The notes under the pieces were generated by a model. The model saw only the letters and a list, made by a program, of their open reading frames with translations. It was not told the origin of the DNA and ran no database searches. The translations under genes and the position numbers were made by a program. Shown in pieces: positions 1 through 64,000 of a stretch of 64,000 bases of DNA. Numbering within the stretch: position 1 is the first letter of the stretch; every line of letters begins with the position of its first letter. This DNA is from Fidelibacterota bacterium (lineage in GTDB: Bacteria; Pseudomonadota; Alphaproteobacteria; Rhodospirillales; Rhodospirillaceae): assembly GCA_947475895.1 (NCBI GenBank), contig CANJMF010000003.1:124001-188000 (forward strand), in the 5' to 3' direction.

Positions 1-2
1 TG

Positions 3-791
3 TGGTCGGCTATTGGACTGCCGATCATCCTGGCCTGCGGTTATGAATGTTTCGATCAATTGCTCGCGGGCGGCGAGGCGATGGATCGCCATTTCGAAAC
101 GGCGCCCCTCGATCAAAACTTGCCGGTGATTTTGGCGCTGATCGGCATCTGGTATGTGAATTTCTTCAACATGCCGGCGCAAGCGATTCTGCCTTACGAT
201 CATCGCCTGCGCCTATTGCCATTCCATCTTCAGCAGCTCGATATGGAAAGCAACGGTAAGAGCGTCACGCGCGATGGCGCTGTTGTCGACGTGCCGACCG
301 GACCCATCATCTTCGGCGGCGGCGGCTCCGACAGTCAGCATTCGTTTTTTCAGCTATTGCACCAAGGCCCGCGTGTCATTCCGTGCGATTTCATCGCGGC
401 TCTTAAAGGTGGCGACACCGCGAGCCGCGATTTGCTGCTCTCGAATGCCTTCGCCCAAACCGAAGCGCTGATGATGGGGCGCAGTGGCGCCGATATCGCC
501 GCACACCGCCAATTCACCGGCAACCGTCCCTCCAACACGCTGCTGCTGGATGATGTTTCGCCTTACACCGTCGGAATGCTGATCGCGCTGTACGAACACA
601 AAGTGTTTGTGCAGGGGTTGATCTGGGGCGTGAATTCTTTCGACCAATGGGGTGTGGAACTCGGCAAAGAATTAGCCAAATCGCTCGAGCCCGCTTTGCG
701 CGGCGATGCGGCGGCCAGCACCAAGGGCCGCGACGGCTCCACCGTCGGCCTGGTCAATGCCTACCTCAAGTCCAAGGGTAAGGCGTCATGA
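3..791 (+). CDS. pgi: Glucose-6-phosphate isomerase, C-terminal part (cut by window edge)
   Basis: Interconverts glucose-6-phosphate and fructose-6-phosphate in the cytoplasm. The frame is open from the first bases of the window (reads [15 protein letters not shown]), so the N-terminal half lies outside. The second family signature is visible as [18 protein letters not shown], with the usual G-T-N before QHSF replaced by G-S-D. The later [18 protein letters not shown] block and the C-terminal [10 protein letters not shown] are typical of PGI. The stop overlaps the mutL start by 4 nt (ATGA), so the two are translationally coupled. Identification is secure; only the missing half is unknown. Confidence 0.95.
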
Positions 792-2599
792 CCATCCGCC
801 TTCTGCCGCCAAATCTTGTCAATCAGATCGCCGCCGGCGAAGTGGTGGAGCGGCCCGCATCGGCCATCAAGGAATTGGTCGAGAACGCCATCGATGCCGG
901 CGCCACACGCATCGAAATTTCGGTCAACGATGGCGGCCGTTCAATGATCGTCGTCACCGACAATGGCCACGGCATGACGCCACAGGAACTCATTGTCGCC
1001 GTTGACCGCCATGCGACATCGAAATTGCCCCAGGACGATTTGCTGGCCATCAACTATCTCGGGTTTCGCGGCGAGGCATTGCCGGCCATCGGGTCGGTCG
1101 CGCGCCTGACCGTCACCAGCCGCAAAGGCGGTGCGGATTCTGGTTGGTATGTCGTTGTCGCCGGTGGGCGTAAGGACGGCCCCGTCCCGGCGCCCCATAC
1201 GCAAGGCACGCGCGTCGAAGTGCGTGATATCTTTTTTGCCACGCCGGCGCGGCTGAAGTTCCTCAAAGCCGCCGCGACCGAACTGTCATACACAGTCGAC
1301 ACCATCGAGCGCCTAGCCATGGCGCGGCCTGAGATTTCCTTTACGCTCACCTCCGACGGTAAGCCGCGTTTGCATTTGCCGGCGGGTAACATCCAGGCCG
1401 ACATGTTCGACGCGCACCTTGCGCGCCTCTCGGCAATTCTCGGCAAGGACTTCGCCGCCAACGCTATTCCTGTGGCGGCCGAGCGCGAAGGCATCAAGCT
1501 CTACGGCTACATCGGCGTGCCGACATTCAACCGCGGCAATGCGCTTGCGCAGTATTTGTTTGTGAACGGCCGCCCGGTGCGCGACCGGTTGTTGAACGGC
1601 GCGGTGCGCGGCGCCTATCAGGATTTTCTCGCCTCCAACCGCCATCCTTACGTGGTCCTCTTCCTTGAACTTCCGCAGCGCGAAGTCGACGTGAACGTTC
1701 ATCCCGCCAAAGCCGAAGTGCGATTCCGCGATGCGGGCCTCGTTCGCGGCCTCATGGTCGGTGCACTGAAACACGCCTTGTCCGAGGCGGGGCACAAAGC
1801 CTCAACAACGGTATCCACCGCGGCACTCGGAGCGTTCCGCCCGGACGGCAGCACACAGTCGGGCGGTCCCGGCGGATATGCTGCCAGCTATACGTTCCAG
1901 TCGCCTCTGGAGGGCGAGGCGCACGGCTTCGCAGAGCAGGAGTCGGGTTCGCTGTTTGCCATTCCGCCTTCGGCGCCGGATTCAAGCCCGATCGAAGCGG
2001 TCGAAGCGGAATATCAATCGCATCCCTTGGGTGTCGCGCGCGCACAAGTGCATGAGACGTACATCGTCGCTCAAACGGCGGATGGCATCGTCATCGTCGA
2101 TCAGCACGCGGCCCACGAGCGCCTTGTGTATGAGCGTATGAAAGCCGCCATGAGCGCCGACGGCGTGAGCCGTCAGGTACTGTTGATTCCTGAAGTCGTC
2201 GATCTCGACGAAAGCAGCGCAGTGCGCCTTGTGGCTCGTGCGGGTGAACTGGCCGAGCTTGGGCTGGTGCTCGAGAACTTCGGGACCGGCTCGGTGGTGG
2301 TGCGCGAAGTTCCGGCGCTTCTCGGAGAAACCGACGTAAAGGGCCTCGTGCGAGATTTGGCCGATGAGCTGTCCGCGTTGGACGACACCCTCAGTCTCAA
2401 GGAGCGTTTGGGCGACGTTTGCGGCACACTGGCGTGCCATAGCGCGATCCGCGCCGGGCGACGTTTGAATGGCGCCGAGATGAATGCGCTTTTAAGACAG
2501 ATGGAAGTTACGCCGCATGCGGGGCAATGTAATCACGGTCGACCGACGTATGTGGAACTGAAGCTCAAAGATATCGAGCGGCTGTTTGGACGCCGCTAA
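788..2599 (+). CDS. mutL: DNA mismatch repair protein MutL
   Basis: Couples MutS mismatch recognition to downstream repair; dimeric GHKL ATPase. The ATP-binding motifs are visible: ENAIDAG (residues 32-38), DNGHGM (58-63) and GFRGEAL (92-98). The conserved dimerisation domain ends with [14 protein letters not shown] near the C-terminus. The length of 603 residues is normal for the family. A variable proline/serine-rich linker occupies roughly residues 335-420. The start overlaps the end of pgi (ATGA). The next gene begins 15 nt downstream, so a three-gene rightward unit is likely. Confidence 0.97.
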
Positions 2600-2614
2600 A
2601 AGGAAGCTCCGACA

Positions 2615-3529
2615 ATGATCGCCGAGTTTCTCCGCTATCTGACCACCTACGCACCCGAGCGCACGCGCAAGTTTGGCTATCTGAAACGCCTGATCGCGCT
2701 CGAGTTTCGCGCGCGCCGGTGCGAAACCGCCTGGGCGCCGCATCAGCGCGCCACGCGCAATTTCATCACCATGGCGGCCGATCTTTGCGAGCGCCAAAAC
2801 ATTGCGGTCGTGCTGGGATCCGGCCTTTTGCTGGAGGTGCCGTTAAAGGCTTTGGCCGAACGTTTCGAGCGCGTCTATCTGGTCGATATCTTTCACATGC
2901 CGCAGGCGCGCCGCGAGGCCAAGCGCCACTTCAACGTCAAGCTTTTGACCGGCGACATCACCGGCATTTTTCAGGCGATCAAAGACAATCGTCCACCGGG
3001 CCCTCATACGCCGGCACCAGCGCCGCGCATTCCGCACCTGAAAGAAGCCGACCTGATCGTATCGTGTAATTGCATGACGCAGCTCGCGGGGCCCTTCACG
3101 GAATATTTCGAGAAGGTGCGCGGGTTCTCCGATCTCGATTCCGACAAGCTCGCCTACCAGGTCATGGATCAACACGCCAAGGCGCTGGCGACGGACGCGA
3201 CGGGTATTGGCGTGCTGATCACCGATACCGAACGCTTCGCCATGCAAGGCGATAAAGTCGTCTCAAAGCATGACCTGCTAAAGGCGTTCAAATTGCCGCC
3301 GACAGCAACGGTCGGCTACAACGAGGAATGGGAGTGGTTGATTTCACCGCATCCCGAAGAGCATGCCACCCATGACTACGTTCACACGGTCGTGGGTAAG
3401 GTCTATCAGCACGGCGTCGTGGCCCCCCCCGAGGGGCAGGGTGATGGCCTTGAGACCGAAGCGCCGTCGCCCGACCTCTCGTCGGATACGCCGATCGATC
3501 TGCTTGGCGGCATTGTTCCTCAGCGTTAA
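2615..3529 (+). CDS. Unrecognised 304-residue protein with a Rossmann-like segment
   Basis: I do not recognise a named family. The region from about residue 65 (VVLGSGLLLEVPL), followed by VYLVDIFHMP and LLTGDI, has the strand-loop-helix rhythm of a class I SAM-dependent methyltransferase. Further on come an IVSCNCMTQL block and a GIGVLITDTE block. A low-complexity acidic/proline tail (about residues 268-304) follows a run of eight C at 3423-3430, a place where an indel could alter the tail. It sits 15 nt after mutL on the same strand, so it is probably co-transcribed. Function is unknown; a methyltransferase-like fold is inference only. Confidence 0.75.
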   Translation: MIAEFLRYLTTYAPERTRKFGYLKRLIALEFRARRCETAWAPHQRATRNFITMAADLCERQNIAVVLGSGLLLEVPLKALAERFERVYLVDIFHMPQARREAKRHFNVKLLTGDITGIFQAIKDNRPPGPHTPAPAPRIPHLKEADLIVSCNCMTQLAGPFTEYFEKVRGFSDLDSDKLAYQVMDQHAKALATDATGIGVLITDTERFAMQGDKVVSKHDLLKAFKLPPTATVGYNEEWEWLISPHPEEHATHDYVHTVVGKVYQHGVVAPPEGQGDGLETEAPSPDLSSDTPIDLLGGIVPQR

Positions 3530-3699
3530 TAGTTTTTAGTATGAACAATTATTTCGCTTGAGTATAAATCAGGTTGCGACCCAAAACTAAAAAGGGGATG
3601 ATACCGTTCACGTCTGCGCAGCGACGGACCGCGAGTTCGCGCCGATACCGCCTACCTGCGCAGCGTGTCCAACCGGAATCATGAGCCGGAGGTTTTGCG

Positions 3700-5797
3700 A
3701 TGGTGACAATCGAGCAACTGGCGCCGCGTCGGCTGGACCGACTCATTTTTGTGCCGGCGATTGCCGCCATCGTTGGGATGTGGGGTGTGGTGGGGGGTTT
3801 TTTCTCTGGGCGAACGTCACCAGGCGCTCGACCGCATTGAAACGGGTCTGCAATTTACCGTCGCGACTTTAGCCGACGCGAGTGTCATCGCAATACGCGC
3901 CGAAAATTTAACGCAAGAAGACGTCAATGCAAATCGCGCGGCGGCGATTGCGCGTGCATTGTTGCGCTATCCCGGTGCGCATATTTGGGTCGAGGAAAAC
4001 GATTCTATCGCAGCGGGAAAGCCGCCGGAAGGCCCGTTGGATCGACACATTTTTGTTGAAGAAAGTCGTGTGGCAGCCGGAAATGCGCACGGTGCCTTTA
4101 AGGTTCGCGCTGCAATCGCCACGTCAGATGCTTTAGCGCGGTGGACGACGACGGTCCGTATGCGTACCGTTGCGCTCTTTGCCATGACAATCGCGTTTTT
4201 GTTGCTGACGCATCTGCTGGCGCGGTCGATCCGCGAGCGCGCCGCGGCGGAACTGCGAACTGCAACAGCCATGAAGCGATTAATCCTGCGCGATCGCGCG
4301 CTCGAAGCGATCACGCAAGGCATCACAATCACTGATCAAAAACATCCAACAACGCCCATCATTTATACCAATCCGGCGTTCGCGGCGTTGATGGGTCGCG
4401 ATGTCGATAAGATCCTTGGCCGCACGCCAAAGTTATTCTTCGGTTCGGACAAAGTTGACGAAGCGCAAAAACAAATCGTCACTGCAGCGCGCGCGGAAAA
4501 GCGTCCGTGGCGGCTGGAATTGGAAGTGGCGCGCAAAGACGGAACCAGTTTCATCGACAACCTCGCGACGTCTTACATTTTTGATGACGATGGAAGTGTT
4601 AGCTATTCTGTCACGGTTCACGAAGACGTGACCGAAGTGCGCCAACGTGAGGAGCTGCTATTGAATGCTCACAAAATGGAAAGCGTTGGTCAACTTACCG
4701 GCGGAATCGCGCACGACTTCAACAATCTGCTGACAGCAATCAGATCCAATGCCGAGGATTTGAAGGAGGATTTGAAGGGCAAGCCGCTGGCACTGCGCCA
4801 GGCGGATATCGTCTTGCAGGCAGCGACGCGCGGTGCTGGATTGGTGGCACAGCTTATGGCTTTCGCGCGAACGCAGGAGCTGCATCCCCGCAATGTGGAT
4901 TCATCGCAGTTGGTTGGCTCGTTCACCAAGCTGATGCGCAACTCGTTGCCTGCCGATATCCAGATCGATGTTCGCGAAGCCAAAAAAATACCGCCGCTTT
5001 TTGTCGATCCCGTACGCCTCGAAAGCGCACTTTTAAATCTCTGTCTCAATTCACGCGATGCGATGCCGGGCGGCGGCACCATTACCATTGAAACCATGGT
5101 GCGCGAGCTGGACGAAGACTATGTGCGTGAGAACCTCGACGTCAGTCCCGGGCCGCATGTCATGATCGCGGTGACCGACACGGGCAGCGGCATGTCGCGC
5201 GAGGTGATCGAAAAAGCCTTCACGCCTTTCTTCACGACCAAAGAAGTGGGCGAGGGCACCGGCCTCGGACTCAGTATGGTCTATGGCTTCGTCAAGCAAA
5301 GCGGCGGGCACGTCAAAATCTACAGCGAGACCGGGTTCGGAACTGTCGTCAGAATCTATCTCCCTGTGCTAGGGGCGGCGGCCGAAGATGAACTCGCCGC
5401 ACGCCGCCGCGCGCTTCGCGGTAACGGCAGCATCCTCATCGTCGAGGATGACGAGCTTGTGCGCCAAAGCATTAGTAACAAGCTCACGGCATTTGGTTAC
5501 GCGGTGCTCGCGGCGCCCAACGCCGATCATGCGATCGAGATTTTAAACACGACGCCTGACTTCGATCTGGTGTTCTCTGACGTCATTATGCCGGGTTCCA
5601 TGAACGGTGCCGATCTCGTGCGCGAGGTGCGCAACCGCTGGCCTAAGGTGAACGTCCTGCTCACATCGGGTTACACGGAATCGACCGTGACGAGCAAAGT
5701 CAATATTCCCGCCGGCGTGAAGCTTTTATCGAAGCCCTATTCAAATGCCGAATTGGCCGACACCGTGCGTGTGGCCATGGGTATTGCGGCCGCCTAG
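3700..5797 (+). CDS. Hybrid sensor histidine kinase (PAS, HisKA, HATPase, receiver) with apparent frameshift
   Basis: Membrane sensor kinase with a C-terminal receiver. The long frame (3749-5797) has no good ribosome site and lacks a first membrane helix. In another frame, an ATG at 3700 behind GGAGG (3688-3692, 7 nt spacing) encodes [11 protein letters not shown] followed by a hydrophobic segment. Dropping one base in the G6-T6 run (3792-3803) joins this helix to the main frame, giving TM1, a roughly 110-residue extracytoplasmic region, TM2 ([20 protein letters not shown]), PAS, phospho-His in GGIAHDFNN (4712-4714), HATPase motifs and the receiver Asp in SDVIMPG (5579-5581). The stop shares the tetranucleotide CTAG with convergent rsmD. 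Kinase identity is sure; whether the shift is real or a sequencing error is open. Confidence 0.88.
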
Positions 5798-6393
5798 GCG
5801 TTAAACTGAAAAAACGCCACGGCAATGCGACCATAGGTGCGCCGATCCAAAAGCGTGAATGTCGGAACGTCCGGCAACATTTCGCCGGCTCCGGTCTCGA
5901 CGCTGACCAAGGCCCCCGCTTTCAACCATCCCTGCCGCGCGAGGCTCGCAAGTGAAGGCGCCACGAGGTTTTGGTCATAAGGGGGATCGAGAAATGCCAG
6001 ATCACTCGGACCGGCCGCGCGGGGCAAATTAGAGGCATCGACGCTCAAGACCACCGCGCGGTCTTCGGCGCCAAGTTTGGCGACGTTGCGCTTGATGAGC
6101 GCTAGGCCGGCCATATCGCGTTCAAGAAACGTGGTTTGCACGGCGCCGCGCGATAACGCTTCAAGGCCGAGCGCACCCGTTCCCGCAAACACATCGAGCA
6201 CCCGTGCACCTGCAAGATGAAACCCCTGTTCCGTGAAACCATGGGCGAGGCGGTTGAACAGGGCTCCGCGCACACGATCCGACGTGGGACGAATCGCGTC
6301 GCCGGGCGGCACTTCAATCGCGCGTCCGCGCCAGACCCCTGAGATGATGCGCAAGCTTCCGGGTTTGCCGGCGCTTTTAGCCTTCGCGATCAC
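5794..6393 (-). CDS. rsmD: 16S rRNA (guanine-N2)-methyltransferase RsmD
   Basis: Methylates a guanine of 16S rRNA (G966 in E. coli) using SAM. Characteristic motifs are SGVWRGRAIEVPPG near the N-terminus, the SAM-binding VLDVFAGTGALGLEALSRGA and the catalytic FLDPPYDQN. The length of 199 residues is normal. The start is GTG at 6393, and its GTGA overlaps the stop of the upstream rluB, so translation is coupled. The stop overlaps the histidine kinase stop on the other strand by 4 nt. Confidence 0.95.
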   Translation of the reverse strand: MIAKAKSAGKPGSLRIISGVWRGRAIEVPPGDAIRPTSDRVRGALFNRLAHGFTEQGFHLAGARVLDVFAGTGALGLEALSRGAVQTTFLERDMAGLALIKRNVAKLGAEDRAVVLSVDASNLPRAAGPSDLAFLDPPYDQNLVAPSLASLARQGWLKAGALVSVETGAGEMLPDVPTFTLLDRRTYGRIAVAFFQFNA

Positions 6394-7160
6394 CGACGCT
6401 GCCGCTTCTTGTTAAGGCCTTTCGGCGCTGCATCGCCTAACTGCTGGCGCATCACATGGCCCGGCACCTCTTCCAGAAAGCCTTCTTCCAAATTGCCCAA
6501 TTGGAAGGGGCCGTAAGAAACGCGAATGAGGCGCGTCACTTGCAAATCTAAGTGCTCCATGACTTTGCGAATTTCGCGGTTCTTGCCTTCGGTCAATCCA
6601 ACCGTCAGCCAGACGTTGCTTTTGGAAGGGCCATCGTTGTCGCGCGTTGCTTCGATCGATCCATAGCGCACGCCGTCGACCGTGACGCCCTTTTTCAGGA
6701 GCGCCAGCGTCCTGTCTTCAACGCGGCCATATACGCGCACGCGATAGCGCCGCACCCATCCGCGCGAAGGATGTTCAAGCTCGCGTGCAAGATCGCCGTC
6801 GTTGGTTAGGAGGAGCAACCCTTCCGAATTCAAATCCAGTCGGCCAACACTAATCACGCGCGGCAAATCCGGCGGCAGAACTTCAAACACCGTCGTGCGG
6901 CCTTTTTCGTCCTTATGCGTGGTGACGAGGCCCTTGGGCTTGAAGAAGCGCCACAAGCGCGCGCGGTCGGCGACGGGTAGCTGTTCGTTATCGACGCGCA
7001 CGTCGTCCGAGTCCTGAACGTTTATGGCGGGCGAGGTGAGCACGGTGCCGTTCACGCTCACGCGTCCCGCGGCAATCCACTTCTCGGCGTCGCGGCGCGA
7101 ACAAAGCCCTGCGCGCGCCATCACTTTCGCAATCCGTTCGCCCGGCGGCGTTTCGGTCAT
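6390..7160 (-). CDS. rluB: 23S rRNA pseudouridine synthase, RluB/RsuA family
   Basis: Converts uridine to pseudouridine in rRNA. From the chosen ATG at 7160 the protein begins MTETPPGERIAKVMARAGLCSRRDAE, an S4 RNA-binding domain. The catalytic block GRLDLNSEGLLLLTNDGDLA, with its Asp, and the final NREIRKVMEHL block follow. A longer reading from 7232 adds an N-terminus unlike the family and overlaps the amidotransferase gene more, so I prefer 7160, whose ATGA overlaps the upstream stop. The C-terminal tail is basic (KKRQRR). It belongs to a tightly coupled amidotransferase-rluB-rsmD unit. Confidence 0.93.
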   Translation of the reverse strand: MTETPPGERIAKVMARAGLCSRRDAEKWIAAGRVSVNGTVLTSPAINVQDSDDVRVDNEQLPVADRARLWRFFKPKGLVTTHKDEKGRTTVFEVLPPDLPRVISVGRLDLNSEGLLLLTNDGDLARELEHPSRGWVRRYRVRVYGRVEDRTLALLKKGVTVDGVRYGSIEATRDNDGPSKSNVWLTVGLTEGKNREIRKVMEHLDLQVTRLIRVSYGPFQLGNLEEGFLEEVPGHVMRQQLGDAAPKGLNKKRQRR

Positions 7161-7876
7161 GTGCGGCACGCGGCCACAAACGCCGCGAACAGCTTCGCGT
7201 CGGCGGGGCTGATATGGAACTCGGGGTGCCACTGCACACCGATACAGAATTTCCGTTTGGGATCTTCGATGCCTTCGATCACGCCGTCGTCGGCCACGGC
7301 GTCTATCACGAGGTGGGCCGGTACGTCCTTCACGGCCTGATGATGCGCGCTGTTTACCGGCAGACGCGTCTCGCCGGTAATCTTGTGTAATTGCGTGCCG
7401 ATCTTGATGGCCACGTCATGCCCTGCTTGATTGCGCGGGTTCGGTTGCTCGTGTGCGATATTGCTCGGCTGTTCGTCGGGAATGTGCTGCACCAGCGTGC
7501 CGCCCAGCGCCACCGCCAGCAATTGTTGGCCGCCGCAAATACCGAGGATGGGTTTGTCCGCCGTCAGCATGGCGCGGGTCATGCCCATTTCGAAATCGGT
7601 GCGGCCTTCCTTGACCGTCACTTTCGGGTGGCGCGTTTCGGCGCCGAACAGCTTCGGGTCCACGTCAAAGTTGCCGCCCGAGACAACAAGACCGTCGATC
7701 AAATTCGCATAGTGCGCCACCAGGCTCAGCTCATGGGGCAGCATGATAGGCACGCCGCCGGCTTCACGCACGGCGTCGCAATAGTTCTGGCGCAGCGCGT
7801 ACCACGGGAATTTCGAATATCCGCCGGGCGCTTCGCTGTCGGCGGTAATGCCGATAAGGGGCTGGGAGGTGGACAT
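7157..7876 (-). CDS. Class I glutamine amidotransferase, gamma-glutamyl-GABA hydrolase family
   Basis: Member of the peptidase C26 / PuuD-like group, which hydrolyses gamma-glutamyl bonds; the real substrate cannot be read from sequence. The nucleophile Cys lies in ILGICGGQQLLAVALGG, and the catalytic His-Glu pair in GVQWHPEF. The oxyanion-type motif VSGGNFDVDP and the block NSAHHQAVKDV also fit. I chose ATG 7876 (MSTSQPLIGITADSE), because 12 extra residues from 7912 precede the conserved first strand. It is the first gene of a three-gene leftward set ending in rsmD. Confidence 0.88.
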   Translation of the reverse strand: MSTSQPLIGITADSEAPGGYSKFPWYALRQNYCDAVREAGGVPIMLPHELSLVAHYANLIDGLVVSGGNFDVDPKLFGAETRHPKVTVKEGRTDFEMGMTRAMLTADKPILGICGGQQLLAVALGGTLVQHIPDEQPSNIAHEQPNPRNQAGHDVAIKIGTQLHKITGETRLPVNSAHHQAVKDVPAHLVIDAVADDGVIEGIEDPKRKFCIGVQWHPEFHISPADAKLFAAFVAACRT

Positions 7877-7927
7877 AAGGCGTATGTGGCGCGGGTGCGC
7901 CGGCCCTGTCAAGGACGGGGGCTGCGA

Positions 7928-8965
7928 CTAGCCGATATCGTTCTTGCGCGGACGGGCGATGGAGGCCGCGTAGGCTTGGCTCGCCATATCGGCGTCGCCT
8001 TTGGCCGCCGTGCGCGCGAGTTTCGCGGCTTGTTTGGGCGCGAGGATGTGCTTGGACAGTGAATTGCCCATGGCCGTCGTCCAGTTTGTCCCTTGAAGTC
8101 CGTTGGACTGCAAGGTTGTGCTGTCATCGCCGCCTTCGAATTGCATCATGGGCTGGTGCGCGATCATCTTCGACATTTCCTCGATGATGAAACGCGAGAT
8201 CATGGCGCGGCTGGGATCTTCGGCGGTGGGCTCGCTTGCGAGGGCTAGGTGCGGCGCTTGTGTCGCGGGCGGCTTTTGCTGCGCGACTGTCGGCGCCGCG
8301 CGCGTCGCTGCGTCGGCGAAGCGATCCATCTGGCCCGAGAAACGTTCGCGCACCAACGCCACCACATCGGCGGCGGAGCGCGCATGACCATCCGGCGTAT
8401 AGAACACCGACGTGTTGGCCTTGGCCGCGGCAGGCAGCACGCTGGCGGCGGATTTCGTGGGCGTATCCTGCGCGGTGCTCAGCAATTGCGTGGCGCCGCT
8501 CGCGCCGAGAAAGTGGGCGAGGTAGAGATCGGGCGCGTCGACCGCGCGTCCTAATTGTTCCTGCAACGCTGCGGCGTTATCGCGGGCGTATTCGGCGGCC
8601 ATGAGTCCGGAGGCTTCCGGATCTTCGCGCAACGCAAGAATGCGCTGCTCGGCGGCGGCGTCTTTCACAACAGACTTACCGCTCGCATCGGTGGTGATTT
8701 TTTGCGCGATCTCGCCGTAGCCATATTGCGCACCGTAATGCTTCAACATGTCGAGCCACGTCGAGCGCGTGAACTGGAATAATCCGGCGGCCGATGATGT
8801 GCTGGCTTGGGCGTCGGTCTTCAGGCTGCTTTCCTGCGCGGCCTTGGCGACAAGATATTGGAAGCTCACGCCGCTCTTGGCGCTCGCCACCTTGAGGCCG
8901 TTCAAGGTCGATCGCTCGACCGTCTGGCCTCCCATCTTCACCAAATCTGTGATGTCGCGTGTCAT
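7928..8965 (-). CDS. Lytic transglycosylase-like (SLT domain) protein
   Basis: Probably cleaves peptidoglycan glycan strands. An SLT-like catalytic segment occupies about residues 25-75, with the presumed catalytic Glu in AKAAQESSLKTDA and the downstream AAGLFQFTRSTWLDML. The rest is alanine-rich and helical, with no family signature I can place. There is no obvious signal peptide, which is unusual for a periplasmic enzyme and suggests delivery by another route, such as association with an envelope or flagellar machine; that is inference. It stands alone between the amidotransferase and the divergent tadA. Confidence 0.8.
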   Translation of the reverse strand: MTRDITDLVKMGGQTVERSTLNGLKVASAKSGVSFQYLVAKAAQESSLKTDAQASTSSAAGLFQFTRSTWLDMLKHYGAQYGYGEIAQKITTDASGKSVVKDAAAEQRILALREDPEASGLMAAEYARDNAAALQEQLGRAVDAPDLYLAHFLGASGATQLLSTAQDTPTKSAASVLPAAAKANTSVFYTPDGHARSAADVVALVRERFSGQMDRFADAATRAAPTVAQQKPPATQAPHLALASEPTAEDPSRAMISRFIIEEMSKMIAHQPMMQFEGGDDSTTLQSNGLQGTNWTTAMGNSLSKHILAPKQAAKLARTAAKGDADMASQAYAASIARPRKNDIG

Positions 8966-9052
8966 TTCGCCACCCTAAGCTCCGAGGGTTACGGATTCCT
9001 TACCCGATCCTTAACTATTGACCCCGCCCGGCGCCTCGCCGACTCTTGGAAC

Positions 9053-9514
9053 ATGACCCTGGCCGAAAAATCACAGGATTTCATGGCTCTGGCCTTTACT
9101 CAGGCCGAGGCCGCCGGTGCGCGCGGCGAGGTGCCCATTGGCGCCGTGGTAGTCGATTCCCATGGCGTGGTTGTGGGCGCGGCCGGCAACGAGGTCGAAG
9201 CCCTGAACGATCCCACGGCCCACGCTGAAGTCCTGGCGATCCGCCGGGCCGCAGCCAAAATCGGCGCGCCGCGCTTGGTCGACTGCGACATGTATGTGGT
9301 GCTCGAACCCTGCGCCATGTGCGCTACGGCGGCGTCCTTCGCTCGGCTGCGGCGGATTATCTATGCTGCCTACGATCCCAAGGGCGGCGGAATCGACCAT
9401 GGCCCCCGGATTTTCAGCCAGCCCACCTGCCATCACCGGCCCGACGTGGTGGGCGGGGTCGAAGCCGCGCGGGCCGAGGCGCTTTTGAAGGCGTTTTTCG
9501 CGGTGCGCCGCTAG
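9053..9514 (+). CDS. tadA: tRNA-specific adenosine deaminase TadA
   Basis: Deaminates adenosine 34 of tRNA-Arg(ACG) to inosine, an essential cytoplasmic reaction. Zinc-binding and catalytic residues are present: His57-Ala-Glu59 in DPTAHAEV, and Cys87 and Cys90 in LEPCAMC. The length of 153 residues is typical. The in-frame reading continues upstream to 8807, but that stretch is antisense to the transglycosylase gene and does not resemble the family, so ATG 9053 (MTLAEKSQDFM) is chosen. Confidence 0.93.
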   Translation: MTLAEKSQDFMALAFTQAEAAGARGEVPIGAVVVDSHGVVVGAAGNEVEALNDPTAHAEVLAIRRAAAKIGAPRLVDCDMYVVLEPCAMCATAASFARLRRIIYAAYDPKGGGIDHGPRIFSQPTCHHRPDVVGGVEAARAEALLKAFFAVRR

Positions 9515-9537
9515 GTCGTTCCGATTACAATAGGCCC

Positions 9538-10161
9538 ATGATCAAACGCCTCGCATCTTTCGCTGTTCTCGCCTGCGTCTCCGTAACGCTGGCTGTGCCT
9601 GCATTGGCCGCCGAGCATGGCGGTAAGAGCGAAAAGGCACCCAAGCACGAGACGAAAAAAGCCGAAGGCAAGCCGGCCGAGAAAAAAGAACCGCCCAAGA
9701 AAAAACCCGCGCCCAAAAAAGAAGAGGGCGAGGGCAAAGTCGGCTACAGCACCACCGTCATTCAGTTGATGCCGATGATGGCGCCCTATCGTACGTCGTC
9801 GGGCGTGCGCTATGAGTTGTTGAGTGTGCGCCTGGAATTGCCGCCTGATGATAATCCGCGTTCGGCGGAGTTGCAGCGCGGTGCGTGCTTTATGATTCCA
9901 ATCGTGCACGAGAAGATGTTGTTGTTCTTATCTAAAGCCAAGCTGCAAGAAGCCGACTTCCACGATCAGCGCCGCGAGGTTTTGGCCAAACGGCTTTTGG
10001 ATGTGGCCACCGACACCACCGACCGCAGCATGTTCACAGGTCTGAAATTAGTCGATGCAACAGCGCCGCCTTTGAAAGAAGTGGGCTCGGACGCGCAGAT
10101 CGTCGATAGCGATCCACCGCTCAGCCAGCGCTCTCAAACGCTGACGGCTGAGTGTAAATAA
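9538..10161 (+). CDS. Exported Lys/Pro-rich protein of unknown function
   Basis: It starts at ATG 9538 with a clear Sec signal peptide (MIKRLASFAVLACVSVTLAV, cleavage after ALA). Next comes a Lys/Glu/Pro linker of about 45 residues (KKEPPKKKPAPKKEEGEG), then a domain of about 130 residues beginning GYSTTVIQLMPMMAPYR. That arrangement loosely recalls FliL-like periplasmic proteins, but I see no firm family match. It lies 23 nt after tadA and may be co-transcribed. Convergent with purD, 14 nt apart. Confidence 0.8.
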   Translation: MIKRLASFAVLACVSVTLAVPALAAEHGGKSEKAPKHETKKAEGKPAEKKEPPKKKPAPKKEEGEGKVGYSTTVIQLMPMMAPYRTSSGVRYELLSVRLELPPDDNPRSAELQRGACFMIPIVHEKMLLFLSKAKLQEADFHDQRREVLAKRLLDVATDTTDRSMFTGLKLVDATAPPLKEVGSDAQIVDSDPPLSQRSQTLTAECK

Positions 10162-10175
10162 GAGCGTGTAAGTAG

Positions 10176-11474
10176 TTAGACTTTCTGTTTTTCCCGCGCG
10201 GCAGCCCGCCAGCCAATATCGCGGCGGCAAAAACCACCCGCCCAATTGATCGCATCGACGGCCCGGTAAGCGCGCGCTTGTGCCTCGGTCACGGTCTTGG
10301 CTGTGGCAGCAATGCCCAGCACGCGGCCACCATTGGCGACGATCACATTTTTCCCATCGCGCGTTTCCGCTTTAGTGCCCGCGTGAAACACGGACACGCC
10401 TTCCACGGCAGCGGCTTTATCAAGGCTTCCAATGACGGTGCCTTTTGCCGGCGTGCCTGGGTATCCATTGGCCGCCATCACAACCACCAGCGCCGGATCG
10501 TCCGACCACTGCAGATCGAAATACTTCAATTGCTCATCGGCGGCGGCCACCAGGGCTGGCAGTAAGTCGGATTTCAAACGCAGCATCAGCGTCTGACATT
10601 CCGGGTCGCCGAAGCGCACGTTGAATTCCAACGTCTTCGGCCCCTTAGCGTCGATCATCAGGCCCGCGAACAACACCCCTTTAAACGGACATCCATCCGC
10701 CGCCATGCCGCGCACGGTGGGCAAGATGATGTCGCGCATCACGCGCTCTTGCATCGCCGCATCAACAATCGGTGCCGGCGAATAAGCGCCCATGCCGCCT
10801 GTGTTGGGCCCCGTATCGCCGTCACCCACGGCTTTGTGGTCTTGCGCCGCCACCAAAGGCAGCGCCGTCTCGCCGTCGACGAGCGCGAAGAAGCTCGCTT
10901 CCTCACCCGCCAAAAATTCCTCGACCACGATCTCGTTGCCGGCATCGCCGAAAATCTTTTCCACCATCATGGAATCGACCGCGCTTTCCGCTTCGGCGAC
11001 AGATTGGGCCACGGTGACACCTTTGCCGGCCGCGAGGCCGCTGGTCTTCACGACAATCGGCGCGCCATTTTTCTGGATATAGGCTTTCGCACTGGCAGGA
11101 TCGGTGAAGCGGGCATAGCGCGCGGTTGGAATATTGTGGCGCGCGAAGAAGTCCTTCATGAACGCCTTCGAGCCCTCAAGCCGCGCCGCCGCCGCACTTG
11201 GACCAAAGGCTTTAATTCCGACGTCGTTCAGCCGGTCCACCAGGCCCGCAACCAGCGGGTCTTCAGGTCCGACCACGACGAGATCGATTTTTTCCCGCTG
11301 GGCGAGGGCCACGAGGCCGGGAAGGTCGTTGGCGGCCACCGGTACGCAGGTGGCGACATCGGCGATCCCCGGATTGCCCGGGGCGCAGAACAGCGCATCG
11401 CACAGGGGCGAGTCCGCGATTTTCCAGCAAAGGGCATGTTCGCGCCCGCCGCTGCCCACCACTAAAACCCGCAT
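10176..11474 (-). CDS. purD: Phosphoribosylamine--glycine ligase
   Basis: Second step of purine synthesis: ATP-dependent ligation of glycine to phosphoribosylamine. The N-terminal [20 protein letters not shown] is diagnostic, followed by the ATP-grasp elements [29 protein letters not shown] and [10 protein letters not shown], and the metal-binding [13 protein letters not shown]. The length of 432 residues is normal. It is divergent from xseA with a 47-nt gap that must hold both promoters. Confidence 0.97.
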
Positions 11475-11521
11475 GACCTACTCCAATTCCTTCATATTCG
11501 CGGCTGTGGCATAACAGAGCC

Positions 11522-12949
11522 ATGCCCGACGTGTCATCCCCCACCGCCAGTAATTCGCCCTCCTTCACCGTGTCCGAACTGTCGGCCGCGTTGAAACGCA
11601 CGGTCGAGGATAACTTCGGCTATGTGCGGGTGCGGGGCGAGATTTCCCAGCCCAAGGTCGCCACCTCGGGGCACTGCTATCTGCGCCTGAAGGACGAAGA
11701 CGCCGTCATCGACGGGATCATCTGGCGCGGCGCCATGGCCAAAATGTCCGTGCGCCCGGAAGAAGGCATGGAAGTCATCGCCACCGGCAAGCTCACCACC
11801 TATCCGGGGCGCTCCAGCTATCAGATCATTATCGAAGCCATGGAGTTGGCCGGCCAGGGCGCGCTGCTCAAGCTGCTGGAAGATCGCCGTAAAAAACTCG
11901 CCGCCGAGGGATTGTTCGACGAAGCCCGTAAGAAACCGATTCCGTTTCTGCCCGGCGTCATTGGCGTCGTCACATCGCCCACCGGGGCCGTTATCCGCGA
12001 CATCATCCACCGCATCAAAGACCGCTGCGCGTGCCACGTCTTGATTTGGCCTGTGCGTGTGCAAGGCGAAGGCGCGGCCGAAGAAATCGCGGCGGCCATC
12101 GCCGGCTTTAACGCGCTGGCCGAAGGCGGAGCAATCCCACGTCCCGACACCATTATTGTTGCGCGCGGCGGCGGTAGCCTCGAAGACCTCTGGGCCTTCA
12201 ACGAGGAAGTGGTCGTGCGCGCGGCGGCGGCTTCGCTGATTCCCTTGATCTCGGCGGTCGGTCACGAGACAGACACCACGTTGATCGACTTCGCGTCCGA
12301 CAAGCGCGCGCCAACGCCCACCGCCGCCGCCGAAATGGCCGTGCCGGTGCGGCTCGAATTGCTCGCAAATGTTCAGCAGCGGTATGGCCGCCTCTCGCAA
12401 GCCATGAGCCGCTTGCTCGAAGAAAGCCGCATCCACCTGCAAGGCTTGGTGCGCGGCATCCCGCGCCTCGACATGATCGTTGAGGAAAAGGCGCAAGGGC
12501 TGGACGCGCTCACGCAACGTTTGGCCGTAGCACCCACGCGGTTGTTTGAAACCAAACGCGATGCTGTTGTGGCGCTCGGTGCCCGTCTCAATCTCGACCG
12601 CATCAAAGCCGACGTGAGTCGTCATATCGCCGATGTCTCCAAGCTCGGCGAGCGCGCGCTCAATGCAGTCAACCGTGCGCATGCCGACGCCAAGCGGCAC
12701 TGGGAGCAGTTTGGAGCGCGGCTGGAATCTGTTTCGTTCAAAAAAGTGCTCGAGCGCGGATACGCCGTTGTGCGTGACTCTGGCGGTGTGGTCACGGCGG
12801 CGGCCGCGGTCGCGTCGGGTGCCGAACTTCAAGTGGAATTCGCTGACGGAAAGATCGACGTGCAAGCGACCGGTGCTGCGGTCAAACCGCGTCCGCTTCC
12901 AAAGAAGCGCGAAACGAGTGGCGGCGGTAATCAGGGAACGTTGCTGTGA
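11522..12949 (+). CDS. xseA: Exodeoxyribonuclease VII large subunit
   Basis: Nuclease subunit that degrades single-stranded DNA with XseB. An N-terminal OB fold (FGYVRVRGEISQPKVATSGHCYLRLKD) is followed by the catalytic domain with GVVTSPTGAVIRDI, ARGGGSLEDLWAFNEE and ISAVGHETDTTLIDFASDKRAPTPTAAAE. A long helical region precedes the C-terminal KVLERGYAVV segment. The length is 475 residues. The stop overlaps the GTG start of the next gene. No xseB is seen in this window. Confidence 0.96.
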   Translation: MPDVSSPTASNSPSFTVSELSAALKRTVEDNFGYVRVRGEISQPKVATSGHCYLRLKDEDAVIDGIIWRGAMAKMSVRPEEGMEVIATGKLTTYPGRSSYQIIIEAMELAGQGALLKLLEDRRKKLAAEGLFDEARKKPIPFLPGVIGVVTSPTGAVIRDIIHRIKDRCACHVLIWPVRVQGEGAAEEIAAAIAGFNALAEGGAIPRPDTIIVARGGGSLEDLWAFNEEVVVRAAAASLIPLISAVGHETDTTLIDFASDKRAPTPTAAAEMAVPVRLELLANVQQRYGRLSQAMSRLLEESRIHLQGLVRGIPRLDMIVEEKAQGLDALTQRLAVAPTRLFETKRDAVVALGARLNLDRIKADVSRHIADVSKLGERALNAVNRAHADAKRHWEQFGARLESVSFKKVLERGYAVVRDSGGVVTAAAAVASGAELQVEFADGKIDVQATGAAVKPRPLPKKRETSGGGNQGTLL

Positions 12950-13761
12950 AGGCGGTTGTAACGCTTCTGCTGCTGATCGCGCCGCCGGCCTTGGCGTTCG
13001 ATGTGACGATGAGCGGCCGCATGGAGCAAGGCGGCATTGTCACCGGCGCCGCGCCCGTGGGCTCCAGCATCACCTACAACGGCCGCACGGTTCCCACCAA
13101 CACGCGTGGCGGTTTTGTGTTCGGCATCGACCGCGATGCGGCCCCCAGCGCCGTTCTCACCGTCACCGATTCCAAGGGCGCGGTGGAAATCCGAACGCTG
13201 ACAATTGCCAAGCGCGATTGGAAAATCGATCGCGTCGACGGTGTTCCGCAATCGCTTGTGACACCGGACCCGGAGTTGACCGCCAAGATCATCGCCGAGA
13301 ACAAGATCATGGCGGCGGCGCGCAATCAGCTCGAGCTCGCGCCGTTTTACGAAACCGGCTTTATGCGTCCCGTCGAAGGCGGACGCATTTCCGGCGTCTT
13401 TGGCGGTCAACGCATTCTGAACGGCACGCCCGGTTCGCCGCACTCGGGTCTCGATTTCGCCGGCCCCATCGGCACGCCGATCCGGGCTTCCGCCGATGGC
13501 GTCGTGGCGCTCCAGCGTCCCGATATGATCATGACCGGCAACACGGTCGTGATTAATCACGGCTACGGTCTCGAGACCGTCTACATCCATATGAGTAAAA
13601 TTCACGTCACCGACGGCCAGCACGTGAAGCAAGGCGACCTCATCGGCGAGATCGGCATGACCGGACGCGCCAACGGCCCGCATCTGCATTTTGGGATTAC
13701 GTGGTTCAATACGCGTCTCGATCCCGAGACCGTACTCGCGACTTTGCCCCCGAAGGGCTAG
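12946..13761 (+). CDS. Exported LytM/M23 family metallopeptidase
   Basis: Predicted periplasmic endopeptidase of peptidoglycan cross-links, or a LytM regulator. It starts at GTG 12946, overlapping the xseA stop (GTGA). The signal peptide is about 18 residues, and a beta-rich domain comes first. The M23 zinc site is complete: HSGLDFAGPIGTPI (first His and Asp) and GPHLHFGI (HxH), so it should be catalytically active. The stop shares CTAG with lpxK on the other strand inside a 14-bp palindrome (13757-13770). Confidence 0.92.
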   Translation: MKAVVTLLLLIAPPALAFDVTMSGRMEQGGIVTGAAPVGSSITYNGRTVPTNTRGGFVFGIDRDAAPSAVLTVTDSKGAVEIRTLTIAKRDWKIDRVDGVPQSLVTPDPELTAKIIAENKIMAAARNQLELAPFYETGFMRPVEGGRISGVFGGQRILNGTPGSPHSGLDFAGPIGTPIRASADGVVALQRPDMIMTGNTVVINHGYGLETVYIHMSKIHVTDGQHVKQGDLIGEIGMTGRANGPHLHFGITWFNTRLDPETVLATLPPKG

Positions 13762-14726
13762 CGCGCTAGCGCCTTATCCAGCAACGCATCAAGCGCCGCT
13801 GGATCTTCCCATTCCACACTCACCGGCAGCACGTTCACTTGTTGGCGCTGATCGGCGGGCAAGCGGATGGCGTCCTTCTCGGTCGTGATGGGAATGGCCC
13901 CCACCGAAAACGCTTCATCCAACATCGGCTGAATGTCGGACCCCTCGAATTCATAGTGATCCTCGAACGGATGAAACGCGATCACGCGCGCGCCAAGGTC
14001 GGTCAGCGTGTGGAGGAACTTCTCCGGTGCGCCGATTCCGGCAAACGCCACGACCCGTTGGCCCTTCAACGCCCGGCCTTCTGGACCCGCCGTCAGACGC
14101 GCGCGCAAAATCGGCGCATATCGCGCAAGATGCTGCGCGAGACCGCGCGGATCGTCGCCCATAATGACGATGGCGTCGGCACGCGCTATTCCAGCGGACA
14201 GCGGTTCGCGCAAAGGCCCGGCAGGAATCACGCGGCCGTTGCCGAAGCCGGCGGTACCGTCCACGACGATCAGCGATAAATTTTTTGCGAGGCCCGGGTT
14301 TTGGTGGCCGTCATCCATGACGATGGCGTTCGCGCCGCCTTTCACTGCGGCCTCGGCGCCCAACACACGATTGCGCGCGACCCACGTCGGCGTCTTGCGC
14401 GCGTGCAGCAGCGCTTCATCGCCGACATCGTGGATCGTGTGATCACGCACGACACGCACAGGGCCCTTCATGCGTCCGCCGTAGCCACGCAAAAGAACGG
14501 CCGGCTCCAAGCCGCGCTCGCGTAAGCGTGCCGTGATCGACGCCGCCACCGGCGTCTTGCCCGTTCCGCCCACACTCAGGTTGCCGACGCAAATCACAGG
14601 TACATCGACGCGCACCGGTCTGGCGCGGGCGATCCGGCGCGCGGTGATGATAGCGACGATCTGCCCCACCGGCTCCAAAAGGCGCGCGATCCCATTGTTA
14701 GTCCGCCAAAAATCAGGCGCGCGCAT
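13758..14726 (-). CDS. lpxK: Tetraacyldisaccharide 4'-kinase
   Basis: Phosphorylates the lipid A disaccharide at the inner membrane. The Walker A motif is SVGGTGKTPV (residues 51-60). A membrane-proximal hydrophobic segment lies at about residues 15-35. The later VMDDGHQNPGLAKNLSLIVVDG and PAGPLREPL blocks are diagnostic. The length is 322 residues. It overlaps the upstream acyltransferase by 14 nt. In many alphaproteobacteria waaA lies between the DUF374 gene and lpxK; here it is absent from that position. Confidence 0.96.
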   Translation of the reverse strand: MRAPDFWRTNNGIARLLEPVGQIVAIITARRIARARPVRVDVPVICVGNLSVGGTGKTPVAASITARLRERGLEPAVLLRGYGGRMKGPVRVVRDHTIHDVGDEALLHARKTPTWVARNRVLGAEAAVKGGANAIVMDDGHQNPGLAKNLSLIVVDGTAGFGNGRVIPAGPLREPLSAGIARADAIVIMGDDPRGLAQHLARYAPILRARLTAGPEGRALKGQRVVAFAGIGAPEKFLHTLTDLGARVIAFHPFEDHYEFEGSDIQPMLDEAFSVGAIPITTEKDAIRLPADQRQQVNVLPVSVEWEDPAALDALLDKALAR

Positions 14727-15450
14727 TTACGTGATCCGTCACATGATCGTTTAAGGGGGCTGGCGTCATGGCGACGTGGCCCGTCATTTCGTCGGCCACG
14801 GCGCTGACGCGGTTCAGCTCGCTCTCCAAACGTGCGAGGAGCACCGCAAGTGCTGCATCATCAGCATCTCGTGGCACGACGATAGGCTCGCCCCAAACTT
14901 TCGCGCCACGGCTAAACGGCAAAGCGACGATCAAGCGATCCCAGGTATTCAGCACAACGCGGCGACTCACAGACACGGCCGCCGGCACAATGACCGCGCC
15001 CGAAAGGCGTGATAAGGCCAGCGCGCCGTCGCCCGCCCGCATGCGCGGCCCGCGCGGCCCGTCGGGTGTAATGCCGATGCTGTCTCCGGCTTTCAACGTT
15101 TTCACCAGGGCCCGCAAGGCATCGCTGCCGCCCCGCGTCGACGATCCGGCGATGGTGCTGATGCCAAAATGCGCCACGGTCTTTGCAATCAGTTGCCCAT
15201 CGCGATGGGACGAAATCAGCATGTGAAACGGCCGGCGCGAAGACCAACAGTACGGCATCATCGCCAATCGGTTGTGCCAAAAGGCCACGATGACGGGATG
15301 CTCACCGGCCCAAGCCGCGCGCGCGAGTGCTTCATTCACGCTTTCCCAGCGCGTGGTGACCCGCACCACGGAAATAAAGCCTGCGGCCGTCAGGGCCAGC
15401 AACCGCTGTACCGGGCCGAGACGCGTGACAAATTTAACAAGGCGGCTCAT
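14713..15450 (-). CDS. DUF374 family lysophospholipid acyltransferase-like protein
   Basis: Likely acyltransferase acting on lipid A or phospholipid precursors at the inner membrane. From ATG 15450 (MSRLVKFVTRLGPVQRLLAL) the protein has 245 residues. Family blocks visible are HPVIVAFWHNRLAMMPYC, ISSHRDGQLIAKTV, GSSTRGGSDALRALVKTLK and ITPDGPRGPRMRAGDGAL. The reading continues to 15921 but that part is antisense to the neighbouring gene. The 14-nt overlap with lpxK indicates one operon for lipid A assembly. The exact acyl acceptor is unknown. Confidence 0.9.
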   Translation of the reverse strand: MSRLVKFVTRLGPVQRLLALTAAGFISVVRVTTRWESVNEALARAAWAGEHPVIVAFWHNRLAMMPYCWSSRRPFHMLISSHRDGQLIAKTVAHFGISTIAGSSTRGGSDALRALVKTLKAGDSIGITPDGPRGPRMRAGDGALALSRLSGAVIVPAAVSVSRRVVLNTWDRLIVALPFSRGAKVWGEPIVVPRDADDAALAVLLARLESELNRVSAVADEMTGHVAMTPAPLNDHVTDHVNARA

Positions 15451-15486
15451 GCTTGCGACAGTAAAGCACGGAAGGACTCCGCAGCA

Positions 15487-15789
15487 ATGTCTGGCAGAAA
15501 CATCCTCCTGGTGCTGATCGCCGCACTGGCCGCCATCGGGCTTTTCGTGTTCGCCACCAATCCCGGCCAAGCGCCCGTGGTCCCCATCGAAACGCCCTCG
15601 ATTATCGTACCCCGTACGACGCCGCCACCCGCGCCGACGGTGGATCGAGATGAGGGGACTCCCGTGCTGGACGACGTCGCCAAAGACGCCGCCGCCGAAG
15701 TCGAGCGGCTCAAAAGCGAGCAGCAGGATATGAACGAAATGCCTGTCGTTCCCGTGCCGGAACCGCCGACGATGGCGGCGCCGAATTAA
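15487..15789 (+). CDS. Small membrane-anchored proline-rich protein
   Basis: A 100-residue protein starting at ATG 15487 behind a GGAAGGA-type ribosome site. One transmembrane segment lies at about residues 5-25 (ILLVLIAALAAIGLFVFAT). A proline/threonine-rich region (PRTTPPPAPTV) and a short acidic helix (AAEVERLKSEQQDM) follow. No family recognised. It is divergent from the acyltransferase gene and shares the TTAA stop tetranucleotide with the convergent glycosyltransferase. Confidence 0.72.
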   Translation: MSGRNILLVLIAALAAIGLFVFATNPGQAPVVPIETPSIIVPRTTPPPAPTVDRDEGTPVLDDVAKDAAAEVERLKSEQQDMNEMPVVPVPEPPTMAAPN

Positions 15790-16841
15790 CCGGCTTTCAC
15801 AACCGCGTCTTTGTCGTTCGCTGCACCCGTGAAGAACCGGTCGGTCGGGAAGGGGCGGATATTCGATAAAAACTGCTGCGTGCTCGCCGCCCACGAATAA
15901 CTTTCGGCATGAAGGCGGCAAGCGGTCGGAGACGCCTTGAGGGCCTGTTCAACCGCGATCCCCAAGTCTTTATTTAAGCACCCCACCGGCGCAGTGCCGA
16001 TGACGTCCAGAGGTCCAGCGACCGGATAGGCGGCCACGGGCACGCCGCACGCCAACGCTTCCAGCAGCACGAGGCCGAAGGTGTCCGTCAGGCTTGGAAA
16101 CACAAATACGTCGGCGGCCGCATAATACTGGGCCAACTCTTCGCCGATTTTCGCGCCCGCGAAAACGACATCCGGATATTTCCGCGCGAGCTGATGCATC
16201 TGGGGCCCATCGCCGACAACAACTTTGGTGCCGGGATTTTTCAGCCCCAAAAACGCCTCGACATTTTTCTCCACAGCAACACGCCCCACGTAAAGTTGAA
16301 TAGGACGCGGCAGATCGAGGAAGCTTTTATCGCGCGGACGGAACAGGTCCGTATCCACGCCGCGGCTCCAGCGCTTGATGTTGTCGAAACCGCGTGCGCG
16401 CAATTCCTGTTCGACCGTGTCCGTCGCCACCATGATCGCGCTGGCAGGGTCATGGAACCAGCGCATGATCTTATAAGTCCACGATGTCGGCACGCCGGTG
16501 CGGGCGTTCACATACTCTGGAAACTTGGTGTGAAACGCGGTGGTGAACGGCACGCCGCGTTTCAAGCAGTAATGCCGCGCGGCCATTCCCAGCGGCCCTT
16601 CCGTGGCGATGTGCACCACACACGGGCGCATGCCCTCGATGGTGCGCGCCATTTGCCGCGCCGGGAAAAGGGCCAAGCGTATCTCCGGATACGTGGGGCA
16701 CGGAATACTTTTGAATTGATCGGGCGTGATGGTCACGGCTTCATGACCCGCCGTTTTTAGCTCCGCCGCCAGCGTCGTTAGAGTTCGGACGACGCCATTG
16801 ACTTGAGGGTGCCAGGCGTCGGTGACGATGAGTATTCGCAT
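15786..16841 (-). CDS. GT4-like glycosyltransferase (family 1), possibly a mannosyltransferase
   Basis: GT-B fold glycosyltransferase of 351 residues. The N-terminus MRILIVTDAWHPQVNGVVRT resembles GDP-mannose-dependent alpha-mannosyltransferases. The C-terminal nucleotide-sugar site contains LYVGRVAVEKNVEAFLGL, VVGDGPQ and the EX7E-type SLTDTFGLVLLEALACGVPV. It overlaps the preceding phosphoesterase gene by 64 nt, so the two are coupled. This pairing suggests a shared role in glycolipid or envelope synthesis; sugar donor and acceptor are not determined. Confidence 0.9.
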   Translation of the reverse strand: MRILIVTDAWHPQVNGVVRTLTTLAAELKTAGHEAVTITPDQFKSIPCPTYPEIRLALFPARQMARTIEGMRPCVVHIATEGPLGMAARHYCLKRGVPFTTAFHTKFPEYVNARTGVPTSWTYKIMRWFHDPASAIMVATDTVEQELRARGFDNIKRWSRGVDTDLFRPRDKSFLDLPRPIQLYVGRVAVEKNVEAFLGLKNPGTKVVVGDGPQMHQLARKYPDVVFAGAKIGEELAQYYAAADVFVFPSLTDTFGLVLLEALACGVPVAAYPVAGPLDVIGTAPVGCLNKDLGIAVEQALKASPTACRLHAESYSWAASTQQFLSNIRPFPTDRFFTGAANDKDAVVKAG

Positions 16842-17722
16842 TCTTTTGCTCGATGTGTTGCTTCTAGCGGGATGCGGTTTACAAGCAGGGGCAGCGGAAT
16901 TTGCGGTTCAGCTGTGTCCGTTTCGTCGTCGGCTAAGATTTCGTCGGGCGCGAACCCGCGCACGTCGGCCCAGTGCAGAATTTCCCAGCGGCCGTCGAAA
17001 TGCTCCACCAACGCCGTGCAGCTTTCGACCCAATCACCATCGTTCATGTAAGTGATGCCGTCGATCTCGCGGATTTCGGCGTGGTGGATGTGGCCACAGA
17101 TCACGCCGTCCGCGCCGCGTTCGCGCGCTAGGCGCGAGATTTCTTCCTCGTAGTGTGCGATGAACGCGACTGCGTTCTTGACCTTGTGCTTCAGGTATTT
17201 CGACAGCGACCAATAGGGCAGGCCGAATTTGCGGCGAACGCTATTCAGCCAGTTGTTGAGGGCGAGGGCCGTCGTGTAGGCGGCATCGCCCAGCACAGCC
17301 AGCCACTTGGCGTAGATCATCACGCCGTCGGCTTCGTCGCCGTGCACCACCAGGAAGCGCTTCCCGGTCGCGTCCTGGTAAATCAGATCGCGCGCCACTT
17401 TGATTTGCCCGAACTCGTGATCCAGAAAGTCGCGGGCAAACGCGTCGTGGTTGCCCGGCACATATGTGACGTCGGTGCCTTTACGTGCTTTACGCAGAAC
17501 TTTTTGCACCACGTCGTTATGGCGCTGATCCCAGAACCAATTCTTTTTTAGCCGCCAGCCGTCGATGATGTCCCCAACGAGGAACAGTTTTTCGGACTCG
17601 GCGTGCTTCAGGAAGTCGAGGAGGAAGGCAGCCTTACAGCCGCGCGTGCCCAGATGAATATCGGAGATAAAGATACTGCGAAATTTGAGCGTGGTGCCGA
17701 TCGCGCGCAACACAAGACCCAT
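16778..17722 (-). CDS. LpxH-like metallophosphoesterase
   Basis: Calcineurin-like hydrolase related to UDP-2,3-diacylglucosamine diphosphatase. The metal ligands are all present: Asp21 and His23 in SDIHLG, Asp51 in GDIIDGW, Asn91-His92 in PGNHD, His127 in VHGDE, and His211/His213 in CGHIHHAE. The length of 314 residues exceeds E. coli LpxH (240), with a C-terminal extension of about 50 residues that overlaps the glycosyltransferase start. Whether it makes lipid X or acts on another glycolipid diphosphate is undetermined. Confidence 0.88.
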   Translation of the reverse strand: MGLVLRAIGTTLKFRSIFISDIHLGTRGCKAAFLLDFLKHAESEKLFLVGDIIDGWRLKKNWFWDQRHNDVVQKVLRKARKGTDVTYVPGNHDAFARDFLDHEFGQIKVARDLIYQDATGKRFLVVHGDEADGVMIYAKWLAVLGDAAYTTALALNNWLNSVRRKFGLPYWSLSKYLKHKVKNAVAFIAHYEEEISRLARERGADGVICGHIHHAEIREIDGITYMNDGDWVESCTALVEHFDGRWEILHWADVRGFAPDEILADDETDTAEPQIPLPLLVNRIPLEATHRAKECEYSSSPTPGTLKSMASSEL

Positions 17723-17863
17723 GAAAGTTGAAACCGTGCGCGCGGTCCATTTATGGCAAGGCGACTCCTTTGCCTAGGGGTGATGCCCCTGGTTTCACGG
17801 CCTCTTCACACGAATGCAACATAACCTTCACTATTCGTTGGACTCGCTGATAACGTAGGACCC

Positions 17864-18775
17864 ATGATGGATGCAGGTCTTATGAATCACCCCAATAACG
17901 GTGCGCCGCGGCGCATCCTCGTTGTTTTCAATCCGGCTGCTGGACGCCGGCGCCGGACGCGCCTCGATGCGGTCGTCGACGCGTTAAAGCATTTCAGTTG
18001 CCCGGTGACGGTGGTCGAGACCAACGCGCCAGGCCACGCCGAGCAAATCGCGCGCGACCTGAATGTCGCGGACTTCGACGTCATCGCGGTGGCAGGTGGC
18101 GACGGCACGGTGAACGAAGTCGTCAACGGTCTTCCTGGCAAAGCCATCACGCTCGGATTGATTCCGAGCGGCACCGCCAATGTGCTGGCCGACGAGATCG
18201 GACTCTCGAAGGCACCGGCCATAATCGCGCGCGCGCTCGCCCTCGGTCCCATCCGTCAAATTTACGTGGGCCGTGCCAATGGCCGGCGTTTTTGCATGAT
18301 GGCCGGTGCGGGCTTCGACGCGAATGTCGTGAGCGAAGTTTCACTCGCGCTCAAAAAGCGGGTCGGCCCGCTGGCCTATGCGTGGCAGGCCTTTGTCCAA
18401 GGATTTCGCGACGCCTATGCGCCTTGCGACGTCACCATCGACGGCGTTGTCCACCGCACCACCTCGGCGGTGGCCTGTAACGGCCGGCGCTACGGCGGGC
18501 CCTTTGTCGCGGCCCCGGCCGCATCGCTCGCCGACGACAGTTTCCAGATCGTGCTCATGAAAGGGCGCGGTTGGTTCAGCGTCCTGCGCTATGGGATGGG
18601 GCTCATGGCCGGAAAAGTCGGCGCTTGGCCCGATGTGCAGATCCTGGCCGGGCGCAATGTGGCGATTACAGGCCAAAATGGACAACCGGTGCAGGCCGAC
18701 GGTGACATCCTCACCACTTTGCCTTTAAAATTGTCGGTAGACCTGGAACCTGTCAGGTTGATCTACCCGGAATAG
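17864..18775 (+). CDS. Diacylglycerol/lipid kinase family protein
   Basis: ATP-dependent kinase of the DAGK catalytic family, acting on membrane lipids. The nucleotide motif AGGDGTVNEVVNG (GGDGT at residues 78-82) and the NPAAGR motif near the N-terminus are clear, as are GLIPSGTANVLADE and AGAGFDANVV. The length is 303 residues. The start could be either Met1 or Met7. An 88-residue gene follows 18 nt later on the same strand and is probably co-transcribed. Confidence 0.9.
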   Translation: MMDAGLMNHPNNGAPRRILVVFNPAAGRRRRTRLDAVVDALKHFSCPVTVVETNAPGHAEQIARDLNVADFDVIAVAGGDGTVNEVVNGLPGKAITLGLIPSGTANVLADEIGLSKAPAIIARALALGPIRQIYVGRANGRRFCMMAGAGFDANVVSEVSLALKKRVGPLAYAWQAFVQGFRDAYAPCDVTIDGVVHRTTSAVACNGRRYGGPFVAAPAASLADDSFQIVLMKGRGWFSVLRYGMGLMAGKVGAWPDVQILAGRNVAITGQNGQPVQADGDILTTLPLKLSVDLEPVRLIYPE

Positions 18776-18793
18776 AAGTCGCACGAGGAAGCC

Positions 18794-19060
18794 ATGAAAG
18801 ACGACGTGATCGAAGATCTCTATAAGCACGCGGAAACCGTGTTCGAGAAATACAAAGACGCTGAACTGCGCGACTTCATGCTGGGACTGGCGCCGAAGCT
18901 GCAGGACGCCGATTCCATGTACCACCACTTCGGCTATCTGCTGCGCCACGTGCGCGCGACCGTCGCGCACACCGTGCGTCCGCCGCATTTGCAGGAAGCC
19001 ATCGAGCGCGCGCAGCACTTCATCAAGCGCTACGAAGACGACCACAATAAGGGCGCCTAA
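18794..19060 (+). CDS. Small helical protein of unknown function (88 aa)
   Basis: Preceded by AGGAAG 6 nt before the ATG at 18794, which supports translation. The protein is charged and almost entirely helical by composition, with several His and Tyr residues (MYHHFGYLLRHVRATVAH). No signal peptide, membrane segment or known motif. It sits 18 nt after the lipid kinase gene, so they likely form a two-gene unit, and is convergent with pmbA 6 nt away. Function unknown. Confidence 0.75.
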   Translation: MKDDVIEDLYKHAETVFEKYKDAELRDFMLGLAPKLQDADSMYHHFGYLLRHVRATVAHTVRPPHLQEAIERAQHFIKRYEDDHNKGA

Positions 19061-19066
19061 GGGCCT

Positions 19067-20410
19067 TTAAGTCCCCGCCAGCGACATGTCGTCGATGCGC
19101 AATGTAGGCGCATCGACGCTGTAGCGGAATTCCAGGTCGTTGGCGGCGACCATCCGCTTAAACATATCCTTCAAGTTTCCGGCTACCGTGATTTCGTGCA
19201 CGGGGTACGTGAGCTTGCCGTTCTCGATCCAGAACCCAACTGCGCCCCGGCTGTAATCGCCGGTGACGCCGTTGACGCCGTGGCCGACCAGGTCGGTCAC
19301 GTAGATGCCTTCCTTGATGTCGGCCATCAGTTCAGTGGGCGTCAGCGTTCCCGGCTGCAGATAAACGTTGGTCGTTGCCGGACTTGGCGCCGAGCCGGTG
19401 CCGCGCGCCGCATGGCCCGTGGGCGCCAGGTTCAGTTGCCGCGCCGAGCGCAAATCCAAAATCCAGGTCGTGAGGATGCCCTCATCGATCAACTCCTGGC
19501 GGCGATTGGGCAAGCCTTCCGCGTCGCATGGCTTCGAGCGCAGGCCGCGATGGCGATGCGGGTCTTCGATGATGGTAATGCCGGGCGCGAACACGTCCGT
19601 GCCCATGGCGTCTTTCAGGAAGGTCGTTCCGCGCGCCACCGACGAGCCATTGATGGCGCCCAGAAAATGCCCGACCAATCCGCCCGCCACGCGCGGATCG
19701 AAAATCACCGACACTTTCTGGCTCGCGAGTTTGCGCCCGCCCAGTTTGCGCACCGCGCGCTCGCCGGCTTTGCGTCCAATTTCGTCCGGTGCTTTGAGGT
19801 CGGCGAAATAAACCGCCGATGAAAAATCGTAGTCGGTCTCCATGCCGGTTTCGGAATCGCCCGCGACCACCGATGCGCTGAACGACGAACCGGAGGATTC
19901 ATAAGCCCGTGCGAAGCCGTTCGAGGCGGCGATCGCCACGTGCGATTTACCCCAGCTGGCCGAGGCCCCTTCGGAATTTGTGACGCCGGGAACGGCCCGC
20001 GCCGCCGCTTCGCAGGTTTGCGCGAGTGCGATTAATATATCGGCGCTTACTTCCGTCGGATCGCAGATATCCATCGCCGGCAGCGTTTTCGCCAGCTGAT
20101 CCACTTCGGCCAAACCGCAGAACGGATCTTCCGGCACGGTGCGCGCCATGGCGACGGCGCGCTCAACCAATTCTTTCAACGCCTCGGGCGAGCGATCCGC
20201 CGACGACACCATGGCTTGGCGCTTTCCGATCAGCACACGCAGACCAATGTCGCCGCCCTCCGAACGTTCGAGCTGCTCAAGCTTGCCCAAGCGGCACGTG
20301 ACCGAAACCGAAGTGCCGTCGGCAACAATGGCGTCGGCTGCGTCGGCGCCCGCTTTTTTTGCGGACGCGATCAAATCGGAAAGGACGTTGAGAAGATCGT
20401 TCTGCGCCAT
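19067..20410 (-). CDS. pmbA: TldD/PmbA family metalloprotease subunit
   Basis: PmbA (TldE) pairs with TldD to form a protease that degrades unfolded peptides and matures some RiPPs. At 447 residues it has the PmbA-type domain order: LERSEGGDIGLRVLIGKRQAMVS early, then SEGASASWGKSHVAIAASNG and the late YSRGAVGFWIENGKLTYPVHEITVAGNL. The HEXXH-like zinc motif of TldD is absent, as expected for the PmbA partner. No tldD lies in this window. Confidence 0.93.
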   Translation of the reverse strand: MAQNDLLNVLSDLIASAKKAGADAADAIVADGTSVSVTCRLGKLEQLERSEGGDIGLRVLIGKRQAMVSSADRSPEALKELVERAVAMARTVPEDPFCGLAEVDQLAKTLPAMDICDPTEVSADILIALAQTCEAAARAVPGVTNSEGASASWGKSHVAIAASNGFARAYESSGSSFSASVVAGDSETGMETDYDFSSAVYFADLKAPDEIGRKAGERAVRKLGGRKLASQKVSVIFDPRVAGGLVGHFLGAINGSSVARGTTFLKDAMGTDVFAPGITIIEDPHRHRGLRSKPCDAEGLPNRRQELIDEGILTTWILDLRSARQLNLAPTGHAARGTGSAPSPATTNVYLQPGTLTPTELMADIKEGIYVTDLVGHGVNGVTGDYSRGAVGFWIENGKLTYPVHEITVAGNLKDMFKRMVAANDLEFRYSVDAPTLRIDDMSLAGT

Positions 20411-20653
20411 GATTTTGTTAAGCCAGCTTTACAGAAAGAAGATTGAAAAAAACTCGCGTCGTCGAAAGGCGGAGGTGTGTGGCTTTTATGACAAGCCGTT
20501 GAAATGCAAAGCCACATCACGCGCGCGCCAGCACTTTCATAGCCGATTTCGACCAGCGCGCCACGCGCATTCTGCGCTGCGGGGAACGCTTTACGAAAAG
20601 CCGAGTTGGTAACCAGGTTGAAGACTGGCGGGCTAATACAAGGAGGTACTTTT

Positions 20654-21319
20654 ATGCAGAGTCGTCTTATCGGATGTTGTCTCGTCGCGGCGGGCTGGGC
20701 ACTCGCTCCCCTCGCGGCGTCCGCGCAGACCGCAAGCGTCGGCGTGGGTTTTGGCACCCAAGGCGCCAATGTCGAACTTGGTTATCAGCTCAACGATACC
20801 TGGGGGCTGCGCTGGAGCACCAATTACTTCCGCTTCGGTCACTCGCCTAAGATCGACGACGTCACCTATCACGGCGTCGCCAATCTGTTTTCGACCGGTC
20901 TCTTGGGCGACTTCTATTTCTCGCCCACGGGCGGCTTCCGTCTTACCGGCGGCCTTTACTACAACGAGAACAAAGCCAAGGTTAATGCAAGACCTACCGG
21001 CAATGTAAACTTCAACGGCACCACCTATACGCCCACCCAAGTCGGTGCGCTTTCAGGACGCCTTCACTATCGTAAGTGGGCGCCCTATGCCGGCTTTGGC
21101 TATTCCAGCAACCACAACCAACCGGGCTGGGGCTTCACCGGCGATCTCGGCGTGATGTTCCAAGGTACGCCGCGCGTCAATCTCGCGTCGACCGGTACGG
21201 CCAACGCGCTGGCGGGCTATTCCGCCAACCTCGCGCGTGAGCGCGATGACCTGCGTGACGATGCTGACTGGACAAAATATTATCCCGTCGCGCGCGTGGG
21301 TCTCGTCTATCGCTTCTAA
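20654..21319 (+). CDS. Outer-membrane beta-barrel protein
   Basis: Start ATG 20654 is set by a strong ribosome site AGGAGG (20641-20646, 7 nt spacing). A 22-24 residue signal peptide ends in AASAQ. The mature part alternates polar and aromatic residues in strands (GFGTQGANVELGYQLNDTWGLRWSTNYF) and ends in YPVARVGLVYRF, with the terminal Phe typical of BAM substrates. At 221 residues it fits an 8-stranded barrel of the OmpA/OmpW-like type. A terminator follows immediately. Confidence 0.85.
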   Translation: MQSRLIGCCLVAAGWALAPLAASAQTASVGVGFGTQGANVELGYQLNDTWGLRWSTNYFRFGHSPKIDDVTYHGVANLFSTGLLGDFYFSPTGGFRLTGGLYYNENKAKVNARPTGNVNFNGTTYTPTQVGALSGRLHYRKWAPYAGFGYSSNHNQPGWGFTGDLGVMFQGTPRVNLASTGTANALAGYSANLARERDDLRDDADWTKYYPVARVGLVYRF

Positions 21320-21336
21320 GATGATCTCATAAATAA

Positions 21337-21371
21337 AAAGGGCGACACGCTTTTCGAACGTGTCGCCCTTT
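21337..21371. terminator. Bidirectional intrinsic terminator
   Basis: A 13-bp perfect stem AAAGGGCGACACG (21337-21349) pairs with 21359-21371 around a 9-nt loop. A-rich sequence precedes it and T-rich sequence follows, so it can act on both strands. It lies between the convergent barrel gene and ubiD. Confidence 0.92.
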
Positions 21372-21374
21372 ATG

Positions 21375-22859
21375 TTATTTCAGGCCGTAGCTCGCCCACT
21401 TCTCGGTGACGCGCTTGATGATGTCTTCGCTCATGTCGATTTTCTGGCCCCACTCGCGATGCGTCTCGCCGGGCAGCTTGTTGGTGGCGTCGAGGCCGAT
21501 CTTGCCGCCCAAACCAGGTTCCGGCGATGCGAAGTCCAGATAATCGATGGGCGTGTTTTCAACGACCGTGATATCTCGCGCCGGGTCCATGCGCGTCGAC
21601 ACCGCCCACATCACATCTTTCCAGTCGCGTGCGTTGATGTCGTCATCCACCACGATCACGAACTTCGTGTAGACGAACTGGCGCAGGAAACTCCACACGC
21701 CCATCATCACGCGCTTGGCGTGACCGGCGTAGGACTTCTTCATGCTCACCACGGCGATGCGATAGCTGCAGCCTTCCGGCGGCAGCCAGAAGTCCACGAT
21801 CTCCGGGAACTGCTGTGTCAGCAGCGGAATGAATACTTCGTTCAACGCTTCGCCCAAAATACTCGGCTCGTCGGGCGGACGTCCGGTGTAGGTCGATAAA
21901 TAAATCGGATCGCGGCGCATGGTGATGGCCGAAATCTTGAACACCGGGAATTTTTCGACGGCATTGTAGTAACCGGTGTGATCGCCGAAGGGACCTTCGT
22001 CGCCGTACTCGTCCAGCATCACATGGCCTTCCAGCACGATCTCGGCTTCGGCCGGAACCTGCAGCGGTACGGTCTTGCAATCCACCAGCTCGACTTTGCG
22101 CCCGCGCAACAAGCCCGCGAACTGATACTCCGACAACGTGTCGGGCACCGGCGTCACGGCGGCAAGAATGGTTCCAGGATCAGCGCCAATGACAACGGCG
22201 GCCGGCAACGGTTCGCGCTTTTTATCTTTCCACCGGTCGAAGTGCCCGGCACCCCCACGATGTTTCAACCAGCGCATCAACGTCGTGTCGCGGCCCGTCA
22301 CCTGCATGCGATAGATGCCGAGGTTATAGACATCGCGCTTGTCGCCGCCCGGGCCTTTGGTGACGACGAGGGGCCATGTGATCAGCGGGCCCACGTCGCC
22401 CGGCCAGCACGTTTGAATGGGCAGCGCGCTCAAATCGACCTGATCGCCGGTCAGTACGATCTCCTGGCACGGCGCGTTCGACACCACCTTGGGCTTCATG
22501 GCCATGACGGTGCGCAGTAGCGGCAACATCTCCAGCGCTTCGCGCCAGCCGCCCGGCGGCTCCGGTTGTTTGAGGAATGCGAGGGTCTCGCCGATCTCGC
22601 GCAGTTGGGCCGGTTCCCGGTCCATGCCCCACGCCACGCGCTCCACGGTGCCGAACAGGTTCACCAGCACGGGCATGGCAAACTTGCGCCCGTCGTCGCC
22701 CACCACGTTCTCGAACAGAATGGCGGGCCCGCCCTCTTTTAAGACTCGGCGTTGGATTTCGGTCATTTCGAGACGGGGCGAAACCGGCGCCTTCACTCTT
22801 AAGAGGCGACCCTCCCCCTCAAGCCGGGTCAGGAATTCCCGCAGCGAACGGAACGGCAT
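21375..22859 (-). CDS. ubiD: UbiD family decarboxylase (4-hydroxy-3-polyprenylbenzoate decarboxylase)
   Basis: Removes the ring carboxylate of the ubiquinone precursor using prenylated FMN supplied by UbiX. At 494 residues it carries the family blocks [37 protein letters not shown] and [21 protein letters not shown] with the acidic active-site residues. ubiA lies about 2.5 kb downstream on the same strand. UbiX is not seen here. Transcription ends at the shared hairpin at 21337-21371. Confidence 0.95.
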
Positions 22860-23097
22860 GGCGTTGTCCTTGACCCCAAACCCTGAAATTCGGCGGGCGT
22901 CTCAGGGGCTTAAGGGATGGAGCCAAGGTCCGTCAAGGATGGGCGTTAAAGCCGCGCGTTACTCAACCAACGGATGAAAGACTAATGGCATCTTGTCGTA
23001 ATGAAGGTGCACGCCTAATATCCCTTCCATTAACGGCGTGTTGTTCTTTTTGCTGTAACTCGCTGACACGGTACAAAAAACGCCCTTTGAAAATGAC

Positions 23098-24918
23098 ATG
23101 CACAAGCATGCGGAGGGCGCGGTTCTTGAAAAGACGGGCACTGAGATCATGGCTGACGGTGGCGTAAGAAGCGGCGCAAGCGGGCTCGAGCGGCTGATTG
23201 AAATCGGCCTGGCCTTATCGGCTGAGCGGAACCACGACCGGCTCACCGAGCGCATTTTGCTCGAAGCTATCGACATCGCCAATTCCGACGGCGGTACGCT
23301 CTATCTGCGTACGGAAGAGAACACGCTGAAATTCGTGATCGTGCGCACCGGCTCCTTGAAGATCGCCATGGGCGGCACCACCGGCGTTCCGATCCCGTTC
23401 CCGGGCGTGCGCATGTACAACGCCGAAACCGGCGAGCCGAACTTCAACAACGTCTCGGCCGCTGCTGCGTTGACTAAAAAAACCATCAATATCGAAGACG
23501 CTTACACCACCGAAGGCTACGACTTCTCGGGTACAAAGAAGTTCGATCAAAGCACGGGCTATCGCTCGCAGTCGTTCCTTTGCATTCCGCTCAAGAACTA
23601 TTCAGAAGAAGTCACCGGCGTGCTGCAGCTCATCAATGCGCAGGACGATGACGGCAAAGTGATTCCGTTCTCGAAAGAAGTTCAGCGCACGGTCGAAGCG
23701 TTGGCCTCACAGGCAGCGGTCGCCATCGACAACCAGAATTTGATCGAAGCGCAAAAAGCGCTGATGGACAGCTTGATCAAAGTCATGGCGCACGCCATCG
23801 ACGCGAAATCGCCCTACACCGGCGGTCACTGTCAGCGCGTGCCTGAGTTGACCAAGATGCTCGCGACCAAAGCGCAGTCGGCCACCGAAGGCATCTTCAA
23901 GGATTTCAAACTCGACGAGCAGCAGTGGTACGAACTGCATGTGGCGGCCTGGTTGCACGACATCGGCAAAGTCACGACGCCCGAATTCGTGGTGGATAAA
24001 GCGACCAAGCTGCAGACGATCTACGACCGCATTCACGAAGTGCGTCAGCGCTTCGAAATCCTGCGCCGCGACGCCGAAATCAAAATGCTGAAAGCCATCG
24101 CCAAAGGCAAGAACGCGCGCGTCGAACGCAAGAAGTTCAAAGACAAATGCGAAGCGCTTACGAAAGAGTGGGCGTTCATCGCCGAGAGCAACATCGGCGG
24201 CGAATTTATGTCGCAGGACAAGCAAGACAAAGTCAAAGAGATCGCCAAGCAGAAGTACTATCGCTACTTCGACCGCAAGCTGGGCCTATCATGGACCGAA
24301 GCCAAGCTGCTCGACAAAGCGCCGCCGCCGGCGGAAGGCTGGGAACAACTGCTGGCCGATCTGCCGGAACACTCCGAGGCCGAATACAATCTCGGCGAAG
24401 TACTCAACATGTGCATCATGCGCGGCACGCTCAACGACGACGAGCGCCGCAAGATCAACGATCACATCGTTCTCACCATCGAAATGCTCAATGACATGCC
24501 ATTCCCGAAGCATCTCAAGAAGGTTCCGGAATACGCGGGCGGACACCACGAGAAGATCGACGGCACCGGCTATCCCAATAAGCTCAAGGGCGAGCAGATG
24601 TCGTGGCCCGCGAAAATGATGGGCATCGCCGACATTTTCGAAGCGCTCACCGCCGCCGACCGTCCGTACAAGAAAGCCAAGACGCTATCGGAGAGCTTGA
24701 AGATTCTTTCCTTCATGAAGAAGGACAAGCACGTCGACCCGGATCTGTTCGAACTGTTCCTGACCTCGGGCGCTTACTTGGAATACGCCGAGCAATTCCT
24801 GAAGCCCGAGCAGATCGACAAGGTCGATATCTCGCAGTACCTGCAAAAGCCCAACACGCCGCCGCCGACGCCGGCCAACTCGCCGGGTGCCGCCACCAAG
24901 ACGCAGGCGGCGGAGTAG
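23098..24918 (+). CDS. GAF domain HD-GYP phosphodiesterase with a large insertion
   Basis: Probably hydrolyses cyclic di-GMP under control of a ligand-binding GAF domain (about residues 45-215). The HD metal site is AAWLHDIGKV (His287-Asp288) and the GYP motif is HHEKIDGTGYP (483-493). In canonical HD-GYP proteins these lie roughly 60 residues apart. Here about 195 residues separate them, because a charged, helical stretch (about 305-445) is inserted. The C-terminus is proline-rich. The start may be 23098 or 23149 (MADGGVRSG); neither has a clear ribosome site. No membrane segment, so it is cytoplasmic. Confidence 0.9.
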   Translation: MHKHAEGAVLEKTGTEIMADGGVRSGASGLERLIEIGLALSAERNHDRLTERILLEAIDIANSDGGTLYLRTEENTLKFVIVRTGSLKIAMGGTTGVPIPFPGVRMYNAETGEPNFNNVSAAAALTKKTINIEDAYTTEGYDFSGTKKFDQSTGYRSQSFLCIPLKNYSEEVTGVLQLINAQDDDGKVIPFSKEVQRTVEALASQAAVAIDNQNLIEAQKALMDSLIKVMAHAIDAKSPYTGGHCQRVPELTKMLATKAQSATEGIFKDFKLDEQQWYELHVAAWLHDIGKVTTPEFVVDKATKLQTIYDRIHEVRQRFEILRRDAEIKMLKAIAKGKNARVERKKFKDKCEALTKEWAFIAESNIGGEFMSQDKQDKVKEIAKQKYYRYFDRKLGLSWTEAKLLDKAPPPAEGWEQLLADLPEHSEAEYNLGEVLNMCIMRGTLNDDERRKINDHIVLTIEMLNDMPFPKHLKKVPEYAGGHHEKIDGTGYPNKLKGEQMSWPAKMMGIADIFEALTAADRPYKKAKTLSESLKILSFMKKDKHVDPDLFELFLTSGAYLEYAEQFLKPEQIDKVDISQYLQKPNTPPPTPANSPGAATKTQAAE

Positions 24919-24919
24919 A

Positions 24920-25393
24920 TCAGCGCAGCATCTTTTCCATCCGGAAATTTAGGTACTGTTGCCCGTTGACGGTTACGGTTTGTGGTGTGGTCACAGCGAA
25001 GCCCTGCCGCTCAAAAAAAGGCCGAGCTGTAATGCTAACTTCAGAGTAAAGGCGTGAAACGCCCTGAGCTCTGGCGGTTTTTTCAAGCATCGACAAAAGC
25101 GCACTGGCAATACCACATCGTTGATGATCGGCGTGGACGTATAGGCAGTCGACGTACCCACCTTCCGCCAAATTCATAAAGCCCGCCGCATTTCCATTCA
25201 CAAGCGCGACCCATGTTTGCGTTTTCGCAAAGCGCGTTGCTTGGGCTTCCACGTCATCGATATCGGGCGCCCATGCCATGATCTGGTCATGGTCATAGTC
25301 GTGCGCACATATGCGTCGGATTGATGTCCGCCGAGTTTCAAGCATCGCCGGCAAGTCCGAGTGCTCAAAGTGGCGAACAACGATGTCGACCAA
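24920..25393 (-). CDS. GNAT family N-acetyltransferase
   Basis: Acetyl-CoA dependent transferase of 157 residues. The acetyl-CoA pyrophosphate-binding segment is LYVHADHQRCGIASALLSMLE, and the C-terminal motif is LYSEVSITARPFFERQGFAV, as in YafP-like GNATs. Substrate unknown. It begins just downstream of ubiA on the same strand (9 nt gap) and is convergent with the HD-GYP gene, 1 nt away. Confidence 0.9.
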   Translation of the reverse strand: MVDIVVRHFEHSDLPAMLETRRTSIRRICAHDYDHDQIMAWAPDIDDVEAQATRFAKTQTWVALVNGNAAGFMNLAEGGYVDCLYVHADHQRCGIASALLSMLEKTARAQGVSRLYSEVSITARPFFERQGFAVTTPQTVTVNGQQYLNFRMEKMLR

Positions 25394-25402
25394 GTTCTCT
25401 CC

Positions 25403-26302
25403 TTAGTAGCGCATCAGCGCGAGCGCGACCAACACCAGTAGTCCGAAGTTCCGATTGGACCGGAAGCGATACAGGCAGCTGGCCGGGTCGTTGATGTTCA
25501 GCGTCACGACCTGCCACGCCAGATGCAGTCCCGCGGCCGCAAACGCGATTTCCATATACAGATTGCGCGGCGCATACATTAGCGCGCCGGCCATTGCGCC
25601 CGCGAACAGCAGGTAGACGATGGCCAGGAACGGCTTGGTGTATTTCCCCAACGCCAGCGCCGACGAGCGCACGCCGATGAGCGCATCATCCTCGCGGTCC
25701 TGGTGCGCATAAATCGTGTCGTAGCCCAGCGTCCAAAAAAATCCTGCCGCATACAGCCACACCGCCGGCGATTCGATGGTACCGCGCACCGCCGCCCAGC
25801 CCAGGAGCGCGCCCCAATTGAAGGTCAGCCCCAACCACGCCTGCGGCCAGAAGGTGATGCGCTTCATGAAGGGGTAGGCCGCCACCAGCAGAATCGAGGC
25901 CGCACCCACGCCAACCGCAAACCAATTGAACTGCAGCAGGACCGCCAGCCCAATGACGAGCTGTACGCCCAGAAAAATCCACGCTGTGCGCACGGTGATT
26001 TGGCCCGAGGGTAGGGGGCGCACACGCGTGCGCTCCACACGGCGGTCTATATCGCGGTCGATGATATCGTTATAGGTACAGCCCGCGCCGCGCATCACGA
26101 CAGCGCCGACGAAAAACAAGCCGATGAGTTTTAAATTCGGCGCGCCGAAACCCGCCAGCGTCAAACTCCACCAGCCCGGCAGCAACAGCAGCCAAATCCC
26201 TACCGGCCGGTCGAGACGCATCAACTTGGCGAACGGCCGCAACCGCCACGGTAAGTAACGGTCGATCCAGCTTTTCGTCGGCATGTCGGTTCTTGCATTC
26301 AT
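25403..26302 (-). CDS. ubiA: 4-hydroxybenzoate polyprenyltransferase
   Basis: Integral membrane prenyltransferase attaching the polyprenyl tail in ubiquinone synthesis. Diagnostic Asp-rich motifs are present: NDIIDRDIDRRVERTRVRPLPSG and YDTIYAHQDREDD. Several transmembrane helices are evident in 299 residues. The N-terminal RPFAKLMRLDRPVGIWLLLLPGWW is typical. It is divergent from rsmE with a 52-nt gap. Confidence 0.96.
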   Translation of the reverse strand: MNARTDMPTKSWIDRYLPWRLRPFAKLMRLDRPVGIWLLLLPGWWSLTLAGFGAPNLKLIGLFFVGAVVMRGAGCTYNDIIDRDIDRRVERTRVRPLPSGQITVRTAWIFLGVQLVIGLAVLLQFNWFAVGVGAASILLVAAYPFMKRITFWPQAWLGLTFNWGALLGWAAVRGTIESPAVWLYAAGFFWTLGYDTIYAHQDREDDALIGVRSSALALGKYTKPFLAIVYLLFAGAMAGALMYAPRNLYMEIAFAAAGLHLAWQVVTLNINDPASCLYRFRSNRNFGLLVLVALALMRY

Positions 26303-26354
26303 GGTTTACTAGACTAGGGTCAATTCTCATTCCTCTCAATCGACGATTCTTCTC

Positions 26355-27092
26355 ATGACCTTCACCCCGCGCACGCGTTTGTTTATCGACGATCCCCTAA
26401 CCGCCGGGGCGCACGTCAACGCGTCGGATTCCCACGCGCACTATTTGCTGCATGTCATGCGCGTGAAGGTGGGTGATCAAGTGTGCCTCTTCAACGGCGA
26501 TGACGGCGAATGGCAGGCCACGATTTCCATGCCCGGAAAAAAGCGTGTGGATTACACCGTCGAGAAACTCTTGCGCCCGCAAACGCCCGAGCCCGATGTG
26601 TGGATGGCCTTCGCGCCCATCAAACGCATCGAATTTCTCGGCGAGAAAGCCACCGAGCTTGGCGCGTCCGCATTGCAGCCGGTGATCACGCGCCGCACCG
26701 ACATCGCGCGCGTCAACACGCAACGCCTGCTCGCCAACGCAGTGCAAGCCGCCGAGCAAAGCGATCGTCTGTCCGTGCCCACGGTTCATCCCGCCATGAG
26801 CTTCGATCAGTTGCTCAATGTGTGGCCCGCGACGCGACGGCTTTTTTTCCTCGATGAAACCGGCGGCGGTGTTCCGGCCGCGCAAGCGTTCCGTGACGAC
26901 AAAACAAAGAGTGTCGGTTTTCTGACAGGCCCCGAAGGCGGGTTCGAGCAATCGGAACTTGACGCGCTGCGCCAACTGCCATTTGCTACCGCCGTCGGCC
27001 TCGGCCCCCGCGTCCTGCGGGCCGAAACGGCCGCTCTCGCCGCACTTGCCTGTTGGCAGGCGCAGTCGGGAGACTGGGGAGGCGGGGCGTAA
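26355..27092 (+). CDS. rsmE: 16S rRNA (uracil-N3)-methyltransferase RsmE
   Basis: SPOUT-class methyltransferase acting on U1498 of 16S rRNA. The 245-residue protein has the N-terminal PUA-like domain (HYLLHVMRVKVGDQVCLFNGDDGEW). The C-terminal trefoil knot includes KRIEFLGEKATELGASALQPV, FLTGPEGGFEQSELDALRQ and VGLGPRVLRAETAALAALA. It lies 89 nt upstream of gshA. Confidence 0.95.
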   Translation: MTFTPRTRLFIDDPLTAGAHVNASDSHAHYLLHVMRVKVGDQVCLFNGDDGEWQATISMPGKKRVDYTVEKLLRPQTPEPDVWMAFAPIKRIEFLGEKATELGASALQPVITRRTDIARVNTQRLLANAVQAAEQSDRLSVPTVHPAMSFDQLLNVWPATRRLFFLDETGGGVPAAQAFRDDKTKSVGFLTGPEGGFEQSELDALRQLPFATAVGLGPRVLRAETAALAALACWQAQSGDWGGGA

Positions 27093-27181
27093 TCATCTTT
27101 CTGCGCGTCTAGGGCTAGCGTTCTTGCGAGCGCAGCCCTAAGTAACCGCATCTTCTGTTTTCCGAGTGGGGCTTTGTCCGC

Positions 27182-28546
27182 ATGACGTCTTTCCGTTCCG
27201 ACAAGGCCGACCCCATTACGTCCAAAGATCAGCTCATCGCCACCTTGGCGAACGGATCCAAAACCAAGGACCGTTGGCGCATCGGCACCGAGCACGAAAA
27301 ATTTCCTTACATCAAATCGACTCTGGGCACCGTGCCCTACGAAGGTCCCGCGGGCATTCAAGCGTTGCTCACCGGCCTGCAGCGCTTCGGCTGGGAGCCG
27401 GTACTGGAAGCGGGCAAGCTCATTGCCCTCGCGCAAGACGGCAAAGGCACCGTGTCGCTGGAGCCGGGCGGACAGGTTGAGCTTTCAGGCGCTGCCGTCG
27501 ATAACGTGCACCAAACCTGCGGCGAGCTTGCCGAGCACTTTGCGCAAGTGAAGACAATCGGCGACGAACTCGGCCTTGGATTTCTCGGTCTTGGCTTTAC
27601 GCCCGATTGGTCGCAAGCCGACATCGAATGGATGCCCAAGGGCCGTTACAAAATCATGCGCCGCTATATGCCGCTCGTCGGCACCATGGGCCTCGACATG
27701 ATGACCCGTAGCTGCACGGTGCAGGTCAATCTCGACTACGCCTCCGAAGCCGACATGGTGAAAAAGCTGCGCGTGTCGCTGGCGCTGCAGCCCGTCGCCA
27801 CGGCGCTGTGGGCCAACTCGCCGTTCACCGAAGGCAAGCCCAACGGCGCGCTCTCTCTGCGCGGCGTCATCTGGCGGAACACCGATCCCGCGCGCACCGG
27901 CCTCATTCCCTTTGCCTTCGAAGACGGCATGGGCTTCGAGCGCTATGTGGACTACCTACTCGATGTGCCCATGTATTTCGTCTACCGCGACGGCTACATC
28001 GACGTGGCCGGGCAGTCGTTCCGCGATTTCATGAATGGCCGTTTGTCTGCGCTACCGGGCCAGGTGCCCACGGTGGCCGATTGGGTCGATCACATGTCGA
28101 CCGCGTTCCCGGAAGCCCGCGTCAAAAACTATATCGAGTTGCGCGGCGCCGACGCCGGCAGCCGTCGCCATCTGTGCGCGCTCCCGGCCTTCTGGGCGGG
28201 CTTGCTCTACGACCACGAGTGCCTCGACGCTGCTTGGGATCTGGTCAAAGGCTGGACGGCGGAGGAGCGCCAGCGGCTCCTGGTCGACGTGCCCGCGCAA
28301 GGCCTGCAGGCCAAAATCCGCGGCCGGTCGGTGCAAGATATCGCCAAGCAGCTCTTGGAGTTTTCATCCGCCGGCCTCCAGCGCCGGGCCCGCATTAACG
28401 ACTGCGGCAAGGACGAAACCCACTTCCTCGACCCCTTGCGGGAGAGCGCCGCATCGGGGATAACGCCAGCAGAGCTTATGCTCGAAAAGTATCGCGGCGC
28501 CTGGAACGGCGATGTGAAAAAGGCATATCAGGACTACAGTTTCTAA
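27182..28546 (+). CDS. gshA: Glutamate--cysteine ligase (alphaproteobacterial/plant type)
   Basis: First step of glutathione synthesis. The length of 454 residues and the motifs RIGTEHEKFPYI near the N-terminus, EPGGQVELSGA, LGFLGLGFTPDWSQADIEWMPKGRY and TRSCTVQVNLDYASE mark the plant/alphaproteobacterial class. The next gene starts 1 nt after the stop, so they are co-translated. Confidence 0.96.
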   Translation: MTSFRSDKADPITSKDQLIATLANGSKTKDRWRIGTEHEKFPYIKSTLGTVPYEGPAGIQALLTGLQRFGWEPVLEAGKLIALAQDGKGTVSLEPGGQVELSGAAVDNVHQTCGELAEHFAQVKTIGDELGLGFLGLGFTPDWSQADIEWMPKGRYKIMRRYMPLVGTMGLDMMTRSCTVQVNLDYASEADMVKKLRVSLALQPVATALWANSPFTEGKPNGALSLRGVIWRNTDPARTGLIPFAFEDGMGFERYVDYLLDVPMYFVYRDGYIDVAGQSFRDFMNGRLSALPGQVPTVADWVDHMSTAFPEARVKNYIELRGADAGSRRHLCALPAFWAGLLYDHECLDAAWDLVKGWTAEERQRLLVDVPAQGLQAKIRGRSVQDIAKQLLEFSSAGLQRRARINDCGKDETHFLDPLRESAASGITPAELMLEKYRGAWNGDVKKAYQDYSF

Positions 28547-28547
28547 G

Positions 28548-28955
28548 ATGGCCAAAGCGAAAGCAAAATCCAAAACGAAAGCCAAACGCCCGGTGAAGAA
28601 ACCGCGCGTGAAAAGTGCGCCCAAGAAAAAGCGCACTCAGGAGTCGGACTGGCGTGTCGCCTGCAAAAGCCTCGCCGACGTCCGCGCCCAAATCGATCTG
28701 TTCGACCAGCTCATTACGCCGCTCTTGTGCAAGCGGCAGTACTTCGTCGAGCAAGCGGCCAACTTCAAACCGTCGGTCGCGGGCGTTGTGGTTCAATCGC
28801 GTGTGGAAGAAATCGTCCAGAAAGTGCGCGCCATCGCCGACGGCATGAAAGGCGATGCGGCCACCATCGAGCGCGTCTACCGCGCCATGATCGACGCCTT
28901 CACCGCCGCCGAACAGCGCCACTGGCGCGAACTGCACGGCGGCAAGTCGTCGTAA
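28548..28955 (+). CDS. Chorismate mutase type II-like protein with basic N-terminal tail
   Basis: The C-terminal 95 residues match the AroQ helical chorismate mutase pattern: LADVRAQIDLFDQLITPLLCKRQYFVEQAANFK followed by RVEEIVQKVRAIA and IERVYRAMIDAF. The first 35 residues are a Lys-rich tail (MAKAKAKSKTKAKRPVKKPR) not found in ordinary chorismate mutases. It would fit nucleic acid or ribosome binding, or simply solubility. The gene is fused by position to gshA. Enzymatic activity is plausible but untested. Confidence 0.85.
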   Translation: MAKAKAKSKTKAKRPVKKPRVKSAPKKKRTQESDWRVACKSLADVRAQIDLFDQLITPLLCKRQYFVEQAANFKPSVAGVVVQSRVEEIVQKVRAIADGMKGDAATIERVYRAMIDAFTAAEQRHWRELHGGKSS

Positions 28956-28962
28956 TCCGGCT

Positions 28963-29499
28963 TTAGGCGGACTTCAGCACCATCATCGGCATGCCGTGAT
29001 GGCTTTGCGCGTCCGCGTCGCGAATGCCCCAATCGATCTTCAGCCAATCGTCTTGCGTCAGGTATTCGAGCGCGTAACGGAAGAACCGCGATTCTTCTTG
29101 CAAGATGTGATGGCGTTCAAATGAAATGAAGGTGCGCGCCGTACGGCAAAAGGCGTGGCGCGCGGTATCCACATCGCGCTGTAAAAGGCGCGCGGTTTCC
29201 GCAAAGGCCGCCAGTTTGCCTGCGGCCATCGTGTGCTCGTCCAGGATCGCGTCGATCTCGTCGCCGATATGCGGCGCGCGGTGACGCAAGGTCAGGTACA
29301 TCATGTCTTCGACCGAATGGTGTCCGTCGTTCTCGTCGAAGAACGCCAGCACGGCGGCGATCACTTCCGGATCCACGTTTTGATATTGGGCGAGGGCGTC
29401 GACCTGGCGCTCGAGCGTGTTCAACGTCCGGCGCGCATTCAGGTGATCCATCGCCAGCCGTTGGATCGCATCCGGGATCGTCATTTGCGTCATCATCAT
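28963..29499 (-). CDS. Hemerythrin domain-containing protein
   Basis: A 178-residue four-helix bundle likely to bind a di-iron centre for oxygen or NO sensing or storage. Candidate iron ligands are His and Glu in DENDGHHSVEDMMYLTLRHRAPHIGDEIDAILDEHTM and later SFERHHILQEES. The N-terminus has three consecutive Met codons, so the exact start is uncertain. Just upstream is a perfect TTTGACCTAGGTCAAA palindrome of FNR/FixK type (29557-29572), consistent with oxygen control. Confidence 0.88.
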   Translation of the reverse strand: MMMTQMTIPDAIQRLAMDHLNARRTLNTLERQVDALAQYQNVDPEVIAAVLAFFDENDGHHSVEDMMYLTLRHRAPHIGDEIDAILDEHTMAAGKLAAFAETARLLQRDVDTARHAFCRTARTFISFERHHILQEESRFFRYALEYLTQDDWLKIDWGIRDADAQSHHGMPMMVLKSA

Positions 29500-29517
29500 G
29501 TGTCGCGCCCCACGCCA

Positions 29518-29534
29518 AGAACCGCCGCGGTTCT
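29518..29534. promoter_or_regulatory. 8-bp inverted repeat upstream of the hemerythrin gene
   Basis: AGAACCGC and GCGGTTCT flank a single central base, 19 nt upstream of the hemerythrin start. It may be an operator or part of the 5' leader. No regulator can be assigned from sequence. Confidence 0.4.
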
Positions 29535-29556
29535 CCCATGGGTGCGCCGGCCCGGC

Positions 29557-29572
29557 TTTGACCTAGGTCAAA
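29557..29572. promoter_or_regulatory. FNR/FixK-type palindrome between hemerythrin and pfk genes
   Basis: TTTGACCTAGGTCAAA is a perfect 16-bp palindrome matching the CRP/FNR-family core TTGA-N6-TCAA. Its centre is about 65 nt from the hemerythrin start and about 90 nt from the phosphofructokinase start, on divergent genes, so one site could serve both. Assignment to an FNR-like regulator is established consensus matching; no such regulator gene is in the window. Confidence 0.78.
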
Positions 29573-29654
29573 CTCTGGTTGCGCCACCGGCCTTCCCCTC
29601 GCGGATTCGGGCCCAACGGTTGCCTTTGCGGGCCAGACCCGGCACGTTTGCCTT

Positions 29655-30722
29655 ATGACCAAACCCAAAAAGATCGGCATCCTCACCAGCGGCGGCGATT
29701 GCGCCGGCCTCAACGCCGTCATTCGCGCCGCCACCGAGGCGGCGGTCGGGCGCGGCTGGGAGGTCGTGGGCTTGCGTAACGGCCATCTCGGGCTTCTCAA
29801 CACCCCGCCCGACGTCGTGCCGCTCAATGCCGACAACCTGCGCGGCGACATGCTGCGTGCGGGCGGCACCATTCTCGGCACCACCACCAAGGGCGATCCC
29901 TTCGCCTATCCGGGCCCCGACGGAAAAAAGACCGACCGCTCCGGCGATGTGCTGGCCGCCATCCAAGGCCTCGGCATCGAGGCGCTGGTGGTCATCGGCG
30001 GCGACGGCAGCATGCGCTTGTTCGACCGCTTGCTGTCGCCCGGCAATATTCCCTGGGTCGGCGTGCCCAAGACCATCGACAACGACGTGCCCGGCACCGA
30101 GTTCGCCGTGGGTTTTTTTACCGCCGTCGAGATCGCGGGCCAAGCCCTCGACCGCCTCGCCACCACGGCCGCCAGCCATCGGCGCATCATGGTGCTCGAA
30201 GTCATGGGCCGCGATTCGGGTTACATCGCGCTGTTCGCTGGAATCGCCGGCGGCGCCGACGTGATCCTCATGCCCGAGTTCGCTTACGACCTGGATGCCG
30301 TCGCTGCCCACGTGCGCCGCGTCACCCACGACCGGCCAAGTCCTGTGCTCGTGGTGGTCGCGGAAGGCCTGAAGCGCCCCGCATCCGAGCGCCGCGAAAA
30401 AAGCAGCATCGGCGACGCCATCTCGGCCGAGCTGCAAAAGCGCACCGGGTTCGATTCGCGTTGCACGGTGCTGGGCCATCTTCAGCGGGGCGGCACGCCC
30501 GTCATGTTCGACCGAATTCTGGGCTCCGCTTTCGGCGCCCGCGCCATCAGCCTGCTGGCGGCGGGCGAAAACCGGCGCATGGTCGCTTGGCGCGGCGGGC
30601 GCGTCTCCGACATTCCCACGACGGACGTCACAAGCGGACCCAGCTTCGTCGGCGCCGACAGTCAGATGATGCGCACAGCCCGACGCTTGGGCATTTACGT
30701 CGGCGAGGGGCCGGCGGCGTAA
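29655..30722 (+). CDS. pfkA: 6-phosphofructokinase (probably ATP-dependent)
   Basis: Phosphorylates fructose-6-phosphate in glycolysis. At 355 residues it has LTSGGDCAGLNAVIRAA, VIGGDGSMRLFDRLL and GVPKTIDNDVPGT. The Gly after GGD (GGDGS) points to ATP rather than pyrophosphate (usually GGDD). The Lys in PKTIDND is the mixed-type feature of group III enzymes. Also seen are VEVMGRDSGYIAL and VLGHLQRGGTPVMFDR. A divergent hemerythrin gene shares an FNR-type palindrome upstream. Confidence 0.92.
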   Translation: MTKPKKIGILTSGGDCAGLNAVIRAATEAAVGRGWEVVGLRNGHLGLLNTPPDVVPLNADNLRGDMLRAGGTILGTTTKGDPFAYPGPDGKKTDRSGDVLAAIQGLGIEALVVIGGDGSMRLFDRLLSPGNIPWVGVPKTIDNDVPGTEFAVGFFTAVEIAGQALDRLATTAASHRRIMVLEVMGRDSGYIALFAGIAGGADVILMPEFAYDLDAVAAHVRRVTHDRPSPVLVVVAEGLKRPASERREKSSIGDAISAELQKRTGFDSRCTVLGHLQRGGTPVMFDRILGSAFGARAISLLAAGENRRMVAWRGGRVSDIPTTDVTSGPSFVGADSQMMRTARRLGIYVGEGPAA

Positions 30723-30729
30723 GCGCCGT

Positions 30730-31128
30730 TCAGCCCGCCAGCTGCATCACAATGCCGATCAATCCGCCGATCAGCAAAATCGCCGACGCCAGAAACGAGA
30801 CGCCGAAACCGGGGCCGCGTTTCTCCGCCGCCCGGTAATAGCCGCGTGCGTACAGCACCCGGCCGATGGGCCAGAAAACCCCGATAATCGCGGCAATGGT
30901 GTCGCCCCAGGCCGCTGCGAACAACACCAGCGCCGGTACGAACAGCACCAACTGCTCCAGCGTGTTCATGTGTACGCGATAGATGCGCAGGAATTCCGGC
31001 GGCCCGTCCACGGCCGGCGCGGGCACGTTGTACTTACCGCGCGCGCCTCCGACTTTGAAAAACACACCGATGTAAACGAACAGCGACAGCACCAGCACGA
31101 GGCCGGTATACGGAAATGCAGCGAGCAT
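30730..31128 (-). CDS. MAPEG family membrane protein
   Basis: Four-helix membrane protein of the MAPEG family (microsomal glutathione transferase-like). I chose ATG 31128 (MLAAFPYTGLVLVLSLFVYI) because GGGGGA precedes it and 16 extra residues from 31176 do not fit. Characteristic motifs are RIYRVHMNTLEQLVLFVPALVLFAA and GRVLYARGYY. The length is 132 residues. It is convergent with pfk, 7 nt away. Confidence 0.9.
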   Translation of the reverse strand: MLAAFPYTGLVLVLSLFVYIGVFFKVGGARGKYNVPAPAVDGPPEFLRIYRVHMNTLEQLVLFVPALVLFAAAWGDTIAAIIGVFWPIGRVLYARGYYRAAEKRGPGFGVSFLASAILLIGGLIGIVMQLAG

Positions 31129-31394
31129 GAGATGGTCCCCCAGAGTTTGGATGCCGCCGCTGTCACAATTCCCCAATCACGGCGACGATGTGGCGACTGT
31201 GTTGTTGCGGTGGTGCAGAGTCAAAAAAAATCGGAGCCAAACGGGATTTTTACTTGCATTCCCGTGCAATGAGCGTAAACGCGAACACAGACGTTACGCG
31301 CACGTGCCTAAAGCAGCTCGCCGTTAAGCAACGACGTAAGCGTCCTTTACTTGGTTGGACTTTGTTTCTGTCTAATTAATAAAGGAGGCCGTGC

Positions 31395-31529
31395 ATGCCC
31401 CTACCTACCCGCAAGTCCTTTCTAAAACGCGCCGCGCGTATTCCGGCGTCGCTCCGCAATTGCCGTCACATCGCTTGGGACGGTCACGCGCTTGCCGTGA
31501 TCTCTAAGTTCGACGTCCTGCGCGGCTGA
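31395..31529 (+). CDS. Candidate 44-residue leader peptide of the ornithine decarboxylase gene
   Basis: A short ORF starting at ATG 31395 behind AAAGGAGG (31381-31388, 6 nt spacing), by far the best ribosome site in the region. The peptide is Arg/Lys-rich (MPLPTRKSFLKRAARIPASL as the first 20 residues) and ends FDVLRG, 106 nt before the decarboxylase. In enterobacteria the speFL peptide stalls ribosomes in response to ornithine and controls speF. This peptide does not obviously align with it, so an analogous role is inference. Confidence 0.55.
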   Translation: MPLPTRKSFLKRAARIPASLRNCRHIAWDGHALAVISKFDVLRG

Positions 31530-31553
31530 GTTTTTCTTCACCGTTGAAATGGT

Positions 31554-31601
31554 GCCTGCCGGTTCGTCCGGTGGGCTGAAGTCATGCAGCCGCGAAGCGG
31601 C
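31554..31601 (+). promoter_or_regulatory. Two adjacent hairpins in the decarboxylase leader
   Basis: Hairpin 1: GCCTGCCGG (31554-31562) pairs over 9 bp, including two G-U pairs, with CCGGTGGGC (31568-31576) around TTCGT. Hairpin 2: GCCGC (31589-31593) pairs with GCGGC (31597-31601) around GAA. They lie between the leader ORF and the decarboxylase start, where they could act as an attenuator or a ribosome-site sequestering element. No poly-U follows, so a classic terminator is not supported. Confidence 0.6.
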
Positions 31602-31635
31602 AACGCGAAGAAAAGTTTGGAAAGAAAAGCGAGAG

Positions 31636-33027
31636 ATGGATCAACAAAAAGCGTTCGATAAGCCAGCAAACACTGACGTTCAAGAGCATCTCTTCCGCTC
31701 TGTCGACGACGTGGCCAAGCGGCTGAAACCCGAAGCGCCCATCCAATGCATTTTCCCGCAGCCCGTCCGCGATCAAGCGCAGAAGTTTATCGCGCTGTTT
31801 CCGGGCCGCGTGCTGTACGCCGTGAAGTGCAATCCCGGTCCTGAGTTTTTGCGTCACATGTACGCCGCCGGTATCCGCGAGTTCGACGTCGCCTCGCTCG
31901 AAGAAGCGCGCCTCATCAAAGGCCTGTTCCCGAAGGGCGTGACCATGCACTTCATGCATCCGGTCAAGTCGCGGGAAGCGATCCGGCTCGCCTACAAGAT
32001 GGGCATCCGGACGTTCTCGCTCGATTCGGCCGGCGAGCTTATGAAGATCCTGGAAGAGACCAAATCCGCCCAGGACCTGACCCTGCTCATCCGCATGGCC
32101 GTCTCCGGCAACGCGGCGGCCTACGACCTCTCCGGCAAGTTCGGCGCGGCGCCCTCGTCGGCGTCCGACCTGCTGCGCCATGCCCGCAAAGTGGCGCACA
32201 AGCTCGGCGTTTGCTTCCACGTGGGCTCGCAGTGCATGGATCCTGCCGCCTACAGCGCCGCCATCGCGCGCGCTGCCGACGTCATTGCCAAAGCCAAGGT
32301 GAAGGTCGACATCATCGACGTGGGCGGCGGTTTCCCCGCCACTTACCCGAACATGACCCCGCCGGCGCTGGAAGACTTCATCGCCGCCATCACCGACACG
32401 GCCCAGCCGCTCACCGATTCCATTGGTGTCACGCCGGGTGCCGAGCTGTGGTGCGAGCCCGGCCGCGCCATGGTGGCAGCGGGCGGGTCCATGCTTGTGC
32501 GCGTCACCCTGCGCAAGGGCCGTCGCCTCTATATCAACGACGGCACCTACGGCAGCCTGTTCGACGCCGGTGCCCTCAACTGGCGTTTCCCGGTGCGTCT
32601 GGTGCGCCCCTTGAGCAAAAGCGGCAAGAACTCAACCGCGCCCAACACCCGGGTGCCGTCCGACAAACTCGTGCCCTACACGTTCTACGGCCCCACCTGC
32701 GACAACTTGGACAAGATGAAGGGCCCCTTCATGCTGCCCGAGGACACCCAGGAAGGCGACTGGATCGAAATCGGCATGCTCGGCGCTTACGGCGCCACCA
32801 TGCAGACCCGGTTCAACGGCTTCCACTCGACGGTTGTCGCCACCGTATGGCCGGAACTGAACGCCGTCTCGGCGCCGCGCCCGGCCGTGGGCCGTCCGAA
32901 CCTGCGCGTGGTGCGGAATGCACCCGCCGTGCAACCGGCCTTGCCCGCTCCGCAAGCGATGGCCGAACCCGCGCCGGAATTGTCAGCGGACGGTCACACC
33001 GCCGCGCCTGTCATCGACCTAAAGTAA
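31636..33027 (+). CDS. Ornithine/lysine decarboxylase, PLP fold III
   Basis: Decarboxylates ornithine (possibly lysine or diaminobutyrate) to a diamine, the entry to polyamines. From ATG 31636 it has 463 residues. The PLP lysine is Lys64 in YAVKCNPG. His196 lies in HVGSQ, the phosphate-binding EPGRAMVA at 274-281, and the cross-subunit catalytic Cys355-Asp356 in YGPTCDNLDK. A Pro/Ala-rich tail of about 50 residues (from about 412) extends beyond the usual end. A longer reading from 31549 lacks a ribosome site. The gene is preceded by a structured leader and followed by a deoxyhypusine-synthase-like gene. Confidence 0.92.
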   Translation: MDQQKAFDKPANTDVQEHLFRSVDDVAKRLKPEAPIQCIFPQPVRDQAQKFIALFPGRVLYAVKCNPGPEFLRHMYAAGIREFDVASLEEARLIKGLFPKGVTMHFMHPVKSREAIRLAYKMGIRTFSLDSAGELMKILEETKSAQDLTLLIRMAVSGNAAAYDLSGKFGAAPSSASDLLRHARKVAHKLGVCFHVGSQCMDPAAYSAAIARAADVIAKAKVKVDIIDVGGGFPATYPNMTPPALEDFIAAITDTAQPLTDSIGVTPGAELWCEPGRAMVAAGGSMLVRVTLRKGRRLYINDGTYGSLFDAGALNWRFPVRLVRPLSKSGKNSTAPNTRVPSDKLVPYTFYGPTCDNLDKMKGPFMLPEDTQEGDWIEIGMLGAYGATMQTRFNGFHSTVVATVWPELNAVSAPRPAVGRPNLRVVRNAPAVQPALPAPQAMAEPAPELSADGHTAAPVIDLK

Positions 33028-33044
33028 ACCCGCTATTTTGAGGG

Positions 33045-33074
33045 CCACCGGAGTCATTTGCTTGACTCCGGTGG
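33045..33074 (+). terminator. Strong hairpin between decarboxylase and DHS-like genes
   Basis: CCACCGGAGTCA (33045-33056) pairs perfectly over 12 bp with 33063-33074 around TTTGCT. The following sequence has only short T runs (TGCGTTTTCTC), so it may be a leaky terminator or mRNA-stabilising stem that sets the ratio of the two polyamine genes. Confidence 0.65.
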
Positions 33075-33126
33075 TGCCTCTGCGTTTTCTCTCCCATCGC
33101 AACAATTAAGGACGGACGCTCGACCC

Positions 33127-34209
33127 ATGGCCGCGCCCAAATCAAAATCCAAAGCTAAAAAAGCCCCCGCTGCGAAAGCAAAGAGCAATCAAAAGGCGCG
33201 TCTGCTTTCGACGCCGGTCGAGCACATCGACATCACGTCGTTCGATGCGCGCCCGATCATCACCGCCATGGGCAAGATGTCCTTCACGTCGCGCGATACC
33301 GCGCGCGCGGCCGGCATTTTCAACATGATGCTGAGCGATCAAAAGTGTTCGAACATCCTGACGCTCGCGGGCTCGACCTCGGCCGGCGGCTGCATGCAGG
33401 TGTACGTCGACATGGTGAAGTACGGCATGATCGACGCCATTGTGTCGACCGGTGCCTCCATCGTCGACATGGACTTCTTCGAAGCGCTTGGCTTCAAGCA
33501 CTATCAAGGTTCGCAGTTCGTCGATGATCGCGACTTACGCGCCAACTACATCGACCGCATCTACGACACCTACATCGATGAAGAAGAGTTGCAGCACTGC
33601 GACAAGGTCATCGGCGATATCGCCGACGGCATGAAGGCTGGTCCGTACTCGTCGCGCGCTTTCATCAAGGAAATGGGCCGCTGGCTGAAAAGCCGCAAAG
33701 GCCGCAAGAAAGAGTCGCTGGTCGAGACTTGCTACGACATGGACGTGCCGATCTTCTGCCCGGCGTTCACGGATTCGTCGGCGGGCTTTGGCTTGGTGCT
33801 GCACCAGGTCCGTAATCCGAAGTCGCACATCACCATTGATTCCATTGCCGACTTCCGCGAGCTCACCGACATCAAGATCAAAGCCGGTTCCACCGGCCTC
33901 ATGATGATCGGCGGCGGCGTGCCTAAGAACTTCGTGCAAGACACTGTTGTCTGCGCCGAAGTGCTGGGCATCGAAGCCGAGATGCACAAATACGCGGTGC
34001 AGATCACGGTCGCCGATACGCGCGACGGTGCTTGCTCGTCCTCGACCCTTAAGGAAGCCAATTCCTGGGGCAAGGTCGACACTGCCTACGAACAGATGGT
34101 GTTCGCTGAAGCCTCCAGCGTCATCCCGCTGATCGGCTCCGACGCTTATCATCGCGGCGCATGGAAAAAGCGCAAAGCCCGTAAGTTCGCGAAGTTGTTC
34201 AACGACTAG
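33127..34209 (+). CDS. Deoxyhypusine synthase-like protein (putative polyamine enzyme)
   Basis: DHS-family NAD-dependent enzyme of 360 residues starting at ATG 33127. Bacteria lack eIF5A, so the substrate is not the eukaryotic one; homologues are linked to homospermidine or spermidine-type polyamines. The catalytic lysine equivalent is Lys316 in SWGKV. NAD-site blocks include SNILTLAGSTSAGG, STGASIVDMDFFEALG and SSAGFGLVL. The first 35 residues are a Lys-rich low-complexity tail (APKSKSKAKKAPAAKAKS). It directly follows the decarboxylase, so its substrate may be the putrescine made there; that is inference. Confidence 0.88.
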   Translation: MAAPKSKSKAKKAPAAKAKSNQKARLLSTPVEHIDITSFDARPIITAMGKMSFTSRDTARAAGIFNMMLSDQKCSNILTLAGSTSAGGCMQVYVDMVKYGMIDAIVSTGASIVDMDFFEALGFKHYQGSQFVDDRDLRANYIDRIYDTYIDEEELQHCDKVIGDIADGMKAGPYSSRAFIKEMGRWLKSRKGRKKESLVETCYDMDVPIFCPAFTDSSAGFGLVLHQVRNPKSHITIDSIADFRELTDIKIKAGSTGLMMIGGGVPKNFVQDTVVCAEVLGIEAEMHKYAVQITVADTRDGACSSSTLKEANSWGKVDTAYEQMVFAEASSVIPLIGSDAYHRGAWKKRKARKFAKLFND

Positions 34210-34238
34210 AACTGACGATCGCGCTGAATTGAAGCAAA

Positions 34239-34296
34239 CCCCTCACCCTCTCCCCTAAAGGGGAGAGGGTGCCGAGCGGAACGAGGCGGTGAGGGG
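34239..34296. repeat. Palindromic CCCTCTCCCC intergenic repeat
   Basis: Inner arms CACCCTCTCCCC (34244-34255) and GGGGAGAGGGTG (34260-34271) pair over 12 bp around TAAA. Outer arms CCCCTCACC and GGTGAGGGG enclose a second segment. This resembles a dispersed palindrome common in proteobacterial intergenic regions and can also terminate transcription between the DHS-like gene and the leftward DUF2807 gene. Confidence 0.85.
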
Positions 34297-34327
34297 TGCT
34301 TATTTCAAAGTGAGCCGATCAGGCTCA

Positions 34328-35266
34328 TCACATCAAAATATGCGGCCACCGGGCGTGTGAAGCTCTTGTGTGGCCGCTTCCGTTTTCGGTGTTCAGGGCC
34401 ACGATGGTCGGGCAGTCGCGCGGCGGTGCAGTTGTGTCGTCGGCAACGTCGACGTTCAACGTCAGAATGGTCGTGCCGCAGCCGCGCCGCTGAGCATCGG
34501 TTCTCGGAGGCGACATATTGGCATTCGTTTCCGGTTTGCCGTTCTCCTGCTTCACGCGGCCCGAGCCCATGATGTTGGTGTTGATGTGGGCGGGGCGCGT
34601 CAGCAGCTTCACGTCGCCCGAGCCGACGATCGTGACATTGGCGTCTTCTCCCGGCGATGCTTCCGTATTGCCGCTGCCGGCAATCGTGACGTGCAGGTGC
34701 GTCGCGGCCAGTTCGCCCAAATAGGCATCGCCCGATCCGGCGATGGTCACCTTCACGTTCTCCGCCGTGCCGCGGGCGCGAATGTTGCCGCTACCCGCAA
34801 TGGTCAGATTCAAATCCGGCTGCGCCACATTCTCCATGGTCACATCGCCGGACCCCGCCAATGTCAGCGATTGAAACGCGCGACCGGGCAACGTGATTTC
34901 CAGGCTGTCGCTTCCACGGCGGCGGCAAGATTTGATTTTGCCGGCATGAACGCGCACTTGCGCCACGGCCGAAGGCGTTCCGCGCACGATCACGTCGGTG
35001 CCGTCGCCCGCGCGGTAGAGCACTTTGGCCGGGCCCGCGATCACGACGCTGTCGCCGCCGTCCCATTCAAAGTGTTTTTCGCTTCCGCTTTCCGCGACGT
35101 CATCATCGCATGCGTCATCGTCGTCAGAGATGTCCAGCAGATGGGACCAGTGCTGATGAGATTTTGCCATATGGCGCATGCCGCTTCCGGGCAGCGCCGC
35201 GGCGATGATGCTCGCCGCGAACCCGACACCGATTCCCGCCACCGCGATCCGACCTAGTTTTTTCAT
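34328..35266 (-). CDS. DUF2807 exported beta-solenoid-like protein
   Basis: A 312-residue protein with an N-terminal signal or anchor (MKKLGRIAVAGIGVGFAASI). The central part repeats a TIAGSGN / IVGSGD-type unit at least six times at about 19-residue spacing, giving a predicted right-handed beta structure. This matches the DUF2807 (GIN) domain. The last 55 residues are low complexity. It is the third gene of a PadR-DUF1700-DUF2807 operon, a recurring arrangement for envelope adaptation. Molecular function unknown. Confidence 0.88.
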   Translation of the reverse strand: MKKLGRIAVAGIGVGFAASIIAAALPGSGMRHMAKSHQHWSHLLDISDDDDACDDDVAESGSEKHFEWDGGDSVVIAGPAKVLYRAGDGTDVIVRGTPSAVAQVRVHAGKIKSCRRRGSDSLEITLPGRAFQSLTLAGSGDVTMENVAQPDLNLTIAGSGNIRARGTAENVKVTIAGSGDAYLGELAATHLHVTIAGSGNTEASPGEDANVTIVGSGDVKLLTRPAHINTNIMGSGRVKQENGKPETNANMSPPRTDAQRRGCGTTILTLNVDVADDTTAPPRDCPTIVALNTENGSGHTRASHARWPHILM

Positions 35267-35288
35267 GTGAGGACTCCGTTTTTTCGGG

Positions 35289-35855
35289 TTAGGCAGCCAT
35301 GTCGGCTTGATTCAGCAGCGTGTAGTGAAGGCGGGCATACCTCGCCAGCAAGCGCACGACCGCGCCGCACAGCCATAACAACAAGGCCCCGCCGCCAATT
35401 CCAAAACCGAGCAAGGCGATGCCGGTGAACACTTCACCCAGCGTGCTCAATGAGAAGAAGCCCGACCCGAACTCGCTGAGGATGACAGCCGCGCCGCCGA
35501 TGCACAGTCCGATGGCGCCAATGGCCGTAACGAACGTGAACAACAGCAAGAAGGCCAGCACCGGCAGCAGGAAAATGAAATCCACGGCGATGAGCGCCAG
35601 GAAGCCGAAGAGTGCGCCGATGAAATTTCCCGGCGTGCGCGCCGACTCCCAGCGCTTGAACCCGATCTCGGCGCGCAGCTCGCGGGCAAGGCGGGCGGGA
35701 TCGCCGAGGGCTTTGGCGATCTCCGCTTCGCTGCGTCCCGCAGCTACACCCTCGTCGAAGTGCATGGTGTAATCGGCGATCACGTCCTCGATCTCGACCG
35801 GCGGTAACCCACCCAGGCGGCGGCGCAACGTATTGAGGAATTCGCTTTTAGTCAT
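35289..35855 (-). CDS. DUF1700 (HAAS-like) membrane protein
   Basis: From ATG 35855 (MTKSEFLNTLRRRLGGLPPVE), behind AAAGGGGTGG, the protein has 188 residues. The first 60 residues are the soluble helical domain with DVIADYTMHFDEGVAAGRSEAEIAKALGDP. Three or four hydrophobic helices follow. In this family the soluble domain may link the membrane part to the cognate PadR regulator. It overlaps the padR-like gene by 8 nt. Confidence 0.9.
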   Translation of the reverse strand: MTKSEFLNTLRRRLGGLPPVEIEDVIADYTMHFDEGVAAGRSEAEIAKALGDPARLARELRAEIGFKRWESARTPGNFIGALFGFLALIAVDFIFLLPVLAFLLLFTFVTAIGAIGLCIGGAAVILSEFGSGFFSLSTLGEVFTGIALLGFGIGGGALLLWLCGAVVRLLARYARLHYTLLNQADMAA

Positions 35856-36216
35856 CACACCACCCCTTTGATTTTTTTTGTTCATCGTCCGATCGGGCAC
35901 TCGCAAGAATGCGGGCAACGTCGGCGGTGAAGGTGTTCCAATCGTTGGCCTGCGCGGTCAGCGCGTCGCGCCCCGCTTTTGTCAGTTGGTAATATTTGCG
36001 CGGTGGGCCGCTCGAGGATTCCTCGAGGTAGGTTTTCACCAAGCCGTCCGTCTGCATGCGGCGCATGAGCGGATAGATGGTGCCTTCACCCATGCCGATG
36101 GCCTCGGCCAGGCGGCTCGCGATGTCGTAGGCGTAGCCGTCCTGCTTCGCCAGCAGGGCCAGCACGCACATCTCCAGCACGCCTTTGCGCAGTTGAACTT
36201 GAAGCGAATCAGACAC
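35848..36216 (-). CDS. PadR family transcriptional regulator
   Basis: A 122-residue winged-helix regulator. The recognition domain is LEMCVLALLAKQDGYAYDIASRLAEAIGMGEGTIYPLMRRMQTDGLV, followed by the wing SSSGPPRKYYQLTKAGRDAL and a short C-terminal helix. It heads the operon with DUF1700 and DUF2807 genes. A perfect inverted repeat at 36264-36284, about 48 nt upstream of the start, is a likely autoregulatory operator. Confidence 0.93.
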   Translation of the reverse strand: MSDSLQVQLRKGVLEMCVLALLAKQDGYAYDIASRLAEAIGMGEGTIYPLMRRMQTDGLVKTYLEESSSGPPRKYYQLTKAGRDALTAQANDWNTFTADVARILASARSDDEQKKSKGWCDD

Positions 36217-36263
36217 CGGGTTTCCGCCGTGTTGTTGCGTTGATCGCTATGGTATAGCGCATG

Positions 36264-36284
36264 GTACCTTGTTACGCAAGGTAC
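36264..36284. promoter_or_regulatory. Probable PadR operator
   Basis: GTACCTTG and CAAGGTAC are perfect 8-bp arms separated by TTACG. It sits upstream of the padR-like gene, beside a second small palindrome CGCTAT-GGT-ATAGCG (36245-36259) that overlaps a possible -10 element on the minus strand. Autoregulation by PadR-type proteins is established; this exact site is inferred. Confidence 0.72.
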
Positions 36285-36345
36285 TAACTACAGAAAGATA
36301 GCGTCCGAGATTAAGGTAATAATTCAGCCCGTTAGATTAGGATTT

Positions 36346-37038
36346 TTATGCGGCTCGCCCGCAAGCCCGCGCCAGAGCGGTGGGTCCGCTGGCGTATCCG
36401 AGGATGCACGCGAAGTGACAGCCCGCCGCCAGCAGCACGAACAGATGCCAGATCGCCAACTGATATTGCAGGCCGCTCCACAGATAAAACGCGGCGCCAA
36501 TGCTGTAGAGCACGCAGCCGGCGGCGAGCAGCGGAAGTCCGGGATGTGGCAACGCTTCGCGCAAGGGGCGGTACGCGAAGACGACTGTCCAGCCGAGTGC
36601 CAGGTACGCGGGGATCGAAAGAATCTCGAACTGCGCCGGCACGGTGAACTTCAAGAGGATGCCAACGGCCGCCATGGCCCAGATGGTCGCGAACATTTTC
36701 CATCCGCGCACACCGCGCACGCACAGCAGCGCGAAGGGCGTGAAAGTGCCCGCAATCATGACGAAAATCGCTGCATGGTCGAAGCGCCGCAGCAGCGGCC
36801 GATAGGGATGGTCGATGTAAAGATTGTAGAGCGCCGAGCAGGTCAGCATGGCGACGAGGCCAAGGCCGTAGAGGCCGAGTGCCAGAAGCAGCGTGGATTT
36901 GATGTTGGCGTGATGACGTAGGCGCGCGCGCCGAATGGCGACGATGGCGATGGTAATAGCAGCGATCAGGCCGGCGCCGATTCCGGTGGCGTGAACCAGC
37001 GCGTCGGCGAACCACTCCAGACCTAACTCATTCCGCAC
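36346..37038 (-). CDS. trhA: TrhA / hemolysin III family membrane protein
   Basis: A 230-residue protein with seven predicted transmembrane helices of the PAQR/hemolysin III family. Conserved features are HATGIGAGLIAA near the N-terminus, CSALYNLYID, RRFDHAAIFVMIAGTFTPFAL and, at the end, WHLFVLLAAGCHFACIL with the metal-type His residues. The family affects membrane-lipid homeostasis; the name hemolysin is historical. It is divergent from the DUF2239 gene. Confidence 0.9.
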   Translation of the reverse strand: MRNELGLEWFADALVHATGIGAGLIAAITIAIVAIRRARLRHHANIKSTLLLALGLYGLGLVAMLTCSALYNLYIDHPYRPLLRRFDHAAIFVMIAGTFTPFALLCVRGVRGWKMFATIWAMAAVGILLKFTVPAQFEILSIPAYLALGWTVVFAYRPLREALPHPGLPLLAAGCVLYSIGAAFYLWSGLQYQLAIWHLFVLLAAGCHFACILGYASGPTALARACGRAA

Positions 37039-37102
37039 GCGACCGCTCCGTCGTCACATCTCCCATCAGCAATGGTTGAGAAGGGCTGGTGGTTCCAATG
37101 AT

Positions 37103-37149
37103 TTTTATACCGGGTAATATTTACTATATATATTTATCCGGGTATAAAA
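37103..37149. promoter_or_regulatory. AT-rich inverted repeat with promoter-like sequence upstream of DUF2239 gene
   Basis: TTTTATACC (37103-37111) and GGTATAAAA (37141-37149) form 9-bp perfect arms around an AT-rich centre. Each arm is followed inward by a copy of CCGGG. The right arm also reads as a -10 element (TATAAAAT, 37143-37150), so a protein bound here would block initiation. The regulator is unknown; DUF2239 autoregulation is speculation. Confidence 0.65.
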
Positions 37150-37179
37150 TGAGGTTCGAGCCTCTAAGGAGCTGATTTT

Positions 37180-37776
37180 ATGGCGTCCTCTTCCCAGCGC
37201 TGCACGGCCTTCGCCGGCCCCAAATTGGTAACAAGCGGGGCTTTGGCCGATGTGGCTGCCGATGTGAAGCCGCTCATTCAACCCGGCGCACCCGAGTCCG
37301 TCCTGATCTTCGACGACGCGACGGGTGCCGTGATCGATGTGGATTTTCGCGGCACCGTCGCCGATGTGCGCGCGCGGCTCGACAGCGCGCCGCCGTCCGA
37401 TGTCGTCGCAGCACCCCCACCGCAAGGCCCAGGGCGGCCCAAGCTCGGCGTTGTCGCGCGCGAGGTGACCTTGCTCCCGCGCCATTGGGAGTGGCTTAAG
37501 TGCCAGCCCGGCGGCGCGTCCGTGACGCTACGCAAGCTCGTGGACGAAGCGCGCCGGACTGGCGGTGACAAGGATCAGCGCCGCCAATCGCAGGAAGCCG
37601 CCTATCGCTTTATGGCGGCCATGCTCGGCAACGAGGCGGGCTTTGAGGAAGCGGCGCGGGCGCTGTTTCGCGGCGATGCTGCAGGCTTCAACGACCTCAC
37701 CGAATCCTGGCCCGTCGGCTTTCGCAATTATGCCCGCAAGCTTGCGGCGGGCGCTCTCGTGCCTGAAGGTGCCTGA
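37180..37776 (+). CDS. DUF2239 family protein
   Basis: A 198-residue cytoplasmic protein with ribosome site AAGGAG (37166-37171, 8 nt from ATG). Blocks typical of DUF2239 are LIFDDATGAVIDVDFRGT, GRPKLGVVAREVTLLPRHWEWL and a helical second half with SVTLRKLVDEARR and ESWPVGFRNYARKLA. The GPGRPKLGVVAREVTLLPRHW part resembles a DNA-binding or ribbon-helix-helix-like element. Function unknown. The promoter carries a prominent inverted repeat. Confidence 0.87.
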   Translation: MASSSQRCTAFAGPKLVTSGALADVAADVKPLIQPGAPESVLIFDDATGAVIDVDFRGTVADVRARLDSAPPSDVVAAPPPQGPGRPKLGVVAREVTLLPRHWEWLKCQPGGASVTLRKLVDEARRTGGDKDQRRQSQEAAYRFMAAMLGNEAGFEEAARALFRGDAAGFNDLTESWPVGFRNYARKLAAGALVPEGA

Positions 37777-37824
37777 GGCTGTTTGCTATCCCCTTGGCGA
37801 AACAGGGTTTGTTTTAGACCCCCC

Positions 37825-37912
37825 TAAGTTCATGGGCTCGTTTGTATTTTAGTTAACCTCTTGATGTACTTCTACAAACGCCCGATTGGACCATAAGTTC
37901 ATGGGGTCGTTT
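37825..37912 (+). repeat. Paired 19-nt repeat, pair 1 (69 bp offset)
   Basis: TAAGTTCATGGGCTCGTTT at 37825-37843 is repeated with one change (TAAGTTCATGGGGTCGTTT) at 37894-37912, exactly 69 bp on. The intervening 50 bases are not repeated. The same motif occurs as a second pair with the same 69 bp offset, inverted, at 51170-51258. The second copy ends 23 nt before the HAD gene start. Confidence 0.9.
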
Positions 37913-37935
37913 TTCATCACCACGTCGAATCACGC

Positions 37936-40398
37936 ATGACGATCACCGATCAACGTCTGCTCACTGCCTACGAAGGCCTCGCCTCGGGCCGCTATGCGAC
38001 GTTGTCTGTCGACATCTTCGACACCTTGCTGTGGCGGCGCGTGCCCGAGCCCGCCGACGTGTTCATCATGCTCGGCCAACAACTCGCCGCTGCCAATCGT
38101 TTGGGGCGTCACGTGTCCGCTGTCGCCTTCGCGGAATTGCGCCGCGCGGCCGAACGCGCCGCTCGTGAAAAAGTTCAAGCCGTCACCGGCTACCGCGAGG
38201 TCACGCTCGCCGATATTTACGCGGCCTTTGCCGACAACAATTTCGCCGACGATTTCACCATCGATGTGCGCGCCGAAGCCGAGCTTGCGTGCGAACGCGG
38301 ATTGTTGATGTGCGACCCCCAAGTCGCCGCACTCATCGAAGCCGCCAAGCAACTGGGCCGGCGCGTCATCCTCGTCTCCGACACGTACTTCACCAGCGCG
38401 CAAATCCGCGATCTTCTGGCGACCGCCGGATTCACATCCAACATCGACCGCCTTTACGTCTCCTGCGAAGCCGGCAAGCCCAAATACCGCGACTTGTTCG
38501 ACACCGTGCTTAAAGACCTCGATCACAGTCCCGATAAACTCGTCCACGTTGGCGACAGTCCCGAGGCGGATATTCAGCCATGCCAACAGCGCCGCATCGC
38601 CGCGGTTTACTACGATAAATGGAGCCACATCCCGCGCGTTCAGAACCAAGAATTTCCGCGCGAAACCGCGCGTCGTCATGTCGCGCTCATAACCCACGGC
38701 GATTTCGGCCTCACCGGCTTGCGCTCGCGCTTGCATCACCGCGCGCCCACTGAACTCGCCGCAGACCTCAAGCCTTATTGGCGTTACGGCGCATCCACTT
38801 TGGCGCCCGTATTCGCCGCCTTCGGCCGCTGGGTCGTCGGCACAACGCGCGCGGCCCATATCAAAACCATTCACGGCATCATGCGCGAAGGCCGCTTCCT
38901 CGACCGCGTTGTCGCCGCGTGTGCGCGCGATCTTAAAGCCGATCTCGCCACTCAAGAAGTTTGGCTCTCACGCCGCGCGGTTTTGCGCGCGTCGCTTTAT
39001 CCCAACGAATTCGACACGCTCGCAGAATTCGTCATGGTGACGCCCGGTCACGGCACCGACGAAATCCTGCGCGAAATGGGTCTCGTGCGCGCCGATCTTC
39101 CTGCCGGCTTTGAGATCGGTCAGCCCGACGCACTTGAAGTCCTCTGCCGCATCATTGTGACGACGCCCAACGTGCGCGACAAAGTGCTCGCCGTGTCCGC
39201 GCGTCATCGCGCCAATCTTTTAAAGGGCCTCGGCAAGCTGTTCGATCTCGCCAAGCCGCAAGCGATCGCGCTCATGGACCTTGGCTATGCCGCCACCATT
39301 CAAAACATTCTCTCCCGCATTCTCGCGCGCGAAGGCGCCAAGACAAGGTTCGTCGGCCTCTATCTCGCCCTCAACGAACGCGCCGCCGTCGCCACGCGCG
39401 CTGGCTCCGAACTCCACGGCTATTTGAACGACCGCGGCTTCGGCGGCCCTGTGGCCGCGTTGCTCTCACGCACACCCGACGTCCTCGAACACGCTTGCAT
39501 GTGCCCCGAGGGAAGTCTCGCCGGTTACGATGATGCCGGCGCGCCGGTGTTGTTGCCCAATCAACGCGCGGAAACGCAGCTTACGCAAATGCAAGCGCTT
39601 CAAGACGGCATCATGGCCGGTATCGCCGCCATCAATGCCATGCTCGGCGATGTGCCCCATGACTCGCCCACGCTTAAAAGCCAAGTCGCGCAGATCATCA
39701 CGTCCGCCATGCTGCATCCAACGCCGGAAGACGCGGCGACGATTGGGGCTTGGCGTCACGAAGCCAACTTCGATCTCACCGATGTGCGCAAACTCACCGA
39801 CCTCAACATCGATCCGCGCGAACTCGAGTATCGCGGCTTATCGGCTTTAGGCGATGTCGGCCGCCACCAAGTTTATTGGCCCGCCGCCGCGTTCATGGCC
39901 GCCAACCCGTTCCTCGCCAGCGCCTTCGCCGCCGGCGCCAACAACACCTTCGACGCCACGCATCTGACCTCGGGCCCTCTGCTCGGCATGCTGACGGTAT
40001 GCCCCGACGCCGGCATTGGCTTCGACATGAAACGCGCCGGCGCGGTGTCGCTTGGCATCAACGCCTTTGGTCGCGGCCATATCCAAGGGGCCATCAAACC
40101 GTTCGGACCCGACGCTTATCTGCGGCTCAAGTTTATCTGGCCCGGCGCGCGCAGTGTCATTCAGATCGACGAAATGTCCGTGACTTATATCGGCGAAAGC
40201 GAGCAGCGCGAAGCACCCGTCCGAAAAATGGCGTGGTCCGGTACACGCGATGCCGCCGGTGCGCAAATCACCGAAACCACAACGCCTGCTGAAACGGTTG
40301 TCGAGCTTGGCACGCCGCCATCGTGGCCCCACGCGCTTGAGTTAAAGCTGCGATTCAAATATCTGCGTATCGATCCGATGTTTGGAGGGGGCCCATGA
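37936..40398 (+). CDS. Large HAD-superfamily hydrolase of a glycan-type cluster
   Basis: An 820-residue protein. The N-terminal domain (about 1-230) is a HAD phosphatase: nucleophile Asp26 in SVDIFDTLLWR, motif II in RVILVSDTYFT and motif IV in HVGDSPEADI. A central region of about 450 residues has blocks such as ALMDLGYAATIQNILSRIL. A C-terminal beta-rich domain of about 150 residues may be a carbohydrate-binding type module; that is inference. HAD proteins of this form accompany glycosyltransferases in polysaccharide loci, and its stop overlaps the GT2 start (ATGA). It has no good ribosome site of its own. A 12-codon ORF (37901-37939) overlaps its ATG. Confidence 0.85.
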   Translation: MTITDQRLLTAYEGLASGRYATLSVDIFDTLLWRRVPEPADVFIMLGQQLAAANRLGRHVSAVAFAELRRAAERAAREKVQAVTGYREVTLADIYAAFADNNFADDFTIDVRAEAELACERGLLMCDPQVAALIEAAKQLGRRVILVSDTYFTSAQIRDLLATAGFTSNIDRLYVSCEAGKPKYRDLFDTVLKDLDHSPDKLVHVGDSPEADIQPCQQRRIAAVYYDKWSHIPRVQNQEFPRETARRHVALITHGDFGLTGLRSRLHHRAPTELAADLKPYWRYGASTLAPVFAAFGRWVVGTTRAAHIKTIHGIMREGRFLDRVVAACARDLKADLATQEVWLSRRAVLRASLYPNEFDTLAEFVMVTPGHGTDEILREMGLVRADLPAGFEIGQPDALEVLCRIIVTTPNVRDKVLAVSARHRANLLKGLGKLFDLAKPQAIALMDLGYAATIQNILSRILAREGAKTRFVGLYLALNERAAVATRAGSELHGYLNDRGFGGPVAALLSRTPDVLEHACMCPEGSLAGYDDAGAPVLLPNQRAETQLTQMQALQDGIMAGIAAINAMLGDVPHDSPTLKSQVAQIITSAMLHPTPEDAATIGAWRHEANFDLTDVRKLTDLNIDPRELEYRGLSALGDVGRHQVYWPAAAFMAANPFLASAFAAGANNTFDATHLTSGPLLGMLTVCPDAGIGFDMKRAGAVSLGINAFGRGHIQGAIKPFGPDAYLRLKFIWPGARSVIQIDEMSVTYIGESEQREAPVRKMAWSGTRDAAGAQITETTTPAETVVELGTPPSWPHALELKLRFKYLRIDPMFGGGP

Positions 40399-41273
40399 GA
40401 AACCGTTTCTGTATGGTCACCACCAACTTCAATTACGGTGACTACCTCGACGATTGCATGCATTCTATTGTCACCAGCCGCGGCTTCGACCGCGTCGACT
40501 ACATCGTTATGGACGGCGGCTCGACGGATACCTCTGTCGAAACCATCAAGAAATTCGCGCCAAAGCTCACTCACTGGCAGTCAGAAAAAGACGCCGGCAT
40601 GTATCACGCCATCGAGGCAGGCTTTGCGAAATCCGACGCGCCTTATATGGGCTGGCTCAATTCCGACGATCAGTTGGCGCCCTGGGCGCTGCAAACCGCC
40701 ATGGATATCTTCGATCAGTTGCCCGAAGTGCGCTGGATCACATCGCGCTTTCCCATGCAGGCCCGCAAAGACGGCACGGTGATCAAGGCCGACTTCGTGC
40801 CGGGCGTCGACAATTGGGGCTTCTTCAATGGCGAACACGTGCGTTCGCTGGGCTTGCCGTCGTCGGGCTGGATCGTGCAGGACTGCACCTTCTGGCGCCG
40901 CGATCTCTGGGACGAAGTCGGCGGCGCATTCGATCATTCATTGAAACTCGCCGGCGATTTCGAGTTGTGGGCGCGCTTCATTCAAAAGACCGATCTCTAC
41001 GTCGTGCCCGTGCCCTTTGGTATTTACCGCGTTCACGGCGCCAATGCCGCCATTACCAAACGCGACGTCTACCGCGACGAATGCGTCACGGTCCTGAAGC
41101 GCTATACGCCAATCATTCCGGAAGATTTGAAGCGCCTGAATGAGCGCGTCATCGCCAAACATTTAAAGGCGATTGGCTTCGGTCACCTTGTCGATCAAAA
41201 GATGGGCCCGCCCATCAAAACCATTCTCTACGATCACGCCGAAGGGCGTTACGTGGCCGGAGAGCAGGGCTAG
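40395..41273 (+). CDS. GT2 family glycosyltransferase
   Basis: A 292-residue GT-A fold transferase. The first strand is CMVTTNFNYGDYLDDCMHSI, followed by YIVMDGGSTDTSVETIKKF and the metal-binding NSDDQLAPWAL in place of the usual DxD. A later KLAGDFELWARFIQKTDLYVV block is typical of GT2 enzymes using nucleotide sugars. It overlaps the HAD gene by 4 nt, so both act together. It is convergent with the oxidoreductase fusion, sharing CTAG. Confidence 0.9.
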   Translation: MRNRFCMVTTNFNYGDYLDDCMHSIVTSRGFDRVDYIVMDGGSTDTSVETIKKFAPKLTHWQSEKDAGMYHAIEAGFAKSDAPYMGWLNSDDQLAPWALQTAMDIFDQLPEVRWITSRFPMQARKDGTVIKADFVPGVDNWGFFNGEHVRSLGLPSSGWIVQDCTFWRRDLWDEVGGAFDHSLKLAGDFELWARFIQKTDLYVVPVPFGIYRVHGANAAITKRDVYRDECVTVLKRYTPIIPEDLKRLNERVIAKHLKAIGFGHLVDQKMGPPIKTILYDHAEGRYVAGEQG

Positions 41274-43279
41274 CGCTCCAGAAACGCTTCCACTTTCGCC
41301 GCCACTTCCGGCGCGGTCAAAACACTGCGCGAAATTTTGCCCGAGAAAATGTGCCAAAAGCCCGGCGTCGGCTGTTCGACAATGGTCACGCGTGTATCGG
41401 TCTTGTCCTGATAGGGCAGCACCACGCGCGCCATATACATCGAACGCAGGTGCTTGCATTTATCGACGTTCGGAATGTAGGGCTTCCATTTCTTCAGGTA
41501 ACCCTTGAAGCGCTTCGCGCGCCGCTGCGGCTGATCGTAGTAGGCGACATCGTGCTTGAATGTCGGCAACGTTCCGATGGTGCGTTCCAGTACCGATAGC
41601 TCCACGTCATACAGCAGATAGTCGTTGGCGAAGCCGTAAGGCATCACGCCAAAAAACGGCCCGTCAATCACCGACCATCCGGCCCGTGCCCACGGCGTGC
41701 GCGCGACGGGCATTTCGCACAGTTCGTATTGATACGTATGCAACGGAACGCCGAGCGACTTATTCAGCACATTGATGTTGCTGTAAGTCGCATTCACCAC
41801 GGCCGCGACGTGCGTTTTTGTATCGCCATAGGCCAGCTCAAACCCGTCGCCGGCGCGCTTCACGGACGAAACCTCGGTCTTCGTCAAAAGCGTGATCTTG
41901 GGCTCGGCAGCAATGGCCTTCATCAGCAATTCGCGCAGGACGTTGGCGTCGAAGATTTGCTCCGGCACGCCGACGCTCAGATCGATCATCTCACGGGTAA
42001 ATGGAATGCCCGGCGGCCACGACTCTTTGTAGGGCAGGCCGATGCGTTTACAGAACGCCTTGAATTTCTCGGCGCTCGTGAGGCTGCCGTCCTTCGCCAC
42101 CAGATAATGGTTGGTCAAATCGCGCACGATGGCGGGGCCGAACATTTTCTCGAAGCGCCGCTTGGCCTCGTTGGTTTCCTGCGCCGTCTTGTCGTCGCGC
42201 GGATAGTGATAACCCATGTGCACGCGGTATTGGTTCACCAGGGATGCGCCGGAAATGATCTTGGGCGCGCGCTCCAAAAGCAGCACCGAGAAGCCCTTTT
42301 TCGCGATTTCCAGCGCGGTCAACGCGCCGAATACGCCGCCGCCCACCACGGCCACAGTGCGGGCCGTTTCCTCCATCACGCGGATCTGCTGACGCGCGAC
42401 CGGCAGGTAACGCTTTAGCGTCAGAGCCGTGTCGTGCTTGTTCGTAAAGGCTTTGAGCATCGGCCCAAGCATCGCTTCCAAAATATCCTGACGGATTTTG
42501 CGTGGCTTGCCCGTGGTGGTCAGGGCCGTCGTGAAGCCCTGGCGGGTCGCGACGCCGGCAAAGTCGGCGACCAGCGCGGGCTTCTTCTGGCCCGCAAAAT
42601 AAATCCGCAGGCGCTCGATCCTTCGTGTGTGCGCCAAGTTCGATCGCGCTGTTACCTCGATCTTGCCCGGATACCGCAAAGCAATGGCGTCATCGGACCA
42701 CGCTTGCACCGTCGGCTTGGCGTTCGCTGCGATGAGCTTTGTATCGAGCAGGATTTGCAGCATATGCGGCAACAGCGCCGTTGCCGGCGTGTAGCGCTTC
42801 TTTTGCGCGGGCGCGGCCGCGCGCGAGAACTCGATTTCAACGCGCGCGATTTGGCTTTTGTGCTTGGCTGCGAACGTCGCGACATCGCGGGTCAACGCCG
42901 CATAATGCCATTGCGAAGCCACCATAATGCGCAAAGCGTGTTTTCGCGCGAGCGTTTCGATGTGACTAAGGTCGGCGTTCGTCAATGCCAACGGCTTCGG
43001 AAGGATGAAGTTCTTGGCGCCGATGGTTGCGAAGTCCGCTAAAACGGCGGCGAGAATGGGTTGGTGTACGCACAGGTCGAACACATCGCCTGCACTGGGC
43101 TTGCCGAAGCGTTTGCGCCATGCACCCGCCGTGGCGGCATACGGCAATACGCTCAAAATCCCGTCGCGCGGCGCGCGGCGGCTGACGATGGATTTTAAAA
43201 GGACGTCGGCATGCGCAGCGTATTTCTCGGCGATACGCGCGCCATAGCTTCCTGCCCCGACAATGGTGATATTCAGCAT
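41270..43279 (-). CDS. Fusion of a Gfo/Idh/MocA-like oxidoreductase and an FAD-dependent oxidoreductase
   Basis: A 669-residue protein starting at ATG 43279. The N-terminal half begins MLNITIVGAGSYGARIAEKY, an NAD(P) Rossmann motif. It has the Gfo/Idh-type Lys-Pro element FILPKPLALTNADLSHIETLARKH, with Pro replacing the usual Glu. The second half begins at about residue 306 with TVAVVGGGVFGALTALEIAKKG, an FAD-binding Rossmann motif (GGGVFG at 313-318). NQYRVHMGYHYPRDD and a C-terminal WHIFSGKISRSVLTAPEV follow. I know of no standard protein with this order. Neighbours suggest modification of an activated sugar or glycan. A longer reading to 43606 adds unrelated sequence. Confidence 0.88.
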   Translation of the reverse strand: MLNITIVGAGSYGARIAEKYAAHADVLLKSIVSRRAPRDGILSVLPYAATAGAWRKRFGKPSAGDVFDLCVHQPILAAVLADFATIGAKNFILPKPLALTNADLSHIETLARKHALRIMVASQWHYAALTRDVATFAAKHKSQIARVEIEFSRAAAPAQKKRYTPATALLPHMLQILLDTKLIAANAKPTVQAWSDDAIALRYPGKIEVTARSNLAHTRRIERLRIYFAGQKKPALVADFAGVATRQGFTTALTTTGKPRKIRQDILEAMLGPMLKAFTNKHDTALTLKRYLPVARQQIRVMEETARTVAVVGGGVFGALTALEIAKKGFSVLLLERAPKIISGASLVNQYRVHMGYHYPRDDKTAQETNEAKRRFEKMFGPAIVRDLTNHYLVAKDGSLTSAEKFKAFCKRIGLPYKESWPPGIPFTREMIDLSVGVPEQIFDANVLRELLMKAIAAEPKITLLTKTEVSSVKRAGDGFELAYGDTKTHVAAVVNATYSNINVLNKSLGVPLHTYQYELCEMPVARTPWARAGWSVIDGPFFGVMPYGFANDYLLYDVELSVLERTIGTLPTFKHDVAYYDQPQRRAKRFKGYLKKWKPYIPNVDKCKHLRSMYMARVVLPYQDKTDTRVTIVEQPTPGFWHIFSGKISRSVLTAPEVAAKVEAFLER

Positions 43280-43408
43280 GCGAGAAAACCGGCGGAAGCC
43301 ACAGTTCACAGTGGAATTGACGAGGGTCACCCATGCAAGATGGGGCACGGACTGATACCGGCCTCGTCGCGTGCCGACAAGGCTAAACATTTGGAGCGTT
43401 AAGCGGTC

Positions 43409-44521
43409 ATGGCGGAAAACGCCCCTTCTTATACGATTGCCGTGAGCCGCTCGCCCGGCGAGAGCCGTATGGCGCTGTTGGTGGGCGACGCACTGCTTGA
43501 GGTGGTGCATCGGCGCGATGCCGACATTCAACCGGGTTCCGTCTACGCCGGCCGCATCGGCGCGCGCGTGCCGGGGATCGACGCTGTCTTCGTCGAAATC
43601 GGTCATGCCGTTCCCGGCGTGTTGAAAATCAAATCGCCGCCGCCGGAAGGCACTGCCATCGCGGTGTCCGTGGTGGTTCCCGCGCGTGCCGACAAGGGGG
43701 CCGAACTCAAGGCTGTAAATCAGCCACTGAACGGCGCTTCGATCCCGTCACTTTTAACCGCCGCGCCCGATCCGGTGTTGGCGTGGTGGGTGCAGTACGG
43801 GCCGGATATCCAGCGCATTGTTTGCAACACCGCGCGCGAAGCCAAGCGCGTCGAACAAACGATCAAAGGCGCCTCCGCCCAAGTTCATAACGGCACGGAC
43901 CTATTTACCGACCTCGGCATCGACGAGGCCATCGAAACAGCATTGCGTCATGCGGTCGCGTTACCTGGAGGCGGCAGTCTGCTGATCGAAACCACATCTG
44001 CGGTCACGGCCATCGATATCAATTCGGGCTCAAGTGATCCAGCGACCGCCAACCACGCGGCCATGGCAGTCATCGCGCGCGAGCTGCGCAAACGTAATGT
44101 CGCCGGTCATCTCGTGATCGATGTGATTCCCGGCAAGGGAACCGGCGCATTGCCGCGGTTGCTGACGCGCGCACTCGGCGAGGATCCCATTCCGGCGCGT
44201 GTCGCGGGCGTTACGCCGCTGGGTATGATCGAACTGACGCGCCAACGCCTCGGGCTTTCGTTGGCTGAACAGCTTCTGGATGAAACCGGTGCATTGAGTG
44301 TTGCCAGCACCGCCTATGCTTGCTTGCGACACAGCGTGCGACAGGCCCTGAGCGAGAAAATCGCGACGCCCGCTGTTTTTGCAGCGCCCGATGTGGTCGC
44401 GCTTCTTCAAGGACCACTGCGTGCCGCGCTCGTTGAAGCCAACGATATTCTCAAAACCGAGATTGTGCTTAAATCAGATTCGTCGTTTGCACGTGCGCGC
44501 TTCATGTGCAAACCGGCCTGA
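43409..44521 (+). CDS. rng: Ribonuclease E/G family protein (short form)
   Basis: Endoribonuclease of the RNase E/G family, 370 residues. S1-like RNA-binding blocks are VYAGRIGARVPGIDAVFVEIG. The catalytic metal-binding aspartates are Asp203 in TAIDINSG and Asp238 in GHLVIDVIPG. The CPxC zinc link of E. coli RNase E/G is absent, consistent with the short alphaproteobacterial form. It is followed by yacG and tRNA-Phe, an arrangement common in this class. It is divergent from the oxidoreductase fusion, 129 nt apart. Confidence 0.9.
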   Translation: MAENAPSYTIAVSRSPGESRMALLVGDALLEVVHRRDADIQPGSVYAGRIGARVPGIDAVFVEIGHAVPGVLKIKSPPPEGTAIAVSVVVPARADKGAELKAVNQPLNGASIPSLLTAAPDPVLAWWVQYGPDIQRIVCNTAREAKRVEQTIKGASAQVHNGTDLFTDLGIDEAIETALRHAVALPGGGSLLIETTSAVTAIDINSGSSDPATANHAAMAVIARELRKRNVAGHLVIDVIPGKGTGALPRLLTRALGEDPIPARVAGVTPLGMIELTRQRLGLSLAEQLLDETGALSVASTAYACLRHSVRQALSEKIATPAVFAAPDVVALLQGPLRAALVEANDILKTEIVLKSDSSFARARFMCKPA

Positions 44522-44552
44522 AGAATAACGTTCGAACCGCTACATCACGCCC

Positions 44553-44783
44553 ATGACCGCCGATCCGCCATCAGACGACTCTGCCCAACGCCCCGCCGCC
44601 GTCCGTGTAACCTCGGCCAAATGCGTGCGCTGCGGCGAGCCGGTTCAGCCGCGTAACCGGCCCTTCTGTTCCCAGCGTTGCGCCGATGCCGACCTGGGAA
44701 GCTGGTTCACAGGGCGCTACCGCGTTGAGACCAATGAGGCGCCAACCGTGGGCCCGGACCAGGACGAAGACGAAAATTCCTGA
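44553..44783 (+). CDS. yacG: DNA gyrase inhibitor YacG
   Basis: A 76-residue zinc protein that binds the GyrB subunit. The four-Cys site is clear: CVRCGEPVQPRNRPFCSQRCADADLGSW (CX2C then CX3C). The C-terminus is acidic. It lies 31 nt after rng and 120 nt before tRNA-Phe. Confidence 0.93.
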   Translation: MTADPPSDDSAQRPAAVRVTSAKCVRCGEPVQPRNRPFCSQRCADADLGSWFTGRYRVETNEAPTVGPDQDEDENS

Positions 44784-44903
44784 GGCGCGCGCGGGAATAG
44801 CGCCAAAATCGCGAAAGAATTCATATAACTAGCGCGGATTTGCACGGCTGGACACGTGGGGCGTTCTCTTTTATAAAGCGCGGCCTTCCACAGCCAGTCC
44901 AGT

Positions 44904-44979
44904 GCCCGGATAGCTCAGCTGGTAGAGCAACGGATTGAAAATCCGTGTGTCGCTGGTTCGATTCCGGCTCCGGGCACCA
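44904..44979 (+). tRNA. tRNA-Phe (GAA), CCA encoded
   Basis: 76 nt. The acceptor stem GCCCGGA pairs with TCCGGGC, the discriminator is A, and CCA is encoded at 44977-44979. The anticodon loop TTGAAAA sits on ACGGA/TCCGT, giving anticodon GAA. The T loop GGTTCGATTCC and D arm GCTCAGCTGGTAGAGC are standard. Confidence 0.97.
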
Positions 44980-45018
44980 CTTTTCCGCACATAGACCTAA
45001 TAAATCCGATCTCGTAAC

Positions 45019-45393
45019 CTAGCCCCGCAGATACGCGTCGCTACCGTCGATCCAGTCGGCGCGCGGCGGCGAGAAGATATCCAGCTCAAATGTATCTTCG
45101 AGCGCGAAGGCGCTGTGCAAAAGGCCGGAGGGAATAACCACGACCTCTTCGGCCCGGACGATAACTTCCTCGTCCTGATTTTCGCCGAACAAGAATTTCA
45201 ATGCGCCCGTAATGACGTAGGTGAACTGCTCGTTGTCATGACGATGCGGCGGCACAATGTCGCCTTTCGCCAAGTTGATCTGCGCCAGCATGGTTTTGTC
45301 GGAATGAACAAATTTGCGCGTGATCGACATGCGCATTTTATCCAAACGCACATCTTTCCACCGCGTATGTTTTGCGCCTGATGCAAGGGTCAT
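45019..45393 (-). CDS. Single-domain cupin protein
   Basis: A 124-residue small beta-barrel. The metal-binding cupin motif 1 is VPPHRHDNEQFTYVITG and motif 2 includes VIPSGLLHSAFALED. The family covers enzymes and small-molecule binders; the substrate cannot be read. It stands alone between tRNA-Phe and the Rap1a-like gene. Confidence 0.9.
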   Translation of the reverse strand: MTLASGAKHTRWKDVRLDKMRMSITRKFVHSDKTMLAQINLAKGDIVPPHRHDNEQFTYVITGALKFLFGENQDEEVIVRAEEVVVIPSGLLHSAFALEDTFELDIFSPPRADWIDGSDAYLRG

Positions 45394-45509
45394 GAGCTGA
45401 AATCCTTTTTTGGTCGGCAGATCAAATACGTGGCCTTCATTGTTGTCAATTGAATCTGGGAATGAGGCGGCGCTGCTGTATTCCAGGCTCCAAATTTATT
45501 TCGAAGATA

Positions 45510-45581
45510 CGCGCGCGCGCGCCGCATAAAATATATAATGGGACATGAGATAAGCATGTTTGAGGGTGGAGGGCAGTGCGC
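45510..45581 (+). promoter_or_regulatory. Promoter-like region upstream of the Rap1a-like gene
   Basis: A (GC)n dinucleotide run (about 45510-45522) is followed by an AT-rich stretch with TATAAT at 45534-45539 and then GGAGGG (45568-45573). The TATAAT fits a -10 element; no clear -35 is seen. Weak evidence. Confidence 0.45.
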
Positions 45582-45974
45582 ATGATCCGCGGGATTCTCT
45601 TGATAGTTTTCGTTACGGCCTGTCTTCTCAACGGTCGCGGCGTGTGGGCGATGTCCGGCGCCGAGCTGTTGGGAACGTGCAGTGTCGACGTGGGTCGGGA
45701 GCAATGTCGCATGTACATCGCGGGCATTCGCGATGCGGCTCAACAGATCGACTTGGAAGGTCACCCGAGCTCGCTCTTTATTCTTAATAAGTTTGCCTGG
45801 TGCTACCCGCCGGGTGCAGTGAAAAGCGATCAAGAAATGCTCACCATCGCCAAGTGGCTCAAGGAACACACCGAGAAGCTCCAAGCGCCGGCCGCCGCGT
45901 TAGTGGCCAACGCCCTTGCCGATGCTTTCAAGTGCGGTGGCGGTGGCGGCGATGAAGATGACGACGTGCGCTGA
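45582..45974 (+). CDS. Exported Rap1a/Tai-like small protein
   Basis: A 130-residue protein starting at ATG 45582 (GGAGGG, 8 nt spacing) with a signal peptide ending near VWA. The core GTCSVDVGREQCRMYIAGIRDAAQQ, later WCYPPG, and the four Cys resemble Rap1a/Tai immunity-type proteins. The C-terminus is a Gly/Asp stretch (CGGGGGDEDDDVR). The family name comes from type VI secretion immunity, but no toxin gene lies nearby, so an orphan periplasmic role is as likely. Confidence 0.75.
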   Translation: MIRGILLIVFVTACLLNGRGVWAMSGAELLGTCSVDVGREQCRMYIAGIRDAAQQIDLEGHPSSLFILNKFAWCYPPGAVKSDQEMLTIAKWLKEHTEKLQAPAAALVANALADAFKCGGGGGDEDDDVR

Positions 45975-46161
45975 GCAGATTTGGCGAACGTTCCCGCTAG
46001 GCGGCGGGTGTTAACCCGCGTCTCCTTTTCAAGTAAAAGACCCTTACGTTTCATAGAATGTCGGTGTTATCGTCTCCGGCAGGGGAGGCGTTGAAACGTC
46101 GCAGGATGCATCGGAGAAACCGGTGCGAGATTCGCATGCCTTCCCAACCCCGAGATCCCAT

Positions 46162-46659
46162 ATGACTCAACGCGACGCCGATCAGGCCACACGTGACCGC
46201 ACCGTGCTCGCCGGTAAGCGCGCGCTGGTGGTCGACGATCAAGGATACATGATCGATGTGGTGTGCGAGATTTTGCGGCACTTTGCGGCCGACGAGACGG
46301 TGCGCGCCGAAAGCGTCGAGGCCGCAGTCGCGCGGTTCGACCCGCACATAAACTTCGATTGTGTTATTTGCGATTTCAACATGAAGCCAGTTAACGGCAT
46401 TCAATTTCTTCAAGCCATTCGCGCGGGCAAGCTAGCGCACGTCAAACGCGACCAGCCTTTCATTCTGTTGACGGGTCACGGCGATATCGAAGTGGTGAAG
46501 GCCGCGAAGGCGCTCGATGTAAGTGGGTATGCCGTCAAACCGGTTGCGCCGGATACCTTCATCAAGGTCATCACGCGTGCATTCGCAACGCCGCTCGCGT
46601 TAAAGCCTGTCGCCGACTACGAGCGCGTGCCGACGCAGATCCTGAAGCGGTTTCAGTAG
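46162..46659 (+). CDS. Single-domain response regulator (receiver)
   Basis: A receiver domain without an output domain, 165 residues from ATG 46162. ALVVDDQGYMIDVVCEIL supplies the acidic pocket, CDFNMKPVNGIQFLQ contains the phospho-acceptor Asp, FILLTGHGD the Thr, and GYAVKPV the Lys. A 39-nt longer start exists at 46123. No kinase is adjacent; the cognate partner is unknown. Confidence 0.88.
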   Translation: MTQRDADQATRDRTVLAGKRALVVDDQGYMIDVVCEILRHFAADETVRAESVEAAVARFDPHINFDCVICDFNMKPVNGIQFLQAIRAGKLAHVKRDQPFILLTGHGDIEVVKAAKALDVSGYAVKPVAPDTFIKVITRAFATPLALKPVADYERVPTQILKRFQ

Positions 46660-46661
46660 CG

Positions 46662-47249
46662 TTACGTCGCGGGCGTGTGAGTCACGCTTTTCTCCACCCG
46701 GCGGTCGGGAATCAGCCACATCAGCGCAACGGCGAAATAGAGAAGGCCTGCGATCCAGGTGTTGACGAAGGCGAGACCTGCCCCGGCAAGATAGAGAACG
46801 GGCGAGATTTTGCCTTTAATGTCGCGACCCAAGGCATGGCGCAGCGCTGAATGATCGCCCTGTTGGCGCATGATCACCGTCTGCATGATGTACCAGGCAA
46901 TGGCTGGCATCAGCAAAGAAAGGCCGTAGAGCGCGGTCGGAACCGGGGCGAAATGGTTCTCGCCCATCCAGGCGGTCGCGAACGGCACCATCGACAGCCA
47001 AAACAGCAGATGCATGTTCGCCCATAAGATCGCGCCGTTCACGGCGCCGACGAGATGGAAGAAGTGATGGTGGTTGTTCCAGTAAATGCCGACGTAAATA
47101 AAACTCAGGACGTAGCTTACAAACACGGGCAGGATTTCGACCAGATCATGCAGGGTCGCACCGTGTGGCGCTTTCATCTCCAACACCATGATCGCGATGA
47201 TGACGGCAAGCACGCCGTCCGTAAAAGCCGTTAGCCTGTCGCGATCCAT
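46662..47249 (-). CDS. TMEM175/DUF1211 family potassium channel-like protein
   Basis: A 195-residue membrane protein with about six helices. The family signature RLTAFTDGVLAVIIAIMVLE (FSDG-type motif at the start of helix 1) and IYWNNHHHFFHLVGAVNGAILWANMHLLF are present. Bacterial members form potassium-leak channels. Ribosome site GAGGAA precedes the ATG. Confidence 0.9.
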   Translation of the reverse strand: MDRDRLTAFTDGVLAVIIAIMVLEMKAPHGATLHDLVEILPVFVSYVLSFIYVGIYWNNHHHFFHLVGAVNGAILWANMHLLFWLSMVPFATAWMGENHFAPVPTALYGLSLLMPAIAWYIMQTVIMRQQGDHSALRHALGRDIKGKISPVLYLAGAGLAFVNTWIAGLLYFAVALMWLIPDRRVEKSVTHTPAT

Positions 47250-47326
47250 AAGGTTCCTCGCTCTTGCATACCCCGTATGATATACGCACCGGCGTTCCGC
47301 TGGTGGAGCTAAAAGGGGACAAAAAT

Positions 47327-47893
47327 ATGATCCGTTTACATCGGAGATCCGCAGTGACCGGTTTGGTCGCGGCGACTTTGCTTCCCATGCTTTTTACGTC
47401 CACCGGCGCCCACGCCGCGTCCCGCGCCAAAGACATTGATAAAGACGCGGCTCACGCCCTCGAGGTGTTGTACCGCACGAGTCCGGTTGCCGAGGACGTC
47501 TCAAAGAAAGCACGCGCCGTACTGGTGTTTCCAAAAATCGTCAAAGCGGGCCTGATCATTGGCGGCAGCTATGGCGAGGGGGCGCTTCGGAAAGGCGGCA
47601 AGACGTCGGCTTATTATAATTCCGTTTCCGCGTCCTGGGGCTTGCAAGCCGGCGCACAGTCGTACGGCTATGTCGTCTTTCTCATGAACGACAAAGCGGT
47701 CGACTATCTCGCCAGTTCCAAGGGATGGGAAATTGGCGTCGGCCCGACAGTGGTCATCGTCAATGAAGGGGTCGCCAAAAACTTGTCGTCGACGACGTTG
47801 CAGGATGACGCTTACGCGTTCATCTTCGGACAAACGGGGTTGATGGCCGGCGTCAGTATCGAAGGCGCAAAAATTTCACGTATTCAGCGTTAA
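47327..47893 (+). CDS. Exported SYLF (Ysc84-like) lipid-binding domain protein
   Basis: A 188-residue protein starting at ATG 47327 behind AAAAGGGG. The twin-arginine-like N-terminus (MIRLHRRSAVTGLVAATLLP) ends in AHA. The SYLF core contains ARAVLVFPKIVKAGLIIGGSYGEGAL, SAYYNSVSASWGLQAGAQSYGYVVFLM and FGQTGLMAGVSIEGAKISRI. The domain binds membranes in other organisms. A role in envelope stress is plausible but not shown. Confidence 0.9.
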   Translation: MIRLHRRSAVTGLVAATLLPMLFTSTGAHAASRAKDIDKDAAHALEVLYRTSPVAEDVSKKARAVLVFPKIVKAGLIIGGSYGEGALRKGGKTSAYYNSVSASWGLQAGAQSYGYVVFLMNDKAVDYLASSKGWEIGVGPTVVIVNEGVAKNLSSTTLQDDAYAFIFGQTGLMAGVSIEGAKISRIQR

Positions 47894-47930
47894 GCGCGCG
47901 CCGAATTTTTTGCGCGCGTTTACCCAGGTC

Positions 47931-48071
47931 TTAGTGCGGCATCAGACCGATGATTCCCACGACGATCAGGTAAATCGCCACGATATAATTAAGTAGGCGC
48001 GGCACTATTAGAATTAAGATTCCAGCCAGAAGCGCAACGATCGGCTGAATTAGAACCATGTTAACGGCCAT
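47931..48071 (-). CDS. DUF3096 small membrane protein (46 aa)
   Basis: A small gene starting at ATG 48071 behind AGGAG (7 nt spacing). The peptide has IQPIVALLAGILILIVPRLL and NYIVAIYLIVVGIIGL, two hydrophobic segments matching DUF3096. A much longer frame running to 48590 is antisense to the next gene over most of its length and is not supported. It is preceded by a GGGAC-N16-CGTT element, one base off the EcfG consensus. Function unknown. Confidence 0.85.
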   Translation of the reverse strand: MAVNMVLIQPIVALLAGILILIVPRLLNYIVAIYLIVVGIIGLMPH

Positions 48072-48111
48072 AACGACTCCTGCGTGTTCACCAATGTTTC
48101 TCCGGGTCTTG

Positions 48112-48136
48112 AACGCCCGGGCGTGAAAAATGTCCC
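48112..48136 (-). promoter_or_regulatory. EcfG-like promoter of the DUF3096 gene (one mismatch)
   Basis: On the minus strand the sequence reads GGGAC-N16-CGTT, with one base different from GGAAC-N16/17-CGTT. It ends 41 nt before the start codon. The spacing fits the alphaproteobacterial general-stress sigma factor. Tentative. Confidence 0.45.
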
Positions 48137-48239
48137 AAAAAAATGCTAAGCTTGTACTTGCCGTTTGTAACGGCGGGCTCCTAAAATATTGACTCGCGGG
48201 TTGTAGAGCGGAACCAATAATCTCTCGGGGGACGGTGAG

Positions 48240-48530
48240 ATGAACAGGGACGAGGCGGCGCGTCTGTTCCTGACGAAAGTCAAAACGCTGGTGGCGGACT
48301 ATCATAAGGCCGCGCAATCTGGCGGGTCGCTGGCGGACGCCGTGCGTGAAATCTGGACCGAGGAACGCAAGCGAGGTGTCGTCGATGGTCCTGGCTTCGA
48401 CCGCTTCGCCATCCGTGCTCAGGCCGATGAAGAGTGCCACGAAATTGAACGGTCTTGGCCGGTTGAAAAGCCGCCCAGCGTGCGCATTCTTTATGCGGCC
48501 TTGCGCGAGGTCGTTGAACTCTGCGACTGA
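48240..48530 (+). CDS. Hypothetical protein of 96 residues
   Basis: Starts at ATG 48240 behind GGGGGACGGTGAG. The protein is charged and helical (ARLFLTKVKTLVADYHKAAQ), without signal peptide or recognised motif. It precedes ligD by 37 nt on the same strand. Expression is suggested by the ribosome site, but the function is unknown. Confidence 0.6.
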   Translation: MNRDEAARLFLTKVKTLVADYHKAAQSGGSLADAVREIWTEERKRGVVDGPGFDRFAIRAQADEECHEIERSWPVEKPPSVRILYAALREVVELCD

Positions 48531-48532
48531 CG

Positions 48533-48558
48533 GAAACTTACGCGGGGTGCGGCTCGTT
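48533..48558 (+). promoter_or_regulatory. EcfG-like promoter of ligD (one mismatch)
   Basis: GAAAC-N17-CGTT, one base from the consensus GGAAC-N16/17-CGTT, ending 9 nt before the ligD start; CGTTATAACG is a palindrome here. The closeness to the start codon is a weakness. Control of ligD/ku genes by the EcfG (RpoE2) general-stress system is known in Sinorhizobium. Confidence 0.4.
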
Positions 48559-48567
48559 ATAACGGGC

Positions 48568-51167
48568 ATGGCCACCAAAGCGCGTTCCATTCAGACGAAG
48601 AGGCCCATGGCACGACGTGCGGGCGCGCACGCGGCCAAGCAATTATTGAAGACGTACCATCAGAAGCGCGATTTCAAGACGACGGCCGAGCCCAGCGGGG
48701 CAGAGGTTGTGGCGGCTGAGGGGAATTCCTTCGTCGTTCAGAAACACGCGGCCAGTCATTTGCACTATGACTTTCGCCTGGAGATGGACGGCGTTTTAAA
48801 AAGCTGGGCAGTCGCGAAAGGGCCCAGCGTCGACCCCGCGGTGAAGCGCCTCGCGATTCAAGTGGAGGATCACCCGCTCGCCTATGGCGGCTTCGAGGGC
48901 ACGATTCCCAAAGGACAATACGGCGGCGGTACGGTCATGGTGTGGGACCACGGCACATGGGAGCCGACCGAGGGCGACGTGCACGACGCCTATCGGTCCG
49001 GGCGTCTCAAGTTTCGGCTCAAGGGCGAGAAGATGAAAGGCTTGTGGGCGCTGGTACGCATGAAGCCGCGCTCGGGCGACCGCAATTCCAACTGGCTGCT
49101 GATCAAAGACAAGGACGACAACGCGCGCCCGGGCGCGCCGGACAAACTGTTGGAACTGGATAAGAGCGCCAAGACCAAGCGCGAGATGGATGAGATCGCC
49201 GCCGGCTCGGACGCGTGGATTTCTAAGCCGGCCAAGAAAGCCGCGCCTAAAGTCAGCGCAAAAAAAAAGAATCGAAAGCCGCAGCCGCGCCGCCAGGCTT
49301 CATCCCACCCCAACTAGCGACCCGCGTTGATCATGCGCCGGAGGATTCCGGCTGGCTGCACGAAATTAAATTCGACGGCTATCGGTTGAACGCGCGCATC
49401 GACGGCGACGATGTGCGCATGCTCACGCGTCATAACGGCGATTGGACCGTTAAATTCCGCGATCTCGCGCACGCGTTAAAAGGCGCCGGTGTCGAGAACG
49501 CCTATCTCGACGGTGAAGCGGTCATCCTTAATGAGCATGGTCTCAGCGATTTCGGCGCGCTGCAGAATTGGTTCAAATCCAGCCGCACAAAAGCGGTGAC
49601 CTATTATGTGTTCGATTGCTTGTTTCTGAACGGCGTTGATCTGCGCGACAAGCCGCTTGTTGAGCGCAAAGAAATTCTGCGCGATGTGCTGCAGGCGGCG
49701 AACCTGTCGCCCATGGTGCGTTATAGCGATCATCAGATGGACGAGGGGAAAGCATTCTTCGAAACGGCTTCGCGCATGGGCGTCGAAGGCATTATCTCGA
49801 AAAAAGCCGATGCGTCTTATGTTTCGGGCCGGTCGCGTGGGTGGCTCAAAATCAAACGCATTGAGCGTCAGGAATTCGTCATTGGCGGGTTTACATTATC
49901 GAACGTGAGCAAGACGTCCATCGGCGCGCTGTTGCTGGGCGAGTATGATGGCGACGAACTTGTGTACGTCGGCAAGGTTGGCACCGGATATTCTCATGAC
50001 ATGGCATCGGAGCTTTTTCGGAAGCTTTCAAAGATCAGCCGCGAACAGCCGTCGTTTGCCGACGTGCCGGTGGACGTGCGGCGCACGTCCGTATGGGTGA
50101 AGCCGCAGCATGTGGCCGAGATTGAGTTCGGCGCTTGGACATCGGATCACATTTTGCGCCACGCTGCCTTTCTGGGACTGCGCCAAGACAAGGAGCCGAA
50201 GGACGTGAAACGCGAACGGGTTCTGCCGGTCAAAGAAATTACGAAACCAAAAGCCAAGAGTAAGGCGACCAATACGGATGTGGTTCTTGGCGTTGCGATC
50301 AGTCATCCTGAGCGCGTGATTTATCCCAAGGAAAAAATCACCAAGCTGGATGTGGTGCGTTACTACGAAGCGATTGCACCGGTGATGCTGCCTTATGTGG
50401 CGGACCGCCCGCTTTCGTTGGTGCGGTGTCCCGATGGTGTGGGGCCCGCCTGCTTCTTTCAGAAGCACGCGGGCGTCGGATTGCCGGCGTCTATTCGCGA
50501 GAAGAAGATCGGTCCCAGAAAAGAAGACGCGGTGTTGTTGGTGGACTCCGACGAAGGGCTCGTGTCGTTGGTTCAACGCGGTGTGCTTGAGGTGCATATT
50601 TGGGGTTCGCACATCAAAACGGTTGAGAAGCCCGATCTGCTTGTCTTCGACTTCGATCCGGATCCGACGGTGAAGTGGCCGAAGGTTGTTGAAGCCGCCG
50701 TGTCGATGCGCGATGTGCTTTCGGATATGGGACTGACGTCATTCACTAAGACGACGGGCGGCAAAGGCCTGCACGTTGTGGTGCCGATTAAGCCGCTGTT
50801 GGAGTGGGATGCCATCAAGGAATTCACGCGCGCGGTCGCGGCCAAGTTCGCGGCGCGCGACCCGGCGCATTTTCTCATCAACATGTCGAAGGAAAAACGC
50901 AAAGGGCGCATCTTCATCGACTACTTACGCAATGGGCGCGGATCGACGGCGGTGGCGCCGTATTCGACACGCGCGCGGCCGGGCGGATTGATCGCGACGC
51001 CGTTGTCGTGGGGCGAGCTGGAGGACGGCGCGGTGCCGCAGGACTTCACCTTGGCGAGCGTCATGGCGCGGATCGCCAAGCGCTTCAAAGACCCCTGGAA
51101 AGGCCTGCTTGAGAGCAAGCAGGGCCCGACGGTGAAGATGATCGAGGCGCTCGGCCAGAAAGACTGA
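48568..51167 (+). CDS. ligD: Multi-domain DNA ligase D (phosphoesterase-ligase-polymerase), apparent frameshift
   Basis: Non-homologous end-joining enzyme working with Ku. The first frame (48568-49317) is the 3'-phosphoesterase domain with HLHYDFRLEMDGVLKSWAVAKGPS. The ligase part reads in another frame: EIKFDGYR with the AMP-accepting Lys lies upstream of the first possible start at 49386, so the second ORF alone would miss its active site. The two frames meet at an A9 run (49260-49268); one more A would give a continuous protein of 866 residues. The polymerase domain begins near ISHPERVIYPKEKIT and has LLVFDFDPDP. A -1 slip or an assembly error are both possible. Confidence 0.92.
49260..49269 (+). 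other. A9 run with A-AAA-AAG slippery heptamer inside ligD
   Basis: In the phosphoesterase frame the codons are AAA AAA AAG, so A AAA AAG (49263-49269) is the same heptamer used for -1 frameshifting in E. coli dnaX. A -1 shift resumes at GAA 49269 and joins the ligase frame exactly; staying in frame gives a stop at 49315-49317. RNA polymerase slippage on A9 would do the same. Confidence 0.8.
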
Positions 51168-51169
51168 GG

Positions 51170-51258
51170 AACGAGCCCATGAACTTATGAATCGCGACCC
51201 CCTAGTCGGTTGATTCCAAAGGCGTTTTCGCGCTGGCAAACGAGCCCATGAACTTATG
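51170..51258 (-). repeat. Paired 19-nt repeat, pair 2 (69 bp offset)
   Basis: AACGAGCCCATGAACTTATG at 51170-51189 and AAACGAGCCCATGAACTTA at 51239-51256 and flanks are inverse copies of the motif at 37825 and 37894, again offset by exactly 69 bp. The region lies in the 93-bp gap between ligD and convergent dnaE2. The 49-50 bases between the copies differ from those of pair 1. Confidence 0.9.
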
Positions 51259-51260
51259 CC

Positions 51261-54200
51261 TTAATGAAAGTCGCGGCTGATGGGGTCGATCTTCGGCTTT
51301 TTGCGGGTGTAGCCGCCCATGAGATCGCGGGCGGTCGCTTCCACTGAGGTCTCGTCTTCGCTCACGCGTTTGAGCATGGGGCTGAGATCGAAGAGCTGCG
51401 CGGCCACGACGTGAATGACGCCGTCCGCCTGCTGTACTTTGCCGCAGCACGCCAGAAGATCGCTGCCCATGATGATGCTGCGGTGGGCTTCGAACACATC
51501 CGACCATACGACCAGATTGGCGGTGGCGGTTTCGTCCTCCATGGTCACGAACACGATGCCGCTCGCCGTGCCAGGACGCTGGCGTACTAACACGAGCCCT
51601 GCAATGCGCACGAAGTCGCCGTTGCGTTTAGTCTTCAGGACATCGAGCGACGACCACTTTTGGCGGGCTAAATCATCGCGGATAAATTTGAGCGGATGAT
51701 CGCGCAGCGAAAAAGACAGCGTTGCATAATCTTCGGCCACTTCGCCGCCGCGTGTCAGTGGGGCTAGCGCGACCTCGGGCTCGATGATTTCGGGTTGGTG
51801 CACGCCTTGATGTTCGATAGCCGCAAACAACGGCAGGGGCGTATCGCGCAGCGGCTTCACGCTCCACAAAGCGTGGCGGCGATCAAATTCCATCCCGGCG
51901 AAGGCGTCGGCTTCCGCGAGGCATTTCATCTGCCGGGCGGAGATGCCGCTGCGCCGCCACACGTCGTGGGGCGTTTCGTAAGGGACGTGGCGGTTGGCGA
52001 CGATGCTGTCGGCCGCGTCTTCCGTCACGCCTTTGATGACGCCAAAACCCAGACGCACCGCGCACATCTTTCCGTCGCCGGGTTCCAGTGTGCAATCCCA
52101 TTGGCTGGCGTTCATGTCGACGGGCAGAACCTCGACGCCGTGCTGGCGCGCGTCCCTGATCAACTGCGCGGGTGCATAGAACCCCATGGGCTGCGCATTG
52201 AGGATCGCGCAGAGGAACACATCAGGGTGGTGGCATTTGATCCAGGCCGAGGCGTTCACCAGAATGGCGAAGGACGCGGCGTGGCTTTCAGGGAAGCCAT
52301 AGGTGCCGAATCCTTCGATCTGGTGGAAACAGCGCTCGGCGAAGCTTTTCTCGTAGCCGTTCTTCTCCATGCCGTCGATGAAGCGTTCGCGGAAGGAACT
52401 CACTTTGCCGTCGTTGCGAAAGGTTGCCATGGCGCGGCGCAGCTTGTCGGCTTCGCTGGGTGTGAAGTTGGCGCCGACGATGGCGATCTGCATGGCTTGT
52501 TCCTGAAACAGCGGCACGCCCATGGTGCGTTTCAGAACGGCTTCCAATTCACGCTTAGGATCTTCTTTCCCGAAGCGCAGCGGGTACGTCATTGGCTCAA
52601 TGCCTTGCCGCCGGCGCAAATAGGGATGCACCATGTCGCCCTGAATGGGCCCCGGGCGCACAATCGCCACTTCCACCACCAGGTCGTAATATTCGCGCGG
52701 CTTCAGGCGCGGGAGCATGCTCATCTGCGCGCGGCTTTCCACTTGGAAAACGCCGATACTGTCGGCCTTGCACAGCATGTCGTAAACCGCAGGATCATCC
52801 GTCGGCAGGGAAGCGATGGTCGCGCTGATGCCTTTGCGGCTGCGCAACAGATCGAAGGAGCGCCGCAAGCAACCCAACATGCCGAGGCCGAGAATATCGA
52901 CCTTCATCATGTGTAAGGTTTCAATGTCGTCCTTGTCCCATTCGATGACGGTGCGGTCTGCCATGCTGGCATTCTCGATGGGGACAAGATCGTCGAGGCG
53001 GTCTTTGGTGATGACGAAACCGCCGGGGTGTTGAGAGAGATGACGCGGAAAACCGATCAGCTCTTTCGAAAGCTCCAGGCACAGGCGCAACCGCCAGTCG
53101 TTAGGGTCGAGCCCCAATTCGCGGGCACGTGCTTCACCGACGCCGCTGTTGCTCCAGCCCCATACGGCGCCCACAAGCGACGCCGCCACATCCTCGGAGA
53201 AACCCAGGGCCTTGCCCACATCGCGCACGGCCCGGCGCGAGCGGTAGTGAATGACGGTGGCGGTGAGGGCCGCGTGGTCGCGGTCGTATTCTTTGTAAAT
53301 CCACTGGATGACTTCCTCGCGCCGCTCGTGCTCGAAGTCGACGTCGATGTCGGGCGGTTCGCCGCGATCCTCGCTGATGAAACGCTCGAACAAGCCGAGA
53401 TTGATGGCGGGATTGATCTCGGTGATGCCGAGGCAATAGCACACGGCGGAGTTGGCGGCGCTGCCGCGCCCTTGGCATAAGATGCCTTTCGACCGGGCGA
53501 CTTTCACGATGCGCCACACGGTCAGGAAATAGGGCGCGTACTTTAATTTACCTATGATGTTGAGTTCATAGGCGAGCTGTTTTTGCACCTTCTCGGGCAC
53601 GTCGCCGGAATAGCGCCAGGCCGCACCTTCGTAGGTCGCCTTTTCCAAGCCTTCATGGGCGGTAAGGCCGGGGAAGAAGTTCTCGTCCGGATATTGGTAT
53701 TTCAGTTCGTCCAGCCGGAACGTGCAGCGGGCCATGATTTCCGTCGTGCGCGCGACCGCTTCCGGATAGCGCGCAAACAAGCGCGCCATTTCCGCGGGTG
53801 GTTTGAAGAAACGATCCGCCGAACGCTCGCGTTCAAAGCCCAAGGTATCGATCGTCTTACCCACGCGAATACACGTCATCACATCGTGCAACATGCGGCG
53901 CGCCGGGCCGTGATAGAGCACGTCGTTGGTGATCACCGTGGGCACGCGCGTTTCCTGTGCCAGTTGGAACAACGCATCGAGGCGTTCGACTTCGTTGGGG
54001 CGGAAGCGGCGGGAGAGGGCCAGATAACAGTGACGCGGAAAATCGGCGCGCAGTTTTTCCAAGCGCGTGCGTAAGGCCTCGGTGACTTCATCGCCGAGGG
54101 CAATGAAAATCTGTCCTTCACCGTGGGCGACCACGTCGTCATAGCTAAGGTGACATTGGCCTTTGGGCGCACGGCGTTTGCCCAGCGTGAGCAACCGAAC

Positions 54201-54464
54201 GAGGCGGCTATAGGCCGCGCGGTTTTGCGGATAGCACAGCAGGGATGAACCATCGGTCAAATCCAACCGGCAGCCGATGATCAAGCGCAGTTTGAAGTGC
54301 TCTGCCGCGTCGTGGGCTTTGACGATGCCGGCCACGCTGTTGCGGTCGACCACGGCAATGGCTTTGAGGCCCAGCACGTGGGCGGCTTCCACCAACTCGC
54401 GCGGATGGGACGCGCCGCGCAGGAAGGAATAGCAGGTACTGACCTGAAGCTCGGCGTAGCTCAT
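51261..54464 (-). CDS. dnaE2: Error-prone DNA polymerase DnaE2
   Basis: Catalytic polymerase of the SOS mutasome, 1067 residues from ATG 54464 (MSYAELQVSTCYSFLRGASHP). The N-terminal PHP domain, the polymerase aspartates in PDIDVDFEHERREEVIQWIY, the LSQHPGGFVI block and the C-terminal OB fold (GLVLVRQRPGTASGIVFVTMEDETA) are all visible. Its start overlaps the imuB stop by 4 nt. The frame continues to 55643, but that part is antisense-like out-of-frame imuB sequence. Confidence 0.96.
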   Translation of the reverse strand: MSYAELQVSTCYSFLRGASHPRELVEAAHVLGLKAIAVVDRNSVAGIVKAHDAAEHFKLRLIIGCRLDLTDGSSLLCYPQNRAAYSRLVRLLTLGKRRAPKGQCHLSYDDVVAHGEGQIFIALGDEVTEALRTRLEKLRADFPRHCYLALSRRFRPNEVERLDALFQLAQETRVPTVITNDVLYHGPARRMLHDVMTCIRVGKTIDTLGFERERSADRFFKPPAEMARLFARYPEAVARTTEIMARCTFRLDELKYQYPDENFFPGLTAHEGLEKATYEGAAWRYSGDVPEKVQKQLAYELNIIGKLKYAPYFLTVWRIVKVARSKGILCQGRGSAANSAVCYCLGITEINPAINLGLFERFISEDRGEPPDIDVDFEHERREEVIQWIYKEYDRDHAALTATVIHYRSRRAVRDVGKALGFSEDVAASLVGAVWGWSNSGVGEARARELGLDPNDWRLRLCLELSKELIGFPRHLSQHPGGFVITKDRLDDLVPIENASMADRTVIEWDKDDIETLHMMKVDILGLGMLGCLRRSFDLLRSRKGISATIASLPTDDPAVYDMLCKADSIGVFQVESRAQMSMLPRLKPREYYDLVVEVAIVRPGPIQGDMVHPYLRRRQGIEPMTYPLRFGKEDPKRELEAVLKRTMGVPLFQEQAMQIAIVGANFTPSEADKLRRAMATFRNDGKVSSFRERFIDGMEKNGYEKSFAERCFHQIEGFGTYGFPESHAASFAILVNASAWIKCHHPDVFLCAILNAQPMGFYAPAQLIRDARQHGVEVLPVDMNASQWDCTLEPGDGKMCAVRLGFGVIKGVTEDAADSIVANRHVPYETPHDVWRRSGISARQMKCLAEADAFAGMEFDRRHALWSVKPLRDTPLPLFAAIEHQGVHQPEIIEPEVALAPLTRGGEVAEDYATLSFSLRDHPLKFIRDDLARQKWSSLDVLKTKRNGDFVRIAGLVLVRQRPGTASGIVFVTMEDETATANLVVWSDVFEAHRSIIMGSDLLACCGKVQQADGVIHVVAAQLFDLSPMLKRVSEDETSVEATARDLMGGYTRKKPKIDPISRDFH

Positions 54465-55966
54465 GCGAACACGCCGTGCAGATACCAGCGGTAGGTTTGC
54501 TCGGGCGTCAGGCGGTTGTCGCGGAACAGCCAGAAGCGTTCGCCGCTTTCGTCCTCGATGCGGAAGTAATCGCGCACTTCGCCGACTTCTTTTTTGTCGT
54601 GCCACCATTCGCCGAGGATGCGCTCGGGGCCGTCGGCGCAGCGCACTTTGCGGGTTTCGCCGCGCCACGAAAAAAGCGCCGGGGGATAATCGGGCAGCAA
54701 CGCCGTGACATTCACCAACTCCGGCGGCGACAACAAGCGCACCGGGCGTGGTAAATGCGCGGGCCAGGTGACGGAGATGTTCGTCGTGGGCGCGACCTTT
54801 TCCACAGCGCGTTCGGGAAGGTCGCTTTCCACTGCCGCCACGCGCCACACGTTGCGTGCACCGATACGATTGCCGATGCGATCCACCAATGCTGCGAGGT
54901 CGTGGGCTTCGTCGGCCGCGCTGGCTTCGGTGTCCATCTGACGCGGCGCGAGGGCCGCGATGCGCCATCCTGTGAGGGTCGCGATTTCGATGCCGAAGCC
55001 GGGATCGACGGTATCGAGTTTTTCCAGCAACAGCTTGGACAGGTGCACTGGGTCGCGCGAGGGGCGTGCTGTGCCGACGCGCACAATTTGCAATGTGTTG
55101 TCGGCGCGTTGAAAGACGAGATCGAGCCGACGCGCGCCTTCCTGGGTTTTCTCCAAATCCGCGCACAGATCGTCCGTGAGCTTGTGGACGGTGCGCTGCA
55201 AGTCTTCCAACGCCGCGATGGGCTCGGCGAACGTGAGGACGCGCTGTTTGGCGGCGGGCGGCAAAATGGCATCGAGGGATTCGGGCAAGAAGCCCAGCGC
55301 CTGATCCAACCGCTTCAATGTGTCTACGCCGTAGCGTACGGGGATCGTTTTGCGCGGCAGCTTGCGCAGGGCGCCGATGGTTTTTACGCCCACGCGCCAC
55401 AAGCCGTCGGCGGTCTCGGGTATGATGCGCAAGGCCGTGACCGGCAGCGCATTGAGTTCGCCAAGTCCATCCGCCACGGTGATTCTGTGTGCGCCGAAAT
55501 GGGACCATGCCCACGCCGCGCCCGGCGTGTGCGCCATGGCGATGCGGGCTGTCAGGTGATTCTTGGAGAAGATCGCGGCGATCTTCTCCAGCATCGCCGT
55601 CTCGCCCTGAAACAGATGCGCGACACCGGTGGCGTCGATCCACAGTCCATCGGGCGGGCAGGGCGATACGAACGGACTAAAGCGCAGACACCACACCGCC
55701 AGTTTGTAGAGGGCGCGCGCGTCTTCGGCGGGCTCGGCCGGAGCGACGTGCAGGTGGGGGAAAATCGCGCGCGCGTGGGAGACCGGCATGCCCGGCATGA
55801 TGCCTTCGTCGGCCGCAGCCGGGTTCACGGCCAGCACGGTGTGCTGACGGCTTTCCAGGTCGGCGATGACGAACGGCTTATCCTGCCAAGCGATGGGCGG
55901 GACGGAACGCTTCGCCCGTGCTTCGATCTGCCAGTTGGGAAGAAAAACCGAGATAACCCTGCGCAT
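54461..55966 (-). CDS. imuB: ImuB, Y-family polymerase-like mutasome protein
   Basis: Links DnaE2 to the beta clamp during mutagenic repair; family members are catalytically inactive. From ATG 55966 (MRRVISVFLPNWQIEARAK) it has 501 residues. The Y-family acidic residues are missing: SVFLPNWQIEA replaces the first DxD-type motif and LWIDATGVAHLF replaces the SxDE motif. The C-terminal region binds partners (FWLFRDNRLTPEQTYRWYLHGVFA). Start context overlaps imuA by 89 nt. Confidence 0.94.
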   Translation of the reverse strand: MRRVISVFLPNWQIEARAKRSVPPIAWQDKPFVIADLESRQHTVLAVNPAAADEGIMPGMPVSHARAIFPHLHVAPAEPAEDARALYKLAVWCLRFSPFVSPCPPDGLWIDATGVAHLFQGETAMLEKIAAIFSKNHLTARIAMAHTPGAAWAWSHFGAHRITVADGLGELNALPVTALRIIPETADGLWRVGVKTIGALRKLPRKTIPVRYGVDTLKRLDQALGFLPESLDAILPPAAKQRVLTFAEPIAALEDLQRTVHKLTDDLCADLEKTQEGARRLDLVFQRADNTLQIVRVGTARPSRDPVHLSKLLLEKLDTVDPGFGIEIATLTGWRIAALAPRQMDTEASAADEAHDLAALVDRIGNRIGARNVWRVAAVESDLPERAVEKVAPTTNISVTWPAHLPRPVRLLSPPELVNVTALLPDYPPALFSWRGETRKVRCADGPERILGEWWHDKKEVGEVRDYFRIEDESGERFWLFRDNRLTPEQTYRWYLHGVFA

Positions 55967-56621
55967 TCGGCGCCTCAATATTCCATGATCCTGTGTGCCC
56001 CGAGCGGGCGCGCAACAACTCCACCTGCCAGCGTGCGCGGCCCGCTTGGGGAATGACGTGAGCCGCCGCACTCATGGGCGCGATGCGCCAGCGGCTGGTG
56101 GCGGCGGTGGGTTCGATGTCGCGGTGGGGTTTGCGCAAACTCACGCACATGACGCCGGACTTCTCGCTGGCGAGCTGCAAGCGCCGGCTGGTGGTGAGAT
56201 CGAGCTTGGTGATTTCGCCCACAACGCACGCCAGCGATGTGTGCCGTAAACCTTCCTCCATCACCGCCAAGACGTCCGCTTCGGTGCGGGCGGTAGCGAT
56301 GAGCAGGCGCGAAGGTGGTAATCCCAACCCTGCCAATCCCGGCGCATAGAGTTCGTGGCCGGTGGTGCACCAAAGCACGTTGCGCTTCAGGCGCGCGCCC
56401 AAGGCGGCAGTGAACGCCGTGGCAGCCGTGAAGCCCGCCGCCGTGGGTGCGCCGCTGACCTCATGCAGGGCGGCGATGGGGAAGCCGTCGGGCCAGCAGG
56501 CATCCACTTCCGGCACGCCAAAGGGCAGGACCGCGTGCGTGCGGCCCTGCAGCGACTCAAACCGCTCCAGGCGTTGGATTTGGGCCTTTAAACCCTGCAA
56601 AACGGCGGTTTTCCTGCTCAC
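55878..56621 (-). CDS. imuA: ImuA, RecA-like mutasome protein
   Basis: First gene of the SOS mutagenesis cassette, 247 residues. FGVPEVDACWPDGFPIAALHEVSGAPTAAGFTAA resembles the RecA/SulA-like core without an intact Walker A. LLIATARTEADVLAVMEEGLRH and CVVGEITKLDLTTSRRLQLASE follow. A perfect GTTC-N7-GTTC LexA box lies 34 nt upstream. The final 30 codons overlap the start of imuB. Confidence 0.93.
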   Translation of the reverse strand: MSRKTAVLQGLKAQIQRLERFESLQGRTHAVLPFGVPEVDACWPDGFPIAALHEVSGAPTAAGFTAATAFTAALGARLKRNVLWCTTGHELYAPGLAGLGLPPSRLLIATARTEADVLAVMEEGLRHTSLACVVGEITKLDLTTSRRLQLASEKSGVMCVSLRKPHRDIEPTAATSRWRIAPMSAAAHVIPQAGRARWQVELLRARSGHTGSWNIEAPNAQGYLGFSSQLADRSTGEAFRPAHRLAG

Positions 56622-56654
56622 GGCGCAGCCGGTCCTTGCTTCTGTTTTTAGAGT

Positions 56655-56669
56655 GTTCTACTTTTGTTC
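56655..56669. promoter_or_regulatory. LexA box (GTTC-N7-GTTC)
   Basis: GTTCTACTTTTGTTC is an exact match to the alphaproteobacterial LexA consensus, 34 nt upstream of imuA. SOS control of imuA-imuB-dnaE2 is established in related bacteria. The divergent H1-like gene start is 123 nt away on the other side. Confidence 0.9.
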
Positions 56670-56712
56670 TCATTGGGTGGGAGAGTCAAGGACAACCCCT
56701 CAAACCTCTGCG

Positions 56713-56737
56713 GGAACATGCAGCGAGGTTCTCCGTT
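56713..56737 (+). promoter_or_regulatory. EcfG-type general-stress promoter
   Basis: GGAAC (56713-56717), 16 nt, CGTT (56734-56737): a perfect match to the alphaproteobacterial EcfG consensus, 55 nt upstream of the ATG of the H1-like gene. Confidence 0.82.
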
Positions 56738-56791
56738 GCGATTCCACGGCGTTTCGCGCGCCGGAGATTTTCATTCATGGGAGACGACCAC

Positions 56792-57127
56792 ATGCCGCGC
56801 GGCGACAAATCCAGCTACAGCGACACGCAAAAGCGTGAAGCCGAACACATTGAAGCGGCCTACGAGGACAAAGGCGTCGGCACGAAAGAAGCCGAGAGCC
56901 GTGCCTGGGCAACCGTGAACAAGCAAGACGGCGGCGGAAAGAAGAGCGGCAGCGGCCGCAAAAAGAGCGCCAAGAAGGCGGCTAAGAAATCGGGCAAGAA
57001 AGTGAGCAAGAAAGCTGCGAAGAAAACCGCCAAGAAAAGCGCGAAGCAGGCACCCGCTAAGAAGACTATGAAAAAGAGCAGCAAGAAGAGCGGCAAAAGA
57101 TCCGCAAAGAAAAGCCGGAAGAAATAA
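56792..57127 (+). CDS. Small basic protein with histone H1-like Lys/Ala tail
   Basis: A 111-residue protein starting at ATG 56792 (GGGAG, 8 nt). The first 50 residues match the short family often labelled plasmid stabilisation protein: YSDTQKREAEHIEAAYEDKGVGTKEAESRAWATVNKQDGGGKKSGSG. The rest is a KKSAKKAAKK-type repeat like histone H1, suited to DNA binding. The true role is unknown; the label plasmid stabilisation is unproven here. A perfect EcfG promoter precedes it, and it sits between the SOS operon and ku. Confidence 0.85.
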   Translation: MPRGDKSSYSDTQKREAEHIEAAYEDKGVGTKEAESRAWATVNKQDGGGKKSGSGRKKSAKKAAKKSGKKVSKKAAKKTAKKSAKQAPAKKTMKKSSKKSGKRSAKKSRKK

Positions 57128-57147
57128 CGCGCCTTAGCAGCGCGCGA

Positions 57148-57174
57148 TCTTAACGACGTGCGGTCTTAACGACG
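57148..57174. repeat. 16-bp near-tandem duplication at the 3' end of ku
   Basis: TCTTAACGACG occurs at 57148-57158 and 57164-57174, a 16-bp offset, spanning the ku stop codon. It resembles a small duplication; no function assigned. Confidence 0.6.
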
Positions 57175-58035
57175 GGAGCCTGCGCGCTTCTTGGGCCGAG
57201 CTTTCGCGGACGATGTGGTCTTGTTTGTCTGTTTGGTGAGCACACGTCGCGCGTGATCCTTGCCCTTGTCGCCTGACAAGCTGCGCTTCAAGGCGTCCAT
57301 CAAGTCGATGACCTTGGTGTCTTCCGGTGCTTTATCGGCGGCCACCGATTGGCCCTTTTGCTTGCGCTTGATGACGTCGCGCAAAGCGTCTTCGTAGCGA
57401 TCGTTGAAGTCTTTGGGCTCGAACTTGCCGGACAACTGCTCGACGATGCGCTCCGCAATGCTCAGCATCTGCTTGTCGGGCTTTTGATCGGGAATATCGC
57501 GGAAGAATTCCTTATCGGCGCGGATTTCGTCGTAGCTGCGGAGCGTGGTCATCAGCAAGCCTTTGCCGCGCGCTTCAATGGCGACGACGCGCTCGCGGTT
57601 GTGAAGCACGATCCGCCCGATGGCGAGTTTGCCGCTGGCGGCCATGGCGTCGCGGATGACGGCATAGGCCGGCGTTTGGGCTTCTTCTTGCGGCGACAGG
57701 TAATAAGGATCGTTCCAATAAATGCGGTCGATCTCGTCGACTTCGACGAACTCCTCGATGTCGATGGTCTTGGTCGACGGAAGACGCACGGCTGCGATCT
57801 CGGCCGGCGTGAGGATCACATATTTGCCCGGCTCGAATTCATAGCCCTTCACGAGTTCCTGACGCTCGACAGCACCCAGGCTGGGATCGTGCGGCACCAT
57901 GTTGATACGGTGATGGGTCTTCTTATGGAGTAAGTGGAACGAGATGTCGTTGGTGCGGTTGGTGGCGTTGAAGGCCGCCACGGGGCACGTTACGAGGGAA
58001 AGCCGCAGGTGTCCTTGCCAGATAGGGCGCGCCAT
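57166..58035 (-). CDS. ku: Ku protein of bacterial non-homologous end joining
   Basis: Homodimeric ring that binds DNA ends and recruits LigD. From ATG 58035 (MARPIWQGHLRLSLVTCPV) it has 289 residues. Ku core features include ISFHLLHKKTHHRINMV, KGYEFEPGKYVILTPAEI and IGRIVLHNRERVVAIEARGKGL. The C-terminal 55 residues are Lys/Ala-rich, as in bacterial Ku with DNA-binding tails. ligD is about 6 kb away on the other side of the SOS cassette. An EcfG-like element (GTAAC-N16-CGTT) lies 34 nt upstream. Confidence 0.95.
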   Translation of the reverse strand: MARPIWQGHLRLSLVTCPVAAFNATNRTNDISFHLLHKKTHHRINMVPHDPSLGAVERQELVKGYEFEPGKYVILTPAEIAAVRLPSTKTIDIEEFVEVDEIDRIYWNDPYYLSPQEEAQTPAYAVIRDAMAASGKLAIGRIVLHNRERVVAIEARGKGLLMTTLRSYDEIRADKEFFRDIPDQKPDKQMLSIAERIVEQLSGKFEPKDFNDRYEDALRDVIKRKQKGQSVAADKAPEDTKVIDLMDALKRSLSGDKGKDHARRVLTKQTNKTTSSAKARPKKRAGSRR

Positions 58036-58068
58036 AGCTGTGTCTCCGCTTTGAAAATGCGGAGTCAT

Positions 58069-58093
58069 AACGAAAGCGCGCGCGGCAGGTTAC
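58069..58093 (-). promoter_or_regulatory. EcfG-like promoter of ku (one mismatch)
   Basis: On the minus strand GTAAC-N16-CGTT, one base off consensus, ends 33 nt before the ku start. A 6-bp hairpin CTCCGC/GCGGAG lies between it and the ATG. Tentative on its own; stronger because ligD and the H1-like gene carry the same architecture. Confidence 0.45.
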
Positions 58094-58145
58094 GGGCGAG
58101 GAGGGTGGTTGAATCGCGTTTCGATTCGCGCGCAGGGCGGGAATA

Positions 58146-59313
58146 TCAAGGTGTGGTGTCTGCGGCCACGCGCGCCTTCAAAGCGGTCGCGGCGCGGGTG
58201 TAGCCGCCGTCGCCGCCGTCGACAAAGTGTACGTGCTCGTCGTCGGTGGAGACCACGAGGCAGGTCATGACGGCGTGATCGGACACATGCATGCCGAATT
58301 TGAGATCGCCGTTTTTGCAGCGTTCGTCCAAATAGGCGCGGACAACTTCGATGTTTTCCTCGGGGCAGTCGAAGACCAGCGCCAAGTTTTCGCCCGCACG
58401 CGCGAAATCCACCGCACCTTTCAAAACGTCGCGCCGGTATTTGGCGGCATCAAAGCCGGGGACTTTCAATTCGTACTTTACGAACACGTATGCGATCAGC
58501 GTTTCCAAACCGACGCCGATCAACATCAACCACAGGGGCGTGCCTTTGCGCCGTGCTTTTGGCTTCGCGAACCAAGCCGCGCGGCGGCCACCGTGCTTGC
58601 AGGCTTTCGAGGGAAGCCGCGTTGAGTGCGGGCACGCCCGCAAGCCGCGTGAGTTCCATATGCAGCGCGCCGTGGTCGGCGCCGCGCACCACCAACGACA
58701 CCATTTTGCCGCGGGCAGCCCGGAGCGGCGTCCAGCGGCACGATAAGCCGGTGAGGTCCGGCGGCTCGCCGTCGTCTTCGGAAAAATCGATGAGGGAGGC
58801 TTGAGCGAGACTGTCGTCGCGCCGACCTTTGATGGAAGACTCCATAAGGTCGACGCCGTCACCCATGAAGACGGCGTAGGAACTGCTGGGTGCGGGTTCA
58901 TAGCGCCCGACCAAAACTTCCGATCCGCGTTTTGTCAGCTCGGACAGAGGGGCGACGCCCACGCGCAGGTCGAGCCCAAATTCCTGGCGCGCGAACCGAC
59001 GGGTTTGCGCCAGCACGCGGCGGGCCTGAACAGCGTGCTGCGGCGGGATCAACGCCACCGCGCCGTCGCCGCCGAATTGATAGGGGATTGGTCCGCAGAG
59101 ATTTTTGAGCGCGGCGATCATGGCGGCGGCGGCGAAATTCACATCCGAGTGACGGCCGGCTTCCACGGCGGCGGTGGAGCCTTGAATATCGGACACCGCA
59201 AGAAACCACTCGTCCGGCGCGCGGACATAGTATTTCATATCGAAGATGCGTTCGGGCGCATGGATAGGCTCGAGCGCATCGTAGAATGTGGCGGTTTTTT
59301 TGGCTGCGGCCAT
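58146..59313 (-). pseudogene. DUF3095 protein, apparent frameshift
   Basis: The N-terminal part (59313 to about 58560) reads MAAAKKTATFYDALEPIHAP and has EWFLAVSDIQGSTAAVEAGRHSDVN, a cyclase-like motif, then YQFGGDGAVALIPP. The C-terminal part, in another frame, reads ARRKGTPLWLMLIGVGLETLIAYVF to ATALKARVAADTTP, again DUF3095-like. The frames join naturally as LVREAK-ARRKGTPLW if one A is dropped from the four-A run read on the minus strand (TTTT at 58557-58560). It is either a real frameshift or a sequencing slip. The continuous protein would be about 388 residues, normal for the family. Function unknown. Confidence 0.82.
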
Positions 59314-59366
59314 GTGCTACCCCGTGCGCCGATCTTACACGGGCGCGGCGACAGGAACGAACAGGA

Positions 59367-60011
59367 ATGCGTGCGAAAAGCATTATCATTTATGTGGCTT
59401 TAGCGCTTGCGAGCGCACCGCAAACGTTTGCCGACGATGCCGCCGTGAGCGCGATCGAGAACCGTTGGGCGGAAATCCGCTACGAGATTAAGGACAGCCG
59501 CCAACAGCTCGCGGCGCTGAAGGATTTGCGGAACCAGACGCAAGCGTTGGTCGCACAGCATCCGGCCGCTGCCGATGTTTTGGCGTGGTATGCGCTGGTG
59601 CTTCTCCTCGAAGCCGACTTGCATCACAGCGTGGCGGGGTTGGGTCTGGCAAAAGAAGCCCGCGACCTTCTTGAGTCCGCGGCCAAAACCGATACCGGTG
59701 CGGCCACGAGCATGATCCACACCGCGCTGGGCGCGCTTTATAACGAGATCCCTGCTTGGCCTATTGGTTTTCATGACGATGACAAAGCGCGCATGCATTT
59801 CGCGAAAGCCTTGGAGGCCGACAGCGAAAGCATGGATTCAAATTATTTCTATGGTGATTATTTAGCGCAGCACCAAAAGTATCGCGAGGCGCTGCCGTAT
59901 CTTGAAAAAGCGCTCAAAGCCCCGGTGCGGGCGGACCACGAGCGCTATGATTTAGGTCGCCGCGCTGAGGTCGACGAGGCGCTTGCGCTTGCGCGCAAAA
60001 AACTTAAGTAG
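59367..60011 (+). CDS. Exported TPR-containing protein
   Basis: A 214-residue protein with a signal peptide (MRAKSIIIYVALALASAPQT, cleavage after FA). Helical repeats of TPR type are seen in the second half (ATSMIHTALGALYNEIPAWPIGFHDDDKARMHFAKALEAD and YFYGDYLAQHQKYREALPYLEKALKA). It likely scaffolds periplasmic proteins. The start at 59367 overlaps nothing; a longer reading is antisense to the DUF3095 gene. Confidence 0.82.
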   Translation: MRAKSIIIYVALALASAPQTFADDAAVSAIENRWAEIRYEIKDSRQQLAALKDLRNQTQALVAQHPAAADVLAWYALVLLLEADLHHSVAGLGLAKEARDLLESAAKTDTGAATSMIHTALGALYNEIPAWPIGFHDDDKARMHFAKALEADSESMDSNYFYGDYLAQHQKYREALPYLEKALKAPVRADHERYDLGRRAEVDEALALARKKLK

Positions 60012-60017
60012 CCGTTC

Positions 60018-60653
60018 TTATGTAGCTGTTGAGGCGTGATATTTCGCGATCATGCGTTCGAAGCTCGCGCGCAGCGTCGTTGTGATCTCGGGTTTGCCTT
60101 CGAGCTGGCCCATGAGGAGCGCGATCGCTTCAATCGTCGACAAAGCCTCGCGCCGCGCTTCACGGCGCAAGCGGCCGTATTTGGAAGGCTGATGCGGATT
60201 GAGCGCCACGCGGCGGCACTTCAAGAACCACGCGTTGCGCCACCACAAGGCTTTCGCCTGGCTCCATGTGCCATCGAGCACGATGATGCCTTCAATGCCG
60301 GTGAGAGCTTTGGTCTGATCGGCGAGGGCAGCGCCCTTGCGGTCGAGGGCGACGACTTCCGATTTTACAGGGCCGGCGATTTTCGATGAGCCGAGATACA
60401 GCACCGCCCATTGCTTCGGGTCGGCTTCTTTTCCCAAGGCTTTCGTGAGGCTGGGCCACGACAAGCCGACTTTCACCTGCGCGTTTTTAAAATGGAGCGC
60501 GGCCAAGCGCGCGGTGCCGAGCGCTTGATCCTGCTCTTGCGGGTGCTGGATGATGAGCACCTGCACGCGATTGGCGATCGGCTTTATGCCGTCGCAAATG
60601 CATAAATTGGTGGGCTTAAGGCACGTCTCGCATGTGGGCGCTGGCTCACTCAT
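60018..60653 (-). CDS. DTW domain protein, tRNA aminocarboxypropyltransferase family
   Basis: A 211-residue enzyme of the TapT/DTW family, which adds an aminocarboxypropyl group from SAM to tRNA uridine. The zinc-binding CETCLKPTNLCIC motif opens the protein, and LDGTWSQAKALWW is the DTW motif. The start ATG 60653 overlaps the stop of the upstream gene by 1 nt (TGATG). Which tRNA position it modifies is not known. Confidence 0.9.
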   Translation of the reverse strand: MSEPAPTCETCLKPTNLCICDGIKPIANRVQVLIIQHPQEQDQALGTARLAALHFKNAQVKVGLSWPSLTKALGKEADPKQWAVLYLGSSKIAGPVKSEVVALDRKGAALADQTKALTGIEGIIVLDGTWSQAKALWWRNAWFLKCRRVALNPHQPSKYGRLRREARREALSTIEAIALLMGQLEGKPEITTTLRASFERMIAKYHASTAT

Positions 60654-61525
60654 CAGCGCGCATTGAGAAGGTTGGATGGCGAGAATTGATCTGTCAGCAC
60701 GCGGGTTTTGGTGTCCCAGTCGGGTTTGGTGGAGATCGTCGTCAATAAAAAATCCGATTTGACGCCGAACGCGGCGAATTGCGGTTCGAGCATTTTGGCG
60801 TTGGCGCGAATTTCGTCGAGGCTCATCAGCGCGCCGTTTTGCGCCCAAATGACGCGGTTAGATAGCTTTAAATTATAAAACGGCCCGAAGACGGACGTGT
60901 ATGTCACCGATTCAAACGGGTACAGGCGGCTGCTGGAAAATGTGTTGGCGGCTAAGATGCCGCGCGGCTTCAACAGGCTTTTGGCTTCGGCGAGAAATTC
61001 CTTCGTGAGCATGTGCTCGGGGATGTATTCGTCCTCGAAGGCGTCCAGCATGATGATGTCGTACTTGATGTCGGTCTTCATCTGCTTTTTGACGAACACG
61101 CGTCCGTCTTCCCGGAACACTTCCATTTTGGCGTCGGTTCTAAAATTGAAGTATTCGCGCGCGACCTTCACGACGGCGGGATCGATCTCGACGGTGTCGA
61201 TGTGCACATCGGGGAGCAGTGCGCGCAGCGTCATGGGCAACGTGCCGCCGCCGAGGCCGATGACGAGCACGCGCGCGGGATTTGGGTTCAGGTAAAGTGC
61301 GCCCAACATCATCTTGGTGTAGGGAAACACCAGCTCTTTGGGATTGCTGAGGCGATAACACGTCTGCCGGTCGCCGGTGCCGAGGCGCCGGAACGTAAGA
61401 CAACGCAGGCCATCTTCCTCGGTCACGATCATGTTGCGGTAGAGCGAACGCTCGGCGTGAATTTGCGCGGCGTTTGCGGGCGGAATTAAAAGCGCGATGA
61501 GCGCGAGTGCGGCAAGAAAACGCAT
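60653..61525 (-). CDS. Spermidine synthase-like protein with signal peptide
   Basis: A 290-residue protein with a cleavable-looking signal peptide (MRFLAALALIALLIPPANA). Rossmann SAM-type core: RVLVIGLGGGTLPMTLRALLP and DTVEIDPAVVKVAREYF. The aspartate-bearing DIIMLDAFEDEYIPEHM is in place of the active-site motif of SpeE. It starts 1 nt after the stop of the membrane gene, and in other bacteria the two are fused. Real substrate unknown; export would separate it from decarboxylated SAM, so it may have changed function. Confidence 0.85.
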   Translation of the reverse strand: MRFLAALALIALLIPPANAAQIHAERSLYRNMIVTEEDGLRCLTFRRLGTGDRQTCYRLSNPKELVFPYTKMMLGALYLNPNPARVLVIGLGGGTLPMTLRALLPDVHIDTVEIDPAVVKVAREYFNFRTDAKMEVFREDGRVFVKKQMKTDIKYDIIMLDAFEDEYIPEHMLTKEFLAEAKSLLKPRGILAANTFSSSRLYPFESVTYTSVFGPFYNLKLSNRVIWAQNGALMSLDEIRANAKMLEPQFAAFGVKSDFLLTTISTKPDWDTKTRVLTDQFSPSNLLNAR

Positions 61526-61526
61526 G

Positions 61527-62120
61527 TTACGGCGCCTTTCGCGCGACGAGGAACACTCCTGTGGCCACGAGGAGGGTCATCCCCATGAACAGCAGCAAGA
61601 TCTGATCGACTTCAAAAATCAGCACGAAGTAGAATGACGTCAGCAGCGTTCCCGCCGCGCTGAAGAAGGTGGAAAAGAAATATTGCAGCCCGGCGTAAAA
61701 TCCGGCGGCACTGGCGTCGCTCACCAGCAGCTTCACGGAATAGGGCGTCACCATGCCGGAAAAGACTGCCGGAATAAAAAACAGCGCGATGCTTGCAAGC
61801 AACGATCCCAGGCGCGGATCTTGCGTGTAGGAGAAAATCGCATCGAGCACGGGGATTTCGAACAGGTAAATCGGCAATAGAAAGATGCCGGCGGCGAAAT
61901 GCAGTGCGCACAGTCCAGAGATGGTCGGCGTGCGCAAAGACAGCCGCCCGCCGATGAGATAGCCCAGCGACAGCGCCAGCATGAAAATGGTGATGATCGC
62001 GCCCCACACATAAATGCTGTTGCCAAAGGTGGGTGCGAGGATGCGGCCGCTCAAAAGTTCAAGTGACATCACCATGAACCCGGACCAGCAACTAATGATC
62101 AGAACGGCCGCTTTGCGCAT
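61527..62120 (-). CDS. Membrane half of a split MFS/spermidine-synthase-like protein
   Basis: A 197-residue protein with about six transmembrane helices beginning KAAVLIISCWSGFMVMSLELL and followed by SGRILAPTFGNSIYVWGAII. This matches the membrane region of fused MFS-spermidine synthase proteins. It is followed immediately by the soluble half. The pair probably forms one membrane complex. Confidence 0.85.
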   Translation of the reverse strand: MRKAAVLIISCWSGFMVMSLELLSGRILAPTFGNSIYVWGAIITIFMLALSLGYLIGGRLSLRTPTISGLCALHFAAGIFLLPIYLFEIPVLDAIFSYTQDPRLGSLLASIALFFIPAVFSGMVTPYSVKLLVSDASAAGFYAGLQYFFSTFFSAAGTLLTSFYFVLIFEVDQILLLFMGMTLLVATGVFLVARKAP

Positions 62121-62229
62121 GTGATCCCGTAAAAGTGATGGCCTTAGAGGTGCCTGGAAAACCGTATTCGATCAAGCCTTATTGAAACACAGCGCGCGAT
62201 AGCTGAAGATCACATCTAGGGGATCAATC

Positions 62230-63513
62230 ATGCGCAAGCCGCTTTATAAAATACTCTATGTCCAGGTGCTGGTGGCGATTGTCATCGGGGTGACGCTGGG
62301 CCTCGCAAATCCCGAGCTTGCGGTTGCCATGAAGCCGCTGGGCGATGCCTTCATCAAGCTGGTGAAGATGGTCATCCCGGTCATTATTTTTTGCACCGTG
62401 GTGTCGGGGATCGCCGGCATGCAGGATGCCAAGCGCGTCGGCCGCGTGGGTGTCAAAGCGATTGTTTATTTCGAGGTGGTTTCCACCTTCGCGCTCGTGA
62501 TCGGTCTGATCGTGGCGAATACCCTGAAGCCGGGTGCGGGGTTCAACGCCACACCCGAGAGCTTGGACACCAAGGCCATCGCCGATTACACGACCCGCGC
62601 CAAGGCGGAAAACATCAGCGACTTCCTGCTCAACATCATTCCCAACACCGTGGTTGATGCCTTTGCCAAGGGCGACGTGTTGCAGGTGTTGTTCTTCGCG
62701 GTGTTGTTTGGGTTCGCGCTTTCGGCTTTGGGAAAGCGCGGCGACGGCGTGCGCAGCTTTATCGATCAAGTCACGCACGTCATTTTCGGCGTCATCAATA
62801 TTGTGATGCGCGTGGCGCCCATCGGGGCATTTGGCGCTATGGCCTTTACGATTGGGCGGTATGGCGTGGCAGCACTGGGCCCGCTGTTTTCGTTGATGGG
62901 TGCGTTTTATCTCACGGCGGCGCTGTTCGTGTTCGTCGTGCTCGGCACCATCGCGCGCTTGGTCGGGTTCAATATCGTGCGGCTGATTATTTATCTGAAG
63001 GAAGAGCTGCTTATTGTGCTGGGGACTAGCTCGTCCGAAAGCGCGCTTCCATCGCTGATGGAAAAGCTGCGGCGCCTCGGATGCTCCCGGCCGGTTGTCG
63101 GCCTGGTCATACCGGCCGGATATTCCTTCAATCTCGATGGTACAAACATCTACATCACCATGGCGGCGCTGTTCATCGCCCAGGCGACGAATACCGACCT
63201 CACGCTGACGCAGGAGTTAACGCTCCTGGCCGTGGCCATGCTGAGTTCGAAGGGGGCCAGCGGTATAACGGGGGCCGGGTTTGTAACCCTTGCCGCCACG
63301 TTGGCCGTGGTTCCCACGATCCCGATTGAAGGTATGGCCCTGATCCTCGGCATCGACCGCTTCATGAGCGAATGCCGGGCCATCACCAATATTATCGGCA
63401 ATGCCGTGGCCACGGTGGTGGTGTCGCGGTGGGAGGGGGAACTGGATAAAACCCAGCTCCAGGCCGCTTTAAAGGGCAATCTGGCCCCCGAGACGGTTTT
63501 AGACGAGGCGTGA
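62230..63513 (+). CDS. dctA: C4-dicarboxylate/amino acid:cation symporter (DctA-like)
   Basis: Inner-membrane DAACS family transporter of 427 residues. [20 protein letters not shown] and [24 protein letters not shown] (substrate- and Na-binding segments) and [20 protein letters not shown] are visible. Best match by motif is C4-dicarboxylate DctA, but glutamate/aspartate members are similar. Ribosome site GGGGATC precedes the ATG. Confidence 0.92.
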
Positions 63514-63653
63514 CATTCCGTCTAAGTTGTTGTAAAATAATATCATTATCGCCCTAGTCGCCGGGCGCATAGGCCGTATGACAGGACTTGGCCTTGGCTG
63601 TTGCGGCGCAACAGGTATAACAGCGCAAAGAAGCGCTGGGGGAACGGCGGATA

Positions 63654-64000
63654 ATGAAGGTTTTGCTGGCACAGCCGCGGGGTTTTTGCGCTGGTGTCGT
63701 GCGTGCGGTCGAGATCGTCGAGCTGGCCCTGAAGAAGTATGGCCCGCCGGTCTACGTGCGCCACGAAATCGTCCATAACAAACGTGTCGTTGAGGACCTG
63801 CGCGCCAAAGGTGCGGTGTTCGTCGACGAGGTTGACGATATTCCGTCCGGCGCCATCACGGTGTTCTCGGCGCACGGCGTCTCGCGCCGCGTCGTCAGCG
63901 ATGCCGACAACCGCGGTCTCGAAGTTCTCGACGCCACGTGTCCGCTGGTCGCGCGCGTGCACACCGAAGGCCAACGCTACGCGGCCGCCGGCTACGAAGT
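63654..64000 (+). CDS. ispH: 4-hydroxy-3-methylbut-2-enyl diphosphate reductase, N-terminal part (cut by window edge)
   Basis: Last step of the MEP isoprenoid pathway; iron-sulfur enzyme. From ATG 63654 the frame has no stop to the window end (115 codons). Motifs are [16 protein letters not shown] (first cluster Cys), [25 protein letters not shown] (active-site His) and [12 protein letters not shown] (second Cys). A GGGGGAAC ribosome-site-like sequence precedes it. The C-terminal part lies outside. Confidence 0.93.

What the first reader, a model, noticed from the sequence alone, without database searches (positions are those of the whole stretch)
37825..37912. Two copies of a 19-nt motif with an identical 69-bp offset form an unnamed paired repeat element
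TAAGTTCATGGG[C/G]TCGTTT lies at 37825-37843 and 37894-37912. The same pair occurs inverted at 51170-51258, again exactly 69 bp apart. The 50 bases between the two copies are not conserved between pairs, yet the length is. That points to two protein-binding or pairing sites held at fixed spacing rather than a copied block. 69 is also divisible by 3. Both pairs sit in intergenic gaps.
Basis: seen in the sequence. Interest (0 to 1): 0.82.

Follow-up and report, generated by a model that had tools for sequence, protein, structure and literature searches.

The report
Paired repeat flanking IHF-like DNA site
A 19-letter DNA motif occurs 20 times in this bacterium as a pair exactly 69 letters apart, usually just after the ends of genes, with what looks like a binding site for the DNA-bending protein IHF between the copies, so it is probably a scattered protein-docking element related in design to the BIME/RIB repeats of E. 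coli.

Summary
The genome holds 20 pairs of TAAGTTCATGGG[C/G]TCGTTT, all tandem and all exactly 69 bp apart. Relatives of the same genus lack the motif, and at hisS-prfA all 17 relatives examined have almost no gap, so the elements are insertions. Across 40 copies the motif barely varies (about 0.6% departures at 16 positions), while the 50-bp spacer averages 47% identity yet never changes length. The spacer is not meaningless: it carries an IHF-consensus-like site in its middle (10/20 with at most one mismatch; 0.9 expected). A sister genus carries the same core in pairs (58, 68 or 69 bp, with that site) and four-copy arrays (27-28-29 or 37-28-30 bp, without it). Two spacing differences equal about one helical turn. 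Fifteen of 20 elements lie within 16 bp of a stop codon. Best reading: a looped nucleoprotein element built like E. coli BIME-1/RIB, but with direct, non-palindromic end motifs and no REP transposase in the sister genus. The motif-binding protein, IHF binding itself and the cellular role are untested. Rated a new variant of a known kind.

The parts
37825..37843 (+). Pair A, motif copy 1 (TAAGTTCATGGGCTCGTTT)
   Evidence: exact match
37854..37866 (-). Pair A, IHF-like site CATCAAGAGGTTA (one mismatch to WATCARNNNNTTR), orientation as in the sister genus
   Evidence: consensus scan against shuffles and flanks
37894..37912 (+). Pair A, motif copy 2 (TAAGTTCATGGGGTCGTTT), 69 bp from copy 1
   Evidence: exact match
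51238..51256 (-). Pair B, motif copy 1 (TAAGTTCATGGGCTCGTTT)
   Evidence: exact match
51203..51215 (-). Pair B, IHF-like site AATCAACCGACTA (one mismatch), opposite orientation to that of pair A within its element
   Evidence: consensus scan; conserved position 42-54 of most G000 elements
51169..51187 (-). Pair B, motif copy 2 (TAAGTTCATGGGCTCGTTC), 69 bp from copy 1
   Evidence: one mismatch
37180..37776 (+). Gene upstream of pair A (DUF2239), stop 48 bp before the element
   Evidence: ORF, Pfam PF09998
37936..40398 (+). Gene downstream of pair A (N-terminal haloacid dehalogenase-like domain)
   Evidence: ORF, Pfam PF00702
49386..51167 (+). DNA ligase D gene, convergent, stop 1 bp before pair B
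   Evidence: ORF, TIGR02776 over cut-off
51261..55643 (-). Error-prone DNA polymerase (DnaE2-type) gene, convergent, stop 4 bp beyond pair B
   Evidence: ORF, NF004225 over cut-off

Best explanation
Each element (88 bp, or about 93 bp with its conserved flanks) is a dispersed intergenic nucleoprotein site. IHF, or another HU/IHF-family protein, binds the middle and bends it sharply. An unidentified protein binds the two end motifs, and the bend brings the two bound copies together at a fixed helical phase. The elements reached their places by insertion, mostly right behind stop codons. Their end motifs are kept by selection after insertion, because they are nearly invariant while the spacers drift. 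The likeliest role is that of E. coli BIME-1/RIB repeats: a local DNA-topology or transcription-boundary element at 3' gene ends. SHOWN: copy number, exact spacing, insertion at hisS-prfA, motif constancy against spacer drift, 3'-end location, a statistically strong IHF-consensus site in the spacer, and IHF alpha and beta genes in the genome. INFERRED: IHF binding, a second motif-binding protein, the loop, selection, and the cellular role.
For: All 20 pairs are 69 bp apart. Motif departures are 4 in 640 cells, while spacers average 47% identity. IHF consensus with at most 1 mismatch: 10/20 spacers (shuffle mean 0.9, maximum 5) against 1/20 and 0/20 in flanks; in 22 further pairs (sister genus and G000 subfamily) 19/22 (mean 2.0, maximum 7), 11 of them exact, at a fixed position; 0/29 in four-copy arrays. 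IHF alpha and beta genes pass curated cut-offs. Pair spacings 58 and 69 and array spacings 27 and 37 differ by 11 and 10 bp. 15/20 elements lie within 16 bp of a stop codon; 1/20 lies between divergent genes, against 15 of 52 gaps in the window. Insertion: 17/17 relatives have a near-zero hisS-prfA gap, and 10/18 have 17-32 bp at gmk-rsmA against 120 bp here.
Against: No binding data. In the main G000 subtype the site lies in the opposite orientation to that in the sister genus, and its last three bases usually depart from the E. coli consensus. The helical-turn argument rests on two comparisons, each possibly one founder event. No candidate for the motif-binding protein was found. Near-identical motifs could also come from gene conversion or from a copying mechanism.
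Confidence: 0.5

Rival explanations
1. Selfish miniature mobile element: the two motifs are ends recognised by a recombinase or transposase acting in trans, IHF helps bring them together, and the 3'-end location only reflects tolerated insertion sites.
For: Copies are insertions absent from relatives. The distribution is patchy: one of 19 genomes in its genus and six of seven in the sister genus. REPINs likewise have conserved ends, a less conserved spacer and constant distances (PMC3116915).
Against: The motif stays intact in copies whose spacers are far diverged, and few half-decayed copies exist. No target-site duplication was seen. RAYT transposases are absent from all seven sister-genus genomes, and the single G000 RAYT is not flanked by the motif.
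Confidence: 0.3
2. Regulatory operator pairs: a transcription factor binds the two sites and controls neighbouring promoters through a loop.
For: Two near-identical sites at fixed helical spacing around an IHF-like site is a known operator design (general knowledge); 8 of 20 elements lie between co-directional genes.
Against: Seven elements lie between convergent genes and only one between divergent genes. Neighbours are unrelated genes, many of them housekeeping. Elements are absent at the same genes in relatives.
Confidence: 0.1
3. RNA element: a terminator, mRNA stabiliser or small RNA in which the two copies pair.
For: AGTTCATGGGCT can pair with itself if G-U pairs are allowed, giving a 12-bp stem in some elements. 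Sister-genus elements are sometimes followed by perfect hairpins.
Against: The alignment fold is dominated by a covariation penalty, and the inner part has no consensus fold. The C/G position breaks the stem in 16/20 elements. No Rfam match at gathering score.
Confidence: 0.07

Closest known systems
E. coli BIME-1 / RIB elements (Boccard and Prentki 1993, as cited in PMC2817692)
   Same: About 100 bp, dispersed, intergenic, at 3' ends of transcription units; two copies of an end motif around an IHF site.
   Different: BIME-1 ends are palindromic REPs in opposite orientation. Here the ends are direct, not strongly palindromic, and of unrelated sequence; IHF binding is predicted only.
REPINs (PMC3116915)
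   Same: Conserved ends, less conserved spacer, constant distance, extragenic.
   Different: REPIN ends are inverted and form a hairpin, and are linked to a RAYT gene. Here they are direct, have no conserved hairpin and have no RAYT link.
CGTC-tagged REPs of Alphaproteobacteria (PMC3733652)
   Same: Dispersed extragenic repeats, often dimers, without a dedicated transposase.
   Different: Palindromic with a CGTC tag, and head-to-tail dimers are negligible there. Here head-to-tail pairs are the rule and the sequence differs.
G+C-rich inverted REP-like family of sister species (CCCTCCCC...GGGGAGGGTTAGGGAGGGGTCGTT)
   Same: Ends in GGGGTCGTT, the same end as the motif here; intergenic; often paired.
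   Different: Strong hairpins, inverted pairs with variable spacing; not found in G000 with the pattern used. Common descent is suggested, not shown.

Membership tests
BIME-1 / RIB | Two end motifs at near-constant distance | tested here: met
   20/20 at 69 bp
BIME-1 / RIB | IHF site between the ends | tested here: inconclusive
   Strong consensus enrichment; binding not tested
BIME-1 / RIB | Location at 3' ends of transcription units | tested here: met
   15/20 within 16 bp of a stop codon; transcription units inferred from ORFs only
BIME-1 / RIB | Ends are REP palindromes in opposite orientation | tested here: not met
   Tandem in 20/20; only an imperfect wobble palindrome
REPIN / RAYT-linked REP | RAYT (Y1_Tnp) gene in the genome, flanked by the repeat | tested here: not met
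   0/7 sister-genus genomes encode Y1_Tnp; the G000 RAYT locus and 11 related loci carry no motif
REPIN / RAYT-linked REP | Inverted ends that form a hairpin | tested here: not met
   Direct repeats, no consensus hairpin
CGTC- or GTAG-tagged REP | Tagged 20-40 bp palindrome | tested here: not met
   Neither tag with a palindrome in the consensus
MITE | Terminal inverted repeats and target-site duplication | tested here: not met
   Ends are direct; flank matches are no longer than in cross-paired flanks
Rfam RNA families | Match at gathering score | tested here: not met
   Only a tRNA in the window

The most novel reading that the evidence does not exclude
A new class of dispersed DNA-looping element in this bacterial family: a lineage-specific DNA-binding protein reads the core CATGGG[C/G]TCGTT and assembles fixed-geometry complexes, either two sites across an IHF bend or four sites about 28 bp apart without one, placed behind genes to organise the chromosome or insulate transcription.
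Probability: 0.3. Interest if true: 0.8.

Novelty: new variant of a known kind. Interest (0 to 1): 0.6.

Why it matters
What the IHF-containing repeats of E. coli do is still debated (general knowledge). A second, apparently unrelated repeat system with the same plan (two end motifs, IHF-like centre, 3' gene ends) but without strong palindromes or a REP transposase would suggest that the nucleoprotein geometry, not the hairpin, is what selection keeps. Two architectures in one genus and spacing steps of about one helical turn make this testable in simple DNA-binding and looping assays.

Tried and rejected
RAYT/REPIN membership: rejected, because no Y1_Tnp is present in sister-genus genomes and no motif flanks any RAYT locus examined. 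RNA structure: not supported. CRISPR-like array: rejected, because elements are dispersed single pairs with related spacers. Plasmid or phage origin: pair A has no match in plasmids and pair B none in phages; the other two combinations were not run. Exact motif in 84,980 genomes and in viral contigs: scattered single hits, 10 and 2, about the number I would expect by chance from collection size. LexA box (GTTC-N7-GTTC, general knowledge): the spacing here is N8 and the sister genus has GTGC, so not followed. Coding meaning of 69 = 3x23: unlikely, since 58 and 68 occur. Target-site duplications: none. The C/G position differs between the two copies in 15/20 pairs (permutation p 0.026); noted but not explained. 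Motif letters in the literature: 10 papers, none on repeats judging by titles.

Full report
OBSERVATION. The motif TAAGTTCATGGG[C/G]TCGTTT lies at 37825-37843 and 37894-37912 (+) and at 51169-51187 and 51238-51256 (-); four hits against 0.02 expected. In the whole 3.30-Mb genome there are 42 hits with up to two mismatches and none for the reversed control. They form 20 pairs, all tandem, all exactly 69 bp apart. One further copy (contig 10) lacks an intact partner, and a second subfamily with GTGCATGGGGTTGTTT occurs at 69 and 67 bp.

ANATOMY. In the 40 copies only 4 of 640 cells at 16 motif positions depart from consensus (my count). The 50-bp spacers average 47% pairwise identity, with a minimum of 16%. 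Their consensus is GCCAGCGCGAAAAC...AATCAR-N4-[C/A]TAR.

IHF-LIKE SITE. A scan for WATCARNNNNTTR finds at most one mismatch in 10 of 20 spacers (0.9 expected), against 1 of 20 left and 0 of 20 right flanks. In 22 further pairs, from the sister genus g2 and the G000 subfamily, it is found in 19, 11 of them exact; in the inner parts of four-copy arrays, in 0 of 29. The site is on the + strand at element position 42-54 in most G000 elements. It is on the - strand near 30-42 in most g2 elements, in window pair A and in L036 and L037. Taking the usual extent of an IHF footprint (general knowledge), both orientations cover the same stretch, centred near position 42, close to the midpoint between the motifs (44.5). 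The genome encodes IHF alpha (contig 2, 274813-275076) and IHF beta (contig 20, 10723-10995), both above curated cut-offs.

RELATIVES. None of the 18 same-genus genomes has the motif. A profile search found a related family in another genus of the same family. There the core GTGCATGGGCTCGTT occurs 7-55 times in six of seven genomes; the other genomes sampled from the order have 0-2 hits. Its elements are pairs at 58, 68 or 69 bp with the IHF-like site, four-copy arrays at 27-28-29 bp (intact in G091 and G092, partial in G094 and G095) or 37-28-30 bp (G019), and single copies that often have a variant left copy (TACTCGTTTG). The changes 69 to 58 and 27 to 37 are about one helical turn.

INSERTION AND CONTEXT. 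hisS and prfA are nearly adjacent in all 17 relatives examined, but separated by the element in G000, where TAA of the motif supplies the hisS stop. At gmk-rsmA, 10 of 18 relatives have gaps of 17-32 bp against 120 bp in G000; the other eight have longer gaps, and the three of these that I read carry other sequence. Gene calls by codon usage place 15 of 20 elements within 16 bp of a stop codon, 7 between convergent genes and only 1 between divergent genes. These calls are approximate, because the genome is not annotated.

MECHANISM. Constant length with drifting sequence, near-invariant ends, a centred IHF-like site that keeps its place in either orientation, and spacing steps of about one helical turn together point to a protein-DNA complex on duplex DNA: IHF bends the middle and a second protein holds the two ends. 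RNA pairing does not fit, because no fold is conserved and the C/G position breaks the only common stem in 16 of 20 elements. Low motif decay despite diverged spacers argues for selection after insertion, hence for a host role, although a selfish origin is likely. The role proposed, a topology or transcription boundary at gene ends, is by analogy with BIME/RIB repeats and is the least certain step.

COMPARISON. BIME-1 is two oppositely oriented REPs with IHF binding between them; [quoted passage not shown] REPINs keep constant distances between conserved inverted ends (PMC3116915). Alphaproteobacterial CGTC REPs lack an associated transposase and almost never form head-to-tail dimers (PMC3733652). 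The element works like BIME-1/RIB but fails its orientation and palindrome criteria and the RAYT criterion of REPs. Same-genus relatives have an inverted, G+C-rich hairpin family that ends in the same GGGGTCGTT, which hints at an evolutionary link to REP-like repeats; this was not proved.

LIMITS. No binding or expression data exist. Helical-turn evidence rests on two comparisons. The IHF consensus used is that of E. coli.

Noticed in passing
L165, L166, L174, L167, L182 (genome G019): Arrays in G019 are followed by perfect hairpins with compensatory changes (GGGCTCGACC-CAA-GGTCGAGCCC, GGGCTTGTCC-CAC-GGACAAGCCC) and by short tandem duplications of the hairpin unit.
   Followed up: partly
L314-L333 (genome G016, contig 1, 1-400000): A same-genus species has an abundant inverted, G+C-rich REP-like family, CCCTCCCCTGAAAGGGGAGGGTTAGGGAGGGGTCGTT, which shares its GGGGTCGTT end with the motif; it is also common in G012, G005 and G004.
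   Followed up: partly
L128 1465-2148 (genome G000, contig 11): G000 has a single RAYT-like Y1 transposase gene, just below the NCBIfam REP-associated cut-off; it has no motif copy nearby, and the genus g2 has none at all.
   Followed up: yes
element position 13 in G000 pairs: The variable C/G base of the motif differs between the two copies in 15 of 20 pairs (permutation p 0.026), as if one of each were preferred; no explanation.
   Followed up: partly
window 51261-55643: The DnaE2-type reading frame is 1460 aa, and the polymerase model matches only residues 394-1460, so the first 390 residues may be a fused or misread upstream part.
   Followed up: no
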